Source: Psychrobacter sp. PG1
GTDB taxonomy: Bacteria; Pseudomonadota; Gammaproteobacteria; Pseudomonadales; Moraxellaceae
Direction: 5' to 3'
Length of the DNA: 64,000 nt
Assembly (NCBI RefSeq): GCF_014897815.1
Contig: NZ_JABUZG010000055.1
Span: 36,729 to 100,728 of the forward strand
The translations under genes were made by a program, and so were the position numbers. The first letter of the stretch is position 1; every line of letters starts with the position of its first letter. Below, in pieces: positions 1-64,000 of the stretch. Below the pieces are notes generated by a model, which saw only the letters and a list, made by a program, of their open reading frames with translations, searched no databases and had not been told where the DNA came from.

Positions 1-71
1 TCATTTATAATAGTTAATCAATTTTGATAAGCTCATTGTAAGCACTGTATAGACGTAAAGGTAAGCGCGAA

Positions 72-135
72 ATGTTACCAGTGTATGAGCTATGTGAGGA
101 AAATCGTAGATTTGCTAATATGCAGGTAGAATAGG
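72..135 (+). pseudogene. possible remnant of a gene's 3' end (cyclase-like tail)
   Basis: After an in-frame stop at 39-41, the plus strand reads about 31 codons to a TAG at 133-135, with the first ATG at 72. The residues include K-G-K-R-E-M-L-P-V-Y-E-L, which resembles the C-terminal edge of class III nucleotide cyclase domains. All three plus frames carry stops between 8 and 41, so this cannot be the intact end of a gene entering from the left. It could be a decayed gene tail or chance. Confidence is low. Confidence 0.2.
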
Positions 136-263
136 TAAATGAAAGGTTACAAAGGTAGTGAAGTCGAAAACGCCATTTATATATTAAGGCATTTTTGGAT
201 ATCGACGCTCCCTAGTGTTGCTCCTCTCTACAGTAATTGCAAGTAATCGGAAAAAGCTGATCA

Positions 264-296
264 TAAAAAAACGTTGCTCATTTATAATAAGCAACG
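264..296 (-). terminator. Rho-independent terminator of mpl
   Basis: On the minus strand a 7-bp stem (CGTTGCT / AGCAACG, 272-278 and 290-296) is followed by a run of T (A-run 264-271 on the plus strand). It lies about 55 nt past the mpl stop. Confidence 0.8.
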
Positions 297-349
297 CTCT
301 TATTTAATACCAGAACTAGACCGGCTAGATTATTTGTTGCGTAGCTTTA

Positions 350-1855
350 TTAAGTGGCTTTATTACGTAGCGCAGTTAATAAGCGTTGATGAATACCTTC
401 AAAACCGCCATTCGACATAATCACAATGGCGTCACCCGCTTTTGCATGCGTGTCGATATGCTCGATGATAGCATCGATACTAGAGAGCACCTGTTGGTTG
501 CCCATGTTAGGATTTGCGCTATTGGCATTTTCAATGACTTCTTTTAAACCCCACTCCAGTCCTGTCGGCTCATACCATAAGGTATGATCGGCGAGAGCAG
601 CAGACTCAGCCAAGCTGTCTTGATGGATACCCATTTTCATGGTGTTACTGCGTGGTTCAATAATCGCCCAAATTCGTCTGTTCGCCAGTTTCTTCTTGGC
701 ACCATCTAAAGTCGTAGTAATGGCTGTAGGATGATGAGCAAAATCATCAAAGACTAAGATATCATTGACATCGCCAATCAGCTCCATCCGACGTTTAATG
801 CCCGCAAATGCTGATAACGCCGCGCACGCAGTTTTGACACTGACGCCGATGTTATAAGCTGCTGCGACAGCAACCAAGGCGTTATTCACATTATGCATGC
901 CGCTCATCGACCAATCGACGACTCCTGTGGCTTCTTCATCAGCAATATTAGCCATAAAACTAACCGCAAATTGACCACCATCTTCGCTGATAAGTTCAGC
1001 TTGCCAATCGCTACTATCTTTTGAGTGCTCATCGATAGTATGGGTGGTATGTGGCGCTGAGCCCAGTACGGTGGTCCGCCAAACGGGTGTCCAAACCCCT
1101 TTCGCTAACGTCTCCTCTAAGCTGGCAGTCGCTGTAGGCATAATGATTTTGCCCGTACTTGGAATCATGCGCACCATATGATGGAATTGGGTCTGAATAG
1201 CCTCAAGATCCACAAAAATATCCGCATGATCAAATTCTAGGTTGTTTAAAATAGCCGTACGCGGACGGTAATGAACGAACTTTGAACGCTTATCAAAAAA
1301 TGCAGAATCGTATTCATCCGCTTCGATAACGAAATAGCCAGTATTTACCGAATCGTCATTATCAATTTTGTCAGCACCCAAGTAACTGCTGTGAGCGAAG
1401 ACGTGCTGTAAATGCTCATCAGTGGTATCAACCAGTGGCACACCGCCGATTAAAAACCCAGTGTCGATACCCGCATAGTGCAATATCCAAGCGAGCATAG
1501 TCGTCGTCGTGGTTTTACCGTGAGTACCGGCAACGGCTATCACATGACGCGATTGTAATACCTGCTCAGATAAAAACTGTGGTCCTGAGGTATAGCGTAG
1601 ACCTGTGTCCAGCATATATTCGATGACATCCATACCGCGCTTCATGGCATTACCAACGACGACTAAATCTGGTGCTGGTTGTAAATGCTCTACCAGATAG
1701 CCTTGCTCAATGGTCACGCCCGCGTTTTCCAGTTGGGTGGACATCGGCGGATAAACGTTGGCATCTGAGCCCGTGACCGTATGCCCAAGCTCGCGCGCTA
1801 GCAATGCCAGCGAGCCCATAAAAGTACCACAAATACCAAGAATATGAATATGCAT
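350..1855 (-). CDS. mpl: UDP-N-acetylmuramate:L-alanyl-gamma-D-glutamyl-meso-diaminopimelate ligase
   Basis: Mpl re-attaches the murein tripeptide released during wall turnover to UDP-MurNAc in the cytoplasm, using ATP. It is a Mur-ligase relative of MurC. The sequence shows the N-terminal nucleotide-binding start (M-H-I-H-I-L-G-I-C-G-T-F-M-G), the ATP loop G-T-H-G-K-T-T-T-T-T and the D-D-F-A-H-H-P-T-A motif of the C-terminal domain. About 501 residues is slightly longer than the usual 450-460; the extra residues sit in a loop around the segment with D-K-I-D-N-D-D. An in-frame upstream ATG at 1900 would add 15 unconserved residues, so the ATG at 1853-1855 is preferred; GGAACG lies just upstream. 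The gene is monocistronic, with its own terminator. Confidence 0.93.
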   Translation of the reverse strand: MHIHILGICGTFMGSLALLARELGHTVTGSDANVYPPMSTQLENAGVTIEQGYLVEHLQPAPDLVVVGNAMKRGMDVIEYMLDTGLRYTSGPQFLSEQVLQSRHVIAVAGTHGKTTTTTMLAWILHYAGIDTGFLIGGVPLVDTTDEHLQHVFAHSSYLGADKIDNDDSVNTGYFVIEADEYDSAFFDKRSKFVHYRPRTAILNNLEFDHADIFVDLEAIQTQFHHMVRMIPSTGKIIMPTATASLEETLAKGVWTPVWRTTVLGSAPHTTHTIDEHSKDSSDWQAELISEDGGQFAVSFMANIADEEATGVVDWSMSGMHNVNNALVAVAAAYNIGVSVKTACAALSAFAGIKRRMELIGDVNDILVFDDFAHHPTAITTTLDGAKKKLANRRIWAIIEPRSNTMKMGIHQDSLAESAALADHTLWYEPTGLEWGLKEVIENANSANPNMGNQQVLSSIDAIIEHIDTHAKAGDAIVIMSNGGFEGIHQRLLTALRNKAT

Positions 1856-2167
1856 AGACGTTCCGTACGAGCTTAAATTAAAAGAATAAAAATGGAGCAT
1901 TGTCCCAAAAGTTACCGATATTAACCGTGGTGTATTCTAGGATACGCTCAACCTAATGATCATCAGTCTTGGCTATAATTAAAATATTATAAATGGTGGC
2001 GATGTTAACCGTGCTTCATGTACCAAACGTACTATTGACGCTCGCTTGCCTTATCTCTACTTTATATTGCTTCGACCCTATATTCTGTCACAAAAACAGC
2101 ATAGGTTCGCCAAATAGCAGCGTCGAAAACAAGCACTTATTGTAAAGTAAACACCGCATGATGACCA
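1856..2167. other. intergenic region upstream of mpl
   Basis: It should hold the mpl promoter on the minus strand. I see no convincing -35/-10 pair, no RNA gene and no repeat. Confidence 0.4.
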
Positions 2168-2198
2168 ATAAAAAACGCCCAGTAAGTAGGCGTTATTA
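2168..2198 (-). terminator. Rho-independent terminator of the NlpE-like gene
   Basis: On the minus strand AACGCC-(8 nt)-GGCGTT is followed by a T-run. It lies about 70 nt downstream of the stop at 2266. Confidence 0.8.
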
Positions 2199-2265
2199 AA
2201 AGAATGGTTTGGCTCATTGAGCATCACTATATTCAGAGCATCTAAATGTTTATGCCGCTATTTTA

Positions 2266-2937
2266 TTATTTACGCGACAGGGTATAGTCATTGTTAGGTT
2301 TTTTATGTTCATCCATTAAGACAAGATGATTGTCTTGAATATGATACGCTTCAATGTTTTTGTCTTCATAGACAATCGTAATCATATCATTGTCTTGACG
2401 ATAAACACCCGGCTCAAACAGGGGTGCATTCGGCATTTCGGGGTTGTTATCTATACTGGTTTTTAGCACTGAACCATCAGCGAACAAATTCAATGTAATA
2501 TCAGTGCTATCACAAGATTTACAGGGTACCATGCCACCATAATCGCCCATTAACGTGGCTTGTAACGTGCCATTACGCGGCTCTGAGCGTGTCAGCGATT
2601 GATGGGGATATGTACCGTTACTCGATTGGGCAGCCGCGATCAGCGATTGTCCTTCTGACACTTTATCTAGCTCACTACCCGCATTTAATAGATTGGTCTC
2701 TGACAAGTTCTCTGCGCTGGCTTGTGCGCTGTTCTCTTCTACATGATCGATAGGGGCGACCTTAGTCGTCATACCTTTATCGCCGCTAGACGAGGTACTA
2801 TCACAGCCGATGAGCAGCACACAGAGGGGCAGCGCTAGCAAGCAACAACCACCGCGTTTGAGGATAGTTAGCGTGTTAGAACAAGTAGGCAAAAAATATA
2901 TCATGGTCACACCAAAAAACAGTTTTTTAATAGTCAT
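2266..2937 (-). CDS. NlpE-like outer-membrane lipoprotein
   Basis: This is a probable envelope lipoprotein. From the ATG at 2937 a hydrophobic stretch (residues 30-44) ends in the lipobox L-I-G-C with Cys45, followed by a low-complexity Ser/Gly/Glu linker to about residue 110. The C-terminal half contains G-M-V-P-C-K-S-C-D-S-T-D-I-T-L-N-L. This matches the NlpE N-terminal barrel pattern (P-C-x-x-C-x-G-I/T...L-x-L), where a CxxC pair is characteristic; NlpE itself senses surface contact and lipoprotein traffic through Cpx in E. coli. The N-terminus before the signal core is long, so the internal ATG at 2904 is an alternative start. No cpx genes are nearby. The family is assigned from the motif; the function is inferred. 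Confidence 0.65.
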   Translation of the reverse strand: MTIKKLFFGVTMIYFLPTCSNTLTILKRGGCCLLALPLCVLLIGCDSTSSSGDKGMTTKVAPIDHVEENSAQASAENLSETNLLNAGSELDKVSEGQSLIAAAQSSNGTYPHQSLTRSEPRNGTLQATLMGDYGGMVPCKSCDSTDITLNLFADGSVLKTSIDNNPEMPNAPLFEPGVYRQDNDMITIVYEDKNIEAYHIQDNHLVLMDEHKKPNNDYTLSRK

Positions 2938-3392
2938 TCCAAATGATTATCGACACTATCGACAACTCAATACGTTGTCAAAAAGGAAAGATAATAGGAA
3001 GTATAAATGTTTAAATTAGAGTAGAAGACTACGAGACTACAAGTGCCATCTGAGGCTAGGCGGCGAGAAGAAGCTATCGGTAGCCTATCGCCAACCAGTC
3101 AATAGTGATGGATATTTAAAACGCTATTTTACCCATCAAAAGCAAATAAACTGTGTCAAGATATCAAAGGTTAAAGATATCTCTGTGGCCTTTTTGTTAT
3201 GATAGGTTTAGCCATGAGCTAAGAATAATGGTTTAACATTGATAGATATGACGAACCAAAATTATCGGAGATATTTAATAGTGGCTCATTAAAGAACAGA
3301 CGTCTAGTAATAAACACGCCTGTTCGTTTGGAAAAATGGATCTAGCAAAAACAAAGGATATAGCAAAAAGCAGCGTAGGGGCTAATTCGCTA
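2938..3392. other. intergenic region, no gene seen
   Basis: This 455-bp AT-rich spacer has stops in all frames. A short GATATC-(10 nt)-GATATC hairpin lies near 3160-3182 without a clear T-tract. It probably contains the promoter for the upstream-facing lipoprotein gene. Confidence 0.4.
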
Positions 3393-3920
3393 TCAAGCAA
3401 GACGGTTAGGGGCAACAGGTCGTAAAATGCGCCATAATATCAACCCGTGTACCACCAATAGCAGACTAAATAGAATCAAAGATTGTTCAGGAATGCTCAG
3501 ACCCATAAATGTCCACTCAACAGAGGCACATTCGCCAGAACCTGCAAAAACTTCTTTAAATACTTGCAAAATCGGTAGCGTATCTAACCAATAATCCAGC
3601 CCTGGGCCACAAGAAGGTACTTGATCGGCAGGTAGATGCTGTAGCCAAACATGACGTCCAGCCACGGCAGTCGCCCAGCCGATACCTGCTAAGCTACCAA
3701 GCCATAATACCAGTCTAACTGCCTTAGATTTAGGGTTGAATAATGCCGCTATCAAAGCAAAACTGCCCATGATTATGAGGCCAATACGCTGAAAAATACA
3801 CAGTGGGCAAGGCGAAAACCCCATATAGCGCTGTAAAAAAAACAGCGCAAAACTCATACCTATTACGGCTATTATCACCAAAAATATTTGCAAATTGCGG
3901 TAAGTGGTCAGCTTTAGCAT
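3393..3920 (-). CDS. dsbB: disulfide bond formation protein B
   Basis: DsbB is an inner-membrane quinone reductase that re-oxidises periplasmic DsbA. The 175 residues show four hydrophobic segments, the first periplasmic pair C38-P-L-C41 in the context F-S-P-C-P-L-C-I-F-Q-R, and a second pair spaced about 27 residues apart in the second periplasmic loop (S-C-G-P-G and G-E-C-A). The length is normal for the family. It follows gshA by 76 bp on the same strand with no terminator between them, so the two thiol-redox genes probably share a transcript. Confidence 0.92.
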   Translation of the reverse strand: MLKLTTYRNLQIFLVIIAVIGMSFALFFLQRYMGFSPCPLCIFQRIGLIIMGSFALIAALFNPKSKAVRLVLWLGSLAGIGWATAVAGRHVWLQHLPADQVPSCGPGLDYWLDTLPILQVFKEVFAGSGECASVEWTFMGLSIPEQSLILFSLLLVVHGLILWRILRPVAPNRLA

Positions 3921-3996
3921 CGGGCAGTTACTCTTATAAAATAGTCATCTATACACGTTAAGTGGCGGTCAGAACTCAGAACTCAGCAATCATAGC

Positions 3997-5580
3997 TTAG
4001 CGATATTGCTGTAAAAATTCCATAAAATCTTCAGTTTCGGCTTTTTCAATCTCAGCTTGCTGTAATATCGATTTTTCTGCCAACACTTCATATTTGGCTT
4101 GGGTGTTTGGGCTAAGCGTTTGCTGTAATAAAGACTCACGATGCTGCTGCGCCAAGGTAAAGCCAAGCTGCCATAAGCTGCCTAAACGTTGACTATCAGA
4201 GTTGACTTGTGCTGAAATGGTCGATTCAGAATGTCCTGCTTTGCCTTGCATTAACGCGACTGCTGCACGGTAGTCGTTGCCACCATAATGAGCATCAAGC
4301 AGTGCTGCCAATGGCTGCATACGCTCTAAATGCATCAGCATCCAGCTCTCAAGCAGTTGCTCTTCGCCGTTGTTTATAATGTGTAAGCCTTCGCGGCGAC
4401 CTTCGTTTACCACGCGCTCAAGATTGATGGCTAGGGTCTCTTCTTCCTCAGGTAACAGATCAGGAGAGTCGCTCAGCAGACAGTACAGCGCCATGACCTC
4501 TAAGAAACAAGCGCTAGACAGACGAATACCGACATCGCTATAAGGGTCTAGATCGATTGCACGGAACTCAACATAGGCGATACCGCGGCGCTCTAATGCT
4601 TCGGTCGGTGTCTCGCCGCTCATCGCGATTTGTTTGGGACGAATAGGGCTATAGTATTCATTTTCTATTTGTAAAATATGATTGTTGATTTGGATAGGGT
4701 TGCCATCGGCATCATCTAAGCCAAGCTTGGCAAAGCTTTCGTGCGGAGTCTGAATCGCACGGCGCAGTCCATCGACATACTCTGGCAGATAGTTATAACG
4801 AATATCGAGCTGTTCTTGCACACTATTAGTATAACCAAGCTTGCCCATACGTAGGCTGGTGGCAGCAGGCTTATAGTAGGTTGAGTCGTTTAGTAGCTCT
4901 AAATCATGCTCGCGACCAGCTAAGAAACAAGGACAAACGCTAGGGCTAGCACCCAGTAAATACAGTACCAAACTGGTCAGACGCTTAAAGTTACGGATAA
5001 GCCCTAAGTACTTTTCGTTTTTAAATTCTGTCAGCGTTTGCGCTTGTGCAGCAGGTATTTCAGCTTGCCAAACTTCAAATAATCCGTCACCAAAAGACAA
5101 GTTATAATGTAAACCTGCAATCGTTTGCATGCGGCGACCATAGCGAATACCAAGCCCGCTACGGTATAGCGTCTTGAGCTTACCCGTATTAGAGCTGCCA
5201 TAATTAGCCAGTGGGATGTCTTCATCATTCGATGACAGCATACAAGGCATAGACAGCGGCCACATCAACTCACCTTCAGGCATGGCTTGATAGACCAATA
5301 CATGCAACTGACGCAGCATGTTTAGCGTCTCTTTTGGTGAGGTTTTAGGGTCAGTAATTAGCTCAAGTAGGCTTTCTGAATAATCAGTTGTGATAAACGG
5401 ATGGGTGAGCTTTGAGCCAAGTTTGGCTGGATGCGGCGTCTGAGCCAAGTAACCATCGGGTCTTACGCGCAGCCCTTCTTTTTCGATACCGCGGAGCATG
5501 CCCGTTAAATGCTGGCTATCAAACCAATTAGGAATGTCAAAATTCACAAAGCTACTCGCAAAATTACTCATAATAGTCAT
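3997..5580 (-). CDS. gshA: glutamate-cysteine ligase
   Basis: GshA makes gamma-glutamylcysteine from glutamate, cysteine and ATP, the first step of glutathione synthesis. The 527 residues match the proteobacterial type 1 enzyme (about 518 in E. coli): G-I-E-K-E-G-L-R near the N-terminus, T-D-Y-S-E-S-L-L-E-L-I-T and the H-Y-N-L-S-F motif. The C-terminus ends in a charged helix. The first two possible ATG codons give M-T-I-M-S; either could be used. It is upstream of dsbB in a likely redox operon. Confidence 0.93.
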   Translation of the reverse strand: MTIMSNFASSFVNFDIPNWFDSQHLTGMLRGIEKEGLRVRPDGYLAQTPHPAKLGSKLTHPFITTDYSESLLELITDPKTSPKETLNMLRQLHVLVYQAMPEGELMWPLSMPCMLSSNDEDIPLANYGSSNTGKLKTLYRSGLGIRYGRRMQTIAGLHYNLSFGDGLFEVWQAEIPAAQAQTLTEFKNEKYLGLIRNFKRLTSLVLYLLGASPSVCPCFLAGREHDLELLNDSTYYKPAATSLRMGKLGYTNSVQEQLDIRYNYLPEYVDGLRRAIQTPHESFAKLGLDDADGNPIQINNHILQIENEYYSPIRPKQIAMSGETPTEALERRGIAYVEFRAIDLDPYSDVGIRLSSACFLEVMALYCLLSDSPDLLPEEEETLAINLERVVNEGRREGLHIINNGEEQLLESWMLMHLERMQPLAALLDAHYGGNDYRAAVALMQGKAGHSESTISAQVNSDSQRLGSLWQLGFTLAQQHRESLLQQTLSPNTQAKYEVLAEKSILQQAEIEKAETEDFMEFLQQYR

Positions 5581-5804
5581 CTATTGTTATTTATTATGGC
5601 GGCTCAAAACACGACTGGCGTTTGACCATAATGAAGGTAAATATTGGATTAAGAATGCCGTCAGTTTAGCTCAAAGCTGCCCTGAAAACCACGGACAATT
5701 ACAAATACGATAAGCTTTACAGGCGCTCATTCCTCTTGATTTTAATAGGTATTTCAATAAAAAATTTTATGCACAGCGCGTTACTTTTTTCTAAAAAACG
5801 CATA

Positions 5805-5839
5805 AAACAAGAAGCATCTACCTACGAGATAGATGCTTC
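5805..5839 (-). terminator. Rho-independent terminator of erpA
   Basis: A perfect 10-bp stem GAAGCATCTA / TAGATGCTTC (5811-5820 and 5830-5839) with a 9-nt loop is followed on the minus strand by TTGTTTTATG. It lies about 80 nt past the erpA stop. Confidence 0.75.
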
Positions 5840-5920
5840 AAAAGTACGACGTTAAGCGGTTTATGATAGCGTTGACTAACGAGGAAGGTATCTTGATCAA
5901 AAGTCATGCGTCTCGCCAAC

Positions 5921-6301
5921 TTAAATAGAGAAGGATGAGCCACAGCCACACGTGGTGGTGGCATTTGGATTGGTGACGATAAAGCGTGCGCCCTCTAACC
6001 CTTCAGTATAGTCAACGGTAGAGCCTTGTAAATACTGATAGCTTAGTGAATCGACGACCAAGGTTACATCGTCATTGTCAAAATTGGCATCGTCTTCATT
6101 CAGCTCATTGGCGAAGTTAAAGCCGTAAGAAAAACCTGAGCAGCCGCCGCCCGTCACATAGACACGCAACATCAGATCGCTGTCGCCTTCTTCTTCACGT
6201 AGACGTCGCACCTTTTGTGCAGCGCTATCGGTTAAGCTTAAAACAGTTGGGTCTACTGGCTGGCTGGCGCTTGGATTAAATTGGTTGGCTGATTCGTTCA
6301 T
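5921..6301 (-). CDS. erpA: iron-sulfur cluster insertion protein ErpA
   Basis: ErpA is an A-type carrier that passes Fe-S clusters to apoproteins. The 126 residues contain the conserved L-T-D-S-A-A-x-K-V core, the first cysteine in [10 protein letters not shown], and the C-terminal pair C-G-C-G-S-S-F-S-I. All three ligands are present. The frame is open 31 codons further upstream, but the ATG at 6299-6301 has a good Shine-Dalgarno (GAGGTAG, 5 nt away) and begins the family's conserved region with a short variable N-terminus. It stands alone, not in an isc cluster, as usual for erpA. Confidence 0.92.
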
Positions 6302-6768
6302 ATCTACCTCAGTTGCTAGGATCAAATGCGGTCGTCCAGTTAGGGTTTGCAATGAAATAGTTGCAAATAAAGATACGCACGGCGTTTGATTCAATTGGGT
6401 GCTGTTATTATAGCGCTGCTATTGGTATGACTAATGGTGCATTATAAATATGATATCTGTGTCATTACAACGATTTGGTTGATAACGGGCACTTATCTCA
6501 TCGCAGTATATCATAATGGGGATATTGATTCGTTTGTCAAGAGTGACGCTACTGGCTGAAGGTGGCTGATTGATACTAGCGGTTATTATCCCCATAAACT
6601 CATGCTAAGAGAAAGACTTTTTGTGCGAATAAACACTTGGTTTTGAAATAGTTATTTAATCGTTTGCCTATGGGGCAAGCGTTTGAAATAATAGCCGCCA
6701 GTTAACATGCCAGATGTGTGTTTTTTATTGCCTTATATTTTATATTACTGTTGAGTTGAAGAGATTAT
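6302..6768. other. divergent intergenic region between erpA and yheS
   Basis: It carries the promoters for two divergent genes. A 9-bp inverted repeat ATGGGGATA / TATCCCCAT (6516-6524 and 6587-6595) encloses about 62 nt. No RNA gene was recognised. Confidence 0.45.
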
Positions 6769-8790
6769 ATGATCGAATTTAAAGACGTTGGTGTTCGCCG
6801 TGATGGTCGTGAGTTGTTTGCAGGGGCAAGCTTCCAGCTACATCCGGGCCACAAAGTTGGCTTGACGGGCAACAACGGCACCGGCAAATCTACCTTATTT
6901 GCCTTATTGTTGACGCGAATGGGCAGAGGAGATACCGAGGTCACGCTTGATAGAGGTGAAGTCAGTATTCCTGATAGCTGGCATGTGGCACACATGGCTC
7001 AGGAAGTCGGCGCTACAACGCAGTCTGCGATTGATTATGTATTGAGCGGTGATGAGCAGTGGTATGAGATTAATGCTTCTTTGAATGATTTGAGTAGCGT
7101 CAGTGATGAGCAGATCGGGGTATTGCATCAGCAGTTTGATGAAATTGATGGCTATCGTACGCCGACTAAAGCGGCCCAAATTATGGCAGGTCTTGGTTTT
7201 AATACCAGCCAGCATGAATTACCCGTAGAAGGGTTTTCGGGTGGTTGGCGCATGCGTCTAAACCTTGCCAAAACTTTGATGAGCCGTGCGGACTTAATGT
7301 TACTCGATGAGCCGACCAACCATTTGGACTTGGATGCGATCCTTTGGCTTGAGACATGGATCAATGCTTTTATGGGTCTCGTGATCGTCATCTCGCATGA
7401 CCAAGCATTCTTGGATGCGACTGTTGGTCATATTCTTCATGTAGAACAACAAAAAATCACGCTTTATACGGGTAACTATCAGCAATTTATTCGCACCCGT
7501 CATGAGCGTATGGCGCAGCAGCAGCAAGCCTTTGAGAAGCAAGAAGCGACCAAAGCACATTTGGATGACTTTATTCGTCGTTTCCGTGCTAAAGCCAGTA
7601 AAGCTAAGCAAGCACAAAGCCGTATCAAGCAGCTTGAGCGCATGGCTGAGCTGTCACCGATGATGGCGGACAACCCGTTCTCTTTCCGCTTTTATGAGCC
7701 AGCAAATATGAGCTCACCACTGATTGAGCTGACCAAAGCGGATATTGGCTATAGCGATACGCCACTTCTATATAATGCCAATGTGCAAGTAACGCCGGAT
7801 ACGCGTCTTGGCTTACTAGGTATGAATGGCGCAGGTAAATCAACATTGATTAAGGCATTGGTCGGTGAGCTTGGCGTATTAACAGGGACGTATCGTGTTT
7901 CGGATACCCTAAAATTAGGCTACTTTAACCAGCATCAAATGGATATCTTGGATGCCAAGGCAACACCGATAGAGATGTTGCGTCGTCTAGCTGGTAAAAC
8001 CTCTGATGCGATGTTACGCTCGTTTTTAGGCAGCTTTGACTTCCGCGGTGAGCGTATCGATACGCCGAGTGAGCTATTCTCTGGTGGCGAGCGTGCGCGT
8101 TTGACGCTGGCATTGATTGTTTGGCAACGTCCGAACGTTCTGGTACTCGATGAACCGACCAACCATTTGGACTTACAAATGCGCCAAGCGTTGACCATCG
8201 CCTTGCAAGGATTTGAGGGGGCAGTGGTACTGGTTTCGCATGATCGTGAGTTGATTGCTAACGTCTGTGATGAGCTGTTTTTGGTACATGATGGTCAAAT
8301 CGAGGAGTTCGATGGTGACATCAGCGACTACGGTAAGTGGCTGGCAGAAAAGCGTAAGCAAGAGAACTCATCAGATAAAAGTACCAGTAAGAAGAAAAGT
8401 AAAAAAGAGAGTAAGAAGTTCGTTTCACGTGAAACAGATAATGGTCAAGTGAGTAATAAAGCACCTGATAATTCATCAAAAATTAAAGCGACGACGCCTA
8501 CGCTTAGTAAAGATGCGCAGCGCAAATTGGCGGCTGAACAACGCAAACTCACCGCGCCTATTCGCCGTGAGATAGAAGAGATAGAAAAGGCATTGGCTAA
8601 AATTGATGGACAGCTCGTGACCCTTGAAGAAAAACTGGCTGATACGGATTTGTACGAAGAAGGTCGCAAGTCTGACTTGCTGTTATTACTTAACGAGCAA
8701 ACGGCATTGCAGCAGCAGCACAGTGACAATGAAGAAAAACTATTGCTTTTGATGACGACCTTAGAAGAAATGGAAGCGGGTTTTGAGTAG
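6769..8790 (+). CDS. yheS: ABC-F family ATPase YheS
   Basis: This is a soluble ABC-F protein with two ATPase domains and no membrane domain; family members act on the ribosome during translation. The sequence is collinear with E. coli YheS throughout. It has Walker A G-N-N-G-T-G-K-S-T (34-42) and G-M-N-G-A-G-K-S-T, signatures F-S-G-G-W-R-M-R-L and F-S-G-G-E-R-A-R-L, and two L-D-E-P-T-N-H-L-D motifs. The inter-domain linker is R-F-R-A-K-A-S-K-A-K-Q-A-Q-S-R-I-K. A Lys/Ser-rich linker (about 530-590) joins the second ATPase to a C-terminal coiled coil, and a parS-like palindrome lies in its DNA at 8421-8436. The 673 residues are slightly longer than in E. coli because of this linker. Confidence 0.92.
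   Translation: MIEFKDVGVRRDGRELFAGASFQLHPGHKVGLTGNNGTGKSTLFALLLTRMGRGDTEVTLDRGEVSIPDSWHVAHMAQEVGATTQSAIDYVLSGDEQWYEINASLNDLSSVSDEQIGVLHQQFDEIDGYRTPTKAAQIMAGLGFNTSQHELPVEGFSGGWRMRLNLAKTLMSRADLMLLDEPTNHLDLDAILWLETWINAFMGLVIVISHDQAFLDATVGHILHVEQQKITLYTGNYQQFIRTRHERMAQQQQAFEKQEATKAHLDDFIRRFRAKASKAKQAQSRIKQLERMAELSPMMADNPFSFRFYEPANMSSPLIELTKADIGYSDTPLLYNANVQVTPDTRLGLLGMNGAGKSTLIKALVGELGVLTGTYRVSDTLKLGYFNQHQMDILDAKATPIEMLRRLAGKTSDAMLRSFLGSFDFRGERIDTPSELFSGGERARLTLALIVWQRPNVLVLDEPTNHLDLQMRQALTIALQGFEGAVVLVSHDRELIANVCDELFLVHDGQIEEFDGDISDYGKWLAEKRKQENSSDKSTSKKKSKKESKKFVSRETDNGQVSNKAPDNSSKIKATTPTLSKDAQRKLAAEQRKLTAPIRREIEEIEKALAKIDGQLVTLEEKLADTDLYEEGRKSDLLLLLNEQTALQQQHSDNEEKLLLLMTTLEEMEAGFE
8421..8436. 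other. parS-like centromere site (ParB-binding palindrome)
   Basis: CGTTTCACGTGAAACA matches the widely conserved chromosomal parS consensus TGTTTCACGTGAAACA at 15 of 16 positions; only the outermost base differs. It lies in the low-complexity linker of yheS, where the protein tolerates variation (codons for F-V-S-R-E-T). ParB spreads from such sites, and SMC is loaded there. Binding is inferred, and no parA/parB is in the window. Confidence 0.75.
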
Positions 8791-8863
8791 AGAGCTGTTC
8801 GCTATAGTAAATAACAGGTTTTGATTGTTTTTTAAGCTATTTTTACTTGATAAAGACAGTCAC

Positions 8864-8895
8864 AAAAAAGGGAGAGCGCTGGCTCTCCCTTTTTT
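8864..8895. terminator. bidirectional terminator between yheS and the rlpA-like gene
   Basis: A-run, GGGAGAG-(6 nt)-CTCTCCC, T-run. It is symmetrical and serves both convergent genes. Confidence 0.9.
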
Positions 8896-8901
8896 ATTAC
8901 G

Positions 8902-9264
8902 TTATTCCTTACGGTATTTACCATCACCATAAGACAGTATTTCCATTGTGGTCGTACATAACTGACAGTTTATTTGACCAGCAGCGGCTTTCGATAAATC
9001 CAAAATACGACCCCGAATGAAAGGGCCTCTATCGGTAATTTTTACGATTACACTCTGCTTTGTCTTCTTGTTGGTCACTTGTACCTTCGTACCAAACGGC
9101 AACGTGCGATGCGCAGCGGTCAAAGAGTTCATGTTGAAGATACTACCACTAGCGGTGCGTTTACCGTGGAACTGACTGCCGTAATAACTGGTGTTTCCAG
9201 CAAAAACGGTGGTACTCAGCAGTAGTGATAATGTGATAACCAAAGACTTGATTAAATAAGACAT
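8902..9264 (-). CDS. small secreted RlpA-like double-psi beta-barrel protein
   Basis: It has a Sec signal peptide (1-22, V-F-A before G23) and then almost only a double-psi beta-barrel: Y-Y-G-S-Q-F-H-G-K-R-T-A-S-G near the start, A-H-R-T-L-P-F-G-T-K-V-x-V-T-N, and the K-I-T-D-R-G-P-F motif with the conserved Asp. At 120 residues it lacks the lipobox and the C-terminal SPOR domain of true RlpA, so septal targeting through denuded glycans is not expected. RlpA homologues are lytic transglycosylases in Pseudomonas; whether this minimal form is active is unknown. Two cysteines in the C-terminal part (C-Q-L-C) may form a disulfide. Confidence 0.8.
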   Translation of the reverse strand: MSYLIKSLVITLSLLLSTTVFAGNTSYYGSQFHGKRTASGSIFNMNSLTAAHRTLPFGTKVQVTNKKTKQSVIVKITDRGPFIRGRILDLSKAAAGQINCQLCTTTMEILSYGDGKYRKE

Positions 9265-9629
9265 TTAATACCTTTAAGCAATTTATAAAATAGACAGATA
9301 CACTTGCCTATGTTATTCATACTCCCTATGAGTATAAATAATATATCCATTTTACAACACATACTTTGTCATATTCTTACGGTTCTGTAAAAGAACTACT
9401 AAGGTCAAAACGCTCATTTATGCACGCTAGCTAGTGAATACCAGTGATCTGTATGTAATTGTTTTAAATAATAATTTACATTGTTAATGGTATTTTTGGC
9501 TTGACTCTCTATTTTTTCATTAGGGTGAGTGTTAAATTGATATGACGTCTGTGGTTATCAAAGAATAGTAATGCCAGAATCATAGAGAAACACATGACTA
9601 CCGTGGCACAAGTGAATAACAATGTATTA
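9265..9629. other. intergenic region left of the MITE
   Basis: It is AT-rich with no supported gene. A tiny frame starts at ATG 9594 (M-T-T-V-A-Q-V-N-N-N-V-L) and is cut by the element that begins at 9630. If the element were removed it would still stop within about 20 codons, so there is no good evidence of a disrupted gene. Confidence 0.4.
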
Positions 9630-9906
9630 GGGCGTGTTGAACATTCACAAATGGGCACTGCTGATAGCTAAAATTGTTCCAGCCAAGGCGCAAGTCGAAG
9701 ATAATGTTAATACCTTAGCTAGAATTGCAACGTAGTATGGGGCAAATTTAGTATCAGCCCCGATATTAACAGAAGGGGACAGGACTCTTTTTTGCCGCTT
9801 CATTGTTAAAAAGAGACGCTTAGAATGACTAAACTTACTATTTTTAACGTCGAATCGCCTGAAAAATAGTCCCTGTCAGTGCCATGATCGAATGTTCAAC
9901 ACGCCC
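9630..9906. mobile_element. 277-bp MITE-like non-autonomous element
   Basis: It is bounded by perfect 17-bp terminal inverted repeats, GGGCGTGTTGAACATTC (9630-9646) and its reverse complement (9890-9906). Sub-terminal arms GGCACTG (9654-9660) and CAGTGCC (9877-9883) also pair, extending the repeat to about 31 bp with small bulges. Nested inside are an imperfect pair around GACAGGACT / AGTCCCTGTC and GTTAAAAA / TTTTTAAC, so one strand could fold into a long hairpin. No transposase frame is present and no clear target duplication is seen. The family is not recognised with certainty. Confidence 0.7.
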
Positions 9907-10115
9907 CAAGTGCTTCAAACAACCTAAACACTGCTGTTGTTCGGCACTATTACTGGTAATATTTGTATAACGGTATTGAATTTTTATATTACTATCATTA
10001 TTAGATAGACTATCGTTACCACCTGTTATGTCGCAGTTGAATAAATTTCCATACCATATCGTTTAAAATGGGCATACCAGTATCATTAACATGCTTTTAT
10101 GTTGAGGACAAAAAC

Positions 10116-11099
10116 ATGGCAGAGAAAAATTACTATGACATTTTAGGGGTCAAAAAAGACGCGTCAGCTGCAGATATTAAAAAAAGATACCGTAAGCTTG
10201 TGCGTCAATATCACCCTGATGTGAGCGATGATCCAGATGCAGACAATAAGATTGCTGAGATTAATAATGCTTACGAAACCATTAGAGATAAAGAAAAGCG
10301 TGCCGAATATGACGCCATGCTAGACAATCCCTTTGCTGGTCAAAGTGGTGGTTTTGGTGGTCAATATGCAAGTGGCGGGCAGGGCGGCTATCGCTGGGAA
10401 GATATCAAAGATCAGTTTGGTGAAGGCGAAGCTTATGGCGATGGTGGCTTCCGCTTCGATGACATCTTTTCGGCATTTGGTCGCGGTGCACGTGGTTCAG
10501 CTGGTGGACAATCGCAGCGTGGTGGTTTTGGCTCGCAAGATAGTAAAGGTCAAGATCAACATGCAGAGATTACGGTTGATTTGGCGTCCGTTTATAATGG
10601 CGACGACTACAGCATTAAGTTGAATGTCCCTATTCGTCAACCGAATGGCAGTGTCGAGTATGACAACAAAACGCTGAAAATTAAAATCCCTAAAGGCATT
10701 ATTGATGGCAAGCAAATTCGCCTAGCAGGGCAAGGTGCCGCTGGTATTGGTGGCGGTAAAAACGGCGATTTATTTTTAAAAGTAAAAATCCGTCATGCAG
10801 ACAATATCCGTATCGAAGGCGCTGATGTTTATCAAACCGTCAATATAGCGCCATGGGAAGCGGCGTTGGGTGAAAAAATCAACGTCAGTACGCCAGCTGG
10901 TACGCTTGCTGTGACTGTGCCTAAGAACAGCAAGTCTGGTAGCAATTTACGTCTAAAAGGTAAAGGTATCCCTGCTAAGCAAGCGGGTGATTTGTATCTA
11001 ACCTTAAACATCGTGAACCCTGATATCAGCACTGAGGCTGCGACCCAAGCTTATGAGCAACTAAAACAAGCCTTTGCCGATATCAATATTAGTCGTTAA
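10116..11099 (+). CDS. cbpA: curved-DNA-binding co-chaperone CbpA (DnaJ-like)
   Basis: CbpA is a type II J-protein co-chaperone of DnaK that also binds DNA as a nucleoid protein. It has an N-terminal J domain with H-P-D at 33-35, a Gly/Phe-rich linker (about 75-145, unusually Gly-rich) and two C-terminal beta domains with no zinc-finger cysteines. The ATG at 10116 has GAGGA 8 nt upstream and begins M-A-E-K-N-Y-Y-D-I-L-G-V; the 16 in-frame residues further upstream are not family-like. The next gene is its specific inhibitor CbpM, which confirms the assignment over DnaJ. Confidence 0.93.
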   Translation: MAEKNYYDILGVKKDASAADIKKRYRKLVRQYHPDVSDDPDADNKIAEINNAYETIRDKEKRAEYDAMLDNPFAGQSGGFGGQYASGGQGGYRWEDIKDQFGEGEAYGDGGFRFDDIFSAFGRGARGSAGGQSQRGGFGSQDSKGQDQHAEITVDLASVYNGDDYSIKLNVPIRQPNGSVEYDNKTLKIKIPKGIIDGKQIRLAGQGAAGIGGGKNGDLFLKVKIRHADNIRIEGADVYQTVNIAPWEAALGEKINVSTPAGTLAVTVPKNSKSGSNLRLKGKGIPAKQAGDLYLTLNIVNPDISTEAATQAYEQLKQAFADINISR

Positions 11100-11191
11100 T
11101 GGCCACCAAAAATTACTCACATTGAAACACTGTAATAGAGATGAAGACCATACGATAACGATGAAATAAAGAGCAAACGAGGATAATAGCT

Positions 11192-11515
11192 ATGAAACAC
11201 TCGCCTGAATTTACCGACATTATCATGAGCTTGGATGAGCTGGTATCTGCCTGTGGCCAAGAGCGCCAATGGGTCATCGAATTGATTGAAGAGGACATCA
11301 TCGAATATGATGTGCCGGAACGTGAGCAGTTCACTGGTTATCAGCTGACGACAGTGCGCCGTGCCTCGCGCCTTAGCCGCGACTTTGAAGCCAGTGTTCC
11401 TGCGATTGGCTTGATACTTGAGCTATTGGATGAGCTCGAACAATTACGCCAATTTAAACGCCAATTAGACATGCAGACACCAGTGATTGAAATTGAAATC
11501 GATCATTTAAAATAA
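11192..11515 (+). CDS. cbpM: chaperone modulatory protein CbpM
   Basis: CbpM binds the J domain of CbpA and blocks its co-chaperone and DNA-binding activity. The 107 residues are a single MerR-like helical domain: S-L-D-E-L-V-S-A-C-G followed by the E-E-D-I-I-E-Y-D-V-P-E segment and R-R-A-S-R-L-S-R-D-F-E, ending in a leucine-rich helix. It lies 92 bp after cbpA on the same strand and is closed by a strong terminator, so the two form an operon. Confidence 0.88.
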   Translation: MKHSPEFTDIIMSLDELVSACGQERQWVIELIEEDIIEYDVPEREQFTGYQLTTVRRASRLSRDFEASVPAIGLILELLDELEQLRQFKRQLDMQTPVIEIEIDHLK

Positions 11516-11553
11516 CTTATTTCCCCTTTATTCAGTACATAAAAAATCAGCAC

Positions 11554-11587
11554 AAAAAAAGGGTCTCTAAAATGAGACCCTTTTTTT
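11554..11587. terminator. bidirectional terminator between cbpM and sstT copy 1
   Basis: A-run, GGGTCTC-(6 nt)-GAGACCC, T-run. It serves the convergent cbpAM and sstT genes. Confidence 0.9.
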
Positions 11588-11607
11588 GCAAATAATATAT
11601 TTAGCGT

Positions 11608-12810
11608 TTAACGCGCATATTTTGGATCAGCGGCTGCGGTAAACAGTACATCCGTTGAGGAGTTCAACGCCGTTTCTGCCGAATCTTGTATCACACCAAT
11701 GATAAAGCCAATCGCAACCACTTGCATGGCGATATCGTTTGGAATATTAAATAAGCTTGCTGCTAATGGTATAAGCAATAATGAACCACCAGCGACACCA
11801 GAGGCACCGCAGGCGCTAATGGTTGCAACCAAACTGAGTAGCAGTGCTGAGGCAAAGGTCACTTCAATACCGAGTGTATGCGCGGCTGCAAGCGTTAAGA
11901 CGTTAATCGTAATCGCCGCGCCGGCCATATTAATGGTCGCACCCAGTGGAATCGTCACCGAATAAGTATCTTCGTGTAGACCCAGTTTGCGGGCAAGGTT
12001 CATATTGACCGGAATGTTGGCGGCCGAGCTACGCGTAAAGAATGCGGTAATCCCTGACTCACGCAAGCACTTGAATACTAGCGGATAAGGGTTTTTGCCC
12101 GTTTTGATCAGTACAATAATAGGATTGGCAATCAAAGCGATAAATAGCATACAACCGACCAGTACCATCAAGATACGCGCATAACCTGCCAAAGCCGCAA
12201 AGCCTGTCTCAGCGACGGTGTTGGCGACCAAACCCAAGATACCAAAAGGTGCTAGGGCAATGACCCACTTCACCACTTGGGAGATGGCATCAGAAAAATC
12301 ACCGACCACAGTGCGTGTGGTATCACTGGCTTGGCGCAGTGCGAAACCGATGATAATTGCCCACGCTAAAATACCAATATAGTTGGCTTCAGCGATGGCA
12401 TTAACAGGATTGGCGACCAGATTTAGTAGTAGATTGGTCAGTACTTCTTTGAGGTTGGCTGGTGGGACTTGCTCAATTGTGGCGTTGACCAATACCAGTT
12501 CTGTCGGGAATAAAAAGCTCGCGCCAACTGCCGTTAGTGCGGCTAAAAAAGTGCCAAACATATACATGATGAGCACAGGCTTGACGTAAACTTCATTACC
12601 GCTGCGATGTTGGCTAATGGCCGCCATGACCAACACAAATACCAGTATCGGTGCGACGGCTTTTAGTGCGCCCACGAATAAGGTACCCAATAATCCTAAG
12701 GCAATACCGATATCTGGTGCCAACCAACCTATCAATACTCCCGCTATCAAACCGATAATAATAAGTGGTACTAGACCAATGCGCTTATACATCGCAAAAA
12801 ATGAATACAT
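11608..12810 (-). CDS. sstT: serine/threonine:Na+ symporter SstT, copy 1
   Basis: SstT imports serine and threonine with sodium. The 400 residues have the dicarboxylate/amino acid:cation symporter (DAACS) fold: hydrophobic helices, the serine-rich hairpin motif [13 protein letters not shown], the N-M-A-G-A-A-I-T motif of helix 7, and a second hairpin with [10 protein letters not shown]. It is followed upstream on the same strand by a second copy of exactly equal length and about 80% identity by eye. A bidirectional-type terminator separates the copies, so each is probably its own transcription unit. Compared with copy 2 it has S-A-C-G-A-S-G in place of S-A-G-G-T-S-G in the second hairpin. Confidence 0.92.
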
Positions 12811-12935
12811 CCTTACCCCGACAATCTAATGAATAATAAAAGAGATCAAGCCATTTTATATTTTTTGCTTTACTAGTCTCATACTCGTATAAAGGTAAGA
12901 TTCGTAAAACAGAATAAATTGGGTAAATTATAACC

Positions 12936-12963
12936 AAAAAAAGGGCCGTTAAGCCCTTTTTTT
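12936..12963. terminator. terminator between the two sstT copies
   Basis: A-run, GGGC-(6 nt)-GCCC, T-run. It lies just past the stop of copy 2 on the minus strand. Confidence 0.85.
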
Positions 12964-13019
12964 ATTTTTATACCTATTAATTTAAGATGATTGGTTTGTT
13001 ATGGTCATCTCAAGTGATA

Positions 13020-14222
13020 TTAGCGCGCATATTTTGGATCAGCTGCAGCAGTAAATAATACGTCAGTTGACGAGTTCAAGGCGGTCTCTGCGGAGTCTTG
13101 CAGCACACTAATAATAAAGCCAATAGCCACCACTTGAAGCGCAATATCATCAGGAATGTTGAATAAACTGGCCGCCAAAGGAATGAGTAGTAATGAGCCA
13201 CCAGCGACGCCAGAGGTGCCACCAGCACTAATCGTAGCGACTAGACTTAGCAGTAATGCTGAGCCAAAGGTAACTTCAATACCCAAAGTATGCGCCGCTG
13301 CAAGGGTTAACACATTAATAGTAATCGCTGCACCTGCCATATTAATAGTAGCGCCTAATGGCAGGGTGACTGAATAAGTATTTTCATGTAACCCTAATTT
13401 GCTGGCAAGGTTCATATTGATAGGAATGTTGGCAGCAGAGCTACGGGTAAAAAACGCAGTAATACCAGATTCACGTAAGCAGGTGAATACCAGTGGATAA
13501 GGGTTTTTACCCGTTTTGAAATATACGAGGAGAGGGTTAGTCACTAAAGCAATAAACAACATACAGCCTATCAGTACTAGCAAAATTCGTGCATAGCCCA
13601 ATAGCGCAGCAAAGCCAGTATCAGCGACGGTATTGGCGACTAATCCCAAGATACCAAAAGGTGCTAGCGCGATGACCCATTTGACTACTTTTGAGATGGC
13701 ATCTGCAATGTCATTGACAGTGCTGCGAGTCGTCTCGCCAGCTTGTCGTAGCGCAATACCCATAATAACGGCCCAAGCTAATATACCGATATAGTTAGCA
13801 TTGGCTAGGGCAGCAACTGGATTGGCGACTAGACTGAGTAATAAATTGTTAAATACTTCCTTTAAGTTTGCTGGCGGTACTTGCTCGATGGTCGCATTCA
13901 CTAACGTCAATTCGGTTGGGAATAAAAAGCTGGCACCAACAGCGACCAAAGCGGCTATAAAAGTGCCTATCAGATATAAAAACAGCACCGGTTTTACATA
14001 GACCTTATTACCGCTACGATGTTGACAGATAGCTGCCATCACTAAGAAAAATACCAGTATAGGGGCAACGGCTTTTAGGGCACCTACGAACAGAGTCCCC
14101 AAAATACCTAAGGCAATACCTACACTTGGCGCTAGCCATCCTATCAAAGTACCTAGTACTAAACCGATAACAATCAGCGTTACCAATCCGATTCGTTGGT
14201 ACATCGCTATTAATGAATGCAT
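13020..14222 (-). CDS. sstT: serine/threonine:Na+ symporter SstT, copy 2
   Basis: This is a tandem paralogue of the gene at 11608-12810, with the same 400-residue length, the same motifs ([21 protein letters not shown]) and an identical C-terminal tail of more than 20 residues. Differences are spread along the protein, mostly conservative changes in membrane helices, plus local clusters such as residues 1-30 and 135-175. This points to an older duplication kept under selection. A hairpin (14313-14343) lies in its upstream region. The substrate is assigned by family; the copies may differ in affinity or regulation. Confidence 0.9.
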
Positions 14223-14312
14223 TTTTACCCCTTTAGTCTATTTGGAAATAAATATTAGCTTAACAATCGTTAGCTTAACGACCGAAGGATGTTAGCATTT
14301 TTTGTGATAAGC

Positions 14313-14343
14313 GCCTACTGACTGATTTTATAAGGCAGTAGGC
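14313..14343. other. hairpin upstream of sstT copy 2
   Basis: A perfect 8-bp stem GCCTACTG / CAGTAGGC is separated by 15 nt, about 90 nt before the sstT start on the minus strand. No T-run follows in either direction, so it is not an obvious terminator. It could be a leader structure or an operator. Confidence 0.45.
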
Positions 14344-14393
14344 AATAACGTACTTATAAGCCTCTAAGAATTTTAAAAGTCGACATTTAAGCA

Positions 14394-14425
14394 CAAAAAA
14401 ACGCCATGACTGGCGTTTGATTTTG
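14394..14425 (-). terminator. terminator of pepA-holC
   Basis: On the minus strand AACGCCA-(4 nt)-TGGCGTT runs into a T-run. It is immediately downstream of the holC stop. Confidence 0.85.
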
Positions 14426-14435
14426 TAATAGAAGA

Positions 14436-14924
14436 TTAAACTTTGAAATGGGTAAGCTCATAGCCGAGTTGCTGGTAATGCTTATATTTAGCGCGTCCTG
14501 CCTCAGTGCTGACATTATCAGGTTTGATAAGCTCTAAAATACGAGTTGGCAATGTATTGCTGGTAGCATTTATATAGTCATTAATGGGACGTATCGTAGT
14601 ATTGAGTACGATCCCTTTAAAGTCGGCTGGCATATAGCTGGCAAGCAACACTGGTGCTAATAATTGATTATTAATATCAGTATGAACACCGTCAATATCG
14701 GCGCCTTCAGGATTAGAATCTAAAAGGCGTTGATGCGGTATAAAGCTCGTATCGTCTTGTGCCCAAAGGGCTTCATCAAGCGTCGACAGCAATGCATCGT
14801 TTTTTTCGATAAGAATCAATAACGACTGGCTGCTTTTATTGAGCGCCGTCTGGGTCAGCTGACAAATAAAGCCCAAGAAATCTTGGGCTTTATTCTCAGT
14901 TAATACATAAAAGCTAACTTTCAT
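14436..14924 (-). CDS. holC: DNA polymerase III subunit chi
   Basis: HolC links the clamp loader to single-strand binding protein. The 162-residue protein starts M-K-V-S-F-Y-V-L-T and contains the L-x-x-x-L-W-A-Q-D-D-T-S-F-I-P-H segment with D-D-x-x-F-x-P-H, typical of chi, and a later P-x-L-L-A-S-Y-like stretch. It is somewhat longer than E. coli HolC (147). It sits 36 bp after pepA, the same order as in E. coli (pepA-holC), which supports the call. valS does not follow. Confidence 0.88.
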   Translation of the reverse strand: MKVSFYVLTENKAQDFLGFICQLTQTALNKSSQSLLILIEKNDALLSTLDEALWAQDDTSFIPHQRLLDSNPEGADIDGVHTDINNQLLAPVLLASYMPADFKGIVLNTTIRPINDYINATSNTLPTRILELIKPDNVSTEAGRAKYKHYQQLGYELTHFKV

Positions 14925-14960
14925 AAAGTGGTTTTCATTGAATGGTGATTCATCAATAGA

Positions 14961-16640
14961 TTATGCCATATTTGCGCTATTTTTTAGGTATTGCATGAAT
15001 AATGGCACTGGACGACCAGTCGCGGCTTTGTCTTGACCTGAAACCCATGCCGTACCAGCGATGTCTAAATGCGCCCATGCTTGACCTTCTTCGATGAAGC
15101 GCGATAAGAAACAGGCAGCAGTCACAGCGCCCGCACCTTTACCACCGATATTTTGAATATCAGCGATAGGCGAGTCAATCTGCGCTTGATATTCGTCATC
15201 CATCGGCATGTGCCAGATTAGGTCGCCCGATAAGTTACTGGCGTTTTCTAAGTCAAACAACACATCTTCGTCATTACTAAAGACTGCCGAGCGTACATGA
15301 CCCAACGCAACCACACAAGCACCAGTCAAGGTTGCGACATCAATGATGGCTTTTGGCTGATAATACTTCTGCACGTAGCATAAGGTATCGCACAATACTA
15401 AACGACCTTCAGCATCGGTATTCAGGATTTCAACGGACTTACCGTTCATTGCTATGATGATATCGCCAGGGCGCGTTGCCTCTCCTGATGGCATATTTTC
15501 AGCACAAGCTAGGGCACCGACGACATTGATCGGTAGACGCGCTTCACATAATGCTTTTAGAGTACCAAGTACCGCAGCAGAACCGCCCATATCAAATTTC
15601 ATCTCATCCATCGCCGCACCCGGCTTGATTGAGATACCACCTGAATCGAAGGTAACACCTTTACCGACTAAGACGATAGGGGCATCATCGTGTGCACTTT
15701 GGGCATTGTCTTCGCTATTCTGTTCAGCATTTTTAGCGGCTTTTTTGCTAGCAGCTTTGGTTGGTAATTTATCAGCCAACGCTTTTAGACCGCCAGCGAC
15801 TTTTGCGCTGTTGGTGGTGGCTTTGCTAATATCGCTATCAGTATTGGCGCTAAAGTTAGACTTGCCGCGATACTCCATGAGTACCAGTTTGCCTTCTTTG
15901 GTAGAGCCTTGCGCGACCGATAAGAAGCAGTTCATACCCAGTGCTGACATCTCGTCTTCACCAAGTACCGTTACTTTTAAGAGGTCAGGATAAGTGGCTG
16001 CCAATTCTTGTGCTTGTTCTGCCATATATGCTGGGAAACAGATGTTACCCGGCTCATTGGCAACATCACGGGTCAAGCTTTGACCAGTAAAGACCGCTTG
16101 TGCAAAGTCTAACGAATCTTCTAAAGATGGCTCTGCCAATAAGTAGATATCCGTTAAAACAGGCGTTTGCTGCTCAGATTTGTACTTGTCAAAACGATAG
16201 CTTGCTGCCAGTAGGCTCAGCGCAAATTGGCTAAACTGGTTTTCTTCTAAGCTATCGCCCAGCACTACAGTGATAGAGTCGACGCGTTTTTGGGTGCTCT
16301 TATAAATGGTCTTAGCAATTTTTTCTAGAACGCTATGACGCAATTTATCAACATTACCCACACCGACCAATAATAGCTGTACTGGATTTTCTTTGGTGGT
16401 TTTCTTATCACCCGCTAGCGCATAGTCAGCGACGGTTTCGCAAGCTTTGCCGTTAAAGTGCGATACTTCAATCAATTGCTCAATACGGGTTTGATAATCG
16501 CTCAATACTGACTCAGCTAAGATATTTTTTTGATCATCGATTAAGACGACGAGGCAGGCCGCGTCTTTACTTTTCGCTTCTTTTTTGAGGATTTTTTGCG
16601 TATGGGTTTTTGGCAGTGTTTGGGTTAATTTAATATTCAT
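14961..16640 (-). CDS. pepA: leucyl (cytosol) aminopeptidase
   Basis: PepA is a two-metal M17 aminopeptidase; in E. coli it also binds DNA in Xer recombination. Visible are the metal/catalytic motifs V-G-K-G-V-T-F-D-S-G-G-I-S-I-K-P, the D-M-G-G-S-A-A-V segment and N-T-D-A-E-G-R-L-V-L. The protein is long (559 against about 500) because of a roughly 58-residue Ala/Lys/Glu/Asp-rich insertion (about 261-318) between the strand M-E-Y-R-G-K and the first catalytic motif. Usually only a few residues lie there. The gene is cotranscribed with holC. Confidence 0.93.
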   Translation of the reverse strand: MNIKLTQTLPKTHTQKILKKEAKSKDAACLVVLIDDQKNILAESVLSDYQTRIEQLIEVSHFNGKACETVADYALAGDKKTTKENPVQLLLVGVGNVDKLRHSVLEKIAKTIYKSTQKRVDSITVVLGDSLEENQFSQFALSLLAASYRFDKYKSEQQTPVLTDIYLLAEPSLEDSLDFAQAVFTGQSLTRDVANEPGNICFPAYMAEQAQELAATYPDLLKVTVLGEDEMSALGMNCFLSVAQGSTKEGKLVLMEYRGKSNFSANTDSDISKATTNSAKVAGGLKALADKLPTKAASKKAAKNAEQNSEDNAQSAHDDAPIVLVGKGVTFDSGGISIKPGAAMDEMKFDMGGSAAVLGTLKALCEARLPINVVGALACAENMPSGEATRPGDIIIAMNGKSVEILNTDAEGRLVLCDTLCYVQKYYQPKAIIDVATLTGACVVALGHVRSAVFSNDEDVLFDLENASNLSGDLIWHMPMDDEYQAQIDSPIADIQNIGGKGAGAVTAACFLSRFIEEGQAWAHLDIAGTAWVSGQDKAATGRPVPLFMQYLKNSANMA

Positions 16641-16827
16641 ATATTTATCCTTATTGGGGTTATGACATTATAGTTATGACGTTAACGCTATGAAAATGGC
16701 AGATTTTTTTAATTGCTGATACCTGTTAAATTATCAGATTGTTTGGCCAATCAAGCAATCGCAATAGTGTAGCATATTGCGAGGTGAGTGCGCAGTGAGC
16801 AAGGTTGTCATGGGTTCGAACCGCTTA

Positions 16828-17448
16828 TTAGCTATTAACTAACTCATCGGTTGCTACTAAAGCGGCAAATCTATCTTGCAGTGCTGCCATGGCGGTAGCA
16901 TGCATGGTATCAGCGCTGATTTTCTCTTTTTTATAGTCAGGCAGGTCGCGAGTGGCACAAGCATCATGGCAAACAAAACTGTCAAAGCCTAAATCAAAGG
17001 CGGCTCTCACGCTTGAGCTAACACACATATGACTCATAAAACCTGCAAAAATAATTTGCTGTTTTTGTGCAGCTGAAATAAGCGCTTGCAGCTGGGTATC
17101 ATGAAACGCATTGGGATTTTTTTTGACGATGACGGTTTCGCCATCCTTTGGTTGTAATTCAGCGGTAATCTCGACGTTAGATGATAAAGGATCAAAAACA
17201 TTGCCATTATCTGCGCCGTGATGGGCGATATGGAAGACAGGGACGTTCTGTTTACGAGCTTTATCTAGCAATAGACGCGCATTTGCAATGGCGTTCGTAC
17301 CAGCTTGCCCCAATGGCATCGCCCCATCGACATATTCGTTTTGATAATCAATAAAAACCACGGCGCAATTTGACCAATCGAGCGTATCAAATTGACCGCC
17401 AGCAAGTTCAAGTAAAGTAGAAGGGGTAGAACCGAGTTTATTTGTCAT
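16828..17448 (-). CDS. isochorismatase-family cysteine hydrolase
   Basis: This is a cytoplasmic alpha/beta hydrolase of the isochorismatase-like (nicotinamidase-related) superfamily. The expected triad is present: Asp in V-F-I-D-Y-Q-N-E-Y, Lys in V-K-K-N-P-N-A-F, and Cys in F-M-S-H-M-C-V-S-S-S-V-R-A-A. The cis-peptide region before the cysteine (G-F-M-S-H) fits the subfamily of unknown substrate often annotated as cysteine hydrolase. The 206 residues are a normal length. No pathway context; the gene is alone. Confidence 0.85.
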   Translation of the reverse strand: MTNKLGSTPSTLLELAGGQFDTLDWSNCAVVFIDYQNEYVDGAMPLGQAGTNAIANARLLLDKARKQNVPVFHIAHHGADNGNVFDPLSSNVEITAELQPKDGETVIVKKNPNAFHDTQLQALISAAQKQQIIFAGFMSHMCVSSSVRAAFDLGFDSFVCHDACATRDLPDYKKEKISADTMHATAMAALQDRFAALVATDELVNS

Positions 17449-18006
17449 TAATATTCTCCATTGGGCGAGCTAATTAGGAATTTTTAGTTTTCTCAGTTTA
17501 ACAAGTAATTCTAATGGTGCGAGGGCAGTGATACGAATGACACACAAAGGTTTCCAAATGACATCAAGTAAAAAGGTCGTGCAAAGACTTAATAAAAAGG
17601 CTTCTTAGATAAGACAAACTAATGAGTTAAATGCTCGTTATCCTTTTCATAATCCTTTTCATATCTTATCTATTATTAGTGAGCCATACAGCGTTATAGC
17701 AAGATGGACGCAATGTTTGCAAACACATTTCACAGCCATTTTTGAGCAAAATATGCTAGGATTAGCGGTTATCTTTATCGCTAATTTTTACAGCATGTCG
17801 CTAACCCGTCTCGCAGATATTTTCATATTTTTTGCCGTTGCTTTTAAGGCTGTTTAAGTATCTGATTGAGCAGCACGGTCTTGTATTTCTATTGTCCAGT
17901 TATCGGTATCAGCTATTGTATTTAGAGCGGTCCATAATTGTCAGTGTTTGCCAATAAAGCTGCGATAAATCGTGCGACTATCAACCTTTTTAAAAGAGTG
18001 CCCATT
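17449..18006. other. divergent intergenic region upstream of lptF
   Basis: It separates the hydrolase gene (minus) and lptFG (plus). It is AT-rich. No RNA gene, repeat or firm promoter recognised. Confidence 0.4.
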
Positions 18007-19320
18007 GTGATATTACGCCGCTATATGACTCAACAAGTTGCCTCAACGACCGCATTGGTCTTGGGGTTTTTAGTGGTGATGATGCTGGGCGGTCGTTTGA
18101 TCCGTTACTTTGGTATTGCCGCAGAAGGCAATTTAGATATCAGCTTGTTATTTACCATCATTGGTTATAATTTGCCCTACTTTTTAGAGCTTATCCTGCC
18201 ATTAGCATTTTTTATCGCTCTCATGCTGGTATTCGGGCGGCTGTATGTCGATCAAGAAATGGCGGTGATTAATGCCAGTGGGGTGTCGCGTGGTAAACTT
18301 GCCCGTTTGATGACGCCTTTAATATTGGCATTGTTCGTTGGGGAAGCGGCTTTATCTATCGTTGGTAAACCGTGGGGCGTACGCTCATCGGAAAGTGTCT
18401 GGCAACAGCAAGCATTGACCAGCGCGTTTGATTTGATTCGTCCCAATGAATTTATTAGTAGTGGCAATTATCATTTGTATGTGGGCAGCTTGAGTGATGA
18501 TAAAAAGCAATTGCAAGATGTGATATTGATTCAATCTGAGCCTGAAAAAAAGGGCAGTGCCGCTAAAAATAACACTGCCAAAGAGGCTGCCGTCGATGTT
18601 AAAAACACCATCGATCCCGAAACAGCTGAGCAATTAAATATTTCAGACATGCCAAATATGCCAACGGCGATTACTAATAATACCAACATCAGCAAAGATA
18701 CTATTACGTTGGCTAAGCGTGCCGAGCAAGTAGACACAGGTAATAGCGGTGTGACCCAATTGGACTTGTTCCAAGGACGGCGTTATGAAGTCGGTGCTGG
18801 CAGTCTGAAATATAATCAAGTGGGCTTTGATCGTTACCGCATTACGTTGACAGAATCCTCAAAAGAAGTCATCAACGAAGATAATATCGAAACGCAAGCG
18901 ATTGGACCATTATGGCAAGCCGCGACGGGTGGTACGGCAAGTAGTGGCAACTCGCTGCGTGTGGCACAAAGTGAGCTTGGCTATCGTCTAGCATTGCCGT
19001 GGTTGATGATCATTGCACCAATGCTCGCTGTACCACTGGCGCAAGTACGTCCGCGTCAAGGTCGCTGGTTACGCCTTTTCCCTTCTATTTTATTGTTTGT
19101 CAGCTGTGCGCTGGGTATTATTTCACTCAAAAACGCTGTGAGCAAAGGCAGCGTGAGCGTCTGGGCATATGCGTGGCTCATTTTAGGGTTTATGGCATTG
19201 GCACTTTATATGAATTGGGGTAGCCGTGTGCAGCATCGATTACGCTTTCGCAAACCGAAGAGCACGCCTTTAACGGTTGCCGATCATCAGAGCAGTGGCT
19301 CACAAGGAGGGCAGTCCTAA
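18007..19320 (+). CDS. lptF: LPS export ABC transporter permease LptF
   Basis: LptF and LptG are the inner-membrane half of the Lpt bridge and extract LPS for transport to the outer membrane. The protein has three N-terminal and three C-terminal membrane helices flanking a periplasmic domain, as the family requires. The GTG at 18007 gives V-I-L-R-R-Y-M-T-Q-Q, the typical LptF beginning; a TTG at 17938 would add 23 residues. The periplasmic domain holds a hydrophilic Asn/Thr/Lys-rich insertion (about 18540-18745) not usual in the family. It overlaps the start of lptG by one base. Confidence 0.9.
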   Translation: MILRRYMTQQVASTTALVLGFLVVMMLGGRLIRYFGIAAEGNLDISLLFTIIGYNLPYFLELILPLAFFIALMLVFGRLYVDQEMAVINASGVSRGKLARLMTPLILALFVGEAALSIVGKPWGVRSSESVWQQQALTSAFDLIRPNEFISSGNYHLYVGSLSDDKKQLQDVILIQSEPEKKGSAAKNNTAKEAAVDVKNTIDPETAEQLNISDMPNMPTAITNNTNISKDTITLAKRAEQVDTGNSGVTQLDLFQGRRYEVGAGSLKYNQVGFDRYRITLTESSKEVINEDNIETQAIGPLWQAATGGTASSGNSLRVAQSELGYRLALPWLMIIAPMLAVPLAQVRPRQGRWLRLFPSILLFVSCALGIISLKNAVSKGSVSVWAYAWLILGFMALALYMNWGSRVQHRLRFRKPKSTPLTVADHQSSGSQGGQS

Positions 19321-20546
19321 TGAGTGTCTTATCTTCTAAATCTTCCAATCCTGACTCGCAAAACGCTCATGATAAGTACGCTCGCAAACCTGCCAAACTA
19401 AAAGTGCTGAGCCGTTACGTCAAGCTGAACGCTTTGCTCGCAATCGTCGGAGCTGTCATAGGCTTGTGGGCATTACAGCTGGTATTCTCTTATTTGTCTG
19501 AGCTGGATTCGTTAGATGATAGCTATACGATGGGCGAGGCGATTAAGTATATTTTTTATCGCTCGCCTTATTTTTTAGAGCAATTTATTCCCACTGGCGC
19601 ATTGCTAGGTGCAGTGGTTGGCTTGGGCTTGCTTGCCAATAAAAGTGAGCTGGTCGTGATGCGCGCCGCTGGCGTCAGCGTTTATCGTATCGTCGGTTGG
19701 GTATTGCAGCCTGCTTTGATTTTTGTGTTGCTCGCATTGATTATCAATCAGTTCGTGCTGCCGCACTCTAATCAATTGGCAAAAGAAATCAACGATGAAG
19801 ACAGCAGTTCATTGGTCACCTCGGTACGCGGTTATTGGACGTTGCAGCCACGCTTTGAGAGTACAAAAGACGGCAGTGCCAAGCCAGATGGTAGCGATAT
19901 TTTGTATATCGATTATGCTGATGTGCAAGGTAATATCAGCGAAGTTAAACGCTGGCATTTAGACAATAATGGCAATCTGCAAACGGCCATTCACGCTGAG
20001 GGTGGTAAATATATTGGTCGTGAACCTGTTAATCCTGCCAGCAGCAAACCGAGCGAGCAATATCGCTATGAGTGGCAGCTGAACAACATGACCAAGCTGA
20101 TGATTAATCAGGGCTTTGAGAGTAGCCAAGCCATCTCACCGTCAGATACTTTAAGCCTGCCCTTTGCCCCTGAATCGGTATATCTGCTTACCCGTAAAGC
20201 CGAAGATTTGTCATTGACTCAGTTGTATGAGCATCGTCAATTTATGCGTCAACAAGGCACGCGCTCGTTAAGTCATGAGCTGGCTTTCTGGCAAAAACTG
20301 CTCTCACCGCTATCAATTTTATCGCTGGTGATTGTTGCTTGCTCATTCGTCTTTGGCTCACTGCGTACACATAGCTTGGGCTTGCGTATCGTCGTGGCAT
20401 TATTGTTTGGCTTGCTATTTAGTTATGTGCAAGACTTGGTTGGCTTTGTCTCATTGGCGACTGGATTTTCGCCGTTATTAATGGTGCTATTGCCTATTAT
20501 CGCTAGTGCGATATTGGGTGGATATTTGCTTAAACGGCAGATGTAG
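19320..20546 (+). CDS. lptG: LPS export ABC transporter permease LptG
   Basis: This is the second permease of the LPS exporter (LptB2FG). The 408 residues have the same 3+3 helix layout as LptF, with a periplasmic beta domain between residues of about 120 and 290. The motif P-Y-F-L-E-Q-F-I-P-T-G-A-L-L-G in the early membrane region is characteristic. Its ATG shares a base with the lptF stop (TAATG), which implies translational coupling. The first 25 residues are a hydrophilic extension. A strong hairpin terminator follows. Confidence 0.92.
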   Translation: MSVLSSKSSNPDSQNAHDKYARKPAKLKVLSRYVKLNALLAIVGAVIGLWALQLVFSYLSELDSLDDSYTMGEAIKYIFYRSPYFLEQFIPTGALLGAVVGLGLLANKSELVVMRAAGVSVYRIVGWVLQPALIFVLLALIINQFVLPHSNQLAKEINDEDSSSLVTSVRGYWTLQPRFESTKDGSAKPDGSDILYIDYADVQGNISEVKRWHLDNNGNLQTAIHAEGGKYIGREPVNPASSKPSEQYRYEWQLNNMTKLMINQGFESSQAISPSDTLSLPFAPESVYLLTRKAEDLSLTQLYEHRQFMRQQGTRSLSHELAFWQKLLSPLSILSLVIVACSFVFGSLRTHSLGLRIVVALLFGLLFSYVQDLVGFVSLATGFSPLLMVLLPIIASAILGGYLLKRQM

Positions 20547-20565
20547 CGAGATATCATTTGCCATA

Positions 20566-20606
20566 AAGAAGCCCGCTAAAACTATATGTTTTAGCGGGCT
20601 TTTATT
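20566..20606. terminator. bidirectional terminator after lptG
   Basis: A perfect 13-bp stem AAGCCCGCTAAAA / TTTTAGCGGGCTT with a 7-nt loop, followed by T-rich sequence. It lies between the convergent lptG and methyltransferase genes. Confidence 0.9.
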
Positions 20607-20624
20607 TGTGTCATCTTCAAAAAT

Positions 20625-21233
20625 CTAGTCTTTGGTCGCCATCGTAATCGTATAGGTTTTGCCTTGCTTTATTTTGTCGCTATTGCCAAACACTTCGGTA
20701 AACGAGCGCTTCACAAACTGACGTAGGCCATTGATTGTCACCACATAAAAACGCCCACCTTTACGCATACGGGCATAGGCATCGAGGAAATATAAATAGT
20801 GCTGTTCTTTACCTACTTTGGCTGGCAAGTTTGACATTACCAAGCTAAAGTCTTTGTCTTTTGCCACGTGATTGAAGCCATTTGATAAATGCACATCGAC
20901 ATTTTTTAGACCGTTTTTTTCACAATTCAGGCGTGCATATTCTACCGCCATAAAATCTTTATCAATCAAAGTATGCTGACCGTTCGGACATTCACGCGCC
21001 GCCGTCATACCGAGCACGCCATAACCACAGCCCAAATCGATCGAATCATCATCCGCTTCAAAATCAATATAATCAAGCAGCATCAAGCTACCATCATCGA
21101 GCTTTTGCGGTGAAAAAATACCCCAAGTGGTCGAAAAATCAAATGGCTTACCCAGTACGTCTTGGCGAAAGTTAATATCTTCACGCCAATGTTGGGCATT
21201 TTTTAGTAGGTCAGCAGGTGGTCTATGGCTCAT
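20625..21233 (-). CDS. class I SAM-dependent methyltransferase (RsmC/MTS-like)
   Basis: This is a single Rossmann methyltransferase domain of the small-methyltransferase (MTS) family. Motif I is D-L-G-C-G-Y-G-V-L-G, followed by the acidic ribose-binding residue in T-L-I-D-K-D. Motif IV reads S-N-L-P-A-K, not the N-P-P-[FY] of amino-methylating RsmC-type enzymes. The short 202 residues correspond to the catalytic half of RsmC only, as in YbxB-like proteins. The substrate is unknown; rRNA is plausible from the family. Confidence 0.75.
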   Translation of the reverse strand: MSHRPPADLLKNAQHWREDINFRQDVLGKPFDFSTTWGIFSPQKLDDGSLMLLDYIDFEADDDSIDLGCGYGVLGMTAARECPNGQHTLIDKDFMAVEYARLNCEKNGLKNVDVHLSNGFNHVAKDKDFSLVMSNLPAKVGKEQHYLYFLDAYARMRKGGRFYVVTINGLRQFVKRSFTEVFGNSDKIKQGKTYTITMATKD

Positions 21234-21455
21234 GAGATTCTCGGATAATAGATAGGTAGGGAATAATAATTGATGATGGGTATTGTAACGAGAAAAGGGT
21301 AGGTTTGCAGCATGCTATCAATGAATTAGTTATCAAATATGCAATTAATGTTGTTTATCCATTACAAGCAAAATTAATTTGATTTATACTTGTCAGCCAA
21401 TTATTGTTTAATTAATTTTTTAGACTGCTTATATAAACGAGAATAAATAATAGAC

Positions 21456-22379
21456 ATGAATAAGTTATCCAAGAATTTACTTTTAATGTTAGAAACTTGG
21501 TATTTCACAATATTAAAGATGGTTCTGATAGCTTTATATAGTGTCGTAGTTTCTGCTTACAGTAATGATGGGCTCGAAAAAAGTATTAGAAAAGCTGGAT
21601 GGATTGGTAATTGGCTTATGGTTAATCCTCTCTTAGTCATAGGAAGTGCTGCTGTACTAGCTATAATATATCAAGGTGCATATAAATTTTTAGTGAAAAT
21701 TTCAATGTCTGTAAAGAATAAAGATGATGTTGCTACTCAATTAGTAGTCGCTTTGGATATTCCGGTGAACAAAAAAAGGGAAAGGTTTGCTAAAGAGGTC
21801 AATAATTTTGTGCGTTTAAATGACAGCAAGACTAAGACTAAACATAGAATTTTTAAAGCAATTACTAAGCCTGAAGAGCAAAGTATATTGATATTAGACT
21901 CCTTAGCTTCTTTTCTCAAAACTACTTATAGTGATGTCGACTTTAAAGTTGGACTAATGTCTATTAAGAATAACAAGATTGATGATTGGAAGTATTTTCT
22001 GCCTATAACTAAACCGCCTCAAACTTCGTTAGAAGTTCTTGGAAGTAAAGAAAGTACTATTTCCAGATGTCTCGAAAGTAAGCAGACCGAGATCGTCTCT
22101 GATATAAAGAAGGAAATAAAAAAGCAAAGAAATGGCTTGACGGACGATATTAGGTACGTCAAAGGTAATACTTCTGAAAAAGAACATGGTTCACAGATAT
22201 GTTATCCAATAATAAGTGTAACAACTAAAAAGATAATATATGTTATAACTATATCAGCTTCTAAGAAAAATTTTTTTAATGAAAATGAACTTCATACTTA
22301 TAAATGGATTTTAGAGAGGTTTGCTACAAGAATTGCTCTAGAACACTCACTCGAATGCCTTTTGTATAATAGACTATAG
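21456..22379 (+). CDS. unknown membrane protein with two TM helices and a GAF-like domain
   Basis: The family is not recognised. The 307 residues begin with two hydrophobic segments (about 10-35 and 53-75), so the N-terminus is membrane-anchored with a cytoplasmic remainder. Residues of about 130-300 have the pattern of a GAF sensor domain: helix, strands around V-D-F-K-V-G-L-M-S, I-C-Y-P-I-I-S-V, K-K-I-I-Y-V-I-T-I-S and a terminal helix preceded by F-N-E-N-E-L. The gene is visibly more AT-rich than its neighbours and uses AT-ended codons, which suggests acquisition. It is followed after 16 bp by a small gene. No catalytic output domain is present, so it may sense a ligand or redox state and act through its partner. 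This is inference. Confidence 0.6.
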   Translation: MNKLSKNLLLMLETWYFTILKMVLIALYSVVVSAYSNDGLEKSIRKAGWIGNWLMVNPLLVIGSAAVLAIIYQGAYKFLVKISMSVKNKDDVATQLVVALDIPVNKKRERFAKEVNNFVRLNDSKTKTKHRIFKAITKPEEQSILILDSLASFLKTTYSDVDFKVGLMSIKNNKIDDWKYFLPITKPPQTSLEVLGSKESTISRCLESKQTEIVSDIKKEIKKQRNGLTDDIRYVKGNTSEKEHGSQICYPIISVTTKKIIYVITISASKKNFFNENELHTYKWILERFATRIALEHSLECLLYNRL

Positions 22380-22395
22380 AAGATAGGGGAATTAT

Positions 22396-22611
22396 ATGGA
22401 TAACTCTCATACAACATATAGAGGTAGATTAAGCAGAGTAAATGAAGATACAGATATGGCAACCTTACTAGCTTATGAGGAAGCGAAGCTTGAGAGCTTT
22501 AAAAGAGAACTGAGAATAGCACAACAATCTATTGAAGTGATGAACCTGAAAAAAAGAGCTTTTAGAAAAAGGCTTAGTTTACAGGAAATCTTCAATCACC
22601 CTCTCGGATGA
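22396..22611 (+). CDS. small helical protein, partner of the GAF-like membrane protein
   Basis: Unrecognised 71-residue protein, charged and predicted helical, with a likely coiled coil over about 20-60 (E-A-K-L-E-S-F-K-R-E-L-R-I-A-Q-Q). It starts 16 bp after the GAF-like gene with AGGGGAATTAT just upstream, so it is probably translated from the same mRNA. Its last 16 nt overlap the 3' end of the convergent xerD. Basic residues cluster in the C-terminal third (K-K-R-A-F-R-K-R). Function unknown. Confidence 0.55.
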   Translation: MDNSHTTYRGRLSRVNEDTDMATLLAYEEAKLESFKRELRIAQQSIEVMNLKKRAFRKRLSLQEIFNHPLG

Positions 22612-23534
22612 TGCTCCGCATGCAATTTCTGCAATCTTGCCGTCGCCACATGGGTATAGATCTGTGTGGTTGATAAATCGCTATGTCCAAGTAATAACTG
22701 CACGCTACGCAAGTCCGCGCCATGATTCAGTAGATGCGTGGCAAAAGCGTGACGCAGGGTATGCGGTGATAGCTCTTTATCGATACTGGCGACTTTGGCG
22801 TACTTTTTAAGCAAATACCAAAAGTTCTGCCGCGTCATGTAGCCACCTTGCGCCGTTAAAAATACCGCTTGGCAGTTTCCTGATTTCAAATGTGCAATCA
22901 AATCACCACGAGCATGCGTTAGATAGTCTTCTAGCGCATCATTGGCATATTCGCCGAGTGGCACCAGTCGGGTTTTATTACCTTTCCCCGTTATTTGTAG
23001 CCAGCCAGCGTTTAGATTCACTTGCTCTAATGACAGATTAATCAACTCGCTCACACGCAGCCCGCAGGCGTATAGCACCTCTAGCATGGCTTTATCACGG
23101 AGTCCGAGAGCAGTGCTGGTATCAGGCGCAGCAAGGAGATTATCGACATCTGCTTCTGCTAAGTCTTTGGGGAGTGGACGTCCGAGCTTGGGGCTTTTGA
23201 TACGCTCGCAAGGATTGTCTTCACGCAGATTACTGGTGATCATCCAAAGATAAAACTGGCGCAAGCTTGAGAGCATGCGTGCTTGGGTACGTGGGGTTTT
23301 ATTGTCTTGTGTAAGGGTTGAGAGACAGTGCAGCACGTCATCAGGCTGCCAGCGTGTCAGCGCGATAGGATTGGTCAGCTCGCATGAGCGCAGGTCGCGC
23401 ACATAAGCATTACGTGTACGGGTTGCAAGCCCACGTGCCAGCATGGCTTGACGAAACTCAGTGATATAACTGGGTTCGTCATCTACTGCCAGCGCCTTAG
23501 GTTGGCGCTGTTGCACGGCACGATCACGGCTCAT
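22596..23534 (-). CDS. xerD: tyrosine recombinase XerD
   Basis: XerD with XerC resolves chromosome dimers at dif. It has an N-terminal SAM-like domain (about 25-115) and a catalytic domain with A-C-G-L-R-V-S-E-L, the beta-hairpin Lys in T-G-K-G-N-K, L-R-H-A-F-A-T-H-L, L-G-H-S, and the nucleophile in T-T-Q-I-Y-T-H-V. The C-terminal L-H-A-E-H-H-P-R-G is typical of XerD rather than XerC. The 312 residues include a short N-terminal extension. It follows a methyltransferase gene by 24 bp and is probably cotranscribed with it. Confidence 0.92.
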   Translation of the reverse strand: MSRDRAVQQRQPKALAVDDEPSYITEFRQAMLARGLATRTRNAYVRDLRSCELTNPIALTRWQPDDVLHCLSTLTQDNKTPRTQARMLSSLRQFYLWMITSNLREDNPCERIKSPKLGRPLPKDLAEADVDNLLAAPDTSTALGLRDKAMLEVLYACGLRVSELINLSLEQVNLNAGWLQITGKGNKTRLVPLGEYANDALEDYLTHARGDLIAHLKSGNCQAVFLTAQGGYMTRQNFWYLLKKYAKVASIDKELSPHTLRHAFATHLLNHGADLRSVQLLLGHSDLSTTQIYTHVATARLQKLHAEHHPRG

Positions 23535-23558
23535 AACTCAGTACTCGATGGTTGAATG

Positions 23559-24752
23559 TTAGATAAGCGTTAAGCACCATAATGAAGTGATTTCTGCACT
23601 GCGCGCGACATGTAGAGGGTCAGTATCATCTTGGCTGCGACCATGCTTAGGTTGGGTGTCCAGACGATATTTTACCGCCAATCCAGCATCGGCAAACAAG
23701 CGTAATAACTCATCACGGGTGCGTAGCTGTAAATGCTCAGCTAAGTCCGACATTATCAACCAGAGCTCTCCTTGCTCAGCTAAGTGCTGTTTGGCACCTT
23801 GCAAAACCCCACGAAGCATCGCGCTCTTGGCATCATAGACGGCGTATTCAAGAGACGAGCTTGGTTTAGCAGGTACCCAAGGCGGATTACAGACAATCAG
23901 ATTGGCTAGTGGTGCATCAGTCGGATACAAATCGGCTTGCTGTAACTGCACGTTAGTGAATTCTAATCGCGTAAAATTTTCGTTGGCACAGGCCAAAGCA
24001 CGTGGATTCAAATCCGTTGCTATCACTTGCGGAACACCGCGCTGCGCTAAGATAATAGCCAGCAATCCCGTTCCGGTACCGATATCATAGGCGACATCAT
24101 GGCTCGCTGGTAGCGGTGCATCGAGCAACAGCTGCACATACTCATGACGGGTTGGTGCAAAGACACCATAATGCGGGAAAATTGATAACCCTAAGCTTTC
24201 TATTGGGACGCCTTTTTCGCGCCATTGTGCTGCGCCAAGTGCCCCTTGCAGGTCACGGAACGACAGCAGGCAAGACTCATCCACCGACTTATCTAACTGG
24301 CCAAAAGCGGCCATGCAGGCTGCACTCAGATCGGGGGCGCGACGTAGCTTGCTGACATAATCTGTATCAAGCTCTAGTAGCAAACGGCTCAATATACGTG
24401 AACGCTGGGCTTGCAGTTGGCGCTGCTGATGAAATAGATTGGGAATACCTTTAATATTTACTGCGTTAGGTTTATTCGTCGCTTTCTTGATTTTACGCAG
24501 CTCAGAGCGTTCATTCGTACGATCTATGCGACGACCGAGCGCTTGTAGCAACTGGCGTGCATTATGAAAGTCACCGCGCCACAGCAGTGATGTGCCTTCG
24601 CAAGCTAAGCGGTAAGCGTCATCTGCGGTCGTTGTATCATCGACCAATACAATGCGCGCAGGTGGCATATGATTGCTTTCAGACAACCAAAGAGCATTAC
24701 GTAGAGTTTCGTTTTCTTGCCATTGTACATACTGCTTTTCTGTTTGTAACAC
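23559..24752 (-). CDS. class I SAM-dependent methyltransferase (N-P-P-W type)
   Basis: A C-terminal Rossmann domain has motif I D-I-G-T-G-T-G-L-L-A, the acidic residue in A-T-D-L-N-P-R-A, and motif IV V-C-N-P-P-W-V-P. This is the N-P-P-[FYW] signature of enzymes that methylate amino groups of bases or glutamine. The N-terminal 200 residues have no clear assignment. The frame opens at TTG 24791, but the GTG at 24752 (V-L-Q-T-E-K-Q-Y) looks a better start, with AAAGGTAGG about 10 nt upstream. It is likely an rRNA or protein methyltransferase; the substrate is unknown. It precedes xerD in a probable operon. Confidence 0.7.
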   Translation of the reverse strand: MLQTEKQYVQWQENETLRNALWLSESNHMPPARIVLVDDTTTADDAYRLACEGTSLLWRGDFHNARQLLQALGRRIDRTNERSELRKIKKATNKPNAVNIKGIPNLFHQQRQLQAQRSRILSRLLLELDTDYVSKLRRAPDLSAACMAAFGQLDKSVDESCLLSFRDLQGALGAAQWREKGVPIESLGLSIFPHYGVFAPTRHEYVQLLLDAPLPASHDVAYDIGTGTGLLAIILAQRGVPQVIATDLNPRALACANENFTRLEFTNVQLQQADLYPTDAPLANLIVCNPPWVPAKPSSSLEYAVYDAKSAMLRGVLQGAKQHLAEQGELWLIMSDLAEHLQLRTRDELLRLFADAGLAVKYRLDTQPKHGRSQDDTDPLHVARSAEITSLWCLTLI

Positions 24753-24855
24753 GTAATAGCCTACCTTTCGTGAATGATATATCTCGTACAAAGCAAAGAT
24801 ATTTTTATATTATGTATGGTGCTGTCATTAGTTTTCTGCGGTAACTTGAGTGCAT

Positions 24856-25191
24856 TTAAGCACCTTTTTTCTTTACCAAATAACGATAGAGCGTGGCGCT
24901 GATAGGCGCATCATCATCGCCAGCGACCATTATTTCATCGGGATCGACGTTTAGATTTACATTTTCAGCCAGCGTTTCTTGCTGCACAAGCTCATGCCCC
25001 AAATGACGGCAGAAATTAGGAATGTCACGAGTGGTGGCTGGGTCGGTGGCGAGTATTTCAATTACCTCGCCAGCATCAGCGTTACGGATGGTTCGATGCA
25101 GCATCATGACTGGCTCAGGGCAAATCAGCCCTTGAGTATCTAAATGATGATTGATCGTCGTTTGCGTGGTAGAAGTGCTCATAATAGTCAT
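24856..25191 (-). CDS. tusA: TusA-family sulfurtransferase
   Basis: This is a small sulfur carrier with the invariant C-P-x-P motif ([11 protein letters not shown]) and the fold pattern ending in [12 protein letters not shown]. TusA relays persulfide sulfur for tRNA 2-thiouridine formation and other thiolations. The 111 residues include about 20 extra N-terminal residues and a C-terminal extension compared with E. coli TusA (81). The ATG at 25191 is followed by another nine bases later (M-T-I-M-S), so the start is uncertain by three codons. It lies downstream of ruvX and a membrane protein on the same strand. Confidence 0.88.
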
Positions 25192-25253
25192 TTAAATCGA
25201 TAAGGTTAAAGTTTTTTGCGCTTCATTCGTTAGGATGTTTTTATCAGTGTGTT

Positions 25254-25733
25254 TTACACTTCTTCAGTGATTTCAGGGTCTTTTTCTGCTTCTAGAAAAT
25301 TAAAAAAGCGCTTGAAGCTCACTTTAAATAAAAATGCCACACCAAGCCAACAAGATAAGCCTAACCAGGCAGTATCAGCGAATAATAAGCCACCAACCAA
25401 TATGATGGTCGATACGCCAATGCTCATGGCAATCATCGACGCTTGGTTTAAGCGATAACGATAAATCACTAGCGCATCATAAATAGTAATAGGAATCGTA
25501 AGCGCAACCAAGGCATAGGGCAAGTTATAGAAAAGTTGATAAAGCAGTTGATTGTCATGAAAGGCTTTGATACTGGCAATGGTGCCAAAGACCATAAAGG
25601 CGAGAATAGCGGCATAAATGAGATAAATCGCTATTTGATTCGCTCGCTGTGCGCCTTTGATACGGGCGATAGCAAGCGGTGCAAAACCATGTTGCGATTT
25701 GTTTTGCGGGGAGTGGTCTGAGACAGTGGTCAT
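25254..25733 (-). CDS. unknown four-helix membrane protein
   Basis: Family not recognised. The 159 residues show about four membrane segments (about 33-55, 68-85, 97-117, 122-140), a hydrophilic N-terminus of about 30 residues and an acidic C-terminal tail. It lies between ruvX (77 bp upstream) and tusA (62 bp downstream), all in one direction, so it is probably part of that transcript. No motif indicates a function. Confidence 0.7.
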   Translation of the reverse strand: MTTVSDHSPQNKSQHGFAPLAIARIKGAQRANQIAIYLIYAAILAFMVFGTIASIKAFHDNQLLYQLFYNLPYALVALTIPITIYDALVIYRYRLNQASMIAMSIGVSTIILVGGLLFADTAWLGLSCWLGVAFLFKVSFKRFFNFLEAEKDPEITEEV

Positions 25734-25810
25734 AATAATCAGGCATTTATCCGTGTAGAGTGACGATATGTCAGAATTGGCGGTATTTTAACAGCAGGTT
25801 TGTCGCTGAT

Positions 25811-26341
25811 TTAATCGGCTTTGATAGCATCGATGGCGATACTGCTACTGGGGTCAGCGAAATAAGTCGACATCAGAATACAGGCAGAGATATCATCAAT
25901 CGGATCGCGCTCATGCTTAATCCAACCATTCTCCCAAGCGATCTCACGTGCTTCGACTGAAGTCAGGCGCTCATCACAAAGGCTCACGACCACTGGCAGA
26001 TGCTGTTCCATGACCCGATGCGCTAAGCGGCGAGCGAATTTGTGCGCACGTTTGGAGAGCATGGAGCTACTACCATCCATATTAAGCGGCAACCCAACCA
26101 CCACTTTTGCCACTCCCCAGACTTTGATAATACCTAGTAGGTTATCCCAGTCTGGCTGACCGTTGTTCATCGCCAAGATGTCAAAGGCACGCGCGGTCCC
26201 AGTAATTGTATTACCTAGCGCCATCCCCATCTTTTTGACCCCATAATCGAGCGCTAAGATAAGATGTGGTTTAATAGCTGGTTCCGCCACAGTAGTGTCA
26301 GCAGTTTCGATTTTAGTGCTCGTATCAGACTCTACCATCAT
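25811..26341 (-). CDS. ruvX: Holliday-junction resolvase-like RuvX/YqgF
   Basis: This is an RNase H-fold nuclease family involved in 16S rRNA 5' maturation and proposed in recombination. Visible are L-A-L-D-Y-G-V-K-K-M-G near the start (first catalytic Asp), V-V-G-L-P-L-N-M-D-G-S and L-C-D-E-R-L-T-S-V-E-A, and the terminal Asp in D-D-I-S-A. The 176 residues are longer than the usual 140-150 because of an N-terminal extension of about 25 residues. yqgE lies 105 bp upstream, the common yqgE-yqgF pairing. Confidence 0.9.
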   Translation of the reverse strand: MMVESDTSTKIETADTTVAEPAIKPHLILALDYGVKKMGMALGNTITGTARAFDILAMNNGQPDWDNLLGIIKVWGVAKVVVGLPLNMDGSSSMLSKRAHKFARRLAHRVMEQHLPVVVSLCDERLTSVEAREIAWENGWIKHERDPIDDISACILMSTYFADPSSSIAIDAIKAD

Positions 26342-26446
26342 TATGCGCGTTTCCTATTTCTGTTGGGCATGATTCACTTGGCTTAATGGCTTTAATTTAA
26401 ATGCGGCTTTGATTTAAATAGATAATTTAGTAACCATAGCCAATCG

Positions 26447-27010
26447 TTAAGCATGACCGATATCGCTACTAAGGTAGTCAAAGTTGACGCCAATCTTATC
26501 AGCGGCGATTTGCCAGCGTTCTTCGAATGGTGTATCAAACAATAAATTCAGATCAGCAGGGCAGACGAGCCAATCACCGTTATTTAGCTCTTGGTCTAGC
26601 TGTTTTTTACCCCAGCTGGCATGACCCAAGCACAGTTGATAGTGACCAACGCCTTGACCTGCCGCAATACGCTTAAGGATATCTTGACTGGTGGTAATAC
26701 AGACGTTTTCTGAAATCGCAAAAGACGATGCCCATTCTGGTTGACCCGTATGCAGCACAAACCCAACCTCTGGATACATCGGGCCACCATCTAACGCCAC
26801 ATCTTCCATCACTTGCGCATCCGTCACTTCAATGTCTAAATCTTCTAGCAGTTTGCCCACGCGTGCCTGCTCTAATGGACGATTGACCATCAGACCAAGG
26901 GCACCGTGTTTATCATGACGACAGATATAAATCAGCGCCTGCTCAAACCGTGGGTCTGATAGCTCGGGTGCCGCGATTAAGAAATGATGGGTCAAATTGG
27001 CTTTAGACAT
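26447..27010 (-). CDS. yqgE: YqgE/AlgH family protein (UPF0301)
   Basis: Conserved UPF0301 protein. It has the typical beginning [34 protein letters not shown], and the late [15 protein letters not shown]. AlgH was named from an alginate regulatory locus in Pseudomonas, but its biochemical role is unsettled. The 187 residues are normal. It starts the yqgE-ruvX-membrane protein-tusA run. Confidence 0.92.
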
Positions 27011-27156
27011 AGAGACAAACGCAACCTAATATTAAAGGTAAAATAACAGAGATAACACACCACTATATGGCGATACTGAGGTGAAAATCAACCAAAGCAA
27101 ATATTTAGCAGTTATGAGACACAGTGATTCACAACTGTTTATGAATGACAAAGCCT

Positions 27157-28836
27157 TTATTTAACATCAGTCAATAAACTACGTGCATGGTCACGGGTGA
27201 CGTCAGTAATGATTACACCGCCAGACATGCGTGCCAGCTCGTCGACTTGCGCGCTATCAGTCAGTATTAATAGCTCGCTTTCGGTCTGCTCGTCATGATG
27301 TTTTTGTACCAAGATATGCTGATGTGCTTGCGCCGCGACTTGTGCTTGGTGGGTGATGGCCAGTAGCTGCTGCGTCTGCCCAAGCGCACGCAGTAGCTCA
27401 CCGACCACTTGCGCCGTGCCACCACTGATACCGACATCGACTTCATCAAATACTAGCATGGGTTTGGCGGCGTTGTTATCGGCATTGGTTGCTTGCAACA
27501 CTTGCATCACCAGTGCCATTCGTGACAGCTCACCGCCTGAGGCAATCTTATGTAGCGGCTGCATCGGCATACCGACGTTGGCGCTAAATAACAAATCAAT
27601 ATCATAGCAACCTTGCGCACTATATTGACTGATATCGGCTTTCTTGGTAAAGACAAACTCGCAGCGGGCGTTGGGTAGCGCGAGCGGTTGTAATTGTTTA
27701 ATTAATTGTTTGCTGACAGTCGGCGCTGCTTTTGAGCGCTCTTTATTTAACTGAGTGGCCAGTGCTAGATAGTCTTGCCATGCCTGTTCAATTTGTGTGG
27801 CCATCGCATCGCTGCTTGGCTCATTTTCTAACTGTTCTAATTGCGCTTCCCAGCCCTTTGCTTCATCGATTAAGTCGCTCGCTGGCAAGTTGTGTTTGCG
27901 CGATAAGCGATGTCCTAAGCTAATAAGACTGTCTAATGTCTGCAAACGCTCAGGATCAGGCAGCTGTTGCTCAGCATAATCCGACAGTAAGCCTGTTACC
28001 TCAGTGATTTGTTGCTGTGCTAAATGCAGCTGCTCTGAGGCTTGCTCAAAGGTTTGACTGACGCTCATTTGGTTATCACAAAGCTTAATCGCTTGCCCGA
28101 GCAAGGTCATGACATCTGGCTCATCCGTGTCATTATCGAGCAGATGCAAGCCATGACTGGCCTCGATCATTAAAGCTTCGATATTAGACAGCTCTTCGTG
28201 CTCTGCTTCAACTTCTGCATAATCAACCGCCAATAACGGCGCAATGTCAGCAAGTTGGCTTTGCAATAGTTGCATACGGTCTTGGCGCTGTGCCTCACGG
28301 CTCGCGATATCATCAGCACGGCGTTTAAGTTGCTGATAAGCTTGATAACTGCTGGTCGTTTGTGCAGCAAGTGGGGTAATTTGCGCCATCTCATCAAGCC
28401 ATTGCACCACAAACTGCGGCTTGAGGAGCGCTTGCTGAGCATGTTGACTATGGATATTGACCAGCAATGACCCTAAGCTTTTGAGTTCCGCCAAGCTGAC
28501 AGGTGTGCCATTTAACCACGCTTTTGAGCGTCCGCTATTGCTGAGCTGACGACGAATTAGGACTTCAGGCTCTTCTAGAGCTCGCTCATTTTTAGCAAAC
28601 CACTCAGCGATGACACCGTTATTTTCTACATCAAACTGAGCATAGATATCTGCATGCGCTGCGCCATGTCTGACCATCGCCATGTCTGCGCGCTCACCGA
28701 CACATAAAGAGAGCGCATCAAGCAATAATGACTTGCCAGCACCGGTCTCACCAGTGATGACATTGAAGCCTTCGGCCACACTCAGCTCATGCTGAGCGAT
28801 CAACGCAAACTGATGTAAAGTTAATGATACTAGCAT
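27157..28836 (-). CDS. recN: DNA repair protein RecN
   Basis: RecN is an SMC-like ATPase acting early in double-strand break repair. It has Walker A G-E-T-G-A-G-K-S (about 29-36), a long central coiled coil (about 150-370), and the C-terminal cluster A-S-G-G-E-L-S-R and V-F-D-E-V-D-V-G-I-S-G-G. The 559 residues are normal. The ATG at 28836 is preferred because GAGAGG lies 6 nt upstream; the TTG just before it is weaker. No LexA-type operator was recognised nearby. Confidence 0.93.
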   Translation of the reverse strand: MLVSLTLHQFALIAQHELSVAEGFNVITGETGAGKSLLLDALSLCVGERADMAMVRHGAAHADIYAQFDVENNGVIAEWFAKNERALEEPEVLIRRQLSNSGRSKAWLNGTPVSLAELKSLGSLLVNIHSQHAQQALLKPQFVVQWLDEMAQITPLAAQTTSSYQAYQQLKRRADDIASREAQRQDRMQLLQSQLADIAPLLAVDYAEVEAEHEELSNIEALMIEASHGLHLLDNDTDEPDVMTLLGQAIKLCDNQMSVSQTFEQASEQLHLAQQQITEVTGLLSDYAEQQLPDPERLQTLDSLISLGHRLSRKHNLPASDLIDEAKGWEAQLEQLENEPSSDAMATQIEQAWQDYLALATQLNKERSKAAPTVSKQLIKQLQPLALPNARCEFVFTKKADISQYSAQGCYDIDLLFSANVGMPMQPLHKIASGGELSRMALVMQVLQATNADNNAAKPMLVFDEVDVGISGGTAQVVGELLRALGQTQQLLAITHQAQVAAQAHQHILVQKHHDEQTESELLILTDSAQVDELARMSGGVIITDVTRDHARSLLTDVK

Positions 28837-29569
28837 CAACGCCTCTCATGACAGACAATAGACTTCATATAAATCTCAAGAAGCCATAGATAAAGTAGGG
28901 TAGATAAGGGAATGAAATTATTCATTTAACCGTGTTAATAAGATAAATATTATAGGCAAATAGTATGATGTTAAACGCGCTTAAATACAAACTTTCAGGC
29001 ACTGGATAATAGAATTTATTATTGGAAGATTACCATAAAACTATCAAAAACTGGCAATGAGTCATCATCATAATATTCACAATATCAATCATTAAGATGA
29101 CTAAGCCTGTCAAAGTGATGGCGGTAGAGTAAGAATGGTTGCGAATCAAATGTATAAAAAAATCCCCATTATAGTGATCAGGTGCTGACTCAAAAAAAGA
29201 TGAGTAAGTACATTTAAGCTTAGCATCAAACAGCATTTTCCTAGTCGCTTTAACAAACTTTATAGATATAATGTGGTAGCATAATCTCACATAATGATAA
29301 ACTCTTCTGATTAGATTAGTGCAGTGTAATACATGATAACGAGTCATAATTTTGTAAAATGATAGGCGTATAGTTGGAAGAGTATGCCACTCGGTCATTA
29401 TTCTCAAGCGTTTTCATAGCACCTGTGGCTACCTTTAGCGCACAGATATCTAGTATAGAAGGATATGGTACGTAGTACAGAGATGTCTGTTAACGACGCA
29501 ACTCTGACGGTACTCTAACCAGTTACTTATTTTTTAGTTTCGTAATGATTATTTGATAAGGAAGCCACT
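28837..29569. other. intergenic region between recN and ppnP
   Basis: This is a 733-bp AT-rich spacer between divergent genes. An open 125-codon minus frame (29030-29407) has an atypical His/Tyr/Cys/Ile-rich composition and no good ribosome-binding site, so I do not call it. No repeat or RNA gene recognised. Confidence 0.4.
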
Positions 29570-29905
29570 ATGACAGCGGCGCAATTTACTAATGTAACAG
29601 TCAATGCTCAAGCGACGGTATCTTATGATGGTCGTTGCTCAAGCCACACTATTATGTTCGAAGATGGTCGACATAAAACACTGGGCGTTATCTTGCCTTG
29701 TGATAATTTGGTTGAGCATTATCATTTTAGCACCAATACCTCCGAGCGTATCGAGATCACGGGCGGTGAGTGTGAGGTCAAAATTAATGGTGACGAAGAA
29801 TTCAGCTATTACCGTGCTGGTCAATCATTCGTGGTTGAAGGCAATAGTGGCTTTAACTTGCGGACAGAAGAAATAGTTCAATATATTTGTCACTTAGAAG
29901 GGTAA
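29570..29905 (+). CDS. ppnP: pyrimidine/purine nucleoside phosphorylase PpnP
   Basis: This cupin-fold enzyme (formerly UPF0345/YaiE) phosphorolyses several nucleosides. The 111 residues contain the family pattern F-x-N-V-T-V near the start, S-H-T-I-M-F-E-D-G-R-x-K-T-L-G-V-I-L-P, E-H-Y-H-F-S-T-N-T-S-E-R-I-E-I-T-G-G-E, and Y-Y-R-A-G-Q-S-F-V-V. It is longer than E. coli PpnP (94), mostly at the N-terminus. AAGGAAG stands just before the ATG. Monocistronic, with a terminator. Confidence 0.9.
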   Translation: MTAAQFTNVTVNAQATVSYDGRCSSHTIMFEDGRHKTLGVILPCDNLVEHYHFSTNTSERIEITGGECEVKINGDEEFSYYRAGQSFVVEGNSGFNLRTEEIVQYICHLEG

Positions 29906-29960
29906 GTCTGCTCAAGCTGTTATTAAGTGCTTGATGACACCAAAAAGCCTTTTGTTCAAA

Positions 29961-30002
29961 AAAAAGAAAAGCCTTATCGGATTGGTAAGGTTTTTCTTTT
30001 TC
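29961..30002 (+). terminator. terminator of ppnP
   Basis: CCTTAYC-type stem (29972-29978 with 29984-29990, one G-T pair) followed by TTTTTCTTTTT; A-rich on the left side. Confidence 0.75.
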
Positions 30003-30118
30003 TGCTGATATTATTTATATGCAGATATCCATTTGTTGATACAATTACCGTCATCTCTTTTTATCGCCTAGTTTTTATCACATAGCGCGATACCCACTTT
30101 ATAATCAATAGGCCTATT

Positions 30119-30889
30119 ATGGCAAAACCCGTTTATTTCTATGGTATTCACGCGATTGATGCCTTGCTCGAACATCGTCCGCTTGATGGACTTAGTTTGT
30201 TTGTACAACAAGGTCGTGAAACCGACAGCCATGTACAAGCCATCATGGCGCAGGCAGAAGCCAATGGTATTAGCATTCAACCCACGCAAAAAGACAAACT
30301 CACGCAATTGTGTGGTAGCCCGCAACACCAAGGCGTGGTGCTAAATGCGCGTCCTTTAGGCTTTGCTGATGAAGGCTTGCTTGATACCATCATTGGCCGT
30401 GAACAGTGTTTGTTATTAGTATTGGATCAAATCACTGATGCCCATAACTTTGGTGCTTGCTTGCGTACCGCAGTGGCGATGGGTGTGGATGCCGTGGTTT
30501 GTCCGAAACACCATGCGGCAAGTCTGACGCCAACAGTGGCTAAAGTATCGGTCGGTGCAGCAGAGATGATGCCGATTGTTAGTGTCACCAATCTGGCACG
30601 TACGCTCACGCAAATCAAAAATGCTGGGGTATTTGTCTTTGGTACAGCGCTTAATGCGGATGCCAAACCAATACATGCCGCTGATCTGACTGGCAAAACA
30701 GCCATTATCATGGGTTCAGAAGGTGAGGGGATGCGTCGCCTAACCATGGAGAGCTGTGATGAGCTGGTGTATATTCCGATGTCAGGAAATGAGCATGGCA
30801 ACCTTCAAAGTCTAAATGTGAGTGTTGCCACTGGTATGGCGCTGTATGAGGTCAATCGACAGCGTACTTTAGCTGCTGGGCAAGCTTAA
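30119..30889 (+). CDS. rlmB: 23S rRNA (guanosine-2'-O)-methyltransferase RlmB
   Basis: RlmB 2'-O-methylates G2251 of 23S rRNA with SAM. It has a small N-terminal RNA-binding domain (V-Y-F-Y-G-I-H-A-I-D-A-L-L) and a SPOUT domain with D-Q-I-T-D-A-H-N-F-G-A-C-L-R-T-A, I-M-G-S-E-G-E-G-M-R-R-L and I-P-M-S-G-N-E-H-G-N-L-Q-S-L-N-V-S-V-A, the knot motifs. The 256 residues are a normal length. Its last 38 nt overlap the convergent coaE. Confidence 0.93.
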   Translation: MAKPVYFYGIHAIDALLEHRPLDGLSLFVQQGRETDSHVQAIMAQAEANGISIQPTQKDKLTQLCGSPQHQGVVLNARPLGFADEGLLDTIIGREQCLLLVLDQITDAHNFGACLRTAVAMGVDAVVCPKHHAASLTPTVAKVSVGAAEMMPIVSVTNLARTLTQIKNAGVFVFGTALNADAKPIHAADLTGKTAIIMGSEGEGMRRLTMESCDELVYIPMSGNEHGNLQSLNVSVATGMALYEVNRQRTLAAGQA

Positions 30890-31538
30890 GATACTCTTGG
30901 TGTAATGGCTCTAGTTGCACATACAGAGCCGCAAGATCACTTTCGTTGAGCACCACATCATCTGCATGACGATTACGCTCTTCGCGGCTCAGCTGATTCA
31001 CCATGATGGCTTTGATTTTCTGTATGCTTTGTTCGTCGCGCTGACTGGCACGCGCTATCTGCGTATCTTCAGCGGCGTCCATCACTAAGATACGTTGGCA
31101 TAAATTAGCAAGCCCTGCTTCTGCTGCTTCAATAAGTAAAGGCGCTGACAGTATCACATAAGGCGAAGTACTGGTTGCCAACTGCGCTTTTGCTGCTTCG
31201 CGTATCGCTGGATGAGTGATTGCTTCTAACTCAATCAATGCCTCAGGATGTGAAAAGACGTGCGTTCTTACTGCCACTCGATCCATTGATCCATCGCCAT
31301 TCAATACCCAGTCACCAAATTTTTTCTGGATTTTGTGCAGAGTGGCGCTGCCTTTAGCAACGATTTCATGGGCAATCACATCCGCATCGATAATATCAAT
31401 GCCTTGCTCAGAAAACCAAGCACTCGCAGCGGACTTACCACTACCGATACCACCAGTTAAGCCAAGTACTAACGTTTTGCTTTTCTTTTGCGGGGTCTGA
31501 GGCTTATGAGAATAAGGTGAAGATGCTTGTTTTGACAT
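30852..31538 (-). CDS. coaE: dephospho-CoA kinase
   Basis: CoaE performs the last step of coenzyme A synthesis, phosphorylating the 3'-OH of dephospho-CoA. The P-loop is G-L-T-G-G-I-G-S-G-K-S and is followed by I-D-I-I-D-A-D-V-I-A-H-E-I-V. An N-terminal extension of about 22 residues is rich in Lys/Pro/Ser. It follows pilD by about 110 bp, the common pilBCD-coaE order of gammaproteobacteria. The 3' end overlaps rlmB on the other strand. Confidence 0.92.
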   Translation of the reverse strand: MSKQASSPYSHKPQTPQKKSKTLVLGLTGGIGSGKSAASAWFSEQGIDIIDADVIAHEIVAKGSATLHKIQKKFGDWVLNGDGSMDRVAVRTHVFSHPEALIELEAITHPAIREAAKAQLATSTSPYVILSAPLLIEAAEAGLANLCQRILVMDAAEDTQIARASQRDEQSIQKIKAIMVNQLSREERNRHADDVVLNESDLAALYVQLEPLHQEYLKLAQQLKYAVD

Positions 31539-31651
31539 AATAATGACTTATCTGCTCGATATAATGATAGTGATGGTTATAAGCTAAGAAAGTATTTTGT
31601 TGTCCATTTTAAGATTTGGTGTCTGCTTGAAAAGGAGCGACCAAAATACAT

Positions 31652-32554
31652 CTAGTAAGTATACATGCCGAGATACCAGTTGACGATATCTGAGCCATAT
31701 AATAAAGCAACAATACCGGCGATAGCGATATAAGGACCAAAGGCAAACGGCTTGCTTTCACCCTGTTTCTTCATCAAAACAATCCCAACGATTGAGCCTA
31801 ATAGAGAAGACAATAAAATAATCAATGGCAACATCATGGGTCCAAGCCAAGCACCCAATACCGCCAATAATTTGAAATCTCCCTGCCCCATACCATGTTT
31901 TTTAGTGATTAGATAAAATATTTTAACCACTATCCACAATGACAAAAATCCTAGCAATAAGCCCCAAATTGACTGAGTTGGTGAGACAAACCAGCCTTGT
32001 GAATTCACCGCTAACCCTAAACCCGCTAATGGGAAAGTTAAGCGATCAGGCAATAATTGCGTATCAAAATCAATACCGGTTAATGCAACCAGTGTCCATA
32101 CCAAAATCAGTGCTGACAAGCCAGCTGCAGTTACGCCAAACTGATAAATGACTAATACTGACAGTAGGGCTGTTGATAGCTCAACCAGTGGATAACGCAG
32201 TCCAATCGCAGCTTTACAGTCTGAGCAACGGCCACGTAGTATTAACCAGCTGATTAACGGTATGTTTTCATACCATTTTATTTTGTGGGCGCAATGAGGG
32301 CAGCGTGACGCCGGTCGACTCAAAGTAATCGGCTGGTCAGCTGCTACGATATTTGTTAGGGGCAGAGTGTGTTCGCGAGGCATGTCTGCTTGTTCTGACA
32401 TAAACTGGCTGCACTCTTGTCGCCAACTATAAACCATCATCAGCGGAATACGGTGAATCACCACATTTAAAAAACTGCCAACGCAAAGACCTAATAGGCC
32501 GAATATGCCTAAAGCGATAGGCATATTATCTTGTAATAACTCTATAAATTGCAT
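31652..32554 (-). CDS. pilD: type IV prepilin peptidase / N-methyltransferase PilD
   Basis: PilD cleaves prepilin leader peptides and methylates the new N-terminus, in the inner membrane. It has a cytoplasmic zinc site C-P-H-C ... C-S-D-C, multiple membrane helices, and the two catalytic aspartates in G-I-D-F-D-T-Q-L-L-P-D and G-Q-G-D-F-K-L-L. The ATG at 32554 is used; a TTG two codons earlier is open. AAAGGAC lies upstream. The N-terminal G-L-C-V-G-S-F-L-N-V-V-I-H-R-I-P is diagnostic. It follows pilC by 25 bp. Confidence 0.93.
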   Translation of the reverse strand: MQFIELLQDNMPIALGIFGLLGLCVGSFLNVVIHRIPLMMVYSWRQECSQFMSEQADMPREHTLPLTNIVAADQPITLSRPASRCPHCAHKIKWYENIPLISWLILRGRCSDCKAAIGLRYPLVELSTALLSVLVIYQFGVTAAGLSALILVWTLVALTGIDFDTQLLPDRLTFPLAGLGLAVNSQGWFVSPTQSIWGLLLGFLSLWIVVKIFYLITKKHGMGQGDFKLLAVLGAWLGPMMLPLIILLSSLLGSIVGIVLMKKQGESKPFAFGPYIAIAGIVALLYGSDIVNWYLGMYTY

Positions 32555-32579
32555 GAACAAGCTGTCCTTTAGTTAGCTT

Positions 32580-33803
32580 TTAGCCTACTACTGCGCCCAT
32601 CTGGAAAATCGGTAAATACATGGCAATCACCAAGCCACCGATTAATACGCCTAAGACTGCCATAATCAAAGGTTCCATCAAGCTGGTCAATCCATCAACA
32701 GCGTTATCTACTTCATTTTCATAGTAGACGGCAACTTTGTCTAACATCTCTTCCAAACTACCAGATTCTTCACCAATGCCAACCATTTGAATGGCTAAGC
32801 TTGGGAAAAGGTTGGTCGAGCGTATTGAAAACTGTAATTGTTGACCAGTAGAAACATCATTTTTGATTTGCTGAGTGGCATTATAAAATACAACATTATT
32901 AGTGGCACCAGCTGTAGAGTCGAGGGCATCAATAAGTGGTACGCCCGCAGCAAAGGTCGTCGATAGTGTACGAGCAAAACGAGCAATAATAGCTTGATAG
33001 GCAATATTGCCAAATATTGGTGCTTTTAAAACCGCACGGTCTAAGAAGTCACGGAATTTCTTAGAGCGTTTTTTCGTCTCTGAAAAGCCAATGATAGTAC
33101 CGCCGATAATGATAATTAAAATAAACCACCACGCCTGCATCCACTCAGACATATTGACAACCATTTGGGTAAAAGCAGGCAGCTCTGCACCAAAAGATTC
33201 AAATAAACCAGAAAATACAGGTACTACTTTAATCAGCAGGATGATAGTCACAATAATAGCAACAACGATAACCGCGATAGGGTACTTCATTGCTTTCTTA
33301 ATTTTGGCTTTAAGCAACTCACTTTTTTCTTTATAGGTAGCAACGCGTTCAAGCATGGTTTCCAGTGCACCTGACTGCTCACCAGAATCGATGAGTGAAC
33401 AAAACAGATCGTCAAAATAACGTGGGTGCTTGCGTAATGCTGAAGCAAAAGTCCCACCCGCTTCAATGTCCGATTTTATTTGTAATACCAAGTCTTTCAT
33501 ACTTGGATTATCAAGTGAGTCAGCAACAATCTCAAAGGATTGGGTCAATGGCACGCCCGCTTTCATCATGGTCGCCATTTGCCGAGAAAAAATAGCAATA
33601 TCAATAGGTTTGATGGATTTCTTGAAAGTGTAAAGCGGCTTCGGTTTTTTCTTAATACCTTTGACACTGATACCTTGTTTGCGTAAAGTCGCTTTTGCCA
33701 ACTCTAAACTACGGCTGGTAGTCTCCCCTTTTACTTTTTGTCCGCGTCGATTCACCCCATCATAGACAAAGTCTAACAGCATGTCGGTCTTCGCTTTTGC
33801 CAT
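32580..33803 (-). CDS. pilC: type IV pilus inner-membrane platform protein PilC
   Basis: PilC anchors the pilus assembly ATPase at the inner membrane. The 407 residues contain two GspF domains: the first around S-R-Q-M-A-T-M-M-K-A-G-V-P-L-T-Q-S-F-E, the second around A-R-T-L-S-T-T-F-A-A-G-V-P-L-I-D-A-L. Three membrane segments are visible, including the long one near residue 175 and the C-terminal one ending in Y-L-P-I-F-Q-M-G. The ATG at 33803 is chosen because GAGGG stands 8 nt upstream and the 27 codons before it look untranslated. Confidence 0.93.
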   Translation of the reverse strand: MAKAKTDMLLDFVYDGVNRRGQKVKGETTSRSLELAKATLRKQGISVKGIKKKPKPLYTFKKSIKPIDIAIFSRQMATMMKAGVPLTQSFEIVADSLDNPSMKDLVLQIKSDIEAGGTFASALRKHPRYFDDLFCSLIDSGEQSGALETMLERVATYKEKSELLKAKIKKAMKYPIAVIVVAIIVTIILLIKVVPVFSGLFESFGAELPAFTQMVVNMSEWMQAWWFILIIIIGGTIIGFSETKKRSKKFRDFLDRAVLKAPIFGNIAYQAIIARFARTLSTTFAAGVPLIDALDSTAGATNNVVFYNATQQIKNDVSTGQQLQFSIRSTNLFPSLAIQMVGIGEESGSLEEMLDKVAVYYENEVDNAVDGLTSLMEPLIMAVLGVLIGGLVIAMYLPIFQMGAVVG

Positions 33804-34196
33804 GTTACTACCCTCAAAATATTGTCTAATATAGATATTGCAAAGATGTACAACGATGCCTGACTCATTACATAAAAAAGGCATACTTTATTTTAACGTA
33901 GAAAACCAGTATAACTCTGTTTTATATTTAAGTATATCTGGTAGAGATTATTGCTGATTTATAAAAGTCCGTACAATTAACGCACATCATCTCAGTCCTC
34001 ATATAAATAATGGCATTACTCATATAAGGACAGTTTTAAATTTCCAAATACCTTTTTATCAGTGCATTACTAAAAGCTGTTTTTTCGACAATTCAAGATT
34101 AAAAAGTAGTTGGTTTAGTCACTTCAAACGTTCCTCTTTAGTGATCAGCAGTGTCTATTTTTTTGTGCGTATGCAACATGCGTATAGCCATTATTC
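33804..34196. other. unusually long spacer between pilB and pilC
   Basis: 393 bp of AT-rich sequence with no gene. pilB and pilC are usually adjacent. A T-rich stretch (about 34150) and a direct repeat of GCGTAT are seen, but no clear terminator hairpin. It may hold a separate pilC promoter. Confidence 0.4.
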
Positions 34197-35906
34197 TTAC
34201 TCAGAAGTAACGCGCATCATTTCTTGAATACTGGTTACGCCTTGTAAAACTTTTAAAATCCCAGAGCGACGCAGGTCTCGGAAGCCATTTTTAAGTGCAG
34301 CGTCTTTGATATCTATCGCGTTACCGTCTTCCATAATGATGCGTGAGATATCAGGGCTGACCTTCATGACTTCGTAGATACCGACTCGTCCTTTATAACC
34401 TTCACGGCATTCATTACAGCCTACTGGCTCGTGAATGATGTTGTCTGGATTGTCCAAATCGGCGTCTGTAAAGCCGAGCTCAAGCAGACTTTGCTTAGGG
34501 ATGTTAATAGGTTTTTTGCAGTTTTTACACAAACGTCGTGCTAGGCGCTGGGCAATGACCAAGTTCACTGAAGTCGCGATATTAAAGGAGGCCACACCCA
34601 TGTTACGCAGCCGCGTCAGTGTTTCAGGTGCTGAGTTGGTATGTAGGGTTGAGAGCACCATGTGCCCTGTTTGTGCTGCTTTAATTGCAATTTCAGCAGT
34701 TTCAAGGTCACGAATCTCACCGACCATGACAATATCAGGATCTTGGCGTAAAAAAGATTTGAGGGCATTTGCGAAAGTTAGACCCACTTTTGGATTGACG
34801 TTGACTTGATTGATCCCCTCCAAGTTAATCTCCACTGGATCCTCGGCAGTGGATATATTGGTCGCGCCAGTATTTAAAATATTAATACCAGTATAAAGCG
34901 ACACGGTCTTACCAGAACCAGTTGGTCCCGTGATAAGCAACATTCCTTGTGGTTTATGCAGTGCCTCTAAAAACATATCTTTCTGATCAGGTTCATAGCC
35001 GAGCGCTTCAATACCCAACATCGCTGAAGAAGGATCCAAAATACGAAGTACAAGTTTTTCGCCAAATAGGGTAGGCAGACAGCTTACTCGAAAGTCGATG
35101 GCTTTATCTTTAGATATCTTGAGCTTGATACGTCCATCTTGTGGCACACGGCGCTCTGAAATATCCATCTGCGACATGACTTTTAAACGGGCTGCAATTT
35201 TCCCAGCCAGTTGTACAGGTGGATTGGCCATTTTTTGCATCACCCCATCGACACGAAAGCGAACGCGATAGGTTTTTTCATAGGGCTCAAAGTGCAAGTC
35301 AGAGGCACCCATACGAATGGCATCAACCAGCATTTTATTAACAAATTTTACAACGGGTGCTTCCTCGACGCTATCACTAAGTTTGGTCTCGCCTTCCTCT
35401 TCTTCACCTTCATCAAAGCCAACATTTAAATCGCTATCAGAGAAGCTATCAAAATTTTGCATAGCATCAGCGTACAGACTCTCAATACGCTTTTTTAACT
35501 TATCTTCTTCGACGACAATAGTTTCAATAGACAGCCGTGAATTAAAAGCAATAGCGTCAATTGCATCCACACGAGTTGGATCACTTAATGCGACGAATAA
35601 ACGCTGTCCTCGTTTGAATAGTGGCAACGCATTAAATTTACGAATGATTTTTTCATCTACTAAGTCTTTTGGAATGACATCAACATCTAAAGCATCAAGA
35701 TCGAAAAGAGGATCGCCAAACGCTTGTGACAATATCTGCGCAAGATGATAAGCATCTGCTAATTTATTGTCGACTAGGTAGGGCACTAGTCCTACTTGTT
35801 GCTGTTGCGATTCGGTCTGCGCGATTTTCATATTCGCTTCGCTGACGATACCTTCGCTGATTAGCTGGTGCGCTAAACCACCATATTTGCTCGTGGTGAT
35901 AGACAT
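34197..35906 (-). CDS. pilB: type IV pilus assembly ATPase PilB
   Basis: PilB is the cytoplasmic hexameric ATPase that drives pilus extension. The N-terminal MshEN-type domain (about 1-150) is followed by the catalytic domain with Walker A G-P-T-G-S-G-K-T, the Asp box D-P-D-I-V-M-V-G-E-I-R-D, the His box L-S-T-L-H-T-N, and a zinc-binding tetracysteine C-K-N-C ... C-N-E-C. An acidic run (E-E-E-E-G-E) lies between the domains. The 569 residues are normal. No pilin gene follows on the other side. Confidence 0.94.
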   Translation of the reverse strand: MSITTSKYGGLAHQLISEGIVSEANMKIAQTESQQQQVGLVPYLVDNKLADAYHLAQILSQAFGDPLFDLDALDVDVIPKDLVDEKIIRKFNALPLFKRGQRLFVALSDPTRVDAIDAIAFNSRLSIETIVVEEDKLKKRIESLYADAMQNFDSFSDSDLNVGFDEGEEEEGETKLSDSVEEAPVVKFVNKMLVDAIRMGASDLHFEPYEKTYRVRFRVDGVMQKMANPPVQLAGKIAARLKVMSQMDISERRVPQDGRIKLKISKDKAIDFRVSCLPTLFGEKLVLRILDPSSAMLGIEALGYEPDQKDMFLEALHKPQGMLLITGPTGSGKTVSLYTGINILNTGATNISTAEDPVEINLEGINQVNVNPKVGLTFANALKSFLRQDPDIVMVGEIRDLETAEIAIKAAQTGHMVLSTLHTNSAPETLTRLRNMGVASFNIATSVNLVIAQRLARRLCKNCKKPINIPKQSLLELGFTDADLDNPDNIIHEPVGCNECREGYKGRVGIYEVMKVSPDISRIIMEDGNAIDIKDAALKNGFRDLRRSGILKVLQGVTSIQEMMRVTSE

Positions 35907-36285
35907 TACGACTTCTCCTTAATACCCAATATGCTATATATTTGTCTGAAATCCATATACTTCTGAGAGCCACTTACTATTATAATTTTTAACAGATACC
36001 TGCTATAAGTCATTGTTAGCCTTTAGGCCATCATGAATAACAGTCAATGCAGAGATGCTCTTATAAGAGATTTAGCAGAGAAAGCGTTTTAATAGTGTAG
36101 GTTATCAGTAGCTTGGTCGTTAGATTATTGATAATGTTCTGTTATATATAGACACAATACTATAAAACATTACTTTAGTTTAAAGATTTTATATGGACGA
36201 TTGAGTGTTTGACCCAAAAAATCATAGCTTGAGACAATGTCTAGAGCATATCCTCAATTTAATAGACTATCCTCTAAATAAGTTG
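35907..36285. other. intergenic region upstream of pilB
   Basis: AT-rich sequence between divergent pilB and tpiA, left of the palindromic repeat at 36286. The pilB promoter should lie here, but no sigma-54 (GG-N10-GC) or sigma-70 site stands out. Confidence 0.35.
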
Positions 36286-36417
36286 AAAATGGTTGGATTT
36301 TGCCAAACATCGTCGAGTAGCCTATCAATATCTCGATAATATTTGCGCTACTTTCATTGTTTGATGCCAATTTATCTCATTTTTATCATCATTTTTTAGA
36401 GTGAGGATACGCCCTAG
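36286..36417. repeat. dispersed palindromic intergenic repeat, copy A
   Basis: It shares ordered blocks with copy B (58698-58825): AAAATGGTT, TTTGCCAAAC/CTTGCCAAAC, the exact block TTTATCTCATTTTTATCA, and GAGGA-x-(A/G)CGC-(C/T)CTAG. It also has internal symmetry: outer arms AAAATGGT and ATCATTTT, inner arms GCCAAACA and TGTTTGAT. It lies 120 bp upstream of tpiA. No frame is open through it. Confidence 0.65.
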
Positions 36418-36483
36418 TAAATATTCGCACTGACTGTCTGTTTTTCTGCTGGCGGCAGCATACTATAGCACTTGAGAATTATT

Positions 36484-36492
36484 TGTTATACT
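36484..36492 (+). promoter_or_regulatory. extended -10 promoter for tpiA
   Basis: TGTTATACT is an extended -10 (TG-n-TATACT) 47 nt before the tpiA start. No good -35 is seen at 17 nt, consistent with an extended -10 promoter. Confidence 0.45.
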
Positions 36493-36538
36493 GGCGCGCA
36501 TATTAGCCAAATTGGCAAGAATAGATGAAACAAGGTAG

Positions 36539-37357
36539 ATGAGTATGCAAGCTTGGGTAATTGGTAATTGGAAACAAAATCCAGCAACGAGTCACGACGT
36601 CGATTTATTGTTGAATAATTTGTTGACTACGATTGATGCTAAAGAGCAAGCCAACACAGAACGGTCAAGTAGTCGCTGTCAGTTGATGGTGGCACCAAGC
36701 TGTATTCATCTGGCAGCTGTCAGTGCGCGTTTAGCTGGTAGTTCGATATTGAGTGCAGCGCAAGACGTCAGTGCGCATAGTGCTAGCGTTGGCGCTTATA
36801 CGGGTGATTGCTCAGCACAGCAAATAGCAGACGCTGGGGCAACTTGGACGATACTGGGTCATTCTGAGCGTCGCCAGTATCATAGCGAGTCTCACGATAC
36901 GTTATTGCAGAAAGTGACTCACGCACTCACCCAAGGTTTGGGCGTGGTATTTTGTATTGGTGAAACTCAGGCTCAATATGATGATAAGCAAACCCTTGAC
37001 GTAATTGACACTCAGTTATCAGTAATAAAAGAAGTAATTACTACTCAACCAGATCTCATATCATCACTATCTGATCGACTGATCATTGCTTATGAGCCAG
37101 TGTGGGCGATTGGTACTGGCAAAGTCCCAACCGTGAGCGAAGTCAGTCAAACGCATCAGCATATCAAGCAAACCATCACAGGCTTTGCAGAATCACTAAA
37201 GGTAATGAGTGTGTTATATGGTGGTAGTGTCAATGCGGACAATGCTGATAGCTTTGCCGCAGATCCTATGATTGATGGGGCATTGGTTGGCGGCGCATCA
37301 TTAAAGGTAGAGAGTTTTTTGGCAATTGCCAATGCCTTTAGTCGAGCTAAAGACTAG
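36539..37357 (+). CDS. tpiA: triosephosphate isomerase
   Basis: TpiA interconverts dihydroxyacetone phosphate and glyceraldehyde-3-phosphate. The 272 residues have the family markers G-N-W-K-Q-N at the start, the catalytic His in G-H-S-E-R-R, the catalytic Glu in [12 protein letters not shown], and L-Y-G-G-S-V-N with G-A-L-V-G-G-A-S-L near the end. Two start codons two codons apart (M-S-M-Q) are possible; AAGGTAG precedes them. secG follows after a 214-bp gap. Confidence 0.94.
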
Positions 37358-37571
37358 TTAATAGAGATGAAACGTGCATTTCATGGCAGTCTCGATTATA
37401 AAATGTCTTTATCAGTTGGTAAAAGTAGGTTTAACAGTGCCCTTGCAATCGTGTACAATGCGCCTTATTTATATAATCGATTTGGCAGCATTACCCGTCA
37501 ATTGCTATTCCTATTAACCGTAAGATTTATTTTCCGTTATCAGTCGTCATTACGCGGCAAAAGAGGCCACC

Positions 37572-37880
37572 ATGTTTACGTTTATATTAGCCCTGCATAT
37601 TATCGTGGCGATTGCCATGATCGGCTTGATTTTGATACAGCATGGTAAAGGGGCAGACGCTGGAGCTTCTTTTGGCGCTGGCTCGTCAGGTACGGTTTTT
37701 GGTGCGGCAGGAACAGCGAACTTTTTAACGCGTGCGACAGCAGTCTTAACAGTGATATTTTTTATCACCAGTATGACCCTAGCCGTTCACGCGCGCAAAC
37801 AGGCTGAAGATCAGTTCCGTTTAGATGCACCTGTGTCAGCACCACAAACGCCGCGTCCATTGACACAGAATCCTCAATAA
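37572..37880 (+). CDS. secG: preprotein translocase subunit SecG
   Basis: SecG is a two-helix inner-membrane component that stimulates SecYEG export. The 102 residues have helices at about 2-20 and 52-72, with the hallmark loop I-L-I-Q-H-G-K-G-A-D-A-G-A-S-F-G-A-G-S-S-G-T-V-F-G (shown in two parts by the conserved Gly/Ala pattern) and a hydrophilic Pro-rich tail. The tpiA-secG-tRNA-Leu order is a classic gammaproteobacterial arrangement. Confidence 0.93.
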   Translation: MFTFILALHIIVAIAMIGLILIQHGKGADAGASFGAGSSGTVFGAAGTANFLTRATAVLTVIFFITSMTLAVHARKQAEDQFRLDAPVSAPQTPRPLTQNPQ

Positions 37881-38066
37881 CTGTATTTTAAAGACACTTA
37901 CCTTTAATAGTTGTCTTTAGTCATTGCCTTTTAATTGAGGCAGCTCTTGCTATTTTGAGGCGTTAGATTTACAATGCTTTTCTGTTTTAGCAGTCTGATT
38001 CTATCGATGCCTACCTTAAGCATCTATTATGATAGATTAGATAGTAATAGTAGAGCAGTGAAAAAT

Positions 38067-38150
38067 GCGATTGTGGTGGAATGGTAGACACGCCATCTTG
38101 AGGGGGTGGTGGCGCAAGCTGTGGGGGTTCAAGTCCCCCCAATCGCACCA
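38067..38150 (+). tRNA. tRNA-Leu (anticodon GAG)
   Basis: 84 nt with encoded CCA. The acceptor GCGATTG pairs with CAATCGC, the anticodon stem CCATC pairs with GGTGG around loop TTGAGGG (anticodon GAG), and there is a variable arm and a T-loop GGTTCAAGTCC. It is downstream of secG. Confidence 0.95.
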
Positions 38151-38230
38151 AGTTTTTAAAGTTGTAACGTATTAAGTGCGGCGTTAGTAATATAGGTAAG
38201 AAATTTAGTTTAATTTATTTAAAATAAAGA

Positions 38231-38259
38231 TTGACACTTATATAAAACCCCCCTATAAT
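38231..38259 (+). promoter_or_regulatory. consensus sigma-70 promoter of tRNA-fMet
   Basis: TTGACA (38231-38236), exactly 17 nt, then TATAAT (38254-38259): both hexamers match consensus. The discriminator ACGCACC is GC-rich, as is usual for stringently controlled tRNA promoters. The predicted start is about 10 nt before the tRNA. Confidence 0.9.
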
Positions 38260-38275
38260 ACGCACCATAGATTGA

Positions 38276-38352
<77 letters not shown>

Positions 38353-38398
38353 CTTTTTATACTGATGTTTTGTACACTAAATTTGTCAGTAACGATTA

Positions 38399-38427
38399 GC
38401 CCACCATTATGTTTGTGGGTTTTTTTG
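38399..38427 (+). terminator. terminator after tRNA-fMet
   Basis: GCCCAC-(8 nt)-GTGGGT followed by a T7 run, about 47 nt past the tRNA. Confidence 0.8.
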
Positions 38428-38798
38428 TATCTGACGGTCAGTGGTATCGCGGTATCTATCCTACTTATGCTAAGCTCTAGTTCTATAGAGTGCGATATTA
38501 TTCGCTATTGGTTGTCACCTGCCGCTATCGGCGCGCTGCTTCTTAAGCACACTATCCTTTATTTCTCACTCCTTTATCGATAGTACTGCTTTGTGAATAA
38601 TAAAAGCATTGTCTGGCTGAGCTTGATGTTTTTTGTGCTCATCCCCATATAAGCGCATATCATATAAAATAATATGTTTGTGATTCAAGATAATATAATG
38701 ACTGTGTCTCTTACTAATAAATAAATTCCATGAGTGAGCGACAATTACGCGGTTTACTAAGTACGATAGATACGTGAATAGGAAAAGATAAATAGATT
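38428..38798. other. intergenic region upstream of rimP
   Basis: 371 bp. A TATAAT (38694-38699) lies about 100 nt before rimP but has no good -35. The rimP operon promoter is presumably here. Nothing else is recognised. Confidence 0.4.
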
Positions 38799-39299
38799 AT
38801 GAAGCTTTCAACCAAAGTTACAGAACTGACTAATATTATTGCTCCTGCCGTCGCGGCTTGCGATGTGGCATTATGGGGTATCGAGTTTGCACCGCAAGGC
38901 AATCGCTCTTTATTACGCATCTATATTGAGGCATTGCCAGAAGAGCAGGCCCAAAATAAACAAGTAACCATTGAAAACTGTGCAGCAGTGAACCATCAAG
39001 TGAGCGGTATTCTTGAGGTTCATGATCCGATTGCTGGTGAGTTTATCTTAGAAGTCTCTTCACCAGGTTTTGACCGTGCATTCTTTTCAGATGAGCAGAT
39101 GCATGCCTATGTTGGTCAAACCGTCAGCTTGCGTTTAATACAAGCGATTGGTGAAGGTGATCAAAAACGTCGCAAAGCGACAGGTACTTTAGATAGTATC
39201 GATACAAATGTCTTAAATCTGACATCAAGCGATGGTCAGCAGTTTGAGATTGCGCTGAGTAATATTGATAAAGCCAATTTGATTTATGAAGATGCCTAA
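38799..39299 (+). CDS. rimP: ribosome maturation factor RimP
   Basis: RimP assists 30S subunit assembly. The 166 residues show the two-domain pattern with W-G-I-E-F-A-P-Q-G-N-R-S-L-L-R-I-Y-I-E early, I-E-N-C-A-A-V-N-H-Q-V-S and the signature L-E-V-S-S-P-G-F-D-R in the middle. It is the first gene of the rimP-nusA-infB block, as in most bacteria. Confidence 0.94.
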   Translation: MKLSTKVTELTNIIAPAVAACDVALWGIEFAPQGNRSLLRIYIEALPEEQAQNKQVTIENCAAVNHQVSGILEVHDPIAGEFILEVSSPGFDRAFFSDEQMHAYVGQTVSLRLIQAIGEGDQKRRKATGTLDSIDTNVLNLTSSDGQQFEIALSNIDKANLIYEDA

Positions 39300-39457
39300 G
39301 CTTTTGTACAGCTTGGTTTGATTTGAAAACTTGAAGTAACAAATCATCCATCAGCATTTTAATATCCAAACAGCTTATATAGCTTACGGTGAAAATATAA
39401 TAGCAATACATAAATTATAAAATTTAAGTCAATTAAAAATGATAGGACAGGTATAGC

Positions 39458-40942
39458 ATGAGTCGTGAAATCTTAACGGTAGTAGAAACTGTCAGTAATG
39501 AAAAGGGCTTAAATCCTGAAGATATCTTTGAAGCGATAGAAGATGCTTTGGTGGTATCGACTAAGAAAAAAGTATACACCGAACAGCCAGAAGTAGCGGT
39601 ACGGGTTGCTATCGACCGTACAACGGGCGATTATGATACTTATCGTTACTGGACAGTGGTTGCAGATGAAGACCATGAAATGCCTGCTTGTCAGCTAGCC
39701 ATCAGCGATCTTGATCCAGAAGAATGGTCAATCGGCGATGTCAAAGAAGAACAGATTGAATCGATTGAGTTTGGTCGTATTGCTGCGACTCAAGCCAAAC
39801 AAGTCATCATCCAAAAGATTCGTGAAGCTGAGCGTAATTTAGTAGCAGATGCTTTTGAGCCGCGTGTTGGCGAGATGATGTATGGCGAAGTCAAGAAGCA
39901 GACTCGTGATGGCTATATCATTGATCTAGGTGACAATGCCGAAGGCTATTTGTCACGTGATCAGATGCTGCCGCGTGAGCAATTACGTGCAAAATCACGT
40001 ATCAATGCTATCTTGTATCATGTAAACCGTGAAAACCGCGGCGCTCAGTTGCTACTGTCTCGTACTCATCCTGAAATGCTTTCAGCATTGATGCAAAAAG
40101 AAGTGCCTGAAATTGCCGAACAAATTATTGAAATCCGCAACGTCGCGCGCTTGCCGGGTACTCGTGCTAAAATAGCTGTGAAAACCAACGATCATCGTAT
40201 CGATCCAGTTGGTGCTTGTATTGGTATGCGTGGTACACGTATCCAAGCCGTACAGCAGGAGCTTGATGGCGAACGCATTGATGTGGTGGTATGGTCAGAT
40301 GATCCAGCACAGTTCATTATCAGTGCTTTAGAGCCAGCTGACGTCAGTAGCATCATCTTGGATGAAGATACGCAGACAGCTGATATTATCTTTAGCACCA
40401 ATGATCAGTTGGCACGTGCGATCGGTTCACAAGGTCAAAACGTACGTTTAGCGTCTGAGCTAACGGGCTATAAGCTTAATATGATGCTAGAAGAAGAATA
40501 TCAGCAGCGTCAACAAAACGAATCGAAAGCTTTTATCGAATTATTTTATGAACGTTTAGAAGTGGATAAAGACTTAGCGCAAGCACTTGTCGATATTGGT
40601 TTTACCAGTATTGAAGAAGTGGCTTACGTACCAGTTGAAACCTTTTATGATATCGAAGGTCTAGACGATGAAGCGATTGAGATGATTCAAGAGCGTGCAA
40701 AAGAAGTGGTCATCGCTGATGAGCTGGTCAAACAACAGAACATGAAAGAGCCAAGTCAAGAGCTACAAGAGCTTGAAGGTATGACAGTCAATTGGGCCTA
40801 TAAAATGGCACAAAAAGACATTATTACCGTTGATGATTTGGCAGAACAAGCAGTCTTCGATCTCGAAGATATCGAAGGTTTAGACTCTGAAACCGCAGGA
40901 AAACTCATCATGAAAGCTCGGGAATCTTGGTTCAATGAATAA
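39458..40942 (+). CDS. nusA: transcription termination/antitermination factor NusA
   Basis: NusA binds RNA polymerase and modulates pausing, termination and antitermination. In order: N-terminal domain (1-130), S1 domain (about 135-200, G-E-V-K-K-Q-T-R-D-G-Y-I-I-D-L), two KH domains (G-A-C-I-G-M-R-G-T-R-I and A-I-G-S-Q-G-Q-N-V-R), then two acidic C-terminal repeats. The 494 residues equal the gammaproteobacterial type. It is 158 bp after rimP and 151 bp before infB. Confidence 0.95.
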   Translation: MSREILTVVETVSNEKGLNPEDIFEAIEDALVVSTKKKVYTEQPEVAVRVAIDRTTGDYDTYRYWTVVADEDHEMPACQLAISDLDPEEWSIGDVKEEQIESIEFGRIAATQAKQVIIQKIREAERNLVADAFEPRVGEMMYGEVKKQTRDGYIIDLGDNAEGYLSRDQMLPREQLRAKSRINAILYHVNRENRGAQLLLSRTHPEMLSALMQKEVPEIAEQIIEIRNVARLPGTRAKIAVKTNDHRIDPVGACIGMRGTRIQAVQQELDGERIDVVVWSDDPAQFIISALEPADVSSIILDEDTQTADIIFSTNDQLARAIGSQGQNVRLASELTGYKLNMMLEEEYQQRQQNESKAFIELFYERLEVDKDLAQALVDIGFTSIEEVAYVPVETFYDIEGLDDEAIEMIQERAKEVVIADELVKQQNMKEPSQELQELEGMTVNWAYKMAQKDIITVDDLAEQAVFDLEDIEGLDSETAGKLIMKARESWFNE

Positions 40943-41093
40943 GCGGTAACTGCATATCGCTGTCTTTTAGTGATATGCTATCGATAATAAAGTGCTGGTA
41001 TGAACGCAGTACCAATACCAGCCTTACCCCAATCATTTGTAGCCAACAACTGAATTGAACATATAGCAAATAATAGACAGTAGGTGATAATAA

Positions 41094-43820
41094 ATGGCAG
41101 ATAAGACCGTCAAAGAACTGGCAGATATGGTAGGCAAAACCGCAAGTGCTGTACAACAGCAATTGGTAGATGCTGGACTGCCTGCTCGTGCAGAAGGTGA
41201 CCTAGTCACTGAGCTTGAGCAAGAGAAGTTGGTGACGTATTTAAAGCAAAGTCATGGTCAGCAAGAAAAGCGTCGTATTAGTCTTAAGTCTAAGACAACT
41301 AGCACTGCGCGCGTGACCGGCTCTTCAGGTAAATCTAAGAGCGTCAATGTGGAAGTGCGTAAAAAGAAAGTATTTGAAAAGCCTGATCCAGAAAAAATGG
41401 CTGAAGAGTTGGCTGCGCGTGAACAAGCGATGATTGAGTCGCAAGAACGTGCTGCTAAAGATGCTGAAGAGCGTGCTGCTACCAAGAAAAAATCTGAAGA
41501 ACGTCAAGCTGCAACCTTGGCTGCAATGCGTGCAAGCTTAGGCTCTAGCAAAAAGTCAGATGATAAAAACGACGATATCTCAACCTCAGTGGTTGTGAAA
41601 AAAGGTGGCAAAACCACTGTCGAAGTCAAACCTAAAGACCAACCGAAGAAAAAAGTTGCAGCGACGAAACCGAAAGTTGAAACGGCAATTGAGCGTAAAG
41701 CGCGCGAAATGCGTGAGAAAGAAGAAGCTCGTTTACGTGAAATCGAAACAGAAACACGCCGCGCTCAAGCTGAAGAAGCACAGAAACGTACGCTTGAACA
41801 AATGCGTAAAATGGCTGGAAAATATACAGATCAGCCTGCTTCTGAAGTTCGTAAAGACGAGCCACTAGCTGAAGGTTTGGTTGGTGATGCCTTAGAAGAA
41901 TCGTTTGAAAAAGAACGTCGTGAAATCAAGCGTGGCACCAGTAGTACTAGTGCTCGTGGACGTGGTCGTCGTAAGAATCAAGATGAGCGTGAGATCAAAA
42001 ACCGTAAAAACGGTTTGCGTTCAACGCAAGCATCACAGCATAAGTTCGAAAAACCTGTTGAAAAAATTGTTTACGATGTTGAGATTAGCGAACAAATTAC
42101 AGTCGCAGATCTTGCTCAACGTATGGCAGTTAAAGCGCGCGAAGTCACCAAATTGCTTATGAAAATGGGTGAGATGGCTCGTGAGTCAGATACGATTGAT
42201 CAAGCGACAGCAAGTTTGCTCGTTGAAGAGATGGGTCACAATCCAGTACTGGTTAGTGATACTAAGGTTGAAGACGATCTACAAGACGCCGTTGATGAGC
42301 GTAGCAGTAACGTTCAAACTCGTCCGCCAGTAGTCACGATCATGGGTCACGTCGATCACGGTAAGACATCATTACTTGATAAAATTCGTGAAACAAAAGT
42401 GGCAACTGGTGAAGCAGGTGGTATTACTCAGCATATCGGTGCTTATCACGTTAAAACCGATCGCGGTGTGATTACCTTCCTTGATACTCCAGGTCACGCG
42501 GCCTTTAGTGCTATGCGTTCACGCGGTGCACAGGCGACTGATATTGTTGTGTTAGTTGTTGCCGCTGATGATGGTATGATGCCGCAAACAGCAGAAGCTA
42601 TTGATCATGCTCGTGCTGCTGGTACGCCAATTATCGTTGCAATTAATAAAATGGATAAGCCAAGCGCTGATCCAGATCGCGTCCTTAATGAATTGACCGC
42701 TAAAGAAGTTGTTTCAGAAGAGTGGGGCGGCGATACCCCAATGGCTCGTATCTCAGCTAAAACCGGTGATGGTATTGATGAGCTGTTAGAACTTATCAGC
42801 CTACAAGCTGAACTAATGGAGCTAGAAGCACCGTTAGATGGCGCTGCTCAAGGTGTGGTCATTGAATCAAGACTTGAAAAAGGGCGCGGTCCAGTTGTTA
42901 GCGTCTTAGTTAAAAAAGGCACATTAAAGCAAGGCGACTTGGTCTTGGCAGGCGAGCATTATGGTAAAGTTCGTGCGATGACTGATGAACATGGTAAGCG
43001 TATTCAATCAGCGGGTCCTTCTATCCCTGTAGAAATTTTAGGCCTACCTGAAACGCCAGCAGCTGGCAGCGAGTTCTTAGTCTTAACCGACGAGAAAAAA
43101 GCTCGCGAAGTGGCAGAGTTTAGAAGCAACCGTGAGCGTGAGCGTCAACTTGAACGTCAGAATGCCATGCGTTTAGAAAGCATGTTTGATCAGATGGAAC
43201 AAGGCGATGTGTCATTCTTGAATATAGTATTGAAAACCGATGTTCGTGGTTCGCTTGAAGCACTCCTTTCTGCATTGAATGAGCTATCAACTGATGAAGT
43301 TAAAGTCAGAGTAATCAGCTCAGGCGTCGGTCCTATTTCTGAATCTGATGTGACACTTGCAGAATCTAGCGAAGCGGTATTGTTAGGTTTCAACGTTCGT
43401 GCTGATGCGACCGCACGTCGCAAAGCAGATGCCGCCAACATGGATATCCGTTATTACAGCGTTATCTATGGTTTGATTGATGATGTCAAAGCAGCTATGA
43501 GTGGTATGCTTGCGCCAGAACATCGTGAGAAAATCCTTGGTGTTGCAGACGTTCGTGAAGTATTCCGTTCTAGTAAGTTCGGTGCTGCTGCTGGTTGTAT
43601 GGTGGTTGAAGGTACAATTTATCGCAACAAACCGATCCGCGTATTGCGTGATGACCAAGTTATCTTTACTGGTCAATTGCAATCATTGCGTCGCTATAAA
43701 GAAGACGTTAATGAAGTACGTACTGGCATGGAATGCGGTATGGCTGTTCGTGGTTATGATGTCGAAGCTGGCGATAAGATCGAAGTCTTTGAAATCCAAG
43801 AGTTTGCACGTACTATCTAA
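41094..43820 (+). CDS. infB: translation initiation factor IF-2
   Basis: This GTPase brings fMet-tRNA to the 30S initiation complex. It has an N-terminal IF2_N module (1-50), a long charged Lys/Glu/Arg-rich helical region (about 60-310), a second IF2_N near 325, then the G domain starting near residue 417 with [17 protein letters not shown] and N-K-M-D-K, followed by domains II-IV. The 908 residues match E. coli (890). Internal in-frame ATGs exist, but I cannot tell whether a shorter IF-2 form is made. Confidence 0.95.
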
Positions 43821-43908
43821 CGTTACAGTTCGATAGCAGGATATCTAATTATGCAATATGCTTAATCAGCTGAGCAGATTAGTATCTTCTTAATATCTAG
43901 CTGTACTT

Positions 43909-43942
43909 AGGCCTAACAGGTACATCCTGCTAGGCCTTTTTT
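43909..43942 (+). terminator. hairpin terminator between infB and rbfA
   Basis: AGGCCTAACAGG pairs with CCTGCTAGGCCT (one mismatch) around a 5-nt loop and runs into TTTTTT. It lies about 90 nt after infB and 80 nt before rbfA, inside the usual operon. Confidence 0.85.
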
Positions 43943-44023
43943 ACCAACTATTAGTCCTAAAATTTGTTAATAAGCCAATATATCAATCAGTGAAAATAAG
44001 CCATATTAAAGTAAGGTAACAAT

Positions 44024-44428
44024 ATGAACCAACGTCTACAACGCTTAGCCGACCAAATTCAGCGTGAGCTTGCTGTTCTCATTCGTGATGCAGTCAATGA
44101 CCCTCGTTTGACTGGTTTTGTCACTATTTCTAGTGTCAAGGTTAGTCCTGACTTAGGATATGCTGATGTCTATGTCACCATCATGGAGCCTGAGCTTAAC
44201 GATTCCATGAATAAGACCAATCATGAAGAGAGTATCAAAGTACTTAATAAAGCGGCGGGCTTTTTGCGCACCGAATTAAGCCACAGCCTCAAAACACGTA
44301 CCACACCACGCTTGCGTTTTCATTATGACGAAGTGACTGCTCGTGGTAATTACATGATGGATTTAATCAGTAAAGCAGTTATTAAGACTGAAGAAAATGA
44401 GTCTGACGAGCAAGAAAACGAAGAGTAG
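44024..44428 (+). CDS. rbfA: 30S ribosome-binding factor RbfA
   Basis: RbfA is a cold-shock ribosome assembly factor binding the 16S 5' helix region. The 134 residues are a KH-type domain: R-L-A-D-Q-I-Q-R-E-L-A at the start, V-N-D-P-R-L-T-G-F-V-T-I-S-S-V-K-V-S-P-D-L, and L-R-T-E-L-S-H-S-L-K-T-R-T-T-P-R-L-R-F with an acidic tail. It precedes truB by 16 bp. Confidence 0.94.
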   Translation: MNQRLQRLADQIQRELAVLIRDAVNDPRLTGFVTISSVKVSPDLGYADVYVTIMEPELNDSMNKTNHEESIKVLNKAAGFLRTELSHSLKTRTTPRLRFHYDEVTARGNYMMDLISKAVIKTEENESDEQENEE

Positions 44429-44444
44429 AAGGGTAAAAGTCGTT

Positions 44445-45524
44445 ATGTCTATCGCATCTACGCAAGCGGATAAAAAGTCTAGTAATCACCCTAACAAGAT
44501 TAAAGTCTCGGGTGTTATTTTAGTCGACAAGCCTCAAGGTATGACCTCTCAGCAAGTCGTATCGAAGGTGAAGTATCTTTTTAAGTCGCCAAATCATGAC
44601 AGTAAAAAAGCGGGGCACACAGGGACACTTGATCCAATGGCAACCGGTCTATTGCCGATTTGTATGGGTGAAGCGACGAAATTTAGCCATTATCAGCTAG
44701 ATGCGGACAAATCCTATCAAGCAACTATTTTACTTGGCGGTCAAACTGATACGGGTGATGCCGATGGACAAATCACTGCTGAGGCACCCATTCCAAAATT
44801 TGATGATGTACTTTTAGACAAAGTCGCCCAGCAGTTTTTAGGTACTCAGCAGCAGATACCGCCAATGTATTCTGCACTAAAAAAAGATGGCAAAAAACTC
44901 TATGAGTATGCTCGTGCGGGAATTGAAGTAGAACGAGCGCCTAGAGATATTGTAATCAAGGCCATTGATTTAAAAGCGCTTGATCATGAGAAAATTCAAT
45001 TGACAGTGACCTGTACTAAAGGGACTTATGTGCGTGTACTCGGTGAAGACATCGCCAAAGCGATGGGTACATTAGGGCATTTGACTGCATTACGCCGTAC
45101 GCAGGTTGGTGATTTTAAAATCAATGATGTGATTACTTTGTCAGACTTGGAAGTATTAGCGTTTGATAACAGGCAAGAGCAATTGATGCCGGTAGATGCT
45201 TGCATTAATATAGAAGCTGAGATGGTGTTGACGGTTGAGCAGTGTGAGCGTATACACATGGGTCAACGTTTGAATGTATTTGAGCAACTGACAGACAGTC
45301 TGCGCGACTATATTTCAACTAGTATCAGTCATCAGTCGTCTGTGTCAGAAAACAATGATACCCAACTAGATAGTGATATGGTTAGTAGTGACGATGACCA
45401 ACAACCCTTGATCCATGAGATTCCAGCTGATATTCGTTTGATAAATCAGCAAGGTCATTTTCTTGGATTGGGTGCCGTAAGTCTCAACGGTAGATTGCAG
45501 CCTAAAAAATTAATCCAGCGTTAA
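44445..45524 (+). CDS. truB: tRNA pseudouridine-55 synthase TruB
   Basis: TruB makes pseudouridine 55 in the tRNA T-loop. The catalytic Asp lies in H-T-G-T-L-D-P-M-A-T-G-L-L-P, with further motifs Q-I-P-P-M-Y-S-A-L-K and G-T-Y-V-R-V-L. The ATG at 44445 is preferred; the frame is open for 16 more codons upstream, but those overlap rbfA. The C-terminal PUA-type part carries a Ser/Asp/Gln-rich insertion (near S-S-V-S-E-N-N-D-T-Q), so the 359 residues exceed the usual 300-315. Confidence 0.93.
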   Translation: MSIASTQADKKSSNHPNKIKVSGVILVDKPQGMTSQQVVSKVKYLFKSPNHDSKKAGHTGTLDPMATGLLPICMGEATKFSHYQLDADKSYQATILLGGQTDTGDADGQITAEAPIPKFDDVLLDKVAQQFLGTQQQIPPMYSALKKDGKKLYEYARAGIEVERAPRDIVIKAIDLKALDHEKIQLTVTCTKGTYVRVLGEDIAKAMGTLGHLTALRRTQVGDFKINDVITLSDLEVLAFDNRQEQLMPVDACINIEAEMVLTVEQCERIHMGQRLNVFEQLTDSLRDYISTSISHQSSVSENNDTQLDSDMVSSDDDQQPLIHEIPADIRLINQQGHFLGLGAVSLNGRLQPKKLIQR

Positions 45525-45609
45525 TGTTACGGTTCTTATATAACCCTCGTTTAAACACGATTTAGCTTACTAATAGTTTACACTAATCACATATCCTCAC
45601 ATTTTATTG

Positions 45610-45643
45610 CAGGTTTCACCTATGGTGGAACCTGTTTTTTTTG
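45610..45643 (+). terminator. terminator of the rbfA-truB unit
   Basis: CAGGTTTCACC / GGTGGAACCTG, an 11-bp stem with one mismatch and a 3-nt loop, followed by T8. Confidence 0.9.
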
Positions 45644-45900
45644 TACTTTAGATCTACCGGATAGGAAGTCTGGATAGAAAAATAAATCGAACTAAGACTC
45701 TAAGAATAAGAACATAAAAAAATAATAAGATAAAAAGTCATATATCAAAAATAAAAACTAGGTTCGAAAGAGAATATTTAATAGGAACAAGATGGGTCAG
45801 AGGAAGACTATATAGCCAATAATAACAACGACTCATAAAAATAAAGTATGAATAATAAAACAACTAAAAGAAAATCACTCATAATGAAAAAAGGAATATC
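45644..45900. other. A/purine-rich region upstream of the DJ-1 family gene
   Basis: About 240 bp with a strongly A-rich plus strand and repeated AATAA/AAAATA strings. No frame or hairpin stands out. It would make an unstructured mRNA leader or a bendable promoter region for the stress-type gene that follows. Confidence 0.4.
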
Positions 45901-46425
45901 ATGAAAACCGTTGCTTTTTTACTGCATAATAACTTCGAGCAAGCAGAATACGAAGAGGTTAATAATCAACTCAAAGATAAAGGTTACAAGACACTTCTTA
46001 TAACCACAAATAAAGAAAAAGAAGTGCAAGCCATGCAGCAAGATGTAGACAAAGGCGACACCTTTATTGCTGATATTTTTGCAAAAGACGCAAGCATTTC
46101 TGATTATGATGCGTTGGTGCTACCAGGTGGTACTGTCAATGCGGATACGATTCGTGGCAATGAAGAGGCTCATAGTATTATCAATGCTATCAATGATGCA
46201 GGCAAGCCATTAGCTGTCATTTGCCATGCTCCTTGGGCACTTATCAATACAGGTATTGCCAAAGGTAAAACGCTCACTGCTTATCATACGCTGCAGATAG
46301 ATTTAGAAAACGCTGGTGCAAAATTTGTAGATCAAACAGTACAGGTAGACGGTAATTTGATTACCTCACGTAATCCAGATGATATCAGCAATTTCGTTGA
46401 TGCTATTGATAAGGCATTATCTTAA
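45901..46425 (+). CDS. DJ-1/PfpI family protein
   Basis: Flavodoxin-like glutamine amidotransferase-like fold. The nucleophile elbow is A-V-I-C108-H-A-P-W, with the family C-H pair, and the upstream acidic residue lies in N-F-E-Q-A-E-Y. The 174 residues match the YhbO/PfpI subfamily; members protect against oxidative and glycation stress, and protease and deglycase activity are both debated. AAAAGGAATATC gives a good ribosome-binding site. Two small acidic-protein genes follow. Confidence 0.88.
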   Translation: MKTVAFLLHNNFEQAEYEEVNNQLKDKGYKTLLITTNKEKEVQAMQQDVDKGDTFIADIFAKDASISDYDALVLPGGTVNADTIRGNEEAHSIINAINDAGKPLAVICHAPWALINTGIAKGKTLTAYHTLQIDLENAGAKFVDQTVQVDGNLITSRNPDDISNFVDAIDKALS

Positions 46426-46500
46426 TTTTTCTACCCATTTACTGAATAATTAATTATTTATATTTCTTAAACGTTCACAACCGTAACTGAGGAAAATATT

Positions 46501-46662
46501 ATGTCAAATTCTAATCCAAACGATACCAAGCTTGAGCAACAACGTTCTGAGTCAGCAACTGCAGCGCTTAAAGGCCAAACTGAGAACAATCATACTGAAG
46601 ATAGTGAAGCCGCAGCAGAGCGTATTGCGGACAACCTAGGAAATGCTAAAGAAGACAAGTAG
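46501..46662 (+). CDS. small acidic disordered protein
   Basis: This 53-codon gene begins M-S-N-S-N-P-N-D-T-K and ends G-N-A-K-E-D-K. It is strongly hydrophilic (Glu, Asp, Asn, Gln, Ala), with no hydrophobic core or cysteine, so it is probably unfolded alone. GAGGAAA stands 7 nt before the ATG, an excellent ribosome-binding site, which is the main reason to call it. It lies 75 bp after the DJ-1 gene and before a second gene of the same kind. Function unknown; the context suggests stress. Confidence 0.65.
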   Translation: MSNSNPNDTKLEQQRSESATAALKGQTENNHTEDSEAAAERIADNLGNAKEDK

Positions 46663-46797
46663 AGTATGTAAAGTGTCATCCATAATAGGGTGACACTGAT
46701 ATATTGGCTTATCACCTCAATATCACTGATGACATTTGCATTTCAATGTAAAAAGTATAAAACAGCTACTTCAAAAAATAATAATTCAGGAGCTAAT

Positions 46798-46974
46798 ATG
46801 AGTAATTCATTGAATAATATGGATGAGCAAGAAAAAGAGATTGAAAGGCTTGCAGAAGACATCAATCCTAGCGAGCATGCTACTCCTGATAGTTTAGCAG
46901 AAGTTACCACAGCTGCACCGCTTGAAGATGATGAACTAGGCGGTAACGCGACGGAAGATGACGTTAAGAAATAA
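46798..46974 (+). CDS. small acidic disordered protein
   Basis: 58 residues beginning M-S-N-S-L-N-N-M-D-E-Q-E-K and ending E-D-D-V-K-K. Very acidic, Ala/Thr-rich in the middle, no hydrophobic core. The ATG at 46798 has CAGGAG 6 nt upstream; the frame is open further up to 46690, but that stretch has a different, hydrophobic composition and no ribosome-binding site. It shares the M-S-N-S start and charge pattern with the preceding gene, which may be a distant paralogue. A terminator follows. Confidence 0.65.
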   Translation: MSNSLNNMDEQEKEIERLAEDINPSEHATPDSLAEVTTAAPLEDDELGGNATEDDVKK

Positions 46975-47042
46975 GCAAATTTTATTGCCTATTGACGGAT
47001 GATTTAACTATAAAAAATAAATCTGACTTTACAAGTATTATG

Positions 47043-47071
47043 AAAAACTGCTGCTAGTTCAGCAGTTTTTT
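47043..47071 (+). terminator. terminator of the DJ-1/small-protein unit
   Basis: Perfect 10-bp stem AAAACTGCTG / CAGCAGTTTT with a 6-nt loop and a T-run. Its end touches the next promoter. Confidence 0.88.
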
Positions 47072-47079
47072 GTTATAAT
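47071..47079 (+). promoter_or_regulatory. extended -10 promoter for rpsO
   Basis: TGTTATAAT (TG-n-TATAAT, -10 at 47074-47079) directly abuts the terminator T-run. It gives a leader of about 255 nt before rpsO. Confidence 0.55.
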
Positions 47080-47341
47080 CACCGTCACATTTATATTAGG
47101 TTGAGATAAGACATCGTGCTTCATAGGCTGTCCAAAACGGATAGTTATATTAAGTGCTCTCTCATCGCAACTTATCCTAAATGGTCGTTATGACTAATTA
47201 GCTTGTCGTACACTAGGTCAACTCTAGTAATGCAGGGTTGTCCTGAATGACGTGCAGGCTATTTTATTTACTATTCTACTGCTTTAGATCTTACTCAAAT
47301 TCGAGAATGTCTTAAAGCTTTTAGCATTGCCGGAGATATTT
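47080..47341 (+). other. rpsO leader region
   Basis: About 255 nt between the promoter and the rpsO start, with no gene. S15 represses its own mRNA through leader structures in several bacteria, so a structured element is plausible. I cannot fold it reliably by eye. Confidence 0.35.
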
Positions 47342-47608
47342 ATGCTAACTAATACCGATCGCGAACAAATCATTGCTCAATACCAACGTGGCGAAAATGA
47401 CACTGGTTCTCCAGAAGTTCAAGTAGCTCTATTGAGTGCTCGTATCAACGATTTGCAGAACCACTTTAAAGCACACAAAGCTGATCATCATAGCCGTCGC
47501 GGTCTTATCCGTATGGTTAACACGCGTCGTAAATTGCTTGATTACCTAAAAGGTAAAGATCTTGGTCGTTACACCACGCTTATCAGCCAGTTAGGTCTAC
47601 GTCGTTAA
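47342..47608 (+). CDS. rpsO: 30S ribosomal protein S15
   Basis: S15 binds the 16S central domain and nucleates platform assembly. The 88 residues show [16 protein letters not shown] and [23 protein letters not shown], both conserved. The ATG at 47342 is preceded by CGGAGAT; an ATG 15 nt earlier is less likely. It precedes pnp with a long gap and its own terminator. Confidence 0.96.
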
Positions 47609-47728
47609 TCTAACGACAATAGTACGAGTGGATGCTAAAATAAAAGAAGCCATCATATGGTGCTATTTTAGAATTTTTGCTGATTCGCTTGGAACTTGCT
47701 TGTTGCTATCGATAAAATAGATTTTTCT

Positions 47729-47763
47729 AAAAACGGTGTGGAATAGTTTCACGCCGTTTTTTT
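47729..47763 (+). terminator. terminator of rpsO
   Basis: AAAACGGTGTGGAA / TTTCACGCCGTTTT, an imperfect long stem with a 3-5 nt loop and T-run, about 120 nt after the rpsO stop. Confidence 0.85.
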
Positions 47764-48297
47764 ATGCTTATTCATTTTCAAGATCGATTTTGGATAGCAT
47801 TGGTTGTAAAGACCAATTCAAAGTAGGTAATATAAGTTTTCGTGAAAACAGTAATACTAGAGGCTAGAGCTAAGTGTTTTCTATCGATAATTGCTGTGTT
47901 CCGCAATTCATTGGTCAATGGCTATAAATCACTGTAAAATAATGCCTTGTGAGTTTGATAATATATCTACTATATATATGGTGACTATTTATAAAATACC
48001 TGTTTCTTAGCTTATAGAATAGCTAGCTGCGCTAATATCCGACTCTCAAAAGCGCAGAAAAATAGCCTGTAGGGTTTTTAGCACCGAAGTCTTTTGACTT
48101 AAGGTCTTTTTGATAGTATTTATAGTAAAGCCAAAATTGAATGACCAAATATACACAATAGTACGATGTCTAGCACGGATAGGCATATGGAATAACTAGG
48201 TAATGTTATTGGCACTGGTTGAGATGATTTCTGAGAGAAAGACTGTCAATTATTAGTCATATACACTAGTAGTCACATACACAGAATTTTAATGAAA
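47764..48297. other. intergenic region upstream of pnp
   Basis: No gene seen. It contains the palindrome GTTTTC-GT-GAAAAC (near 47837-47850, not a parS), a CTGCGCT / AGCGCAG hairpin (about 48028-48058) and AAGTC-TTTT-GACTT (about 48088-48101). These may belong to a pnp leader, but the promoter position is not certain. Confidence 0.4.
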
Positions 48298-48325
48298 AAT
48301 ATCAGCTTTTTATAATGCTGATATT
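48298..48325 (+). promoter_or_regulatory. 9-bp hairpin just before pnp
   Basis: AATATCAGC / GCTGATATT around a 10-nt loop, ending 30 nt before the pnp ATG. In E. coli RNase III cleaves a pnp leader stem as part of autoregulation. The loop also contains TATAAT, so this could instead be the -10. Confidence 0.45.
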
Positions 48326-48355
48326 ACTTTCGTCAGTCAACATTAGGAAGATTAT

Positions 48356-50458
48356 ATGACAATGTTTAACACCATTAAGCGTGAATTTCAGTATGGCAAC
48401 CAACAGGTTGTGATCGAGACAGGTCGTATTGCTCGTCAAGCAAACTCTATCTTAGTACACATGGGCGGCGTTACGGTACTTGTCGCAGCAGTAGTAAAAT
48501 CAGAGGCTAAAGAAGGTCAAAACTTCTTTCCGCTAACGGTCAACTATCAAGAAAAAATGTATGCAGCGGGCAAAATCCCAGGTGCCTATGGCAAACGTGA
48601 AGGTCGTGCAAGCGAGTTCGAAACCCTAACCTCACGCTTGATTGACCGTCCGATTCGTCCGCTATTCCCTGAAGGTTATGTTAACGAAATTCAAATTACG
48701 GCAACGGTTGTTTCATCAGATAAGACTCAGTCTGCAGATATCGCAGCCTTAATCGGCGCATCAGCGGCACTGGCTATCTCTGATGCACCATTCAATGGTC
48801 CTGTCGCAGCTGCCCGTGTTGGCTTTATCAACGGCGAGTACATCCTGAACCCAACGATTGAGCAGCTTAAAGAGAGTGACCTTGACCTAGTGGTTGCCGG
48901 TACTAAATCTGCTGTATTGATGGTTGAATCTGAAGCGGCAGAGCTGTCAGAAGATCAAATGCTAGGCGCGGTATTATATGGTCATCAGCAACAGCAAATC
49001 GTTATTGATAACATTACTTCAATGGCAGAAGAAATCGGTACTGCTAAGCAGCAGTATACTGCCCCTGAGCGTGATCAAGCGCTTACCAGCAGCATGAAAG
49101 AGCAGTTTGGTGAGCAAGTTGCTGACGCTTATACGATTACTGATAAGCAAGAGCGTTACACTAAGCTTGACGAAATCAAGCAGTCAATTATTGATGCACT
49201 TGCTGGTGATGCTGAGTCAGAAAGTTATACTGATACCGTAACTGAGCTTAAAGAAATTTATAACGATCTTAAATATCGTACGGTCCGTGACAATATCTTG
49301 TCAGGCAAGCCGCGTATTGATGGTCGTGATCTTGAGACTGTTCGTGCGCTTGACGTACAAGTTGGTGTATTGCCATACACGCATGGTTCAGCATTGTTCA
49401 CACGCGGTGAAACGCAAGCATTGGTTACGACCACGCTTGGTAACAGCCGTGACGTCAACATGATTGACTCACTAGGTGGCACGATTCGTGACCATTTCAT
49501 GCTGCATTACAACTTCCCACATTTCTCAGTTGGTGAAACAGGTCGTGAAGGTATTCCAAAACGTCGTGAAATCGGTCATGGTCGTCTAGCTCGCCGCGGT
49601 GTACAAGCGATGCTACCGGATAGCGACCGCTTCCCGTATGTCATCCGTGTGGTATCAGAGATTACTGAGTCAAATGGTTCATCTTCCATGGCGTCTGTTT
49701 GTGGTGCAAGTTTGGCATTGATGGATGCGGGTGTTCCACTAAAAGCACCAGTTGCTGGTATCGCCATGGGTCTGGTTAAAGAAGGCGAGCGTTTCGCTGT
49801 ACTATCAGACATCTTAGGTGATGAAGATCATCTTGGCGATATGGATTTTAAAGTTGCTGGTTCTAAAGATGGTATCACTGCGCTGCAGATGGACATCAAA
49901 ATCGAAGGTATTACGCCTGACATCATGGAGCAAGCGCTTAAGCAAGCCCATGCCGGTCGTATCCATATTTTGGACGCGATGAATAAAGTATTGCCTGAGA
50001 GTCGTACTGAAATCAACGCTCATGCACCAAACTATGCGGTTATCGAAATCAATCCGGATAAAATCCGTGACGTAATCGGTAAAGGCGGCGCGATGATTCG
50101 TCAGTTAACTGAAGAGACTGGTGCAGTTATCGATATCGATGATGGCGGCACGATTCGTATCTTTGGTGAAAACAAAGCGGCAACTAAAGCAGCTATCGGT
50201 AGAATCGAAGCGTTGACTGCAGAAGTTGAAGTGGGCAAAACGTATGAAGGTACGGTTGCTCGTATCGTTGATTTTGGCGCGTTTATTAACGTCTTGCCAA
50301 ACACTGATGGCTTGGTACATATCTCACAAATCGCTGAAGAGCGCGTTGAGAATGTTTCTGACTACCTAAAAGAAGGTCAAATCGTTAAAGTCTTCGTCCA
50401 AGACGTCGATAACCGTGGTCGTATTAAATTGACTATGAAAGGTATCGAACAAAGCTAA
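48356..50458 (+). CDS. pnp: polyribonucleotide nucleotidyltransferase (PNPase)
   Basis: This phosphorolytic 3'-5' exoribonuclease of the degradosome has two RNase PH domains (the second contains F-T-R-G-E-T-Q-A and [13 protein letters not shown]), a KH domain ([15 protein letters not shown]) and an S1 domain ([12 protein letters not shown]). The 700 residues match the family. AGGAAG is 5 nt from the ATG at 48356; a second ATG two codons on (M-F-N-T) is the usual family start. Confidence 0.95.
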
Positions 50459-50482
50459 TCGATATCTAATGTAGTCAACATC

Positions 50483-50531
50483 TAAAAACCGCTTTAAGTC
50501 TCTCGTCATGAGTGCTTAAGGCGGTTTTTTT
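50483..50531 (+). terminator. terminator of pnp
   Basis: AAAACCGC-TTTAAG and CTTAAG-GCGGTTTT arms with a loop of about 16 nt and T7 following. Confidence 0.85.
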
Positions 50532-50586
50532 ATGGGTGTAAAATCTTATTTGCAGTAGAATATCTTATTAAAGTAACTGGTCTATA

Positions 50587-51177
50587 TCAAAGTGATTGGT
50601 CTATATTAAAGTCTTTAGGAAGATGAATATCGATTCGAACTTTAGGCAAATCTTGTAGGTGCTGTATGAGTAACGGCAAGATATCAGCGTGCCAGTCTAA
50701 CGCAAGTGAGCCTGTGTTTGCTAAATTGGCTGCGTTGCATAAGTTATCTGTATCATTTCGTGAGTGGTTATGAGTAAGAGGACGTACCATTAGGGCAATT
50801 CTGCGAATACCTTGATAACGGATGAGCGGGATAAGCTGCTCAGATAAATCATTCAACGCGGCAATTAACCATTGTGACCGTGTGGGGTGGTAAGGATGAT
50901 TTGATACCACAAGATTAGCGATATAACTGGGCTGATTACCATTACTGCTGATGCTTAAACCAGCTTGCTCAAGCGCGCGTTTATGCAGTAAGCAACTACC
51001 TACACGTAAACTGCCATCACGGCATGCACGATAGTAACGTTGATAATTATCAGCAAATAAAGTCTTAGCTTTTGTGAGAACAGGATCTAAAAGAATCCCT
51101 GCAGTATTGACTGGTAGAATAAGCAGCTGCGCGCTACTATTTAAGATAGGGGCGTGGGTAAGTTGCAAAGTCGCCAT
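50587..51177 (-). CDS. degenerate macro-domain-like protein
   Basis: Not an annotated family to my knowledge, but the order of elements follows DarG-type macro domains: strand L-L-I-L-P-V-N-T-A-G, helix with F-A-D-N-Y-Q-R-Y-Y-R-A-C-R-D-G-S-L-R-V-G, strand Y-I-A-N-L-V-V, then W-L-I-A-A-L-N-D-L-S and R-R-I-A-L-M-V-R-P-L. After an Asn/His/Asp-rich insertion comes L-A-L-D-W-H-A-D-I-L-P-L-L and V-R-I-D-I-H-L-P. The M-G-K-G-I-A loop and G-C-G-x-G-G-L loop that hold ADP-ribose in DarG are replaced, so hydrolase activity is doubtful. 196 residues; no DarT-like toxin adjoins. Confidence 0.5.
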   Translation of the reverse strand: MATLQLTHAPILNSSAQLLILPVNTAGILLDPVLTKAKTLFADNYQRYYRACRDGSLRVGSCLLHKRALEQAGLSISSNGNQPSYIANLVVSNHPYHPTRSQWLIAALNDLSEQLIPLIRYQGIRRIALMVRPLTHNHSRNDTDNLCNAANLANTGSLALDWHADILPLLIQHLQDLPKVRIDIHLPKDFNIDQSL

Positions 51178-51210
51178 TGTCAGCCCCTTGATAAAAGTCT
51201 AAATAATTAG

Positions 51211-51735
51211 CTACTGTTTGTCGCCGTTTGTCTCGGCTTCTAATTGCGCTATTTGTTGTTCAAGTAGGGCGATTTGCTCTGCTTTCATATCAGTTAATTG
51301 CTTGTTCATCGTCAGTTGTTCAGCAGCCAATTTTTCTTGTTCAGCTAAGCGCTTACGCTCGTCTTCTAAGCGATCTATTTCCTCTTTGGCAAGACTATCT
51401 GTTTCTGGCAAAGCCGCATTTAAGATCGCATCAGCATTAGGTATTTGATTAACTGTGGTTGTCTCATTAGTATTTGACGTTAAGTCACTATTGTTTGAAT
51501 TATTGTCATTACTGCCTAAGGGCGTAGCATCTAATTGAGTAGCGCTATCTGGTTCGGTAGTCGACGGTGTACTTTCGATAGGCGTAGTATTAGTGTCTAT
51601 CGAATTGTTTTTCCAGACCAAGTAGCCAATCAGTAATGCCGCTAATATAATAATTGACCACCATTTCTGGCGTGACTTAGTGGGCTTTTTTTTCAGTGAT
51701 TTGGTTGACAGAGGACGCATTTTTTGGCTTTTCAT
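51211..51735 (-). CDS. single-pass membrane protein with C-terminal coiled coil
   Basis: Unrecognised. A basic N-terminus (Lys/Arg-rich, 1-24), one membrane helix (about 25-42, W-W-S-I-I-I-L-A-A-L-L-I-G), a Ser/Thr/Asn/Asp-rich linker (about 45-100) and a coiled coil (about 112-170, repeated L-A-E-Q-E-K-L-A-A-E-Q) suggest a type II inner-membrane protein with a periplasmic coiled coil. It lies 33 bp upstream of the macro-like gene and in the same direction. Function unknown. Confidence 0.7.
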   Translation of the reverse strand: MKSQKMRPLSTKSLKKKPTKSRQKWWSIIILAALLIGYLVWKNNSIDTNTTPIESTPSTTEPDSATQLDATPLGSNDNNSNNSDLTSNTNETTTVNQIPNADAILNAALPETDSLAKEEIDRLEDERKRLAEQEKLAAEQLTMNKQLTDMKAEQIALLEQQIAQLEAETNGDKQ

Positions 51736-51789
51736 ACTATAGTCGATTTATGTTAGAAATATAAGTAGCCATACTATAGCAAACTCAAA

Positions 51790-51819
51790 ATAAAAAGCCT
51801 ATCTATTGCTAGATAGGCT
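51790..51819 (-). terminator. terminator of prlC-yheV
   Basis: Perfect 10-bp stem AGCCTATCTA / TAGATAGGCT with a 4-nt loop; on the minus strand it runs into TTTTTATTTTG. Confidence 0.9.
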
Positions 51820-51848
51820 GGTAGCTATTAAGACTTAACGCTTAATAT

Positions 51849-52106
51849 TTAAGGTTTGAATTTTACTGTGCCGCTGGTACCAGTAGCCATAGCATCACGT
51901 ATAAGCTGATCTTCAGCATGGTTTTTGGCACTGATGGCATCAGGGTCAGGGCGATGTTCGCTATGTCCACATAATGTGCATTCAATATACTCATCAGGTT
52001 CTGGGGTGACGACGTTTATTTGTACCACCGCATCCATCGCTTGACACTTAGGGCAGCGAACACCGGATAAAAACTGTCGCTTTGGTCGCGTTGATTGATA
52101 GCGCAT
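51849..52106 (-). CDS. yheV: YheV-family zinc-ribbon protein
   Basis: The 85-residue protein has two CxxC knuckles (V-R-C-P-K-C-Q-A and C-T-L-C-G-H-S), the pattern of the YheV putative zinc-ribbon family. R-F-L-x-G-V-R-C-P-x-C near the N-terminus is typical. It starts directly after the prlC stop (TAA ATG, no gap), so the two are translationally coupled. This pairing is frequent in gammaproteobacteria. Function unknown. Confidence 0.85.
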   Translation of the reverse strand: MRYQSTRPKRQFLSGVRCPKCQAMDAVVQINVVTPEPDEYIECTLCGHSEHRPDPDAISAKNHAEDQLIRDAMATGTSGTVKFKP

Positions 52107-54317
52107 TTAAATCATCCCATGTGTTGTTGAGGCATTAGCAGCAGCACTGCCTTTTTTAGTATCAGAAAAACCGCTATGACGTAACAAAGCATCGATACTA
52201 GCACTGCGACCACGGAAGTTTTCAAAGTTGATCTTGGCAGGGAAACTACCACCAACGGATAAAATTGTCTCACGGAAGGCTTTACCAGTGACTGGGTTAA
52301 AAATACCTTCTTCTTCAAACTTGCTAAAGGCATCTGCCGATAGCAACTCTGCCCATTTATACGAGTAATAACCTGCCGCATAGCCGCCTGCAAAGATATG
52401 ACTAAAGCCGTTGGCAAAACGGTTGTAGTCAGGTGTCTGCATGATAGCAATGTCGTCTCGAACGGTATTTAGCGTGGCTAATATACCGTCATAATCTAGC
52501 GCTGGCGTATGCGCATGAATCAATAAGTCAAACAGTGCGAATTCGATTTGACGTAGGGTTTGCATGCCACTTTGGAAATTCTTCACCGCCAATAACGCTG
52601 CAAGTTTGTCTTTTGTTAATGGCGCACCCGTTTCGACGTGGCTACTAATCAGCGCAATACCTTCGGCATCCCACGCCCAGTTTTCCATAAATTGACTGGG
52701 CAGCTCGACCGCGTCCCACTCAACGCCATTGACACCAGCGACATCACCGACCGTCACTTGGGTTAATAAATGATGCAGGCCGTGACCAAACTCATGGAAT
52801 AGAGTCAATACTTCATCATGCGTCAATAAGCTTGGTTTGCCATCGAGGGCAGGGGTAAAGTTACCCACCATAAAGCAAACGGGTAGCTGCTGATGGTCTT
52901 GCTCGTCATACGTATAACGCGACTGAAAACCACTCATCCAAGCGCCGCCGCGTTTACCACTACGAGCAAATAAGTCAAAGTAAAAGCCACCAAGCACGTT
53001 ATCATCAGCATCAAACAACTGATAAAAGCTGACATCGTCGTGCCAGCGTGATACGGATGTGCTTTCACTATCTGTCTTATCATTATTTTGCTCTTGTACT
53101 TTGATACCGTATAAACGCTCAACGATGGCAAATAATCCGCTAATTACTTTTGGTAAGGGAAAGTACGGGCGGATTTCTTCTTGCGATAAGCTGAACTCGC
53201 TTTGTTTGACTTTTTCAGCGATATAAGTACTGTCCCACGCCTGTAACTCCTCAATACCGTAATCCTGCGCATACTTTTGCAACTGAGCTAAGTCTTGCTT
53301 AGCCGCTGGAGTTGCTTGCGTGGCCAAACTCCGTAAAAAGGCTTCTACTTCTGCCACGTTATCTGCCATTTTAGTCGATAGTGAGACTTCTGCATAATTG
53401 CCAAAACCTAATAGCTTGGCTTTTTGCTCACGTAATTGCAGGATTTGACTCATGATATCGGCGTTGTTTAGCGACTCACCTTTGGCATTGGTATGCGCAT
53501 CAAACTCAGAAGCACGGGTAACATAAGCGCGGTATAGGATCTCGCGCAGTTCGCGGTCATCCGCATGGGTCATGATGGCAAGATAAACAGGAATGTTTAA
53601 GCTTGCCACGTAATAAGGACTTGGTAACGCATCGACTTCTACTTGCGTAAGCGTACCGTTGGCAAGCGCGCGCGCTTTATACTGTTCGCCAACATCTGCG
53701 AGTAGCGCCAGTCCACTTTCGGTTAGACCTGCCAATTGCTCTTGCTGCAGCGGTAAGGCATAAGCTTGGGTGGCATCCAATACGTTATCTGAAAAGGTCG
53801 CTGATAAGGTAGAAAGCTCACTTTGAATAGCCGCAAAATTTTCTTGTTCATTTTTTGGTAATGCGACACCTGACAGCTCAAAACTGCGTAGCGCAAGCTC
53901 AATAGCCCGCGCTCGTGCAGGCTCAAGCGCAGCAAAAAATGCTGTGTCATTGACGATAGTTTGATAACGATTAAATAGCGGCTGGTGCTGTCCCACTCGT
54001 GTGCCATAAGCAGATAATGTGGGTAGTAGCTCATGATGGACATGACGAATGTCATCATTGCTCATGACGCTATTCAGGTGCGATAAAATACCCCAACTGC
54101 GATCCAATGCCAGATTAATATGATCAAAAGTCATCACATCGGCTAGCGCTTGCTCAGCACTGATATTAGCAGCGCTGTTATGGCTGTCAGTATCTGCGCT
54201 CATCTCATCTAAAAATGTATTGGCTTCATCGATGGCAGTAATGACATGGCTTTGTAAGGTACTTGGCGAAACGTTGTCAAAATCGACAAGGCGTAAATCT
54301 GCAGGAAGGGTTTTCAT
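52107..54317 (-). CDS. prlC: oligopeptidase A
   Basis: PrlC is an M3 zinc metallopeptidase that degrades short peptides, including cleaved signal peptides, in the cytoplasm. The zinc motif is H-E-F-G-H-G-L-H-H, with the third ligand Glu further on (W-D-A-V-E-L-P-S-Q-F-M-E-N). At 736 residues it is longer than E. coli PrlC (680) through an acidic N-terminal insertion (D-T-D-S-H-N-S) and a loop with N-N-D-K-T-D-S-E-S. The C-terminus is also extended past the usual G-F family end. Confidence 0.93.
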   Translation of the reverse strand: MKTLPADLRLVDFDNVSPSTLQSHVITAIDEANTFLDEMSADTDSHNSAANISAEQALADVMTFDHINLALDRSWGILSHLNSVMSNDDIRHVHHELLPTLSAYGTRVGQHQPLFNRYQTIVNDTAFFAALEPARARAIELALRSFELSGVALPKNEQENFAAIQSELSTLSATFSDNVLDATQAYALPLQQEQLAGLTESGLALLADVGEQYKARALANGTLTQVEVDALPSPYYVASLNIPVYLAIMTHADDRELREILYRAYVTRASEFDAHTNAKGESLNNADIMSQILQLREQKAKLLGFGNYAEVSLSTKMADNVAEVEAFLRSLATQATPAAKQDLAQLQKYAQDYGIEELQAWDSTYIAEKVKQSEFSLSQEEIRPYFPLPKVISGLFAIVERLYGIKVQEQNNDKTDSESTSVSRWHDDVSFYQLFDADDNVLGGFYFDLFARSGKRGGAWMSGFQSRYTYDEQDHQQLPVCFMVGNFTPALDGKPSLLTHDEVLTLFHEFGHGLHHLLTQVTVGDVAGVNGVEWDAVELPSQFMENWAWDAEGIALISSHVETGAPLTKDKLAALLAVKNFQSGMQTLRQIEFALFDLLIHAHTPALDYDGILATLNTVRDDIAIMQTPDYNRFANGFSHIFAGGYAAGYYSYKWAELLSADAFSKFEEEGIFNPVTGKAFRETILSVGGSFPAKINFENFRGRSASIDALLRHSGFSDTKKGSAAANASTTHGMI

Positions 54318-54772
54318 AAAAATATCCGATATCTGATCGTAGTGAATGAATTATTATTGGGTAAACGTCGTTTTATATAAGAGATTGGCTTGCCGCGACA
54401 TTTAGAACGTCATTAGCTTTGTGTTATTTTTATTTTTTGCTGTCTTATCGATAAGCTATATAAAAGATGGGTTCATTTGACGAAAATGCAACCTAATCAT
54501 TAACTATATAAAGTGTGAAGCAAGAAGATAGTGACTATCAAACGGGTTTATAGTCGATCCGTCAGGCTTTTAGAACAATACAGAGTGTTCTACTTACAAA
54601 GCGCTATCATTTGCTTGCAAATTAACCCTACAGAGAGTGAGGTTTGACTGCTAGCATCAAGGCAATGGAATAGAAAGATTAAGTACTACTGATAGCAGAA
54701 ACTATGAATCAGTTGATTCATAGTAAAAATCACAATGTTAAAAGTAAATGATAATAAAACAAGGAGCAATAA
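54318..54772. other. divergent intergenic region upstream of prlC
   Basis: 455 bp between prlC (minus) and the baeRF-like gene (plus). AT-rich; no RNA gene, repeat or firm promoter recognised. Confidence 0.4.
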
Positions 54773-55885
54773 ATGAAAGCGACTCTCAAAAGTTTACGTG
54801 AAACCAAAGCCAATCCTGCGGTTAGTATCTTTGTTAAGACTCATCGCGAGCATCCTGCTAATGATCAAGATCCCATTGCCCTGAAGAACCAATTAAAAGT
54901 GGCTGAAGAACGCTTAACCAACGAATACGATAAGCGCACAGCGACTACCATACTCGATAAGATTCATGATAAGACCAAAGAGCTCAATCACAACTTAAAT
55001 CTTGATACCTTGGCTATTTTTGCCAGTACCGACGATGTGCAAGTTATCCGTATGCCGATTGACACCACGGAGCGTGTGGTGATTTCACATCGTTTTGCGA
55101 CTCGAGATTTAGTGCGTGATATGGCAAGCGCGGTGCATTATTACACCTTGGTGCTCACTCGTGATAATGCCCGTTTGATTGAAGCGTCTAATGATCGCGT
55201 GGTGAGAGAGTTCGATAAGGACGACGACCTGCAAAAAAACATGGATAATATTCCATTTCCTATTGAAAATAATGGTCTATATACGACAGGCGACGGTGGA
55301 TCGGATCGCTCGTCTAATAATGAAAGCAGCTATCTAAAAGAGTTTTTTAATCAGGTGGATAAAAGCGTACAAGAGTTGTGGGGTGAGCACAAAATGCCTT
55401 TGGTTGTCGTTGGCGATGCTAAAAATATCGGCTACTATAAAGAAGTTTGTGATCGTCCAGACAACATCATTGCCACAGTGTCAAATGCGACCAATCTAGA
55501 AGATGGTAGTGCTCAGCATATTATCAATAGTGTGCAAGAGGCGGTGGAAGGCTATCGTACATCACTGCATCAAGCTGCCATGGGTGAGATTGATAAGGCA
55601 CGCGGTGCCAATATGTTGCAAACAGATCTACAAGAAGTCTATCGCAGTGCCTTCCAAGGTGCAGGCGAGACGCTTTATGTCCGTCGTGGTTATATACAAT
55701 CGGCCAAAATTGATGAAAAGGCACAGACTTTGAGTCTTGCAGATGATGCGGCTTCAGAAGGCGTTACTGATGATGCCATTGGCGAAATCATTGAGCATGT
55801 CATTCATAATGGTGGCGAAGCAGTATTTATGCCACAAGATATTATGGGTGAAGATCAACCAATTGCTTTGGTGACACGCTATTAG
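54773..55885 (+). CDS. baeRF family protein (archaeo-eukaryotic release factor-like)
   Basis: This resembles the bacterial baeRF families related to eRF1 domains. The N-terminal domain ends with L-A-I-F-A-S and V-I-S-H-R-F-A-T-R-D-L. The middle domain holds H-Y-Y-T-L-V-L-T-R-D-N-A-R-L-I-E-A and F-F-N-Q-V-D-K-S-V-Q. The last part has M-P-L-V-V-V-G-D-A-K-N-I-G-Y-Y and the ending G-G-E-A-V-F-M-P. The family was proposed by sequence analysis to act on ribosomes or in nucleic-acid processing, without firm function. GGAGCAATAA is the ribosome-binding site. Alone with its terminator. Confidence 0.75.
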   Translation: MKATLKSLRETKANPAVSIFVKTHREHPANDQDPIALKNQLKVAEERLTNEYDKRTATTILDKIHDKTKELNHNLNLDTLAIFASTDDVQVIRMPIDTTERVVISHRFATRDLVRDMASAVHYYTLVLTRDNARLIEASNDRVVREFDKDDDLQKNMDNIPFPIENNGLYTTGDGGSDRSSNNESSYLKEFFNQVDKSVQELWGEHKMPLVVVGDAKNIGYYKEVCDRPDNIIATVSNATNLEDGSAQHIINSVQEAVEGYRTSLHQAAMGEIDKARGANMLQTDLQEVYRSAFQGAGETLYVRRGYIQSAKIDEKAQTLSLADDAASEGVTDDAIGEIIEHVIHNGGEAVFMPQDIMGEDQPIALVTRY

Positions 55886-55955
55886 TTGATAGATAGTGCC
55901 TATTGATGACAATCCTTTGCGAATTCGCCATTGATAGAAGATAGGTATAATATGG

Positions 55956-55990
55956 GAGCATTGGTTCGATAAGAATCAATGCTCTTTTTA
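55956..55990 (+). terminator. terminator of the baeRF-like gene
   Basis: GAGCATTGGTTC / GAATCAATGCTC with one mismatch and a short loop, followed by TTTTT. Confidence 0.88.
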
Positions 55991-56049
55991 CATTGATGAT
56001 ATATTAAGCCTTTATCTAAAACTTATACTTGATTGCCTTAGGTTATTAA

Positions 56050-56802
56050 ATGATGCTAAATAACATACCAAATACTCTCATGCTATTTAGCGTTATGGCA
56101 ATGGTGGCCTTTAGCTCCAGTCTCAGTATGGCAGAGACAGATGTGAATAATATATCTGTGAGCCATCTATCATGGGGTCAATTGCCGCCTTCTATTCAAA
56201 ACTATTATCAAATAGACTCTAAAAAAAATAAAATGAGGCTAAAGACCAAAGATATTGTTGCTATTCGTTCTTGGATTGGCAGAGTAGGAGAACAGTATTT
56301 GGTTCAATTACAGCGTTTCAATTCAACCAATAGCCCTGACGAGCCAGCAGGAGAGGTCTTCACGCATTTATATGTTATAGATGAACAAGAGGCTTTACGA
56401 GTATGGCAAATATATGATTATGTACCCTGCGATGGGTTAGATGTAATCGCAGAATTCCCTAAAAATACCGCTGTAGTGACTGATATTAATAATAACGGTG
56501 TTGTCGAAGTGAGTGTGCCTTATTATCTCGGTTGCCGTGGTGACGTAAGTTATGATGAGATGAAATTAATCATGTACGAAGGGCAGCAAAAATTTGCTGT
56601 ACGTGGTAACTCTGCAATTTGTAACGCCAAGACAGGTCAGCCAGTTGACGCTACTGGTTATTATGGTGGCGACTATAAGGTTGATGAAAAATTACTACAG
56701 CAATCAGCGCTATCAGTTTCTCAAAAATCAGTATTTAGGCGTCATTTGCAATCAGTGTGGCGCGATAATCAATGTTCCATTTATTTTAAGTATGATGACT
56801 AA
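56050..56802 (+). CDS. unknown secreted protein
   Basis: Signal peptide (about 1-28, L-S-M-A before E). No family recognised. 250 residues, with an acidic D-I-N-N-N-G-V-V-E-V-S-V segment resembling calcium-binding D-x-N-x-x-G-x-x-E/D loops, and four cysteines in the mature part (Y-V-P-C, L-G-C-R, A-I-C-N, N-Q-C-S), which could make two disulfides in the periplasm. The 3' end overlaps the next gene's start region, so the two are probably coupled. Confidence 0.65.
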   Translation: MMLNNIPNTLMLFSVMAMVAFSSSLSMAETDVNNISVSHLSWGQLPPSIQNYYQIDSKKNKMRLKTKDIVAIRSWIGRVGEQYLVQLQRFNSTNSPDEPAGEVFTHLYVIDEQEALRVWQIYDYVPCDGLDVIAEFPKNTAVVTDINNNGVVEVSVPYYLGCRGDVSYDEMKLIMYEGQQKFAVRGNSAICNAKTGQPVDATGYYGGDYKVDEKLLQQSALSVSQKSVFRRHLQSVWRDNQCSIYFKYDD

Positions 56803-57565
56803 TTCTATGACTACCACGACCTCTTTTGTGCTAACCAGCTATAACATTCATAAAGGCATGTCGCCGATGAATCGCCAAGTTAAGATACAAGGTATTGCCC
56901 AAGCGCTTGATATTATTGGCTCCGATGTACTGTGTCTCCAAGAAGTGCAAGGTCAGAATCTTAAGCGCAATATGCAATACAACGAATACCCTGACCAATC
57001 GCAACATGAATGGTTTGGTGAGTATTTACAGCTGCAAAATAGCTATGGTAAAAACTCAGAGTATGAAAATGGTCATCATGGCAATGCGGTATTGAGCCGT
57101 TTTCCATTGGATCCTAAGCATAACGTCAATATCACCGTTAATAAGCTTGAGCAGCGTGGCGTCTTGCACTGCGAAGTACAACCAGTTGGATGGGATGTAC
57201 CAGTCGTTGTATTGTGTGCACACCTAAATTTGTTTGAGCGTGATCGCATCAAGCAATATGAAGCCATTGCCAACTATGTTCGTAATGAGATTGCACCTGA
57301 TCAACCACTAATTTTGGCAGGAGATTTTAATGATTGGAAAAAAATGTCTTGTGATAAGCTTGCTACTAGCTTGGGCATGACCGAAGCTTTCAAGCATTGT
57401 CATGGCAAACTGCTGCCAACTTTCCCAGCCAAGCTTCCTGTGCTGAGCTTAGATCGTATTTATGTGCGTAATCTAAGAGTGAAAAATGCCTGGGTGCATA
57501 CGGGCAAACCATGGTCGACACTGTCTGATCATCTGCCGCTCAGTGCGGAATTGGCACATTTATAA
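56795..57565 (+). CDS. endonuclease/exonuclease/phosphatase (EEP) family hydrolase
   Basis: Metal-dependent phosphohydrolase of the DNase I-like fold. Family motifs in order: S-Y-N-I-H-K-G, Glu in L-C-L-Q-E-V-Q-G, G-N-A-V-L-S-R-F-P, His in L-C-A-H-L-N-L, D-x-N in L-A-G-D-F-N-D-W, D-R-I-Y-V and the final S-D-H-L-P-L. All expected catalytic residues are present. Starts at 56792, 56795 and 56807 are possible; 56795 overlaps the preceding stop (ATGACTAA) and fits coupling. The substrate could be a nucleic acid, a lipid or a sugar phosphate. About 256 residues. Confidence 0.8.
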   Translation: MTNSMTTTTSFVLTSYNIHKGMSPMNRQVKIQGIAQALDIIGSDVLCLQEVQGQNLKRNMQYNEYPDQSQHEWFGEYLQLQNSYGKNSEYENGHHGNAVLSRFPLDPKHNVNITVNKLEQRGVLHCEVQPVGWDVPVVVLCAHLNLFERDRIKQYEAIANYVRNEIAPDQPLILAGDFNDWKKMSCDKLATSLGMTEAFKHCHGKLLPTFPAKLPVLSLDRIYVRNLRVKNAWVHTGKPWSTLSDHLPLSAELAHL

Positions 57566-57652
57566 AGGATTATTAGATAAGCTTAAGTTATTCACTAAAA
57601 ATAAAATTGAATGCAAAAATAAAGCAATAGATACCTATAAGGATATATAACG

Positions 57653-58657
57653 ATGTCTACTCTTTTTCATAACCCGCTACCAACGACCCAACACGCCGTA
57701 CTCATACGTGAGTTTGGTGAACCTGAAGTGATGAGCTATCAAGAGGATGTGGCCATTCCTGTGTTAACAGACAATCAGGTATTGGTCAAAGTTGCTTACG
57801 CGGGTATCAATCCTGTCGATTACAAAACGCGTCAAGGCAAAGGCTGGGGCGCTGATATCATTCAAAAAGACAAATTTGATAAAAATGAGCCTGCAATTTT
57901 GGGCTTTGATATGTCAGGCACTGTAGTCGATAGTCGTAGTGAGCAGTTTACTATCGGTACACAGGTCGCTGCCCTGACTTTTCATGGTGGCTGTTATGCA
58001 GAGTATGTAGCAGTCGATGCTGACATGCTGGCAAAAGTACCGGATTCTGTCACGTTACAGCAAGCAGGTGCGCTGCCTTGTATTGGACAGACGGCGATAC
58101 AGTTTGTAGAGTTTGCAGATATTCAAGATGGTGAGCATGTGGTGATAAACGCGCCAGCAGGCGGCGTGGGTCACTTGTTGATTCAGCTGCTCATGGATAA
58201 AGTGGCTAAAAACAATATCAAGGTGACTGTTATTTGCTCACCAGAGAAATATGCCAAGCTTGATGAAATAATAGATACCAATCAGCTTACAGGTTGGATT
58301 GATTATACCAAAGATGGTGAATTCCCTGAGTTACAGGCAGATGTGCTACTGGATTTGGTCGGTAATGAAGCAGGGGTACGAGCGCTTAGCGTGCTCAAAT
58401 CTGGTGGTCGCGTCAATGTGTTACCAACGATTTGGGTGGATAAACTCAAAGAAGCGGGTAGCCAGAAACAGTTAAAGGTAGCAGGTTATAAGGCGCAGCG
58501 TAGTGGTGAAGATATGGCGCGAGTTTTACAGCTTGTTGCTGATGGCAAGCTAACGCTACGTATTCAGCAAACCTATCCATTGTCTGAAGTGGTCGCGGCT
58601 CATCATGAGCTACAAAAAGGTGCTGCTTTTGGCAAGATTGTTTTAAAAGTGAGCTAG
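57653..58657 (+). CDS. NAD(P)-dependent MDR oxidoreductase (zinc-independent)
   Basis: Medium-chain dehydrogenase/reductase of the quinone oxidoreductase type. N-terminal GroES-like domain with Y-A-G-I-N-P-V-D-Y-K-T-R, then the nucleotide-binding fold with N-A-P-A-G-G-V-G-H-L-L-I-Q and the C-terminal G-K-I-V-L-K. The zinc ligands of alcohol dehydrogenases are absent, as in this subfamily. The 334 residues are normal. AAGGATATATAACG before the ATG is the ribosome-binding site. The substrate is unknown, probably a quinone or an enone. Confidence 0.85.
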   Translation: MSTLFHNPLPTTQHAVLIREFGEPEVMSYQEDVAIPVLTDNQVLVKVAYAGINPVDYKTRQGKGWGADIIQKDKFDKNEPAILGFDMSGTVVDSRSEQFTIGTQVAALTFHGGCYAEYVAVDADMLAKVPDSVTLQQAGALPCIGQTAIQFVEFADIQDGEHVVINAPAGGVGHLLIQLLMDKVAKNNIKVTVICSPEKYAKLDEIIDTNQLTGWIDYTKDGEFPELQADVLLDLVGNEAGVRALSVLKSGGRVNVLPTIWVDKLKEAGSQKQLKVAGYKAQRSGEDMARVLQLVADGKLTLRIQQTYPLSEVVAAHHELQKGAAFGKIVLKVS

Positions 58658-58697
58658 GAGATGTCTTCAATCTGAAGGCATGCGACTAAGTGGGCTA

Positions 58698-58825
58698 AAA
58701 ATGGTTAAGTCTTGCCAAACCGAGTCAAATAACGGGTTAATATCGATATTAATCAGCTATTTTCCTTGTTTGGCTACCGTTTATCTCATTTTTATCACCA
58801 TTTTCAAAACGAGGACGCGCTCTAG
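58698..58825. repeat. dispersed palindromic intergenic repeat, copy B
   Basis: The second copy of the element at 36286-36417, between the convergent MDR and AlkB-like genes. Outer arms AAAATGGT / ACCATTTT, inner arms GCCAAAC / GTTTGGC, and a central perfect 16-bp palindrome TTAATATCGATATTAA. It shares the exact block TTTATCTCATTTTTATCA with copy A and ends GAGGACGCGCTCTAG. Confidence 0.68.
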
Positions 58826-58846
58826 CTTATATTAAGTTACATTAAT

Positions 58847-59479
58847 TTAATGCGGTAGCACTTTTCGAAACGTGAGGCTGATGCGACCTGATTTCACAGT
58901 TTTGGTTTTTGTAATGGTATGCTTCCAAAAATCCTGCGTATCGCCATGCATAACGATAAGCTGACCGGACTCAAGATATAGCTCAACTTTGACGGGCTTA
59001 TTCTCTTGTCTAATAGTTTTATGCTTAAAAACAAATTTTCGCCTAGCACCGAGCGATAAAGAAGCAATAATCGGCTGCGCGCCCAGCTCTTTTTCATCGT
59101 CTGCATGATAACCCATGCCATCAGCACCAGAGGGATAGTGGTTAAGTAAGCAAGAATTAAAATCAACGTTGATACCACTGCTTGATAATTGCTGCTCAAT
59201 ATGTCGTTTTACGTGCAACATCTGCTTTGTCCATGGAATGGCTCGACGCGTCTGTCCAGAGTAATGATAACTGACATCGTGGTCACCCATCCAGACGATT
59301 TGGCGAGTGGTAACATGCGTTTTACCAAACAACGTCACGATGTCAGACTGCCAAGGTAGCTCGGTTAGTAAATTATTATACAGAGCGTTAGCCTCAAGAA
59401 TAACTATTCCTAAGTCATTGACCTGACCATCGTAAGGCAACAGATTGTCAGTCGGTGTAGGCGCAAAAAGGTCAGTCAT
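58847..59479 (-). CDS. AlkB-like 2-oxoglutarate/Fe(II) dioxygenase
   Basis: AlkB-type oxidative dealkylation repair enzyme. The iron triad is visible: H-A-D (G-Y-H-A-D-D-E) and a later His in F-W-K-H-T. The 2-oxoglutarate Arg lies in R-I-S-L-T-F-R. L-N-H-Y-P-S-G-A-D-G-M-G-Y-H fits the ALKBH2/3-like short bacterial group. The 210 residues are normal. The ATG at 59479 is preferred to the GTG just before it. It lies 17 bp after the alpha/beta hydrolase. Confidence 0.87.
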   Translation of the reverse strand: MTDLFAPTPTDNLLPYDGQVNDLGIVILEANALYNNLLTELPWQSDIVTLFGKTHVTTRQIVWMGDHDVSYHYSGQTRRAIPWTKQMLHVKRHIEQQLSSSGINVDFNSCLLNHYPSGADGMGYHADDEKELGAQPIIASLSLGARRKFVFKHKTIRQENKPVKVELYLESGQLIVMHGDTQDFWKHTITKTKTVKSGRISLTFRKVLPH

Positions 59480-59496
59480 CACTTAGACGGCTCAGC

Positions 59497-60399
59497 TTAT
59501 TTATGACTATGATTATGACTATGATAATGCTTATTGATAACTTGAGCACATAATTCAGGTGCTTCCATCGGCAGTAGATGACCGTAATCTAACAAAGATA
59601 TGATGCTGTCATCAGGGACGAATTTTTGCCATTGTTGTCGCACTTTATGGTTGATAAACAACGTCGGCTTGCCAGTGATAAGCGTATAAGGACAGCTCAA
59701 TTGCTTGAGGGCGGTATCGATATGCGGCGCGCCGAAATAGTTGGCGAGCTCTTGTTCAGGCGCAAATATCAGCGTGTAACTGCCATTGGTATCTTTGGAT
59801 AAACTTTGCTCTGCAAATACCCGCAAATGCGCATCACTCATGCGCCTATAAGCACGTTGAGCGCGTAAGTTCTCATAATAATCATCGATGCTTGCCCAAG
59901 TAGATTTTTTGGTGAGGGTGCTTTTAAACGGTTCGCGACTGAGTAGAAGCTTACGCGGCAATAGATTATAGAGTCGGGCTTGTGGTTTGGTAAAGGTCAC
60001 AGGCTCTATTAAATATAGCTGTGAAAACAGATCTGGGCGCTGGGCTGCAGCGATGGCAGTAGCAGTGGCTCCTTGCGAATGACCAATACCAACGATGGGT
60101 TTGTCTTGCGTTTTTTCTAAAAATTCAATAAGTATCTCGGCATCCTGCTCGCGCGTAAGACGACGGCGCTGCGGCTTGTCATACCAATAGCCACGAAGCG
60201 CAAGCGAGCTGATTTTGAAGTCAGTTGCCAGCGCACTTAATAAGGGACTATAAGTACCAACGGTAAAACTATTGCCACCATAAAAGTGTGCTGACACGCG
60301 AGAGGTAGTACTTGACTGTATCGATGGCGTAAGCTGGCTAAGGTTATAGTAGCGCGCTTGTTTTCCACTAATATTAATATTTTTTGCAAATGCTTTCAT
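59497..60399 (-). CDS. alpha/beta hydrolase with His-rich tail
   Basis: Alpha/beta-hydrolase fold. The nucleophile elbow G-I-G-H-S-Q-G-A is present, with a late His in L-D-Y-G-H-L-L-P; the oxyanion region is typical (F-Y-G-G-N-S-F). The ATG at 60399 has a near-perfect AAGGAGGTG 10 nt upstream; the GTG at 60408 is too close to it. The C-terminus ends K-H-Y-H-S-H-N-H-S-H-K, a metal-binding-like tail encoded by short direct repeats. Substrate unknown. Confidence 0.82.
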   Translation of the reverse strand: MKAFAKNINISGKQARYYNLSQLTPSIQSSTTSRVSAHFYGGNSFTVGTYSPLLSALATDFKISSLALRGYWYDKPQRRRLTREQDAEILIEFLEKTQDKPIVGIGHSQGATATAIAAAQRPDLFSQLYLIEPVTFTKPQARLYNLLPRKLLLSREPFKSTLTKKSTWASIDDYYENLRAQRAYRRMSDAHLRVFAEQSLSKDTNGSYTLIFAPEQELANYFGAPHIDTALKQLSCPYTLITGKPTLFINHKVRQQWQKFVPDDSIISLLDYGHLLPMEAPELCAQVINKHYHSHNHSHK

Positions 60400-60450
60400 A
60401 ATGTACACACCTCCTTGTGTCTGATTTTTAATGAAAATTAAGGGTTGTAC

Positions 60451-62358
60451 TCAGCTGTCTTCACCTAAAAAACCACCACTTTGTCGATGCCACAAGCGAG
60501 CATAAACACCGTGTAGATTTAACAACTCATCATGGCTGCCTTGTTCGATAATTTGACCTTTATCCATGACCACCAATCGATCAAGTGCGGCAATGGTGGA
60601 GAGACGATGGGCAATCGCAATGACCGTTTTACCTGTCATGATGTCATTCAGGCTTTCGGTAATGGCAAATTCAATCTCAGAGTCAAGGGCGCTGGTCGCT
60701 TCGTCCAATAGTAAGATGGGCGCATTTTTTAGCATAACACGTGAGATGGCGATACGCTGACGTTGACCGCCAGAGAGCTTGACGCCGCGCTCACCGACTT
60801 GGGTATCAAGTCCTGTATTGCCTTTATCATCATATAAGTCTTTGATAAAGTCCCATGCTTGTGCTTGCTTGGCAGCCGTAATAATTTCTTCATCGGTTGC
60901 ATCAGGACGACCGTAAGCGATATTTTCACGTACTGTCCGATGTAGCAAAGACGTATCTTGCGTCACCATACCTATCTGCTGGCGCAAAGACTCTTGGGTG
61001 ACTTCATCAATTGCTTGTCCATCGATAAGGATTTTACCGCTATCAACATCAAAGAAGCGTAGCAATAAATTAACCAAGGTAGATTTACCAGCACCTGAGC
61101 GTCCAACCAAGCCTATCTTTTCGCCGGGTTTAATGTCTAAATAAAAGTTATCGAGCAGTTTAGTCTTCGTAGTAGGCGTTGCTGATGTTTTCACTGTATC
61201 TAAGCTATCGCCTTCGACCGCATCGCTATCATTCTCATAACTGAAATCAACATGATCGAAAACGATACGACCTTCGATGACTTTCAAAGCGGGTGCGTTG
61301 GGCTTATCAATGATTTTTTGCGGCGCTGATAAGGTGCGCATGCCATCTTGTACGGTTCCGATACTTTCAAATAGACTGGCAGTCTGCCACATGATCCAAC
61401 GAGTCAAACCGTTCAAACGTAGTGCCATGGCTGTCGCGGCAGCAATCGCACCGACACCGACCGCGCCTTGTTGCCATAAATATAAGCCAATAGCCGCAGT
61501 GCCACTAACCAAAATCACACTGATTAGATGGGTTGATACTTCTAAATAACTGACCCAGCGCATCTGTGCATGGACGGTACCTAAAAATTGCCCCATGGCG
61601 TTTTTGGCATAACTCAGCTCACGGCGTGAATGACTAAACAGCTTGACGGTCATGATATTGGCATAAGCATCGGTAATGCGGCCAGTCATCAAAGCACGGG
61701 CATCTGCTTGCACAATGGCAGTTTGTTTGAGCTTAGGGATAAAGTACCAAATGGTCAGCGCAACCAAGACCAGCCAAACGATAAACGGGATTAATAATAG
61801 GCTGTCCAGATTAAATAAAATGACACCTGACGTAATAAAATAAACGGTGACATACATAAACATGTCGGTGACGGTCATGACTGTATCACGTACGGCCAGT
61901 GCGGTTTGCATTACTTTGGCTGAGACACGTCCAGAGAATTCATCTTGATAAAACTGCATCGATTGCCCAAGCATCCGCTGGTGAAAGCGCCAGCGCATTT
62001 GCATAGGAAAGACGCCTTGCAAGGTCTGAAAATGGATGAATGATGACAATGCAATCCATAGCGGACTCACGATCATGACAGCTAGCATGAGCAGTAGCAT
62101 ATCGCCTTTTTCTAACCACAGATTCTGCGGTGTATAGACGCCTAGCCAGTCAACGATATTCCCAATCCAAGCAAATAGCATCGCTTCATAGATGCCAATG
62201 CCCGCAGACAAAATCATAAATATCAATAGCCAGCCACGTAAACCGTTGGCACACGCCCACAAGAACTTTAGCATGCCATCACGGGGTGAAGGTAGCGGCA
62301 TAGGGGTTTCAGGAAAGGCAGGGAGGCGAGTTTCAAAAAATCGAAATAGAGCATTCAT
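60451..62358 (-). CDS. ABC exporter with fused permease and ATPase
   Basis: Half-size ABC exporter. It has six membrane helices in residues of about 35-340, then an ATPase with Walker A G-R-S-G-A-G-K-S-T, signature L-S-G-G-Q-R-Q-R-I and Walker B I-L-L-L-D-E-A-T-S-A-L-D plus the H-loop A-H-R-L-S-T. An acidic insertion (E-N-D-S-D-A-V-E-G-D-S) precedes the Walker A segment. It resembles multidrug/MsbA-like exporters; MsbA itself cannot be claimed, and the substrate is unknown. The 635 residues suit the fold. Confidence 0.87.
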   Translation of the reverse strand: MNALFRFFETRLPAFPETPMPLPSPRDGMLKFLWACANGLRGWLLIFMILSAGIGIYEAMLFAWIGNIVDWLGVYTPQNLWLEKGDMLLLMLAVMIVSPLWIALSSFIHFQTLQGVFPMQMRWRFHQRMLGQSMQFYQDEFSGRVSAKVMQTALAVRDTVMTVTDMFMYVTVYFITSGVILFNLDSLLLIPFIVWLVLVALTIWYFIPKLKQTAIVQADARALMTGRITDAYANIMTVKLFSHSRRELSYAKNAMGQFLGTVHAQMRWVSYLEVSTHLISVILVSGTAAIGLYLWQQGAVGVGAIAAATAMALRLNGLTRWIMWQTASLFESIGTVQDGMRTLSAPQKIIDKPNAPALKVIEGRIVFDHVDFSYENDSDAVEGDSLDTVKTSATPTTKTKLLDNFYLDIKPGEKIGLVGRSGAGKSTLVNLLLRFFDVDSGKILIDGQAIDEVTQESLRQQIGMVTQDTSLLHRTVRENIAYGRPDATDEEIITAAKQAQAWDFIKDLYDDKGNTGLDTQVGERGVKLSGGQRQRIAISRVMLKNAPILLLDEATSALDSEIEFAITESLNDIMTGKTVIAIAHRLSTIAALDRLVVMDKGQIIEQGSHDELLNLHGVYARLWHRQSGGFLGEDS

Positions 62359-62676
62359 AGGCAGTCATAAAACATCAATAGCAGTACGCCAAAATCAACG
62401 ACATTACTCGTTATTTTGAATCTTTACTTTTGTTATTAGGATTGAGTACTATTTTAGCAAACTTCCCAATCAGACCTGCATGCTAATTGTAAATTGACCG
62501 CTAAAGAGCCACTTGTTACCAGTCGAATAAAAGCCAATAAATAGATTGCTGTGTAAGAAATACTTTGTTACATTCTATAGCTTTATCCTCATTGGCAGTT
62601 CGCGCTTTATCTTCAGTATATGAATGATGAGCGAATAATACCCCCGTAAAGTGGCAGTTTAACAAGGTAATAGCTC
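62359..62676. other. divergent intergenic region
   Basis: 318 bp between the ABC exporter and the EamA transporter genes. AT-rich; no clear element recognised. Confidence 0.4.
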
Positions 62677-63525
62677 ATGATATATTTGACGATAGCGGTG
62701 CTTTGTAGTGTCGCCGTTTCAGTATTGCTAAAAGTGTTACGACAGAAAAATATAGACATACGGCAGACCATCGCCGCAGGCTATCCGGTGGCTTTTCTGC
62801 TGACGTGGTTTTTATTGAAGCCAGACGTCAGTGGCATGAATGCGCTTGGCGGTGCTTGGGCGATTATTATTGCGCTTGGTATCCTGCTTCCCGCCGTGTT
62901 TATTGTCCTTGGAAGGGCGATTGAATCTGTAGGAATAGTAGCAACCGATGCGGCTCAGCGGCTATCATTGATTATTCCTATCGTCGCGGCTTTTTTATTG
63001 TTTGGTGAAGTACTGACCAGCACGCGAATATTTGGACTGTTATTAGGCTTTCTAGCACTCGGAGCGTTGATTTATCGTCCACAGCAGGGTCAGATTAGCA
63101 GACAAGCGAAGCATACACCGCTTTGGCTATTTGGCGTCTGGGCAGGCTATGGCATTATTGATATCTTGTTCAAGCAAGTTGCCAAGCAGGGCACTGCTTT
63201 TCCTCTTACATTATTTGTCAGTTTTGGTTTAGCAGGATTATTGCTGTTTATTTATTTGCTGATTACGCGGGTGCGCTGGCAGGGGAATGCGCTCGCAGCA
63301 GGATTGTTATTAGGTGCGCTCAATATGGGCAATATTTATGCTTATGTACGTGCGCATCAATTATTGTCCGAGTCGCCTAGCATCGTCTTTACCGGTATGA
63401 ATGTCGGTGTCATTGCAGTGGCAACCTTGATAGGGGTCGGTGTGTTTAAAGAGTCGCTTAACCGTATTAATGTCTTGGGTTTATTATTAGCCATTTGCTG
63501 TGTGGCAGTGCTGTTTTTAGCATAA
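62677..63525 (+). CDS. EamA/DMT-family transporter
   Basis: Drug/metabolite transporter superfamily. The 282 residues show about ten hydrophobic helices in two repeated halves; the conserved S-L-I-I-P-I-V-A-A-F-L-L-F-G-E helix and the C-terminal E-S-L-N-R-I-N-V-L-G-L-L-L-A pattern of the second half are visible. The substrate cannot be read from sequence (nucleotide-sugar, amino-acid or drug transporters all fit). It precedes the aldolase by about 190 bp. Confidence 0.82.
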   Translation: MIYLTIAVLCSVAVSVLLKVLRQKNIDIRQTIAAGYPVAFLLTWFLLKPDVSGMNALGGAWAIIIALGILLPAVFIVLGRAIESVGIVATDAAQRLSLIIPIVAAFLLFGEVLTSTRIFGLLLGFLALGALIYRPQQGQISRQAKHTPLWLFGVWAGYGIIDILFKQVAKQGTAFPLTLFVSFGLAGLLLFIYLLITRVRWQGNALAAGLLLGALNMGNIYAYVRAHQLLSESPSIVFTGMNVGVIAVATLIGVGVFKESLNRINVLGLLLAICCVAVLFLA

Positions 63526-63717
63526 ACGTTCAGCCTAGTGAGTTCTCTCATAGGATAGGTGATAATTATTTTATCAACGCGTTAACTTATCAGATATAGG
63601 CACAAAGAGCGTCCTATGATAAGGTTGTCTACAAACAGTAAGGCTGATATAAGCCAATAAAAAGCGATTTACTTTGTGACACTTGACCTCAACCAATAAT
63701 AATAGGACGCACTCTCA

Positions 63718-64000
63718 ATGGAATATCAAAACCAATATAACAAACAGCTACAACGTATTAAAAATGGTTCGGGATTTATCGCTGCCCTCGACCAGAGTGG
63801 CGGCAGCACGCCAAAAGCGTTAGAGAATTATGGTGTCACAGGCGATGATTATGACAACGATGAAGCCATGTTCGACCAAGTGCATGAGATGCGCGCGCGT
63901 ATCATGACTTGTGATGCTTTTGATAATGAGCGTGTGCTTGGGGCGATTTTGTTCAAAGATACTATGGAACGTGAGGTCAACGGCAAACCGACGGCCAATT
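63718..64000 (+). CDS. fda: class I fructose-bisphosphate aldolase (partial, 5' end)
   Basis: The first 94 residues of a class I aldolase: F-I-A-A-L-D-Q-S-G-G-S-T-P-K-A-L and F-D-N-E-R-V-L-G-A-I-L-F-K-D-T-M-E-R are characteristic of the FbaB-distinct class I (Staphylococcus Fda-like) enzymes that use Schiff-base chemistry. AGGA lies 13 nt before the ATG, a wide spacing. The gene runs off the right edge, so the active-site lysine is not seen. A 9-bp inverted repeat lies in the upstream region. Confidence 0.85.
   Translation, partial: MEYQNQYNKQLQRIKNGSGFIAALDQSGGSTPKALENYGVTGDDYDNDEAMFDQVHEMRARIMTCDAFDNERVLGAILFKDTMEREVNGKPTAN

Follow-up and report, generated by a model that had tools for sequence, protein, structure and literature searches.

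The palindrome CGTTTCACGTGAAACA at positions 8421..8436 (read on the + strand) of the 64,000-nucleotide window analysed, which is part of contig C55 of a draft Psychrobacter genome, is very probably a functional chromosomal parS site. It would be the outermost right-arm member of an origin-proximal array as far as C55 reaches. It lies within the yheS gene, and its DNA letters, beyond the encoded protein, look kept by selection. The assignment draws on sequence comparison for the site itself, the array and its location, the conservation, the DNA-level constraint and the presence of a parS-type ParB.

In ParABS systems, parS is where ParB first binds before it spreads along the DNA; the resulting complex is moved by ParA, and SMC is recruited by ParB at origin-proximal parS (PMC7333895).

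Results and Discussion

The 16-mer differs by one mismatch from the palindromic 16-bp parS consensus TGTTTCACGTGAAACA, and its inner 14 bases form a perfect palindrome. The original prediction of a 15-of-16 parS match in the yheS linker is therefore correct on the window sequence. The site is in frame with the gene at an offset of two: after the last base of the phenylalanine codon (TT)C follow GTT, TCA, CGT, GAA and ACA, giving F-V-S-R-E-T with VSRET as the full codons. The window copy carries a C at position 1; the end positions are variable across the genus, and the affinity of ParB for this copy may differ. One other match in the window, at 59205-59220, has three mismatches, for which 0.25-0.34 matches are expected by chance, and was dismissed as a further parS at this chance level.

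The site-bearing gene (6769..8790, + strand) encodes an ABC-F ATPase of 673 aa. Its best NCBIfam match is PRK10636 with 693.6 bits, below the cut-off of 917, and the ribo_prot_ABC_F cut-off is passed (402.3 vs 380). We take yheS to be the name for a PRK10636-type protein, in agreement with the NCBIfam match. In an alignment of 129 yheS genes, the columns of the site-bearing rows delimit a variable C-terminal linker (approximately residues 526-600; 8344..8568, + strand), within which the nearly invariant VSRET codons occupy 8422-8436.

A search by yheS gave 80 loci, of which 72 were titled Psychrobacter and 71 of these had a CDS; with the window added, 72 rows were compared. A site with at most two mismatches is present in 62 of the 72 (29 perfect, 30 with one and three with two mismatches). 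The ten rows without it form two side lineages, eight around P. phenylpyruvicus and P. lutiphocae and two around P. pygoscelis. Conservation in other Psychrobacter yheS genes, which the original prediction had named as a check, is therefore confirmed for most of the genus and fails in these two lineages. The 61 loci with the site have no second one with at most two mismatches within the flanks covered (up to 10 kb). Across 1.32 Mb of flank from 71 loci, four other sites occur, all of them 8.6-9.9 kb upstream in loci of the first side lineage that have no site in yheS.

Six loci outside the 129-gene alignment (L075, L155, L157, L158, L164 and L190) were scanned as DNA: L190 has a site after the stop codon, and L155, L157, L158 and L164 have none. 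In L075 (Psychrobacter sp. WY6) the yheS frame is broken upstream of the site and the site itself is perfect; the break is likely a sequencing error, since the apparently identical genome G058 is 85% complete.

From the 99 genomes of the family set, yheS was taken for 54 that are not Psychrobacter; these include none from groups g3, g4, g6, g14 and g16 and leave out some genomes of g2, g5, g11 and g13. In group g7 the linker contains the site in five genomes, two of which appear to be Moraxella boevrei and M. macacae; a yheS match was not obtained for the sixth. These five genomes account for eight alignment rows, as L097/L146, L098/L145 and L101/L147 are apparent duplicate contigs. The record BMPS01000009.1 (L098) is titled Streptomyces cinereus JCM 3040 and carries a Moraxellaceae-type yheS; since its length (73,889) equals that of the g7 contig L145, the title looks wrong. 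None of the 17 g10 (Moraxella) genomes drawn has the site in yheS. A parS-like palindrome with one to three mismatches stands just past the yheS stop in all four g9 loci fetched, all three fetched of four drawn in g11, the single g8 locus and two of 18 in g15. Its start lies 7-61 bases past the stop in the nine cases measured in these four groups (loci L170 and L182-L190). It was found in none of six loci fetched from g2, g5, g12 and g13. For 102 of the 129 yheS proteins, kept after thinning at 98.5% identity, a quick tree was built without the linker; on it two changes account for the label "inside" and four for the three labels together. One gain of the intragenic site followed by losses and two separate gains are both compatible with this tree. 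Its absence from the ten Psychrobacter rows and from all g10 genomes drawn indicates that the yheS site is dispensable over longer times.

The codon statistics point to selection on the DNA. In the 62 site-bearing rows, GTT is used in 62/62, TCA for 61/61 serines, CGT for 58/58 arginines, GAA in 61/62 and ACA in 53/62, and the residues that follow VSRET vary widely. Among the other columns of yheS in which the same residue has a conservation of 90% or more, equal codon conservation is reached by 0/25 for valine, 0/26 for serine, 1/32 for arginine, 2/37 for glutamate and 2/32 for threonine; the test is restricted to the site-bearing rows, a selection that trims variation. Scored over its 15 bases together, the site comes 11th among the 669 such words of yheS, and the ten ahead of it all lie within the first 14 codons. 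P. aestuarii and a relative lack the preceding KSKKESKKF stretch but keep VSHET. In Moraxella boevrei the same linker contains TGTTCCACGTGGAACA, read as VPRGT, in which both half-sites are changed symmetrically and two residues are altered. Nearly invariant codons in a variable linker, together with this paired half-site change, argue for selection at the DNA level. The original statement that the bases are tolerated as codons is accordingly too weak, although the placement in the linker stands.

A requirement of the YheS protein for the VSRET peptide, with the likeness to parS as a by-product, would also account for the near invariance of VSRET in the site-bearing rows. However, the synonymous positions are nearly invariant too, less so only in the last codon. 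The residues shift to VSHET (encoded by TGTTTCACATGAAACA), VPRET or VPRGT where the DNA remains a parS variant, and rows without the site have no VSRET at that place. On alignment and codon statistics we rejected constraint at the protein level, which we consider highly improbable, in favour of a parS site kept as DNA.

The whole assembly (84 contigs, 3.49 Mb) was then searched, with chance expectations from an independent-base model and the reversed pattern as control. Fourteen sites with at most two mismatches were obtained, four on C38, four on C55 and six on C69, and none on the remaining contigs. These three contigs make up 306 of 3,486 kb, and approximately 1.3 such sites are expected by chance genome-wide. 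With three mismatches allowed, the whole genome yields 30 matches vs 18 for the reversed pattern, for which reason three-mismatch matches were not counted as sites. Seven of the 14 lie inside ORFs (two in recF, one each in yigZ-like, rsmB-like (below cut-off), ribE, mnmE and yheS genes), and the other seven lie outside complete ORFs of at least 80 aa.

The start of dnaA is at C38:1300. C38 and the beginning of C55 are collinear, in the same orientation, with bases 1-75,000 of the two-contig relative G043, where dnaA starts at 94 and the same yheS site is found at 67,241. Three C69 sites correspond in type and spacing to three G043 sites left of dnaA (6376 + 2092 vs 6361 + 2136 bases). All 14 sites can thus be placed at the origin via G043. 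From dnaA to the yheS site the distance is about 58 kb (57.9 kb), a synteny estimate in which the small gap between C38 and C55, unjoined in the draft, was judged from G043. Further out on C55 there is no site with at most two mismatches. The original prediction had taken the palindrome as a mark of proximity to the origin, and this held: the genome search and the mapping against oriC, set as a check, returned a 14-site cluster that includes the dnaA contig and is collinear with the origin region of G043, and the outcome of a region far from oriC with no parS nearby did not occur. Together with the conservation in relatives, the same cluster and collinearity support, at the level of sequence, the identity of the palindrome as parS. 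The yheS site in turn anchors C55 to the origin region.

The same arrangement is found in congeners. Sites with at most one mismatch are present in 60/60 genus genomes searched (own included); the reversed pattern gave none in the own genome and a single match in one (G023) of the 60. In 13 congeners assembled into 1-7 contigs, all 131 such sites lie around dnaA, with 6-13 per genome. Their span is -200 to +159 kb of dnaA on mostly rounded genome sizes (to 0.1 Mb), so that left-arm distances are possibly tens of kb too large; the -200 kb of G038 becomes -130 kb with the exact length. The distance between yheS and dnaA in the 13 is 36-106 kb, and ten of them hold a site with at most one mismatch in yheS. 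The remaining three are G031, whose two-mismatch form has its core disrupted, and G035 and G038, which lack a site in yheS. Two further genomes (G053 and G012) place 21 of 21 sites between -21 and +113 kb of dnaA.

This distribution also bears on the alternative that a different DNA-binding protein, perhaps one that regulates yheS locally, binds here to a palindrome centred on CACGTG. Such a protein might explain why a similar palindrome stays near yheS, just past its stop, in g9, g11, g8 and two of the 18 g15 genomes. It does not fit the repetition of the same motif around dnaA throughout the 13 congeners, nor the other copies in the own genome, whose spread over recF, the yigZ-like and rsmB-like genes, ribE, mnmE and intergenic DNA is the known distribution of parS. 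A promoter-linked copy was not seen either, since the flanks of the 61 site-bearing loci lack a second one. We regard this possibility as very unlikely. A chance match in the lysine-rich, AT-rich linker, conceivable for a single 16-mer in a window that also holds a chance-level three-mismatch match, was rejected as practically negligible, being contradicted by the conservation in yheS, by membership in the 14-site array and by counts of one match with at most one mismatch in the 64-kb window and ten in the genome, where 0.001 and 0.06 are expected.

Cognate ParA and ParB are both encoded. A chromosomal ParB of 381 aa lies beside parA and rsmG on contig C82 (parB 4287-5432, parA 5574-6365 and rsmG 6579-7295 of the locus L197, G000:C82:44000-54000), and a ParB over the cut-off is found in 60/60 genus genomes, own included. 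The C82 ParB matches Spo0J/ParB structures and contains the GERRWR motif. An arginine and a glycine align to R173 and G201 of Caulobacter ParB, which we take, together with the numbering offset, to be the residues that read parS rather than Noc sites. The ParB thus has the parS-type residues at R and G. T179 and A184, presumably two further Caulobacter ParB positions for parS reading, are replaced by L and Q, as they differ in other parS-binding ParBs aligned.

ParB proteins of the Psychrobacter/Moraxella group are long, with open frames of 346-428 aa vs 296-305 in g15 and g11; in the C82 ParB the domain match begins only after some 115 residues. The own genome, alone among the 60, also encodes a second, ParB-like protein (264 aa; G000:C3:6092-6616), probably on a plasmid.

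By analogy with the known systems, the C82 ParB would load on the yheS site as a CTP-dependent clamp, would then spread across yheS and its neighbours, and would help ParA, and probably SMC as well, to move and organise the origin region. The site is probably a functional loading site that is individually redundant, since P. aeruginosa needs only one of its four origin-proximal parS (PMC4368675).

Nine of the ten P. aeruginosa sites parS1-parS10 were predicted in coding sequence in the 2015 paper (PMC4368675), and parS3 and parS4 were called intergenic in a later review (PMC7022226). The Psychrobacter sites are of the same class of 16-bp palindrome, several of them near oriC, like those of P. 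aeruginosa, most of which are in genes (PMC4368675). Intragenic parS is already known in other bacteria, P. aeruginosa among them (PMC4368675), and the yheS site adds a case. P. aeruginosa parS works only within approximately 650 kb around oriC (PMC5098823), a zone in which the yheS site at +58 kb would fall. Consensus class and the usual origin-proximal position are likewise shared with the parS of Bacillus subtilis type bound by Spo0J/ParB (PMC4368675, PMC7333895). A difference lies in the half-site, which is TGTTCCAC in a perfect P. aeruginosa site and mostly TGTTTCAC or TGTTTCAT in Psychrobacter. Among the literature matches listed, mostly non-subscription, there was no report of chromosomal parS of Psychrobacter or Acinetobacter.

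The position of parB sets the family apart. In P. aeruginosa, parAB lies about 7 kb from oriC (PMC4368675), unlike the Moraxellaceae, where the terminus half carries parB, at 0.7-1.9 Mb from dnaA, in the 30 genomes measured. Expressed as a fraction of the half-chromosome, the distance is 0.72-0.92 in 13 Psychrobacter (rounded sizes), 0.75 and 0.82 in two more, 0.60-0.99 in 12 other Moraxellaceae and 0.77-0.91 in three more. For assemblies of several contigs the largest was taken to be the chromosome, and the best match was used for G065, G091, G143 and G134, which have extra weaker ParB matches; G109 gave neither a dnaA nor a parB match. In the close relative G043, parB is about 1.3 Mb from dnaA, and in the own draft it is on the separate contig C82. 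All nine loci examined in relatives show the order rsmG-parA-parB. No site with up to three mismatches was found in the 10 kb around parB at these nine loci or at the own parB. A report of parAB far from oriC in Moraxellaceae was likewise absent from the literature matches listed, again mostly non-subscription.

Conclusion

The yheS gene offers a clear example of a centromere-like site that overlaps coding sequence and constrains its codons across most of a genus.

The map positions of parB and of the parS array were computed directly; the direction in which the rsmG-parA-parB unit moved and an effect on gene dosage are what we infer. It is possible, though rather doubtful, that ParABS in the Moraxellaceae is spatially split, with a parS array kept at oriC by selection, also within genes such as yheS, and the rsmG-parA-parB unit in the terminus half. 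If so, ParB made from a late-replicating, low-dose locus would act on the earliest-replicating region. Faster growth would then lower the number of parB copies relative to those of parS, opposite to what is usual. That parAB and parS lie apart may be of more interest than the site itself, since the family would offer a natural way of testing whether ParB needs to be produced close to oriC.
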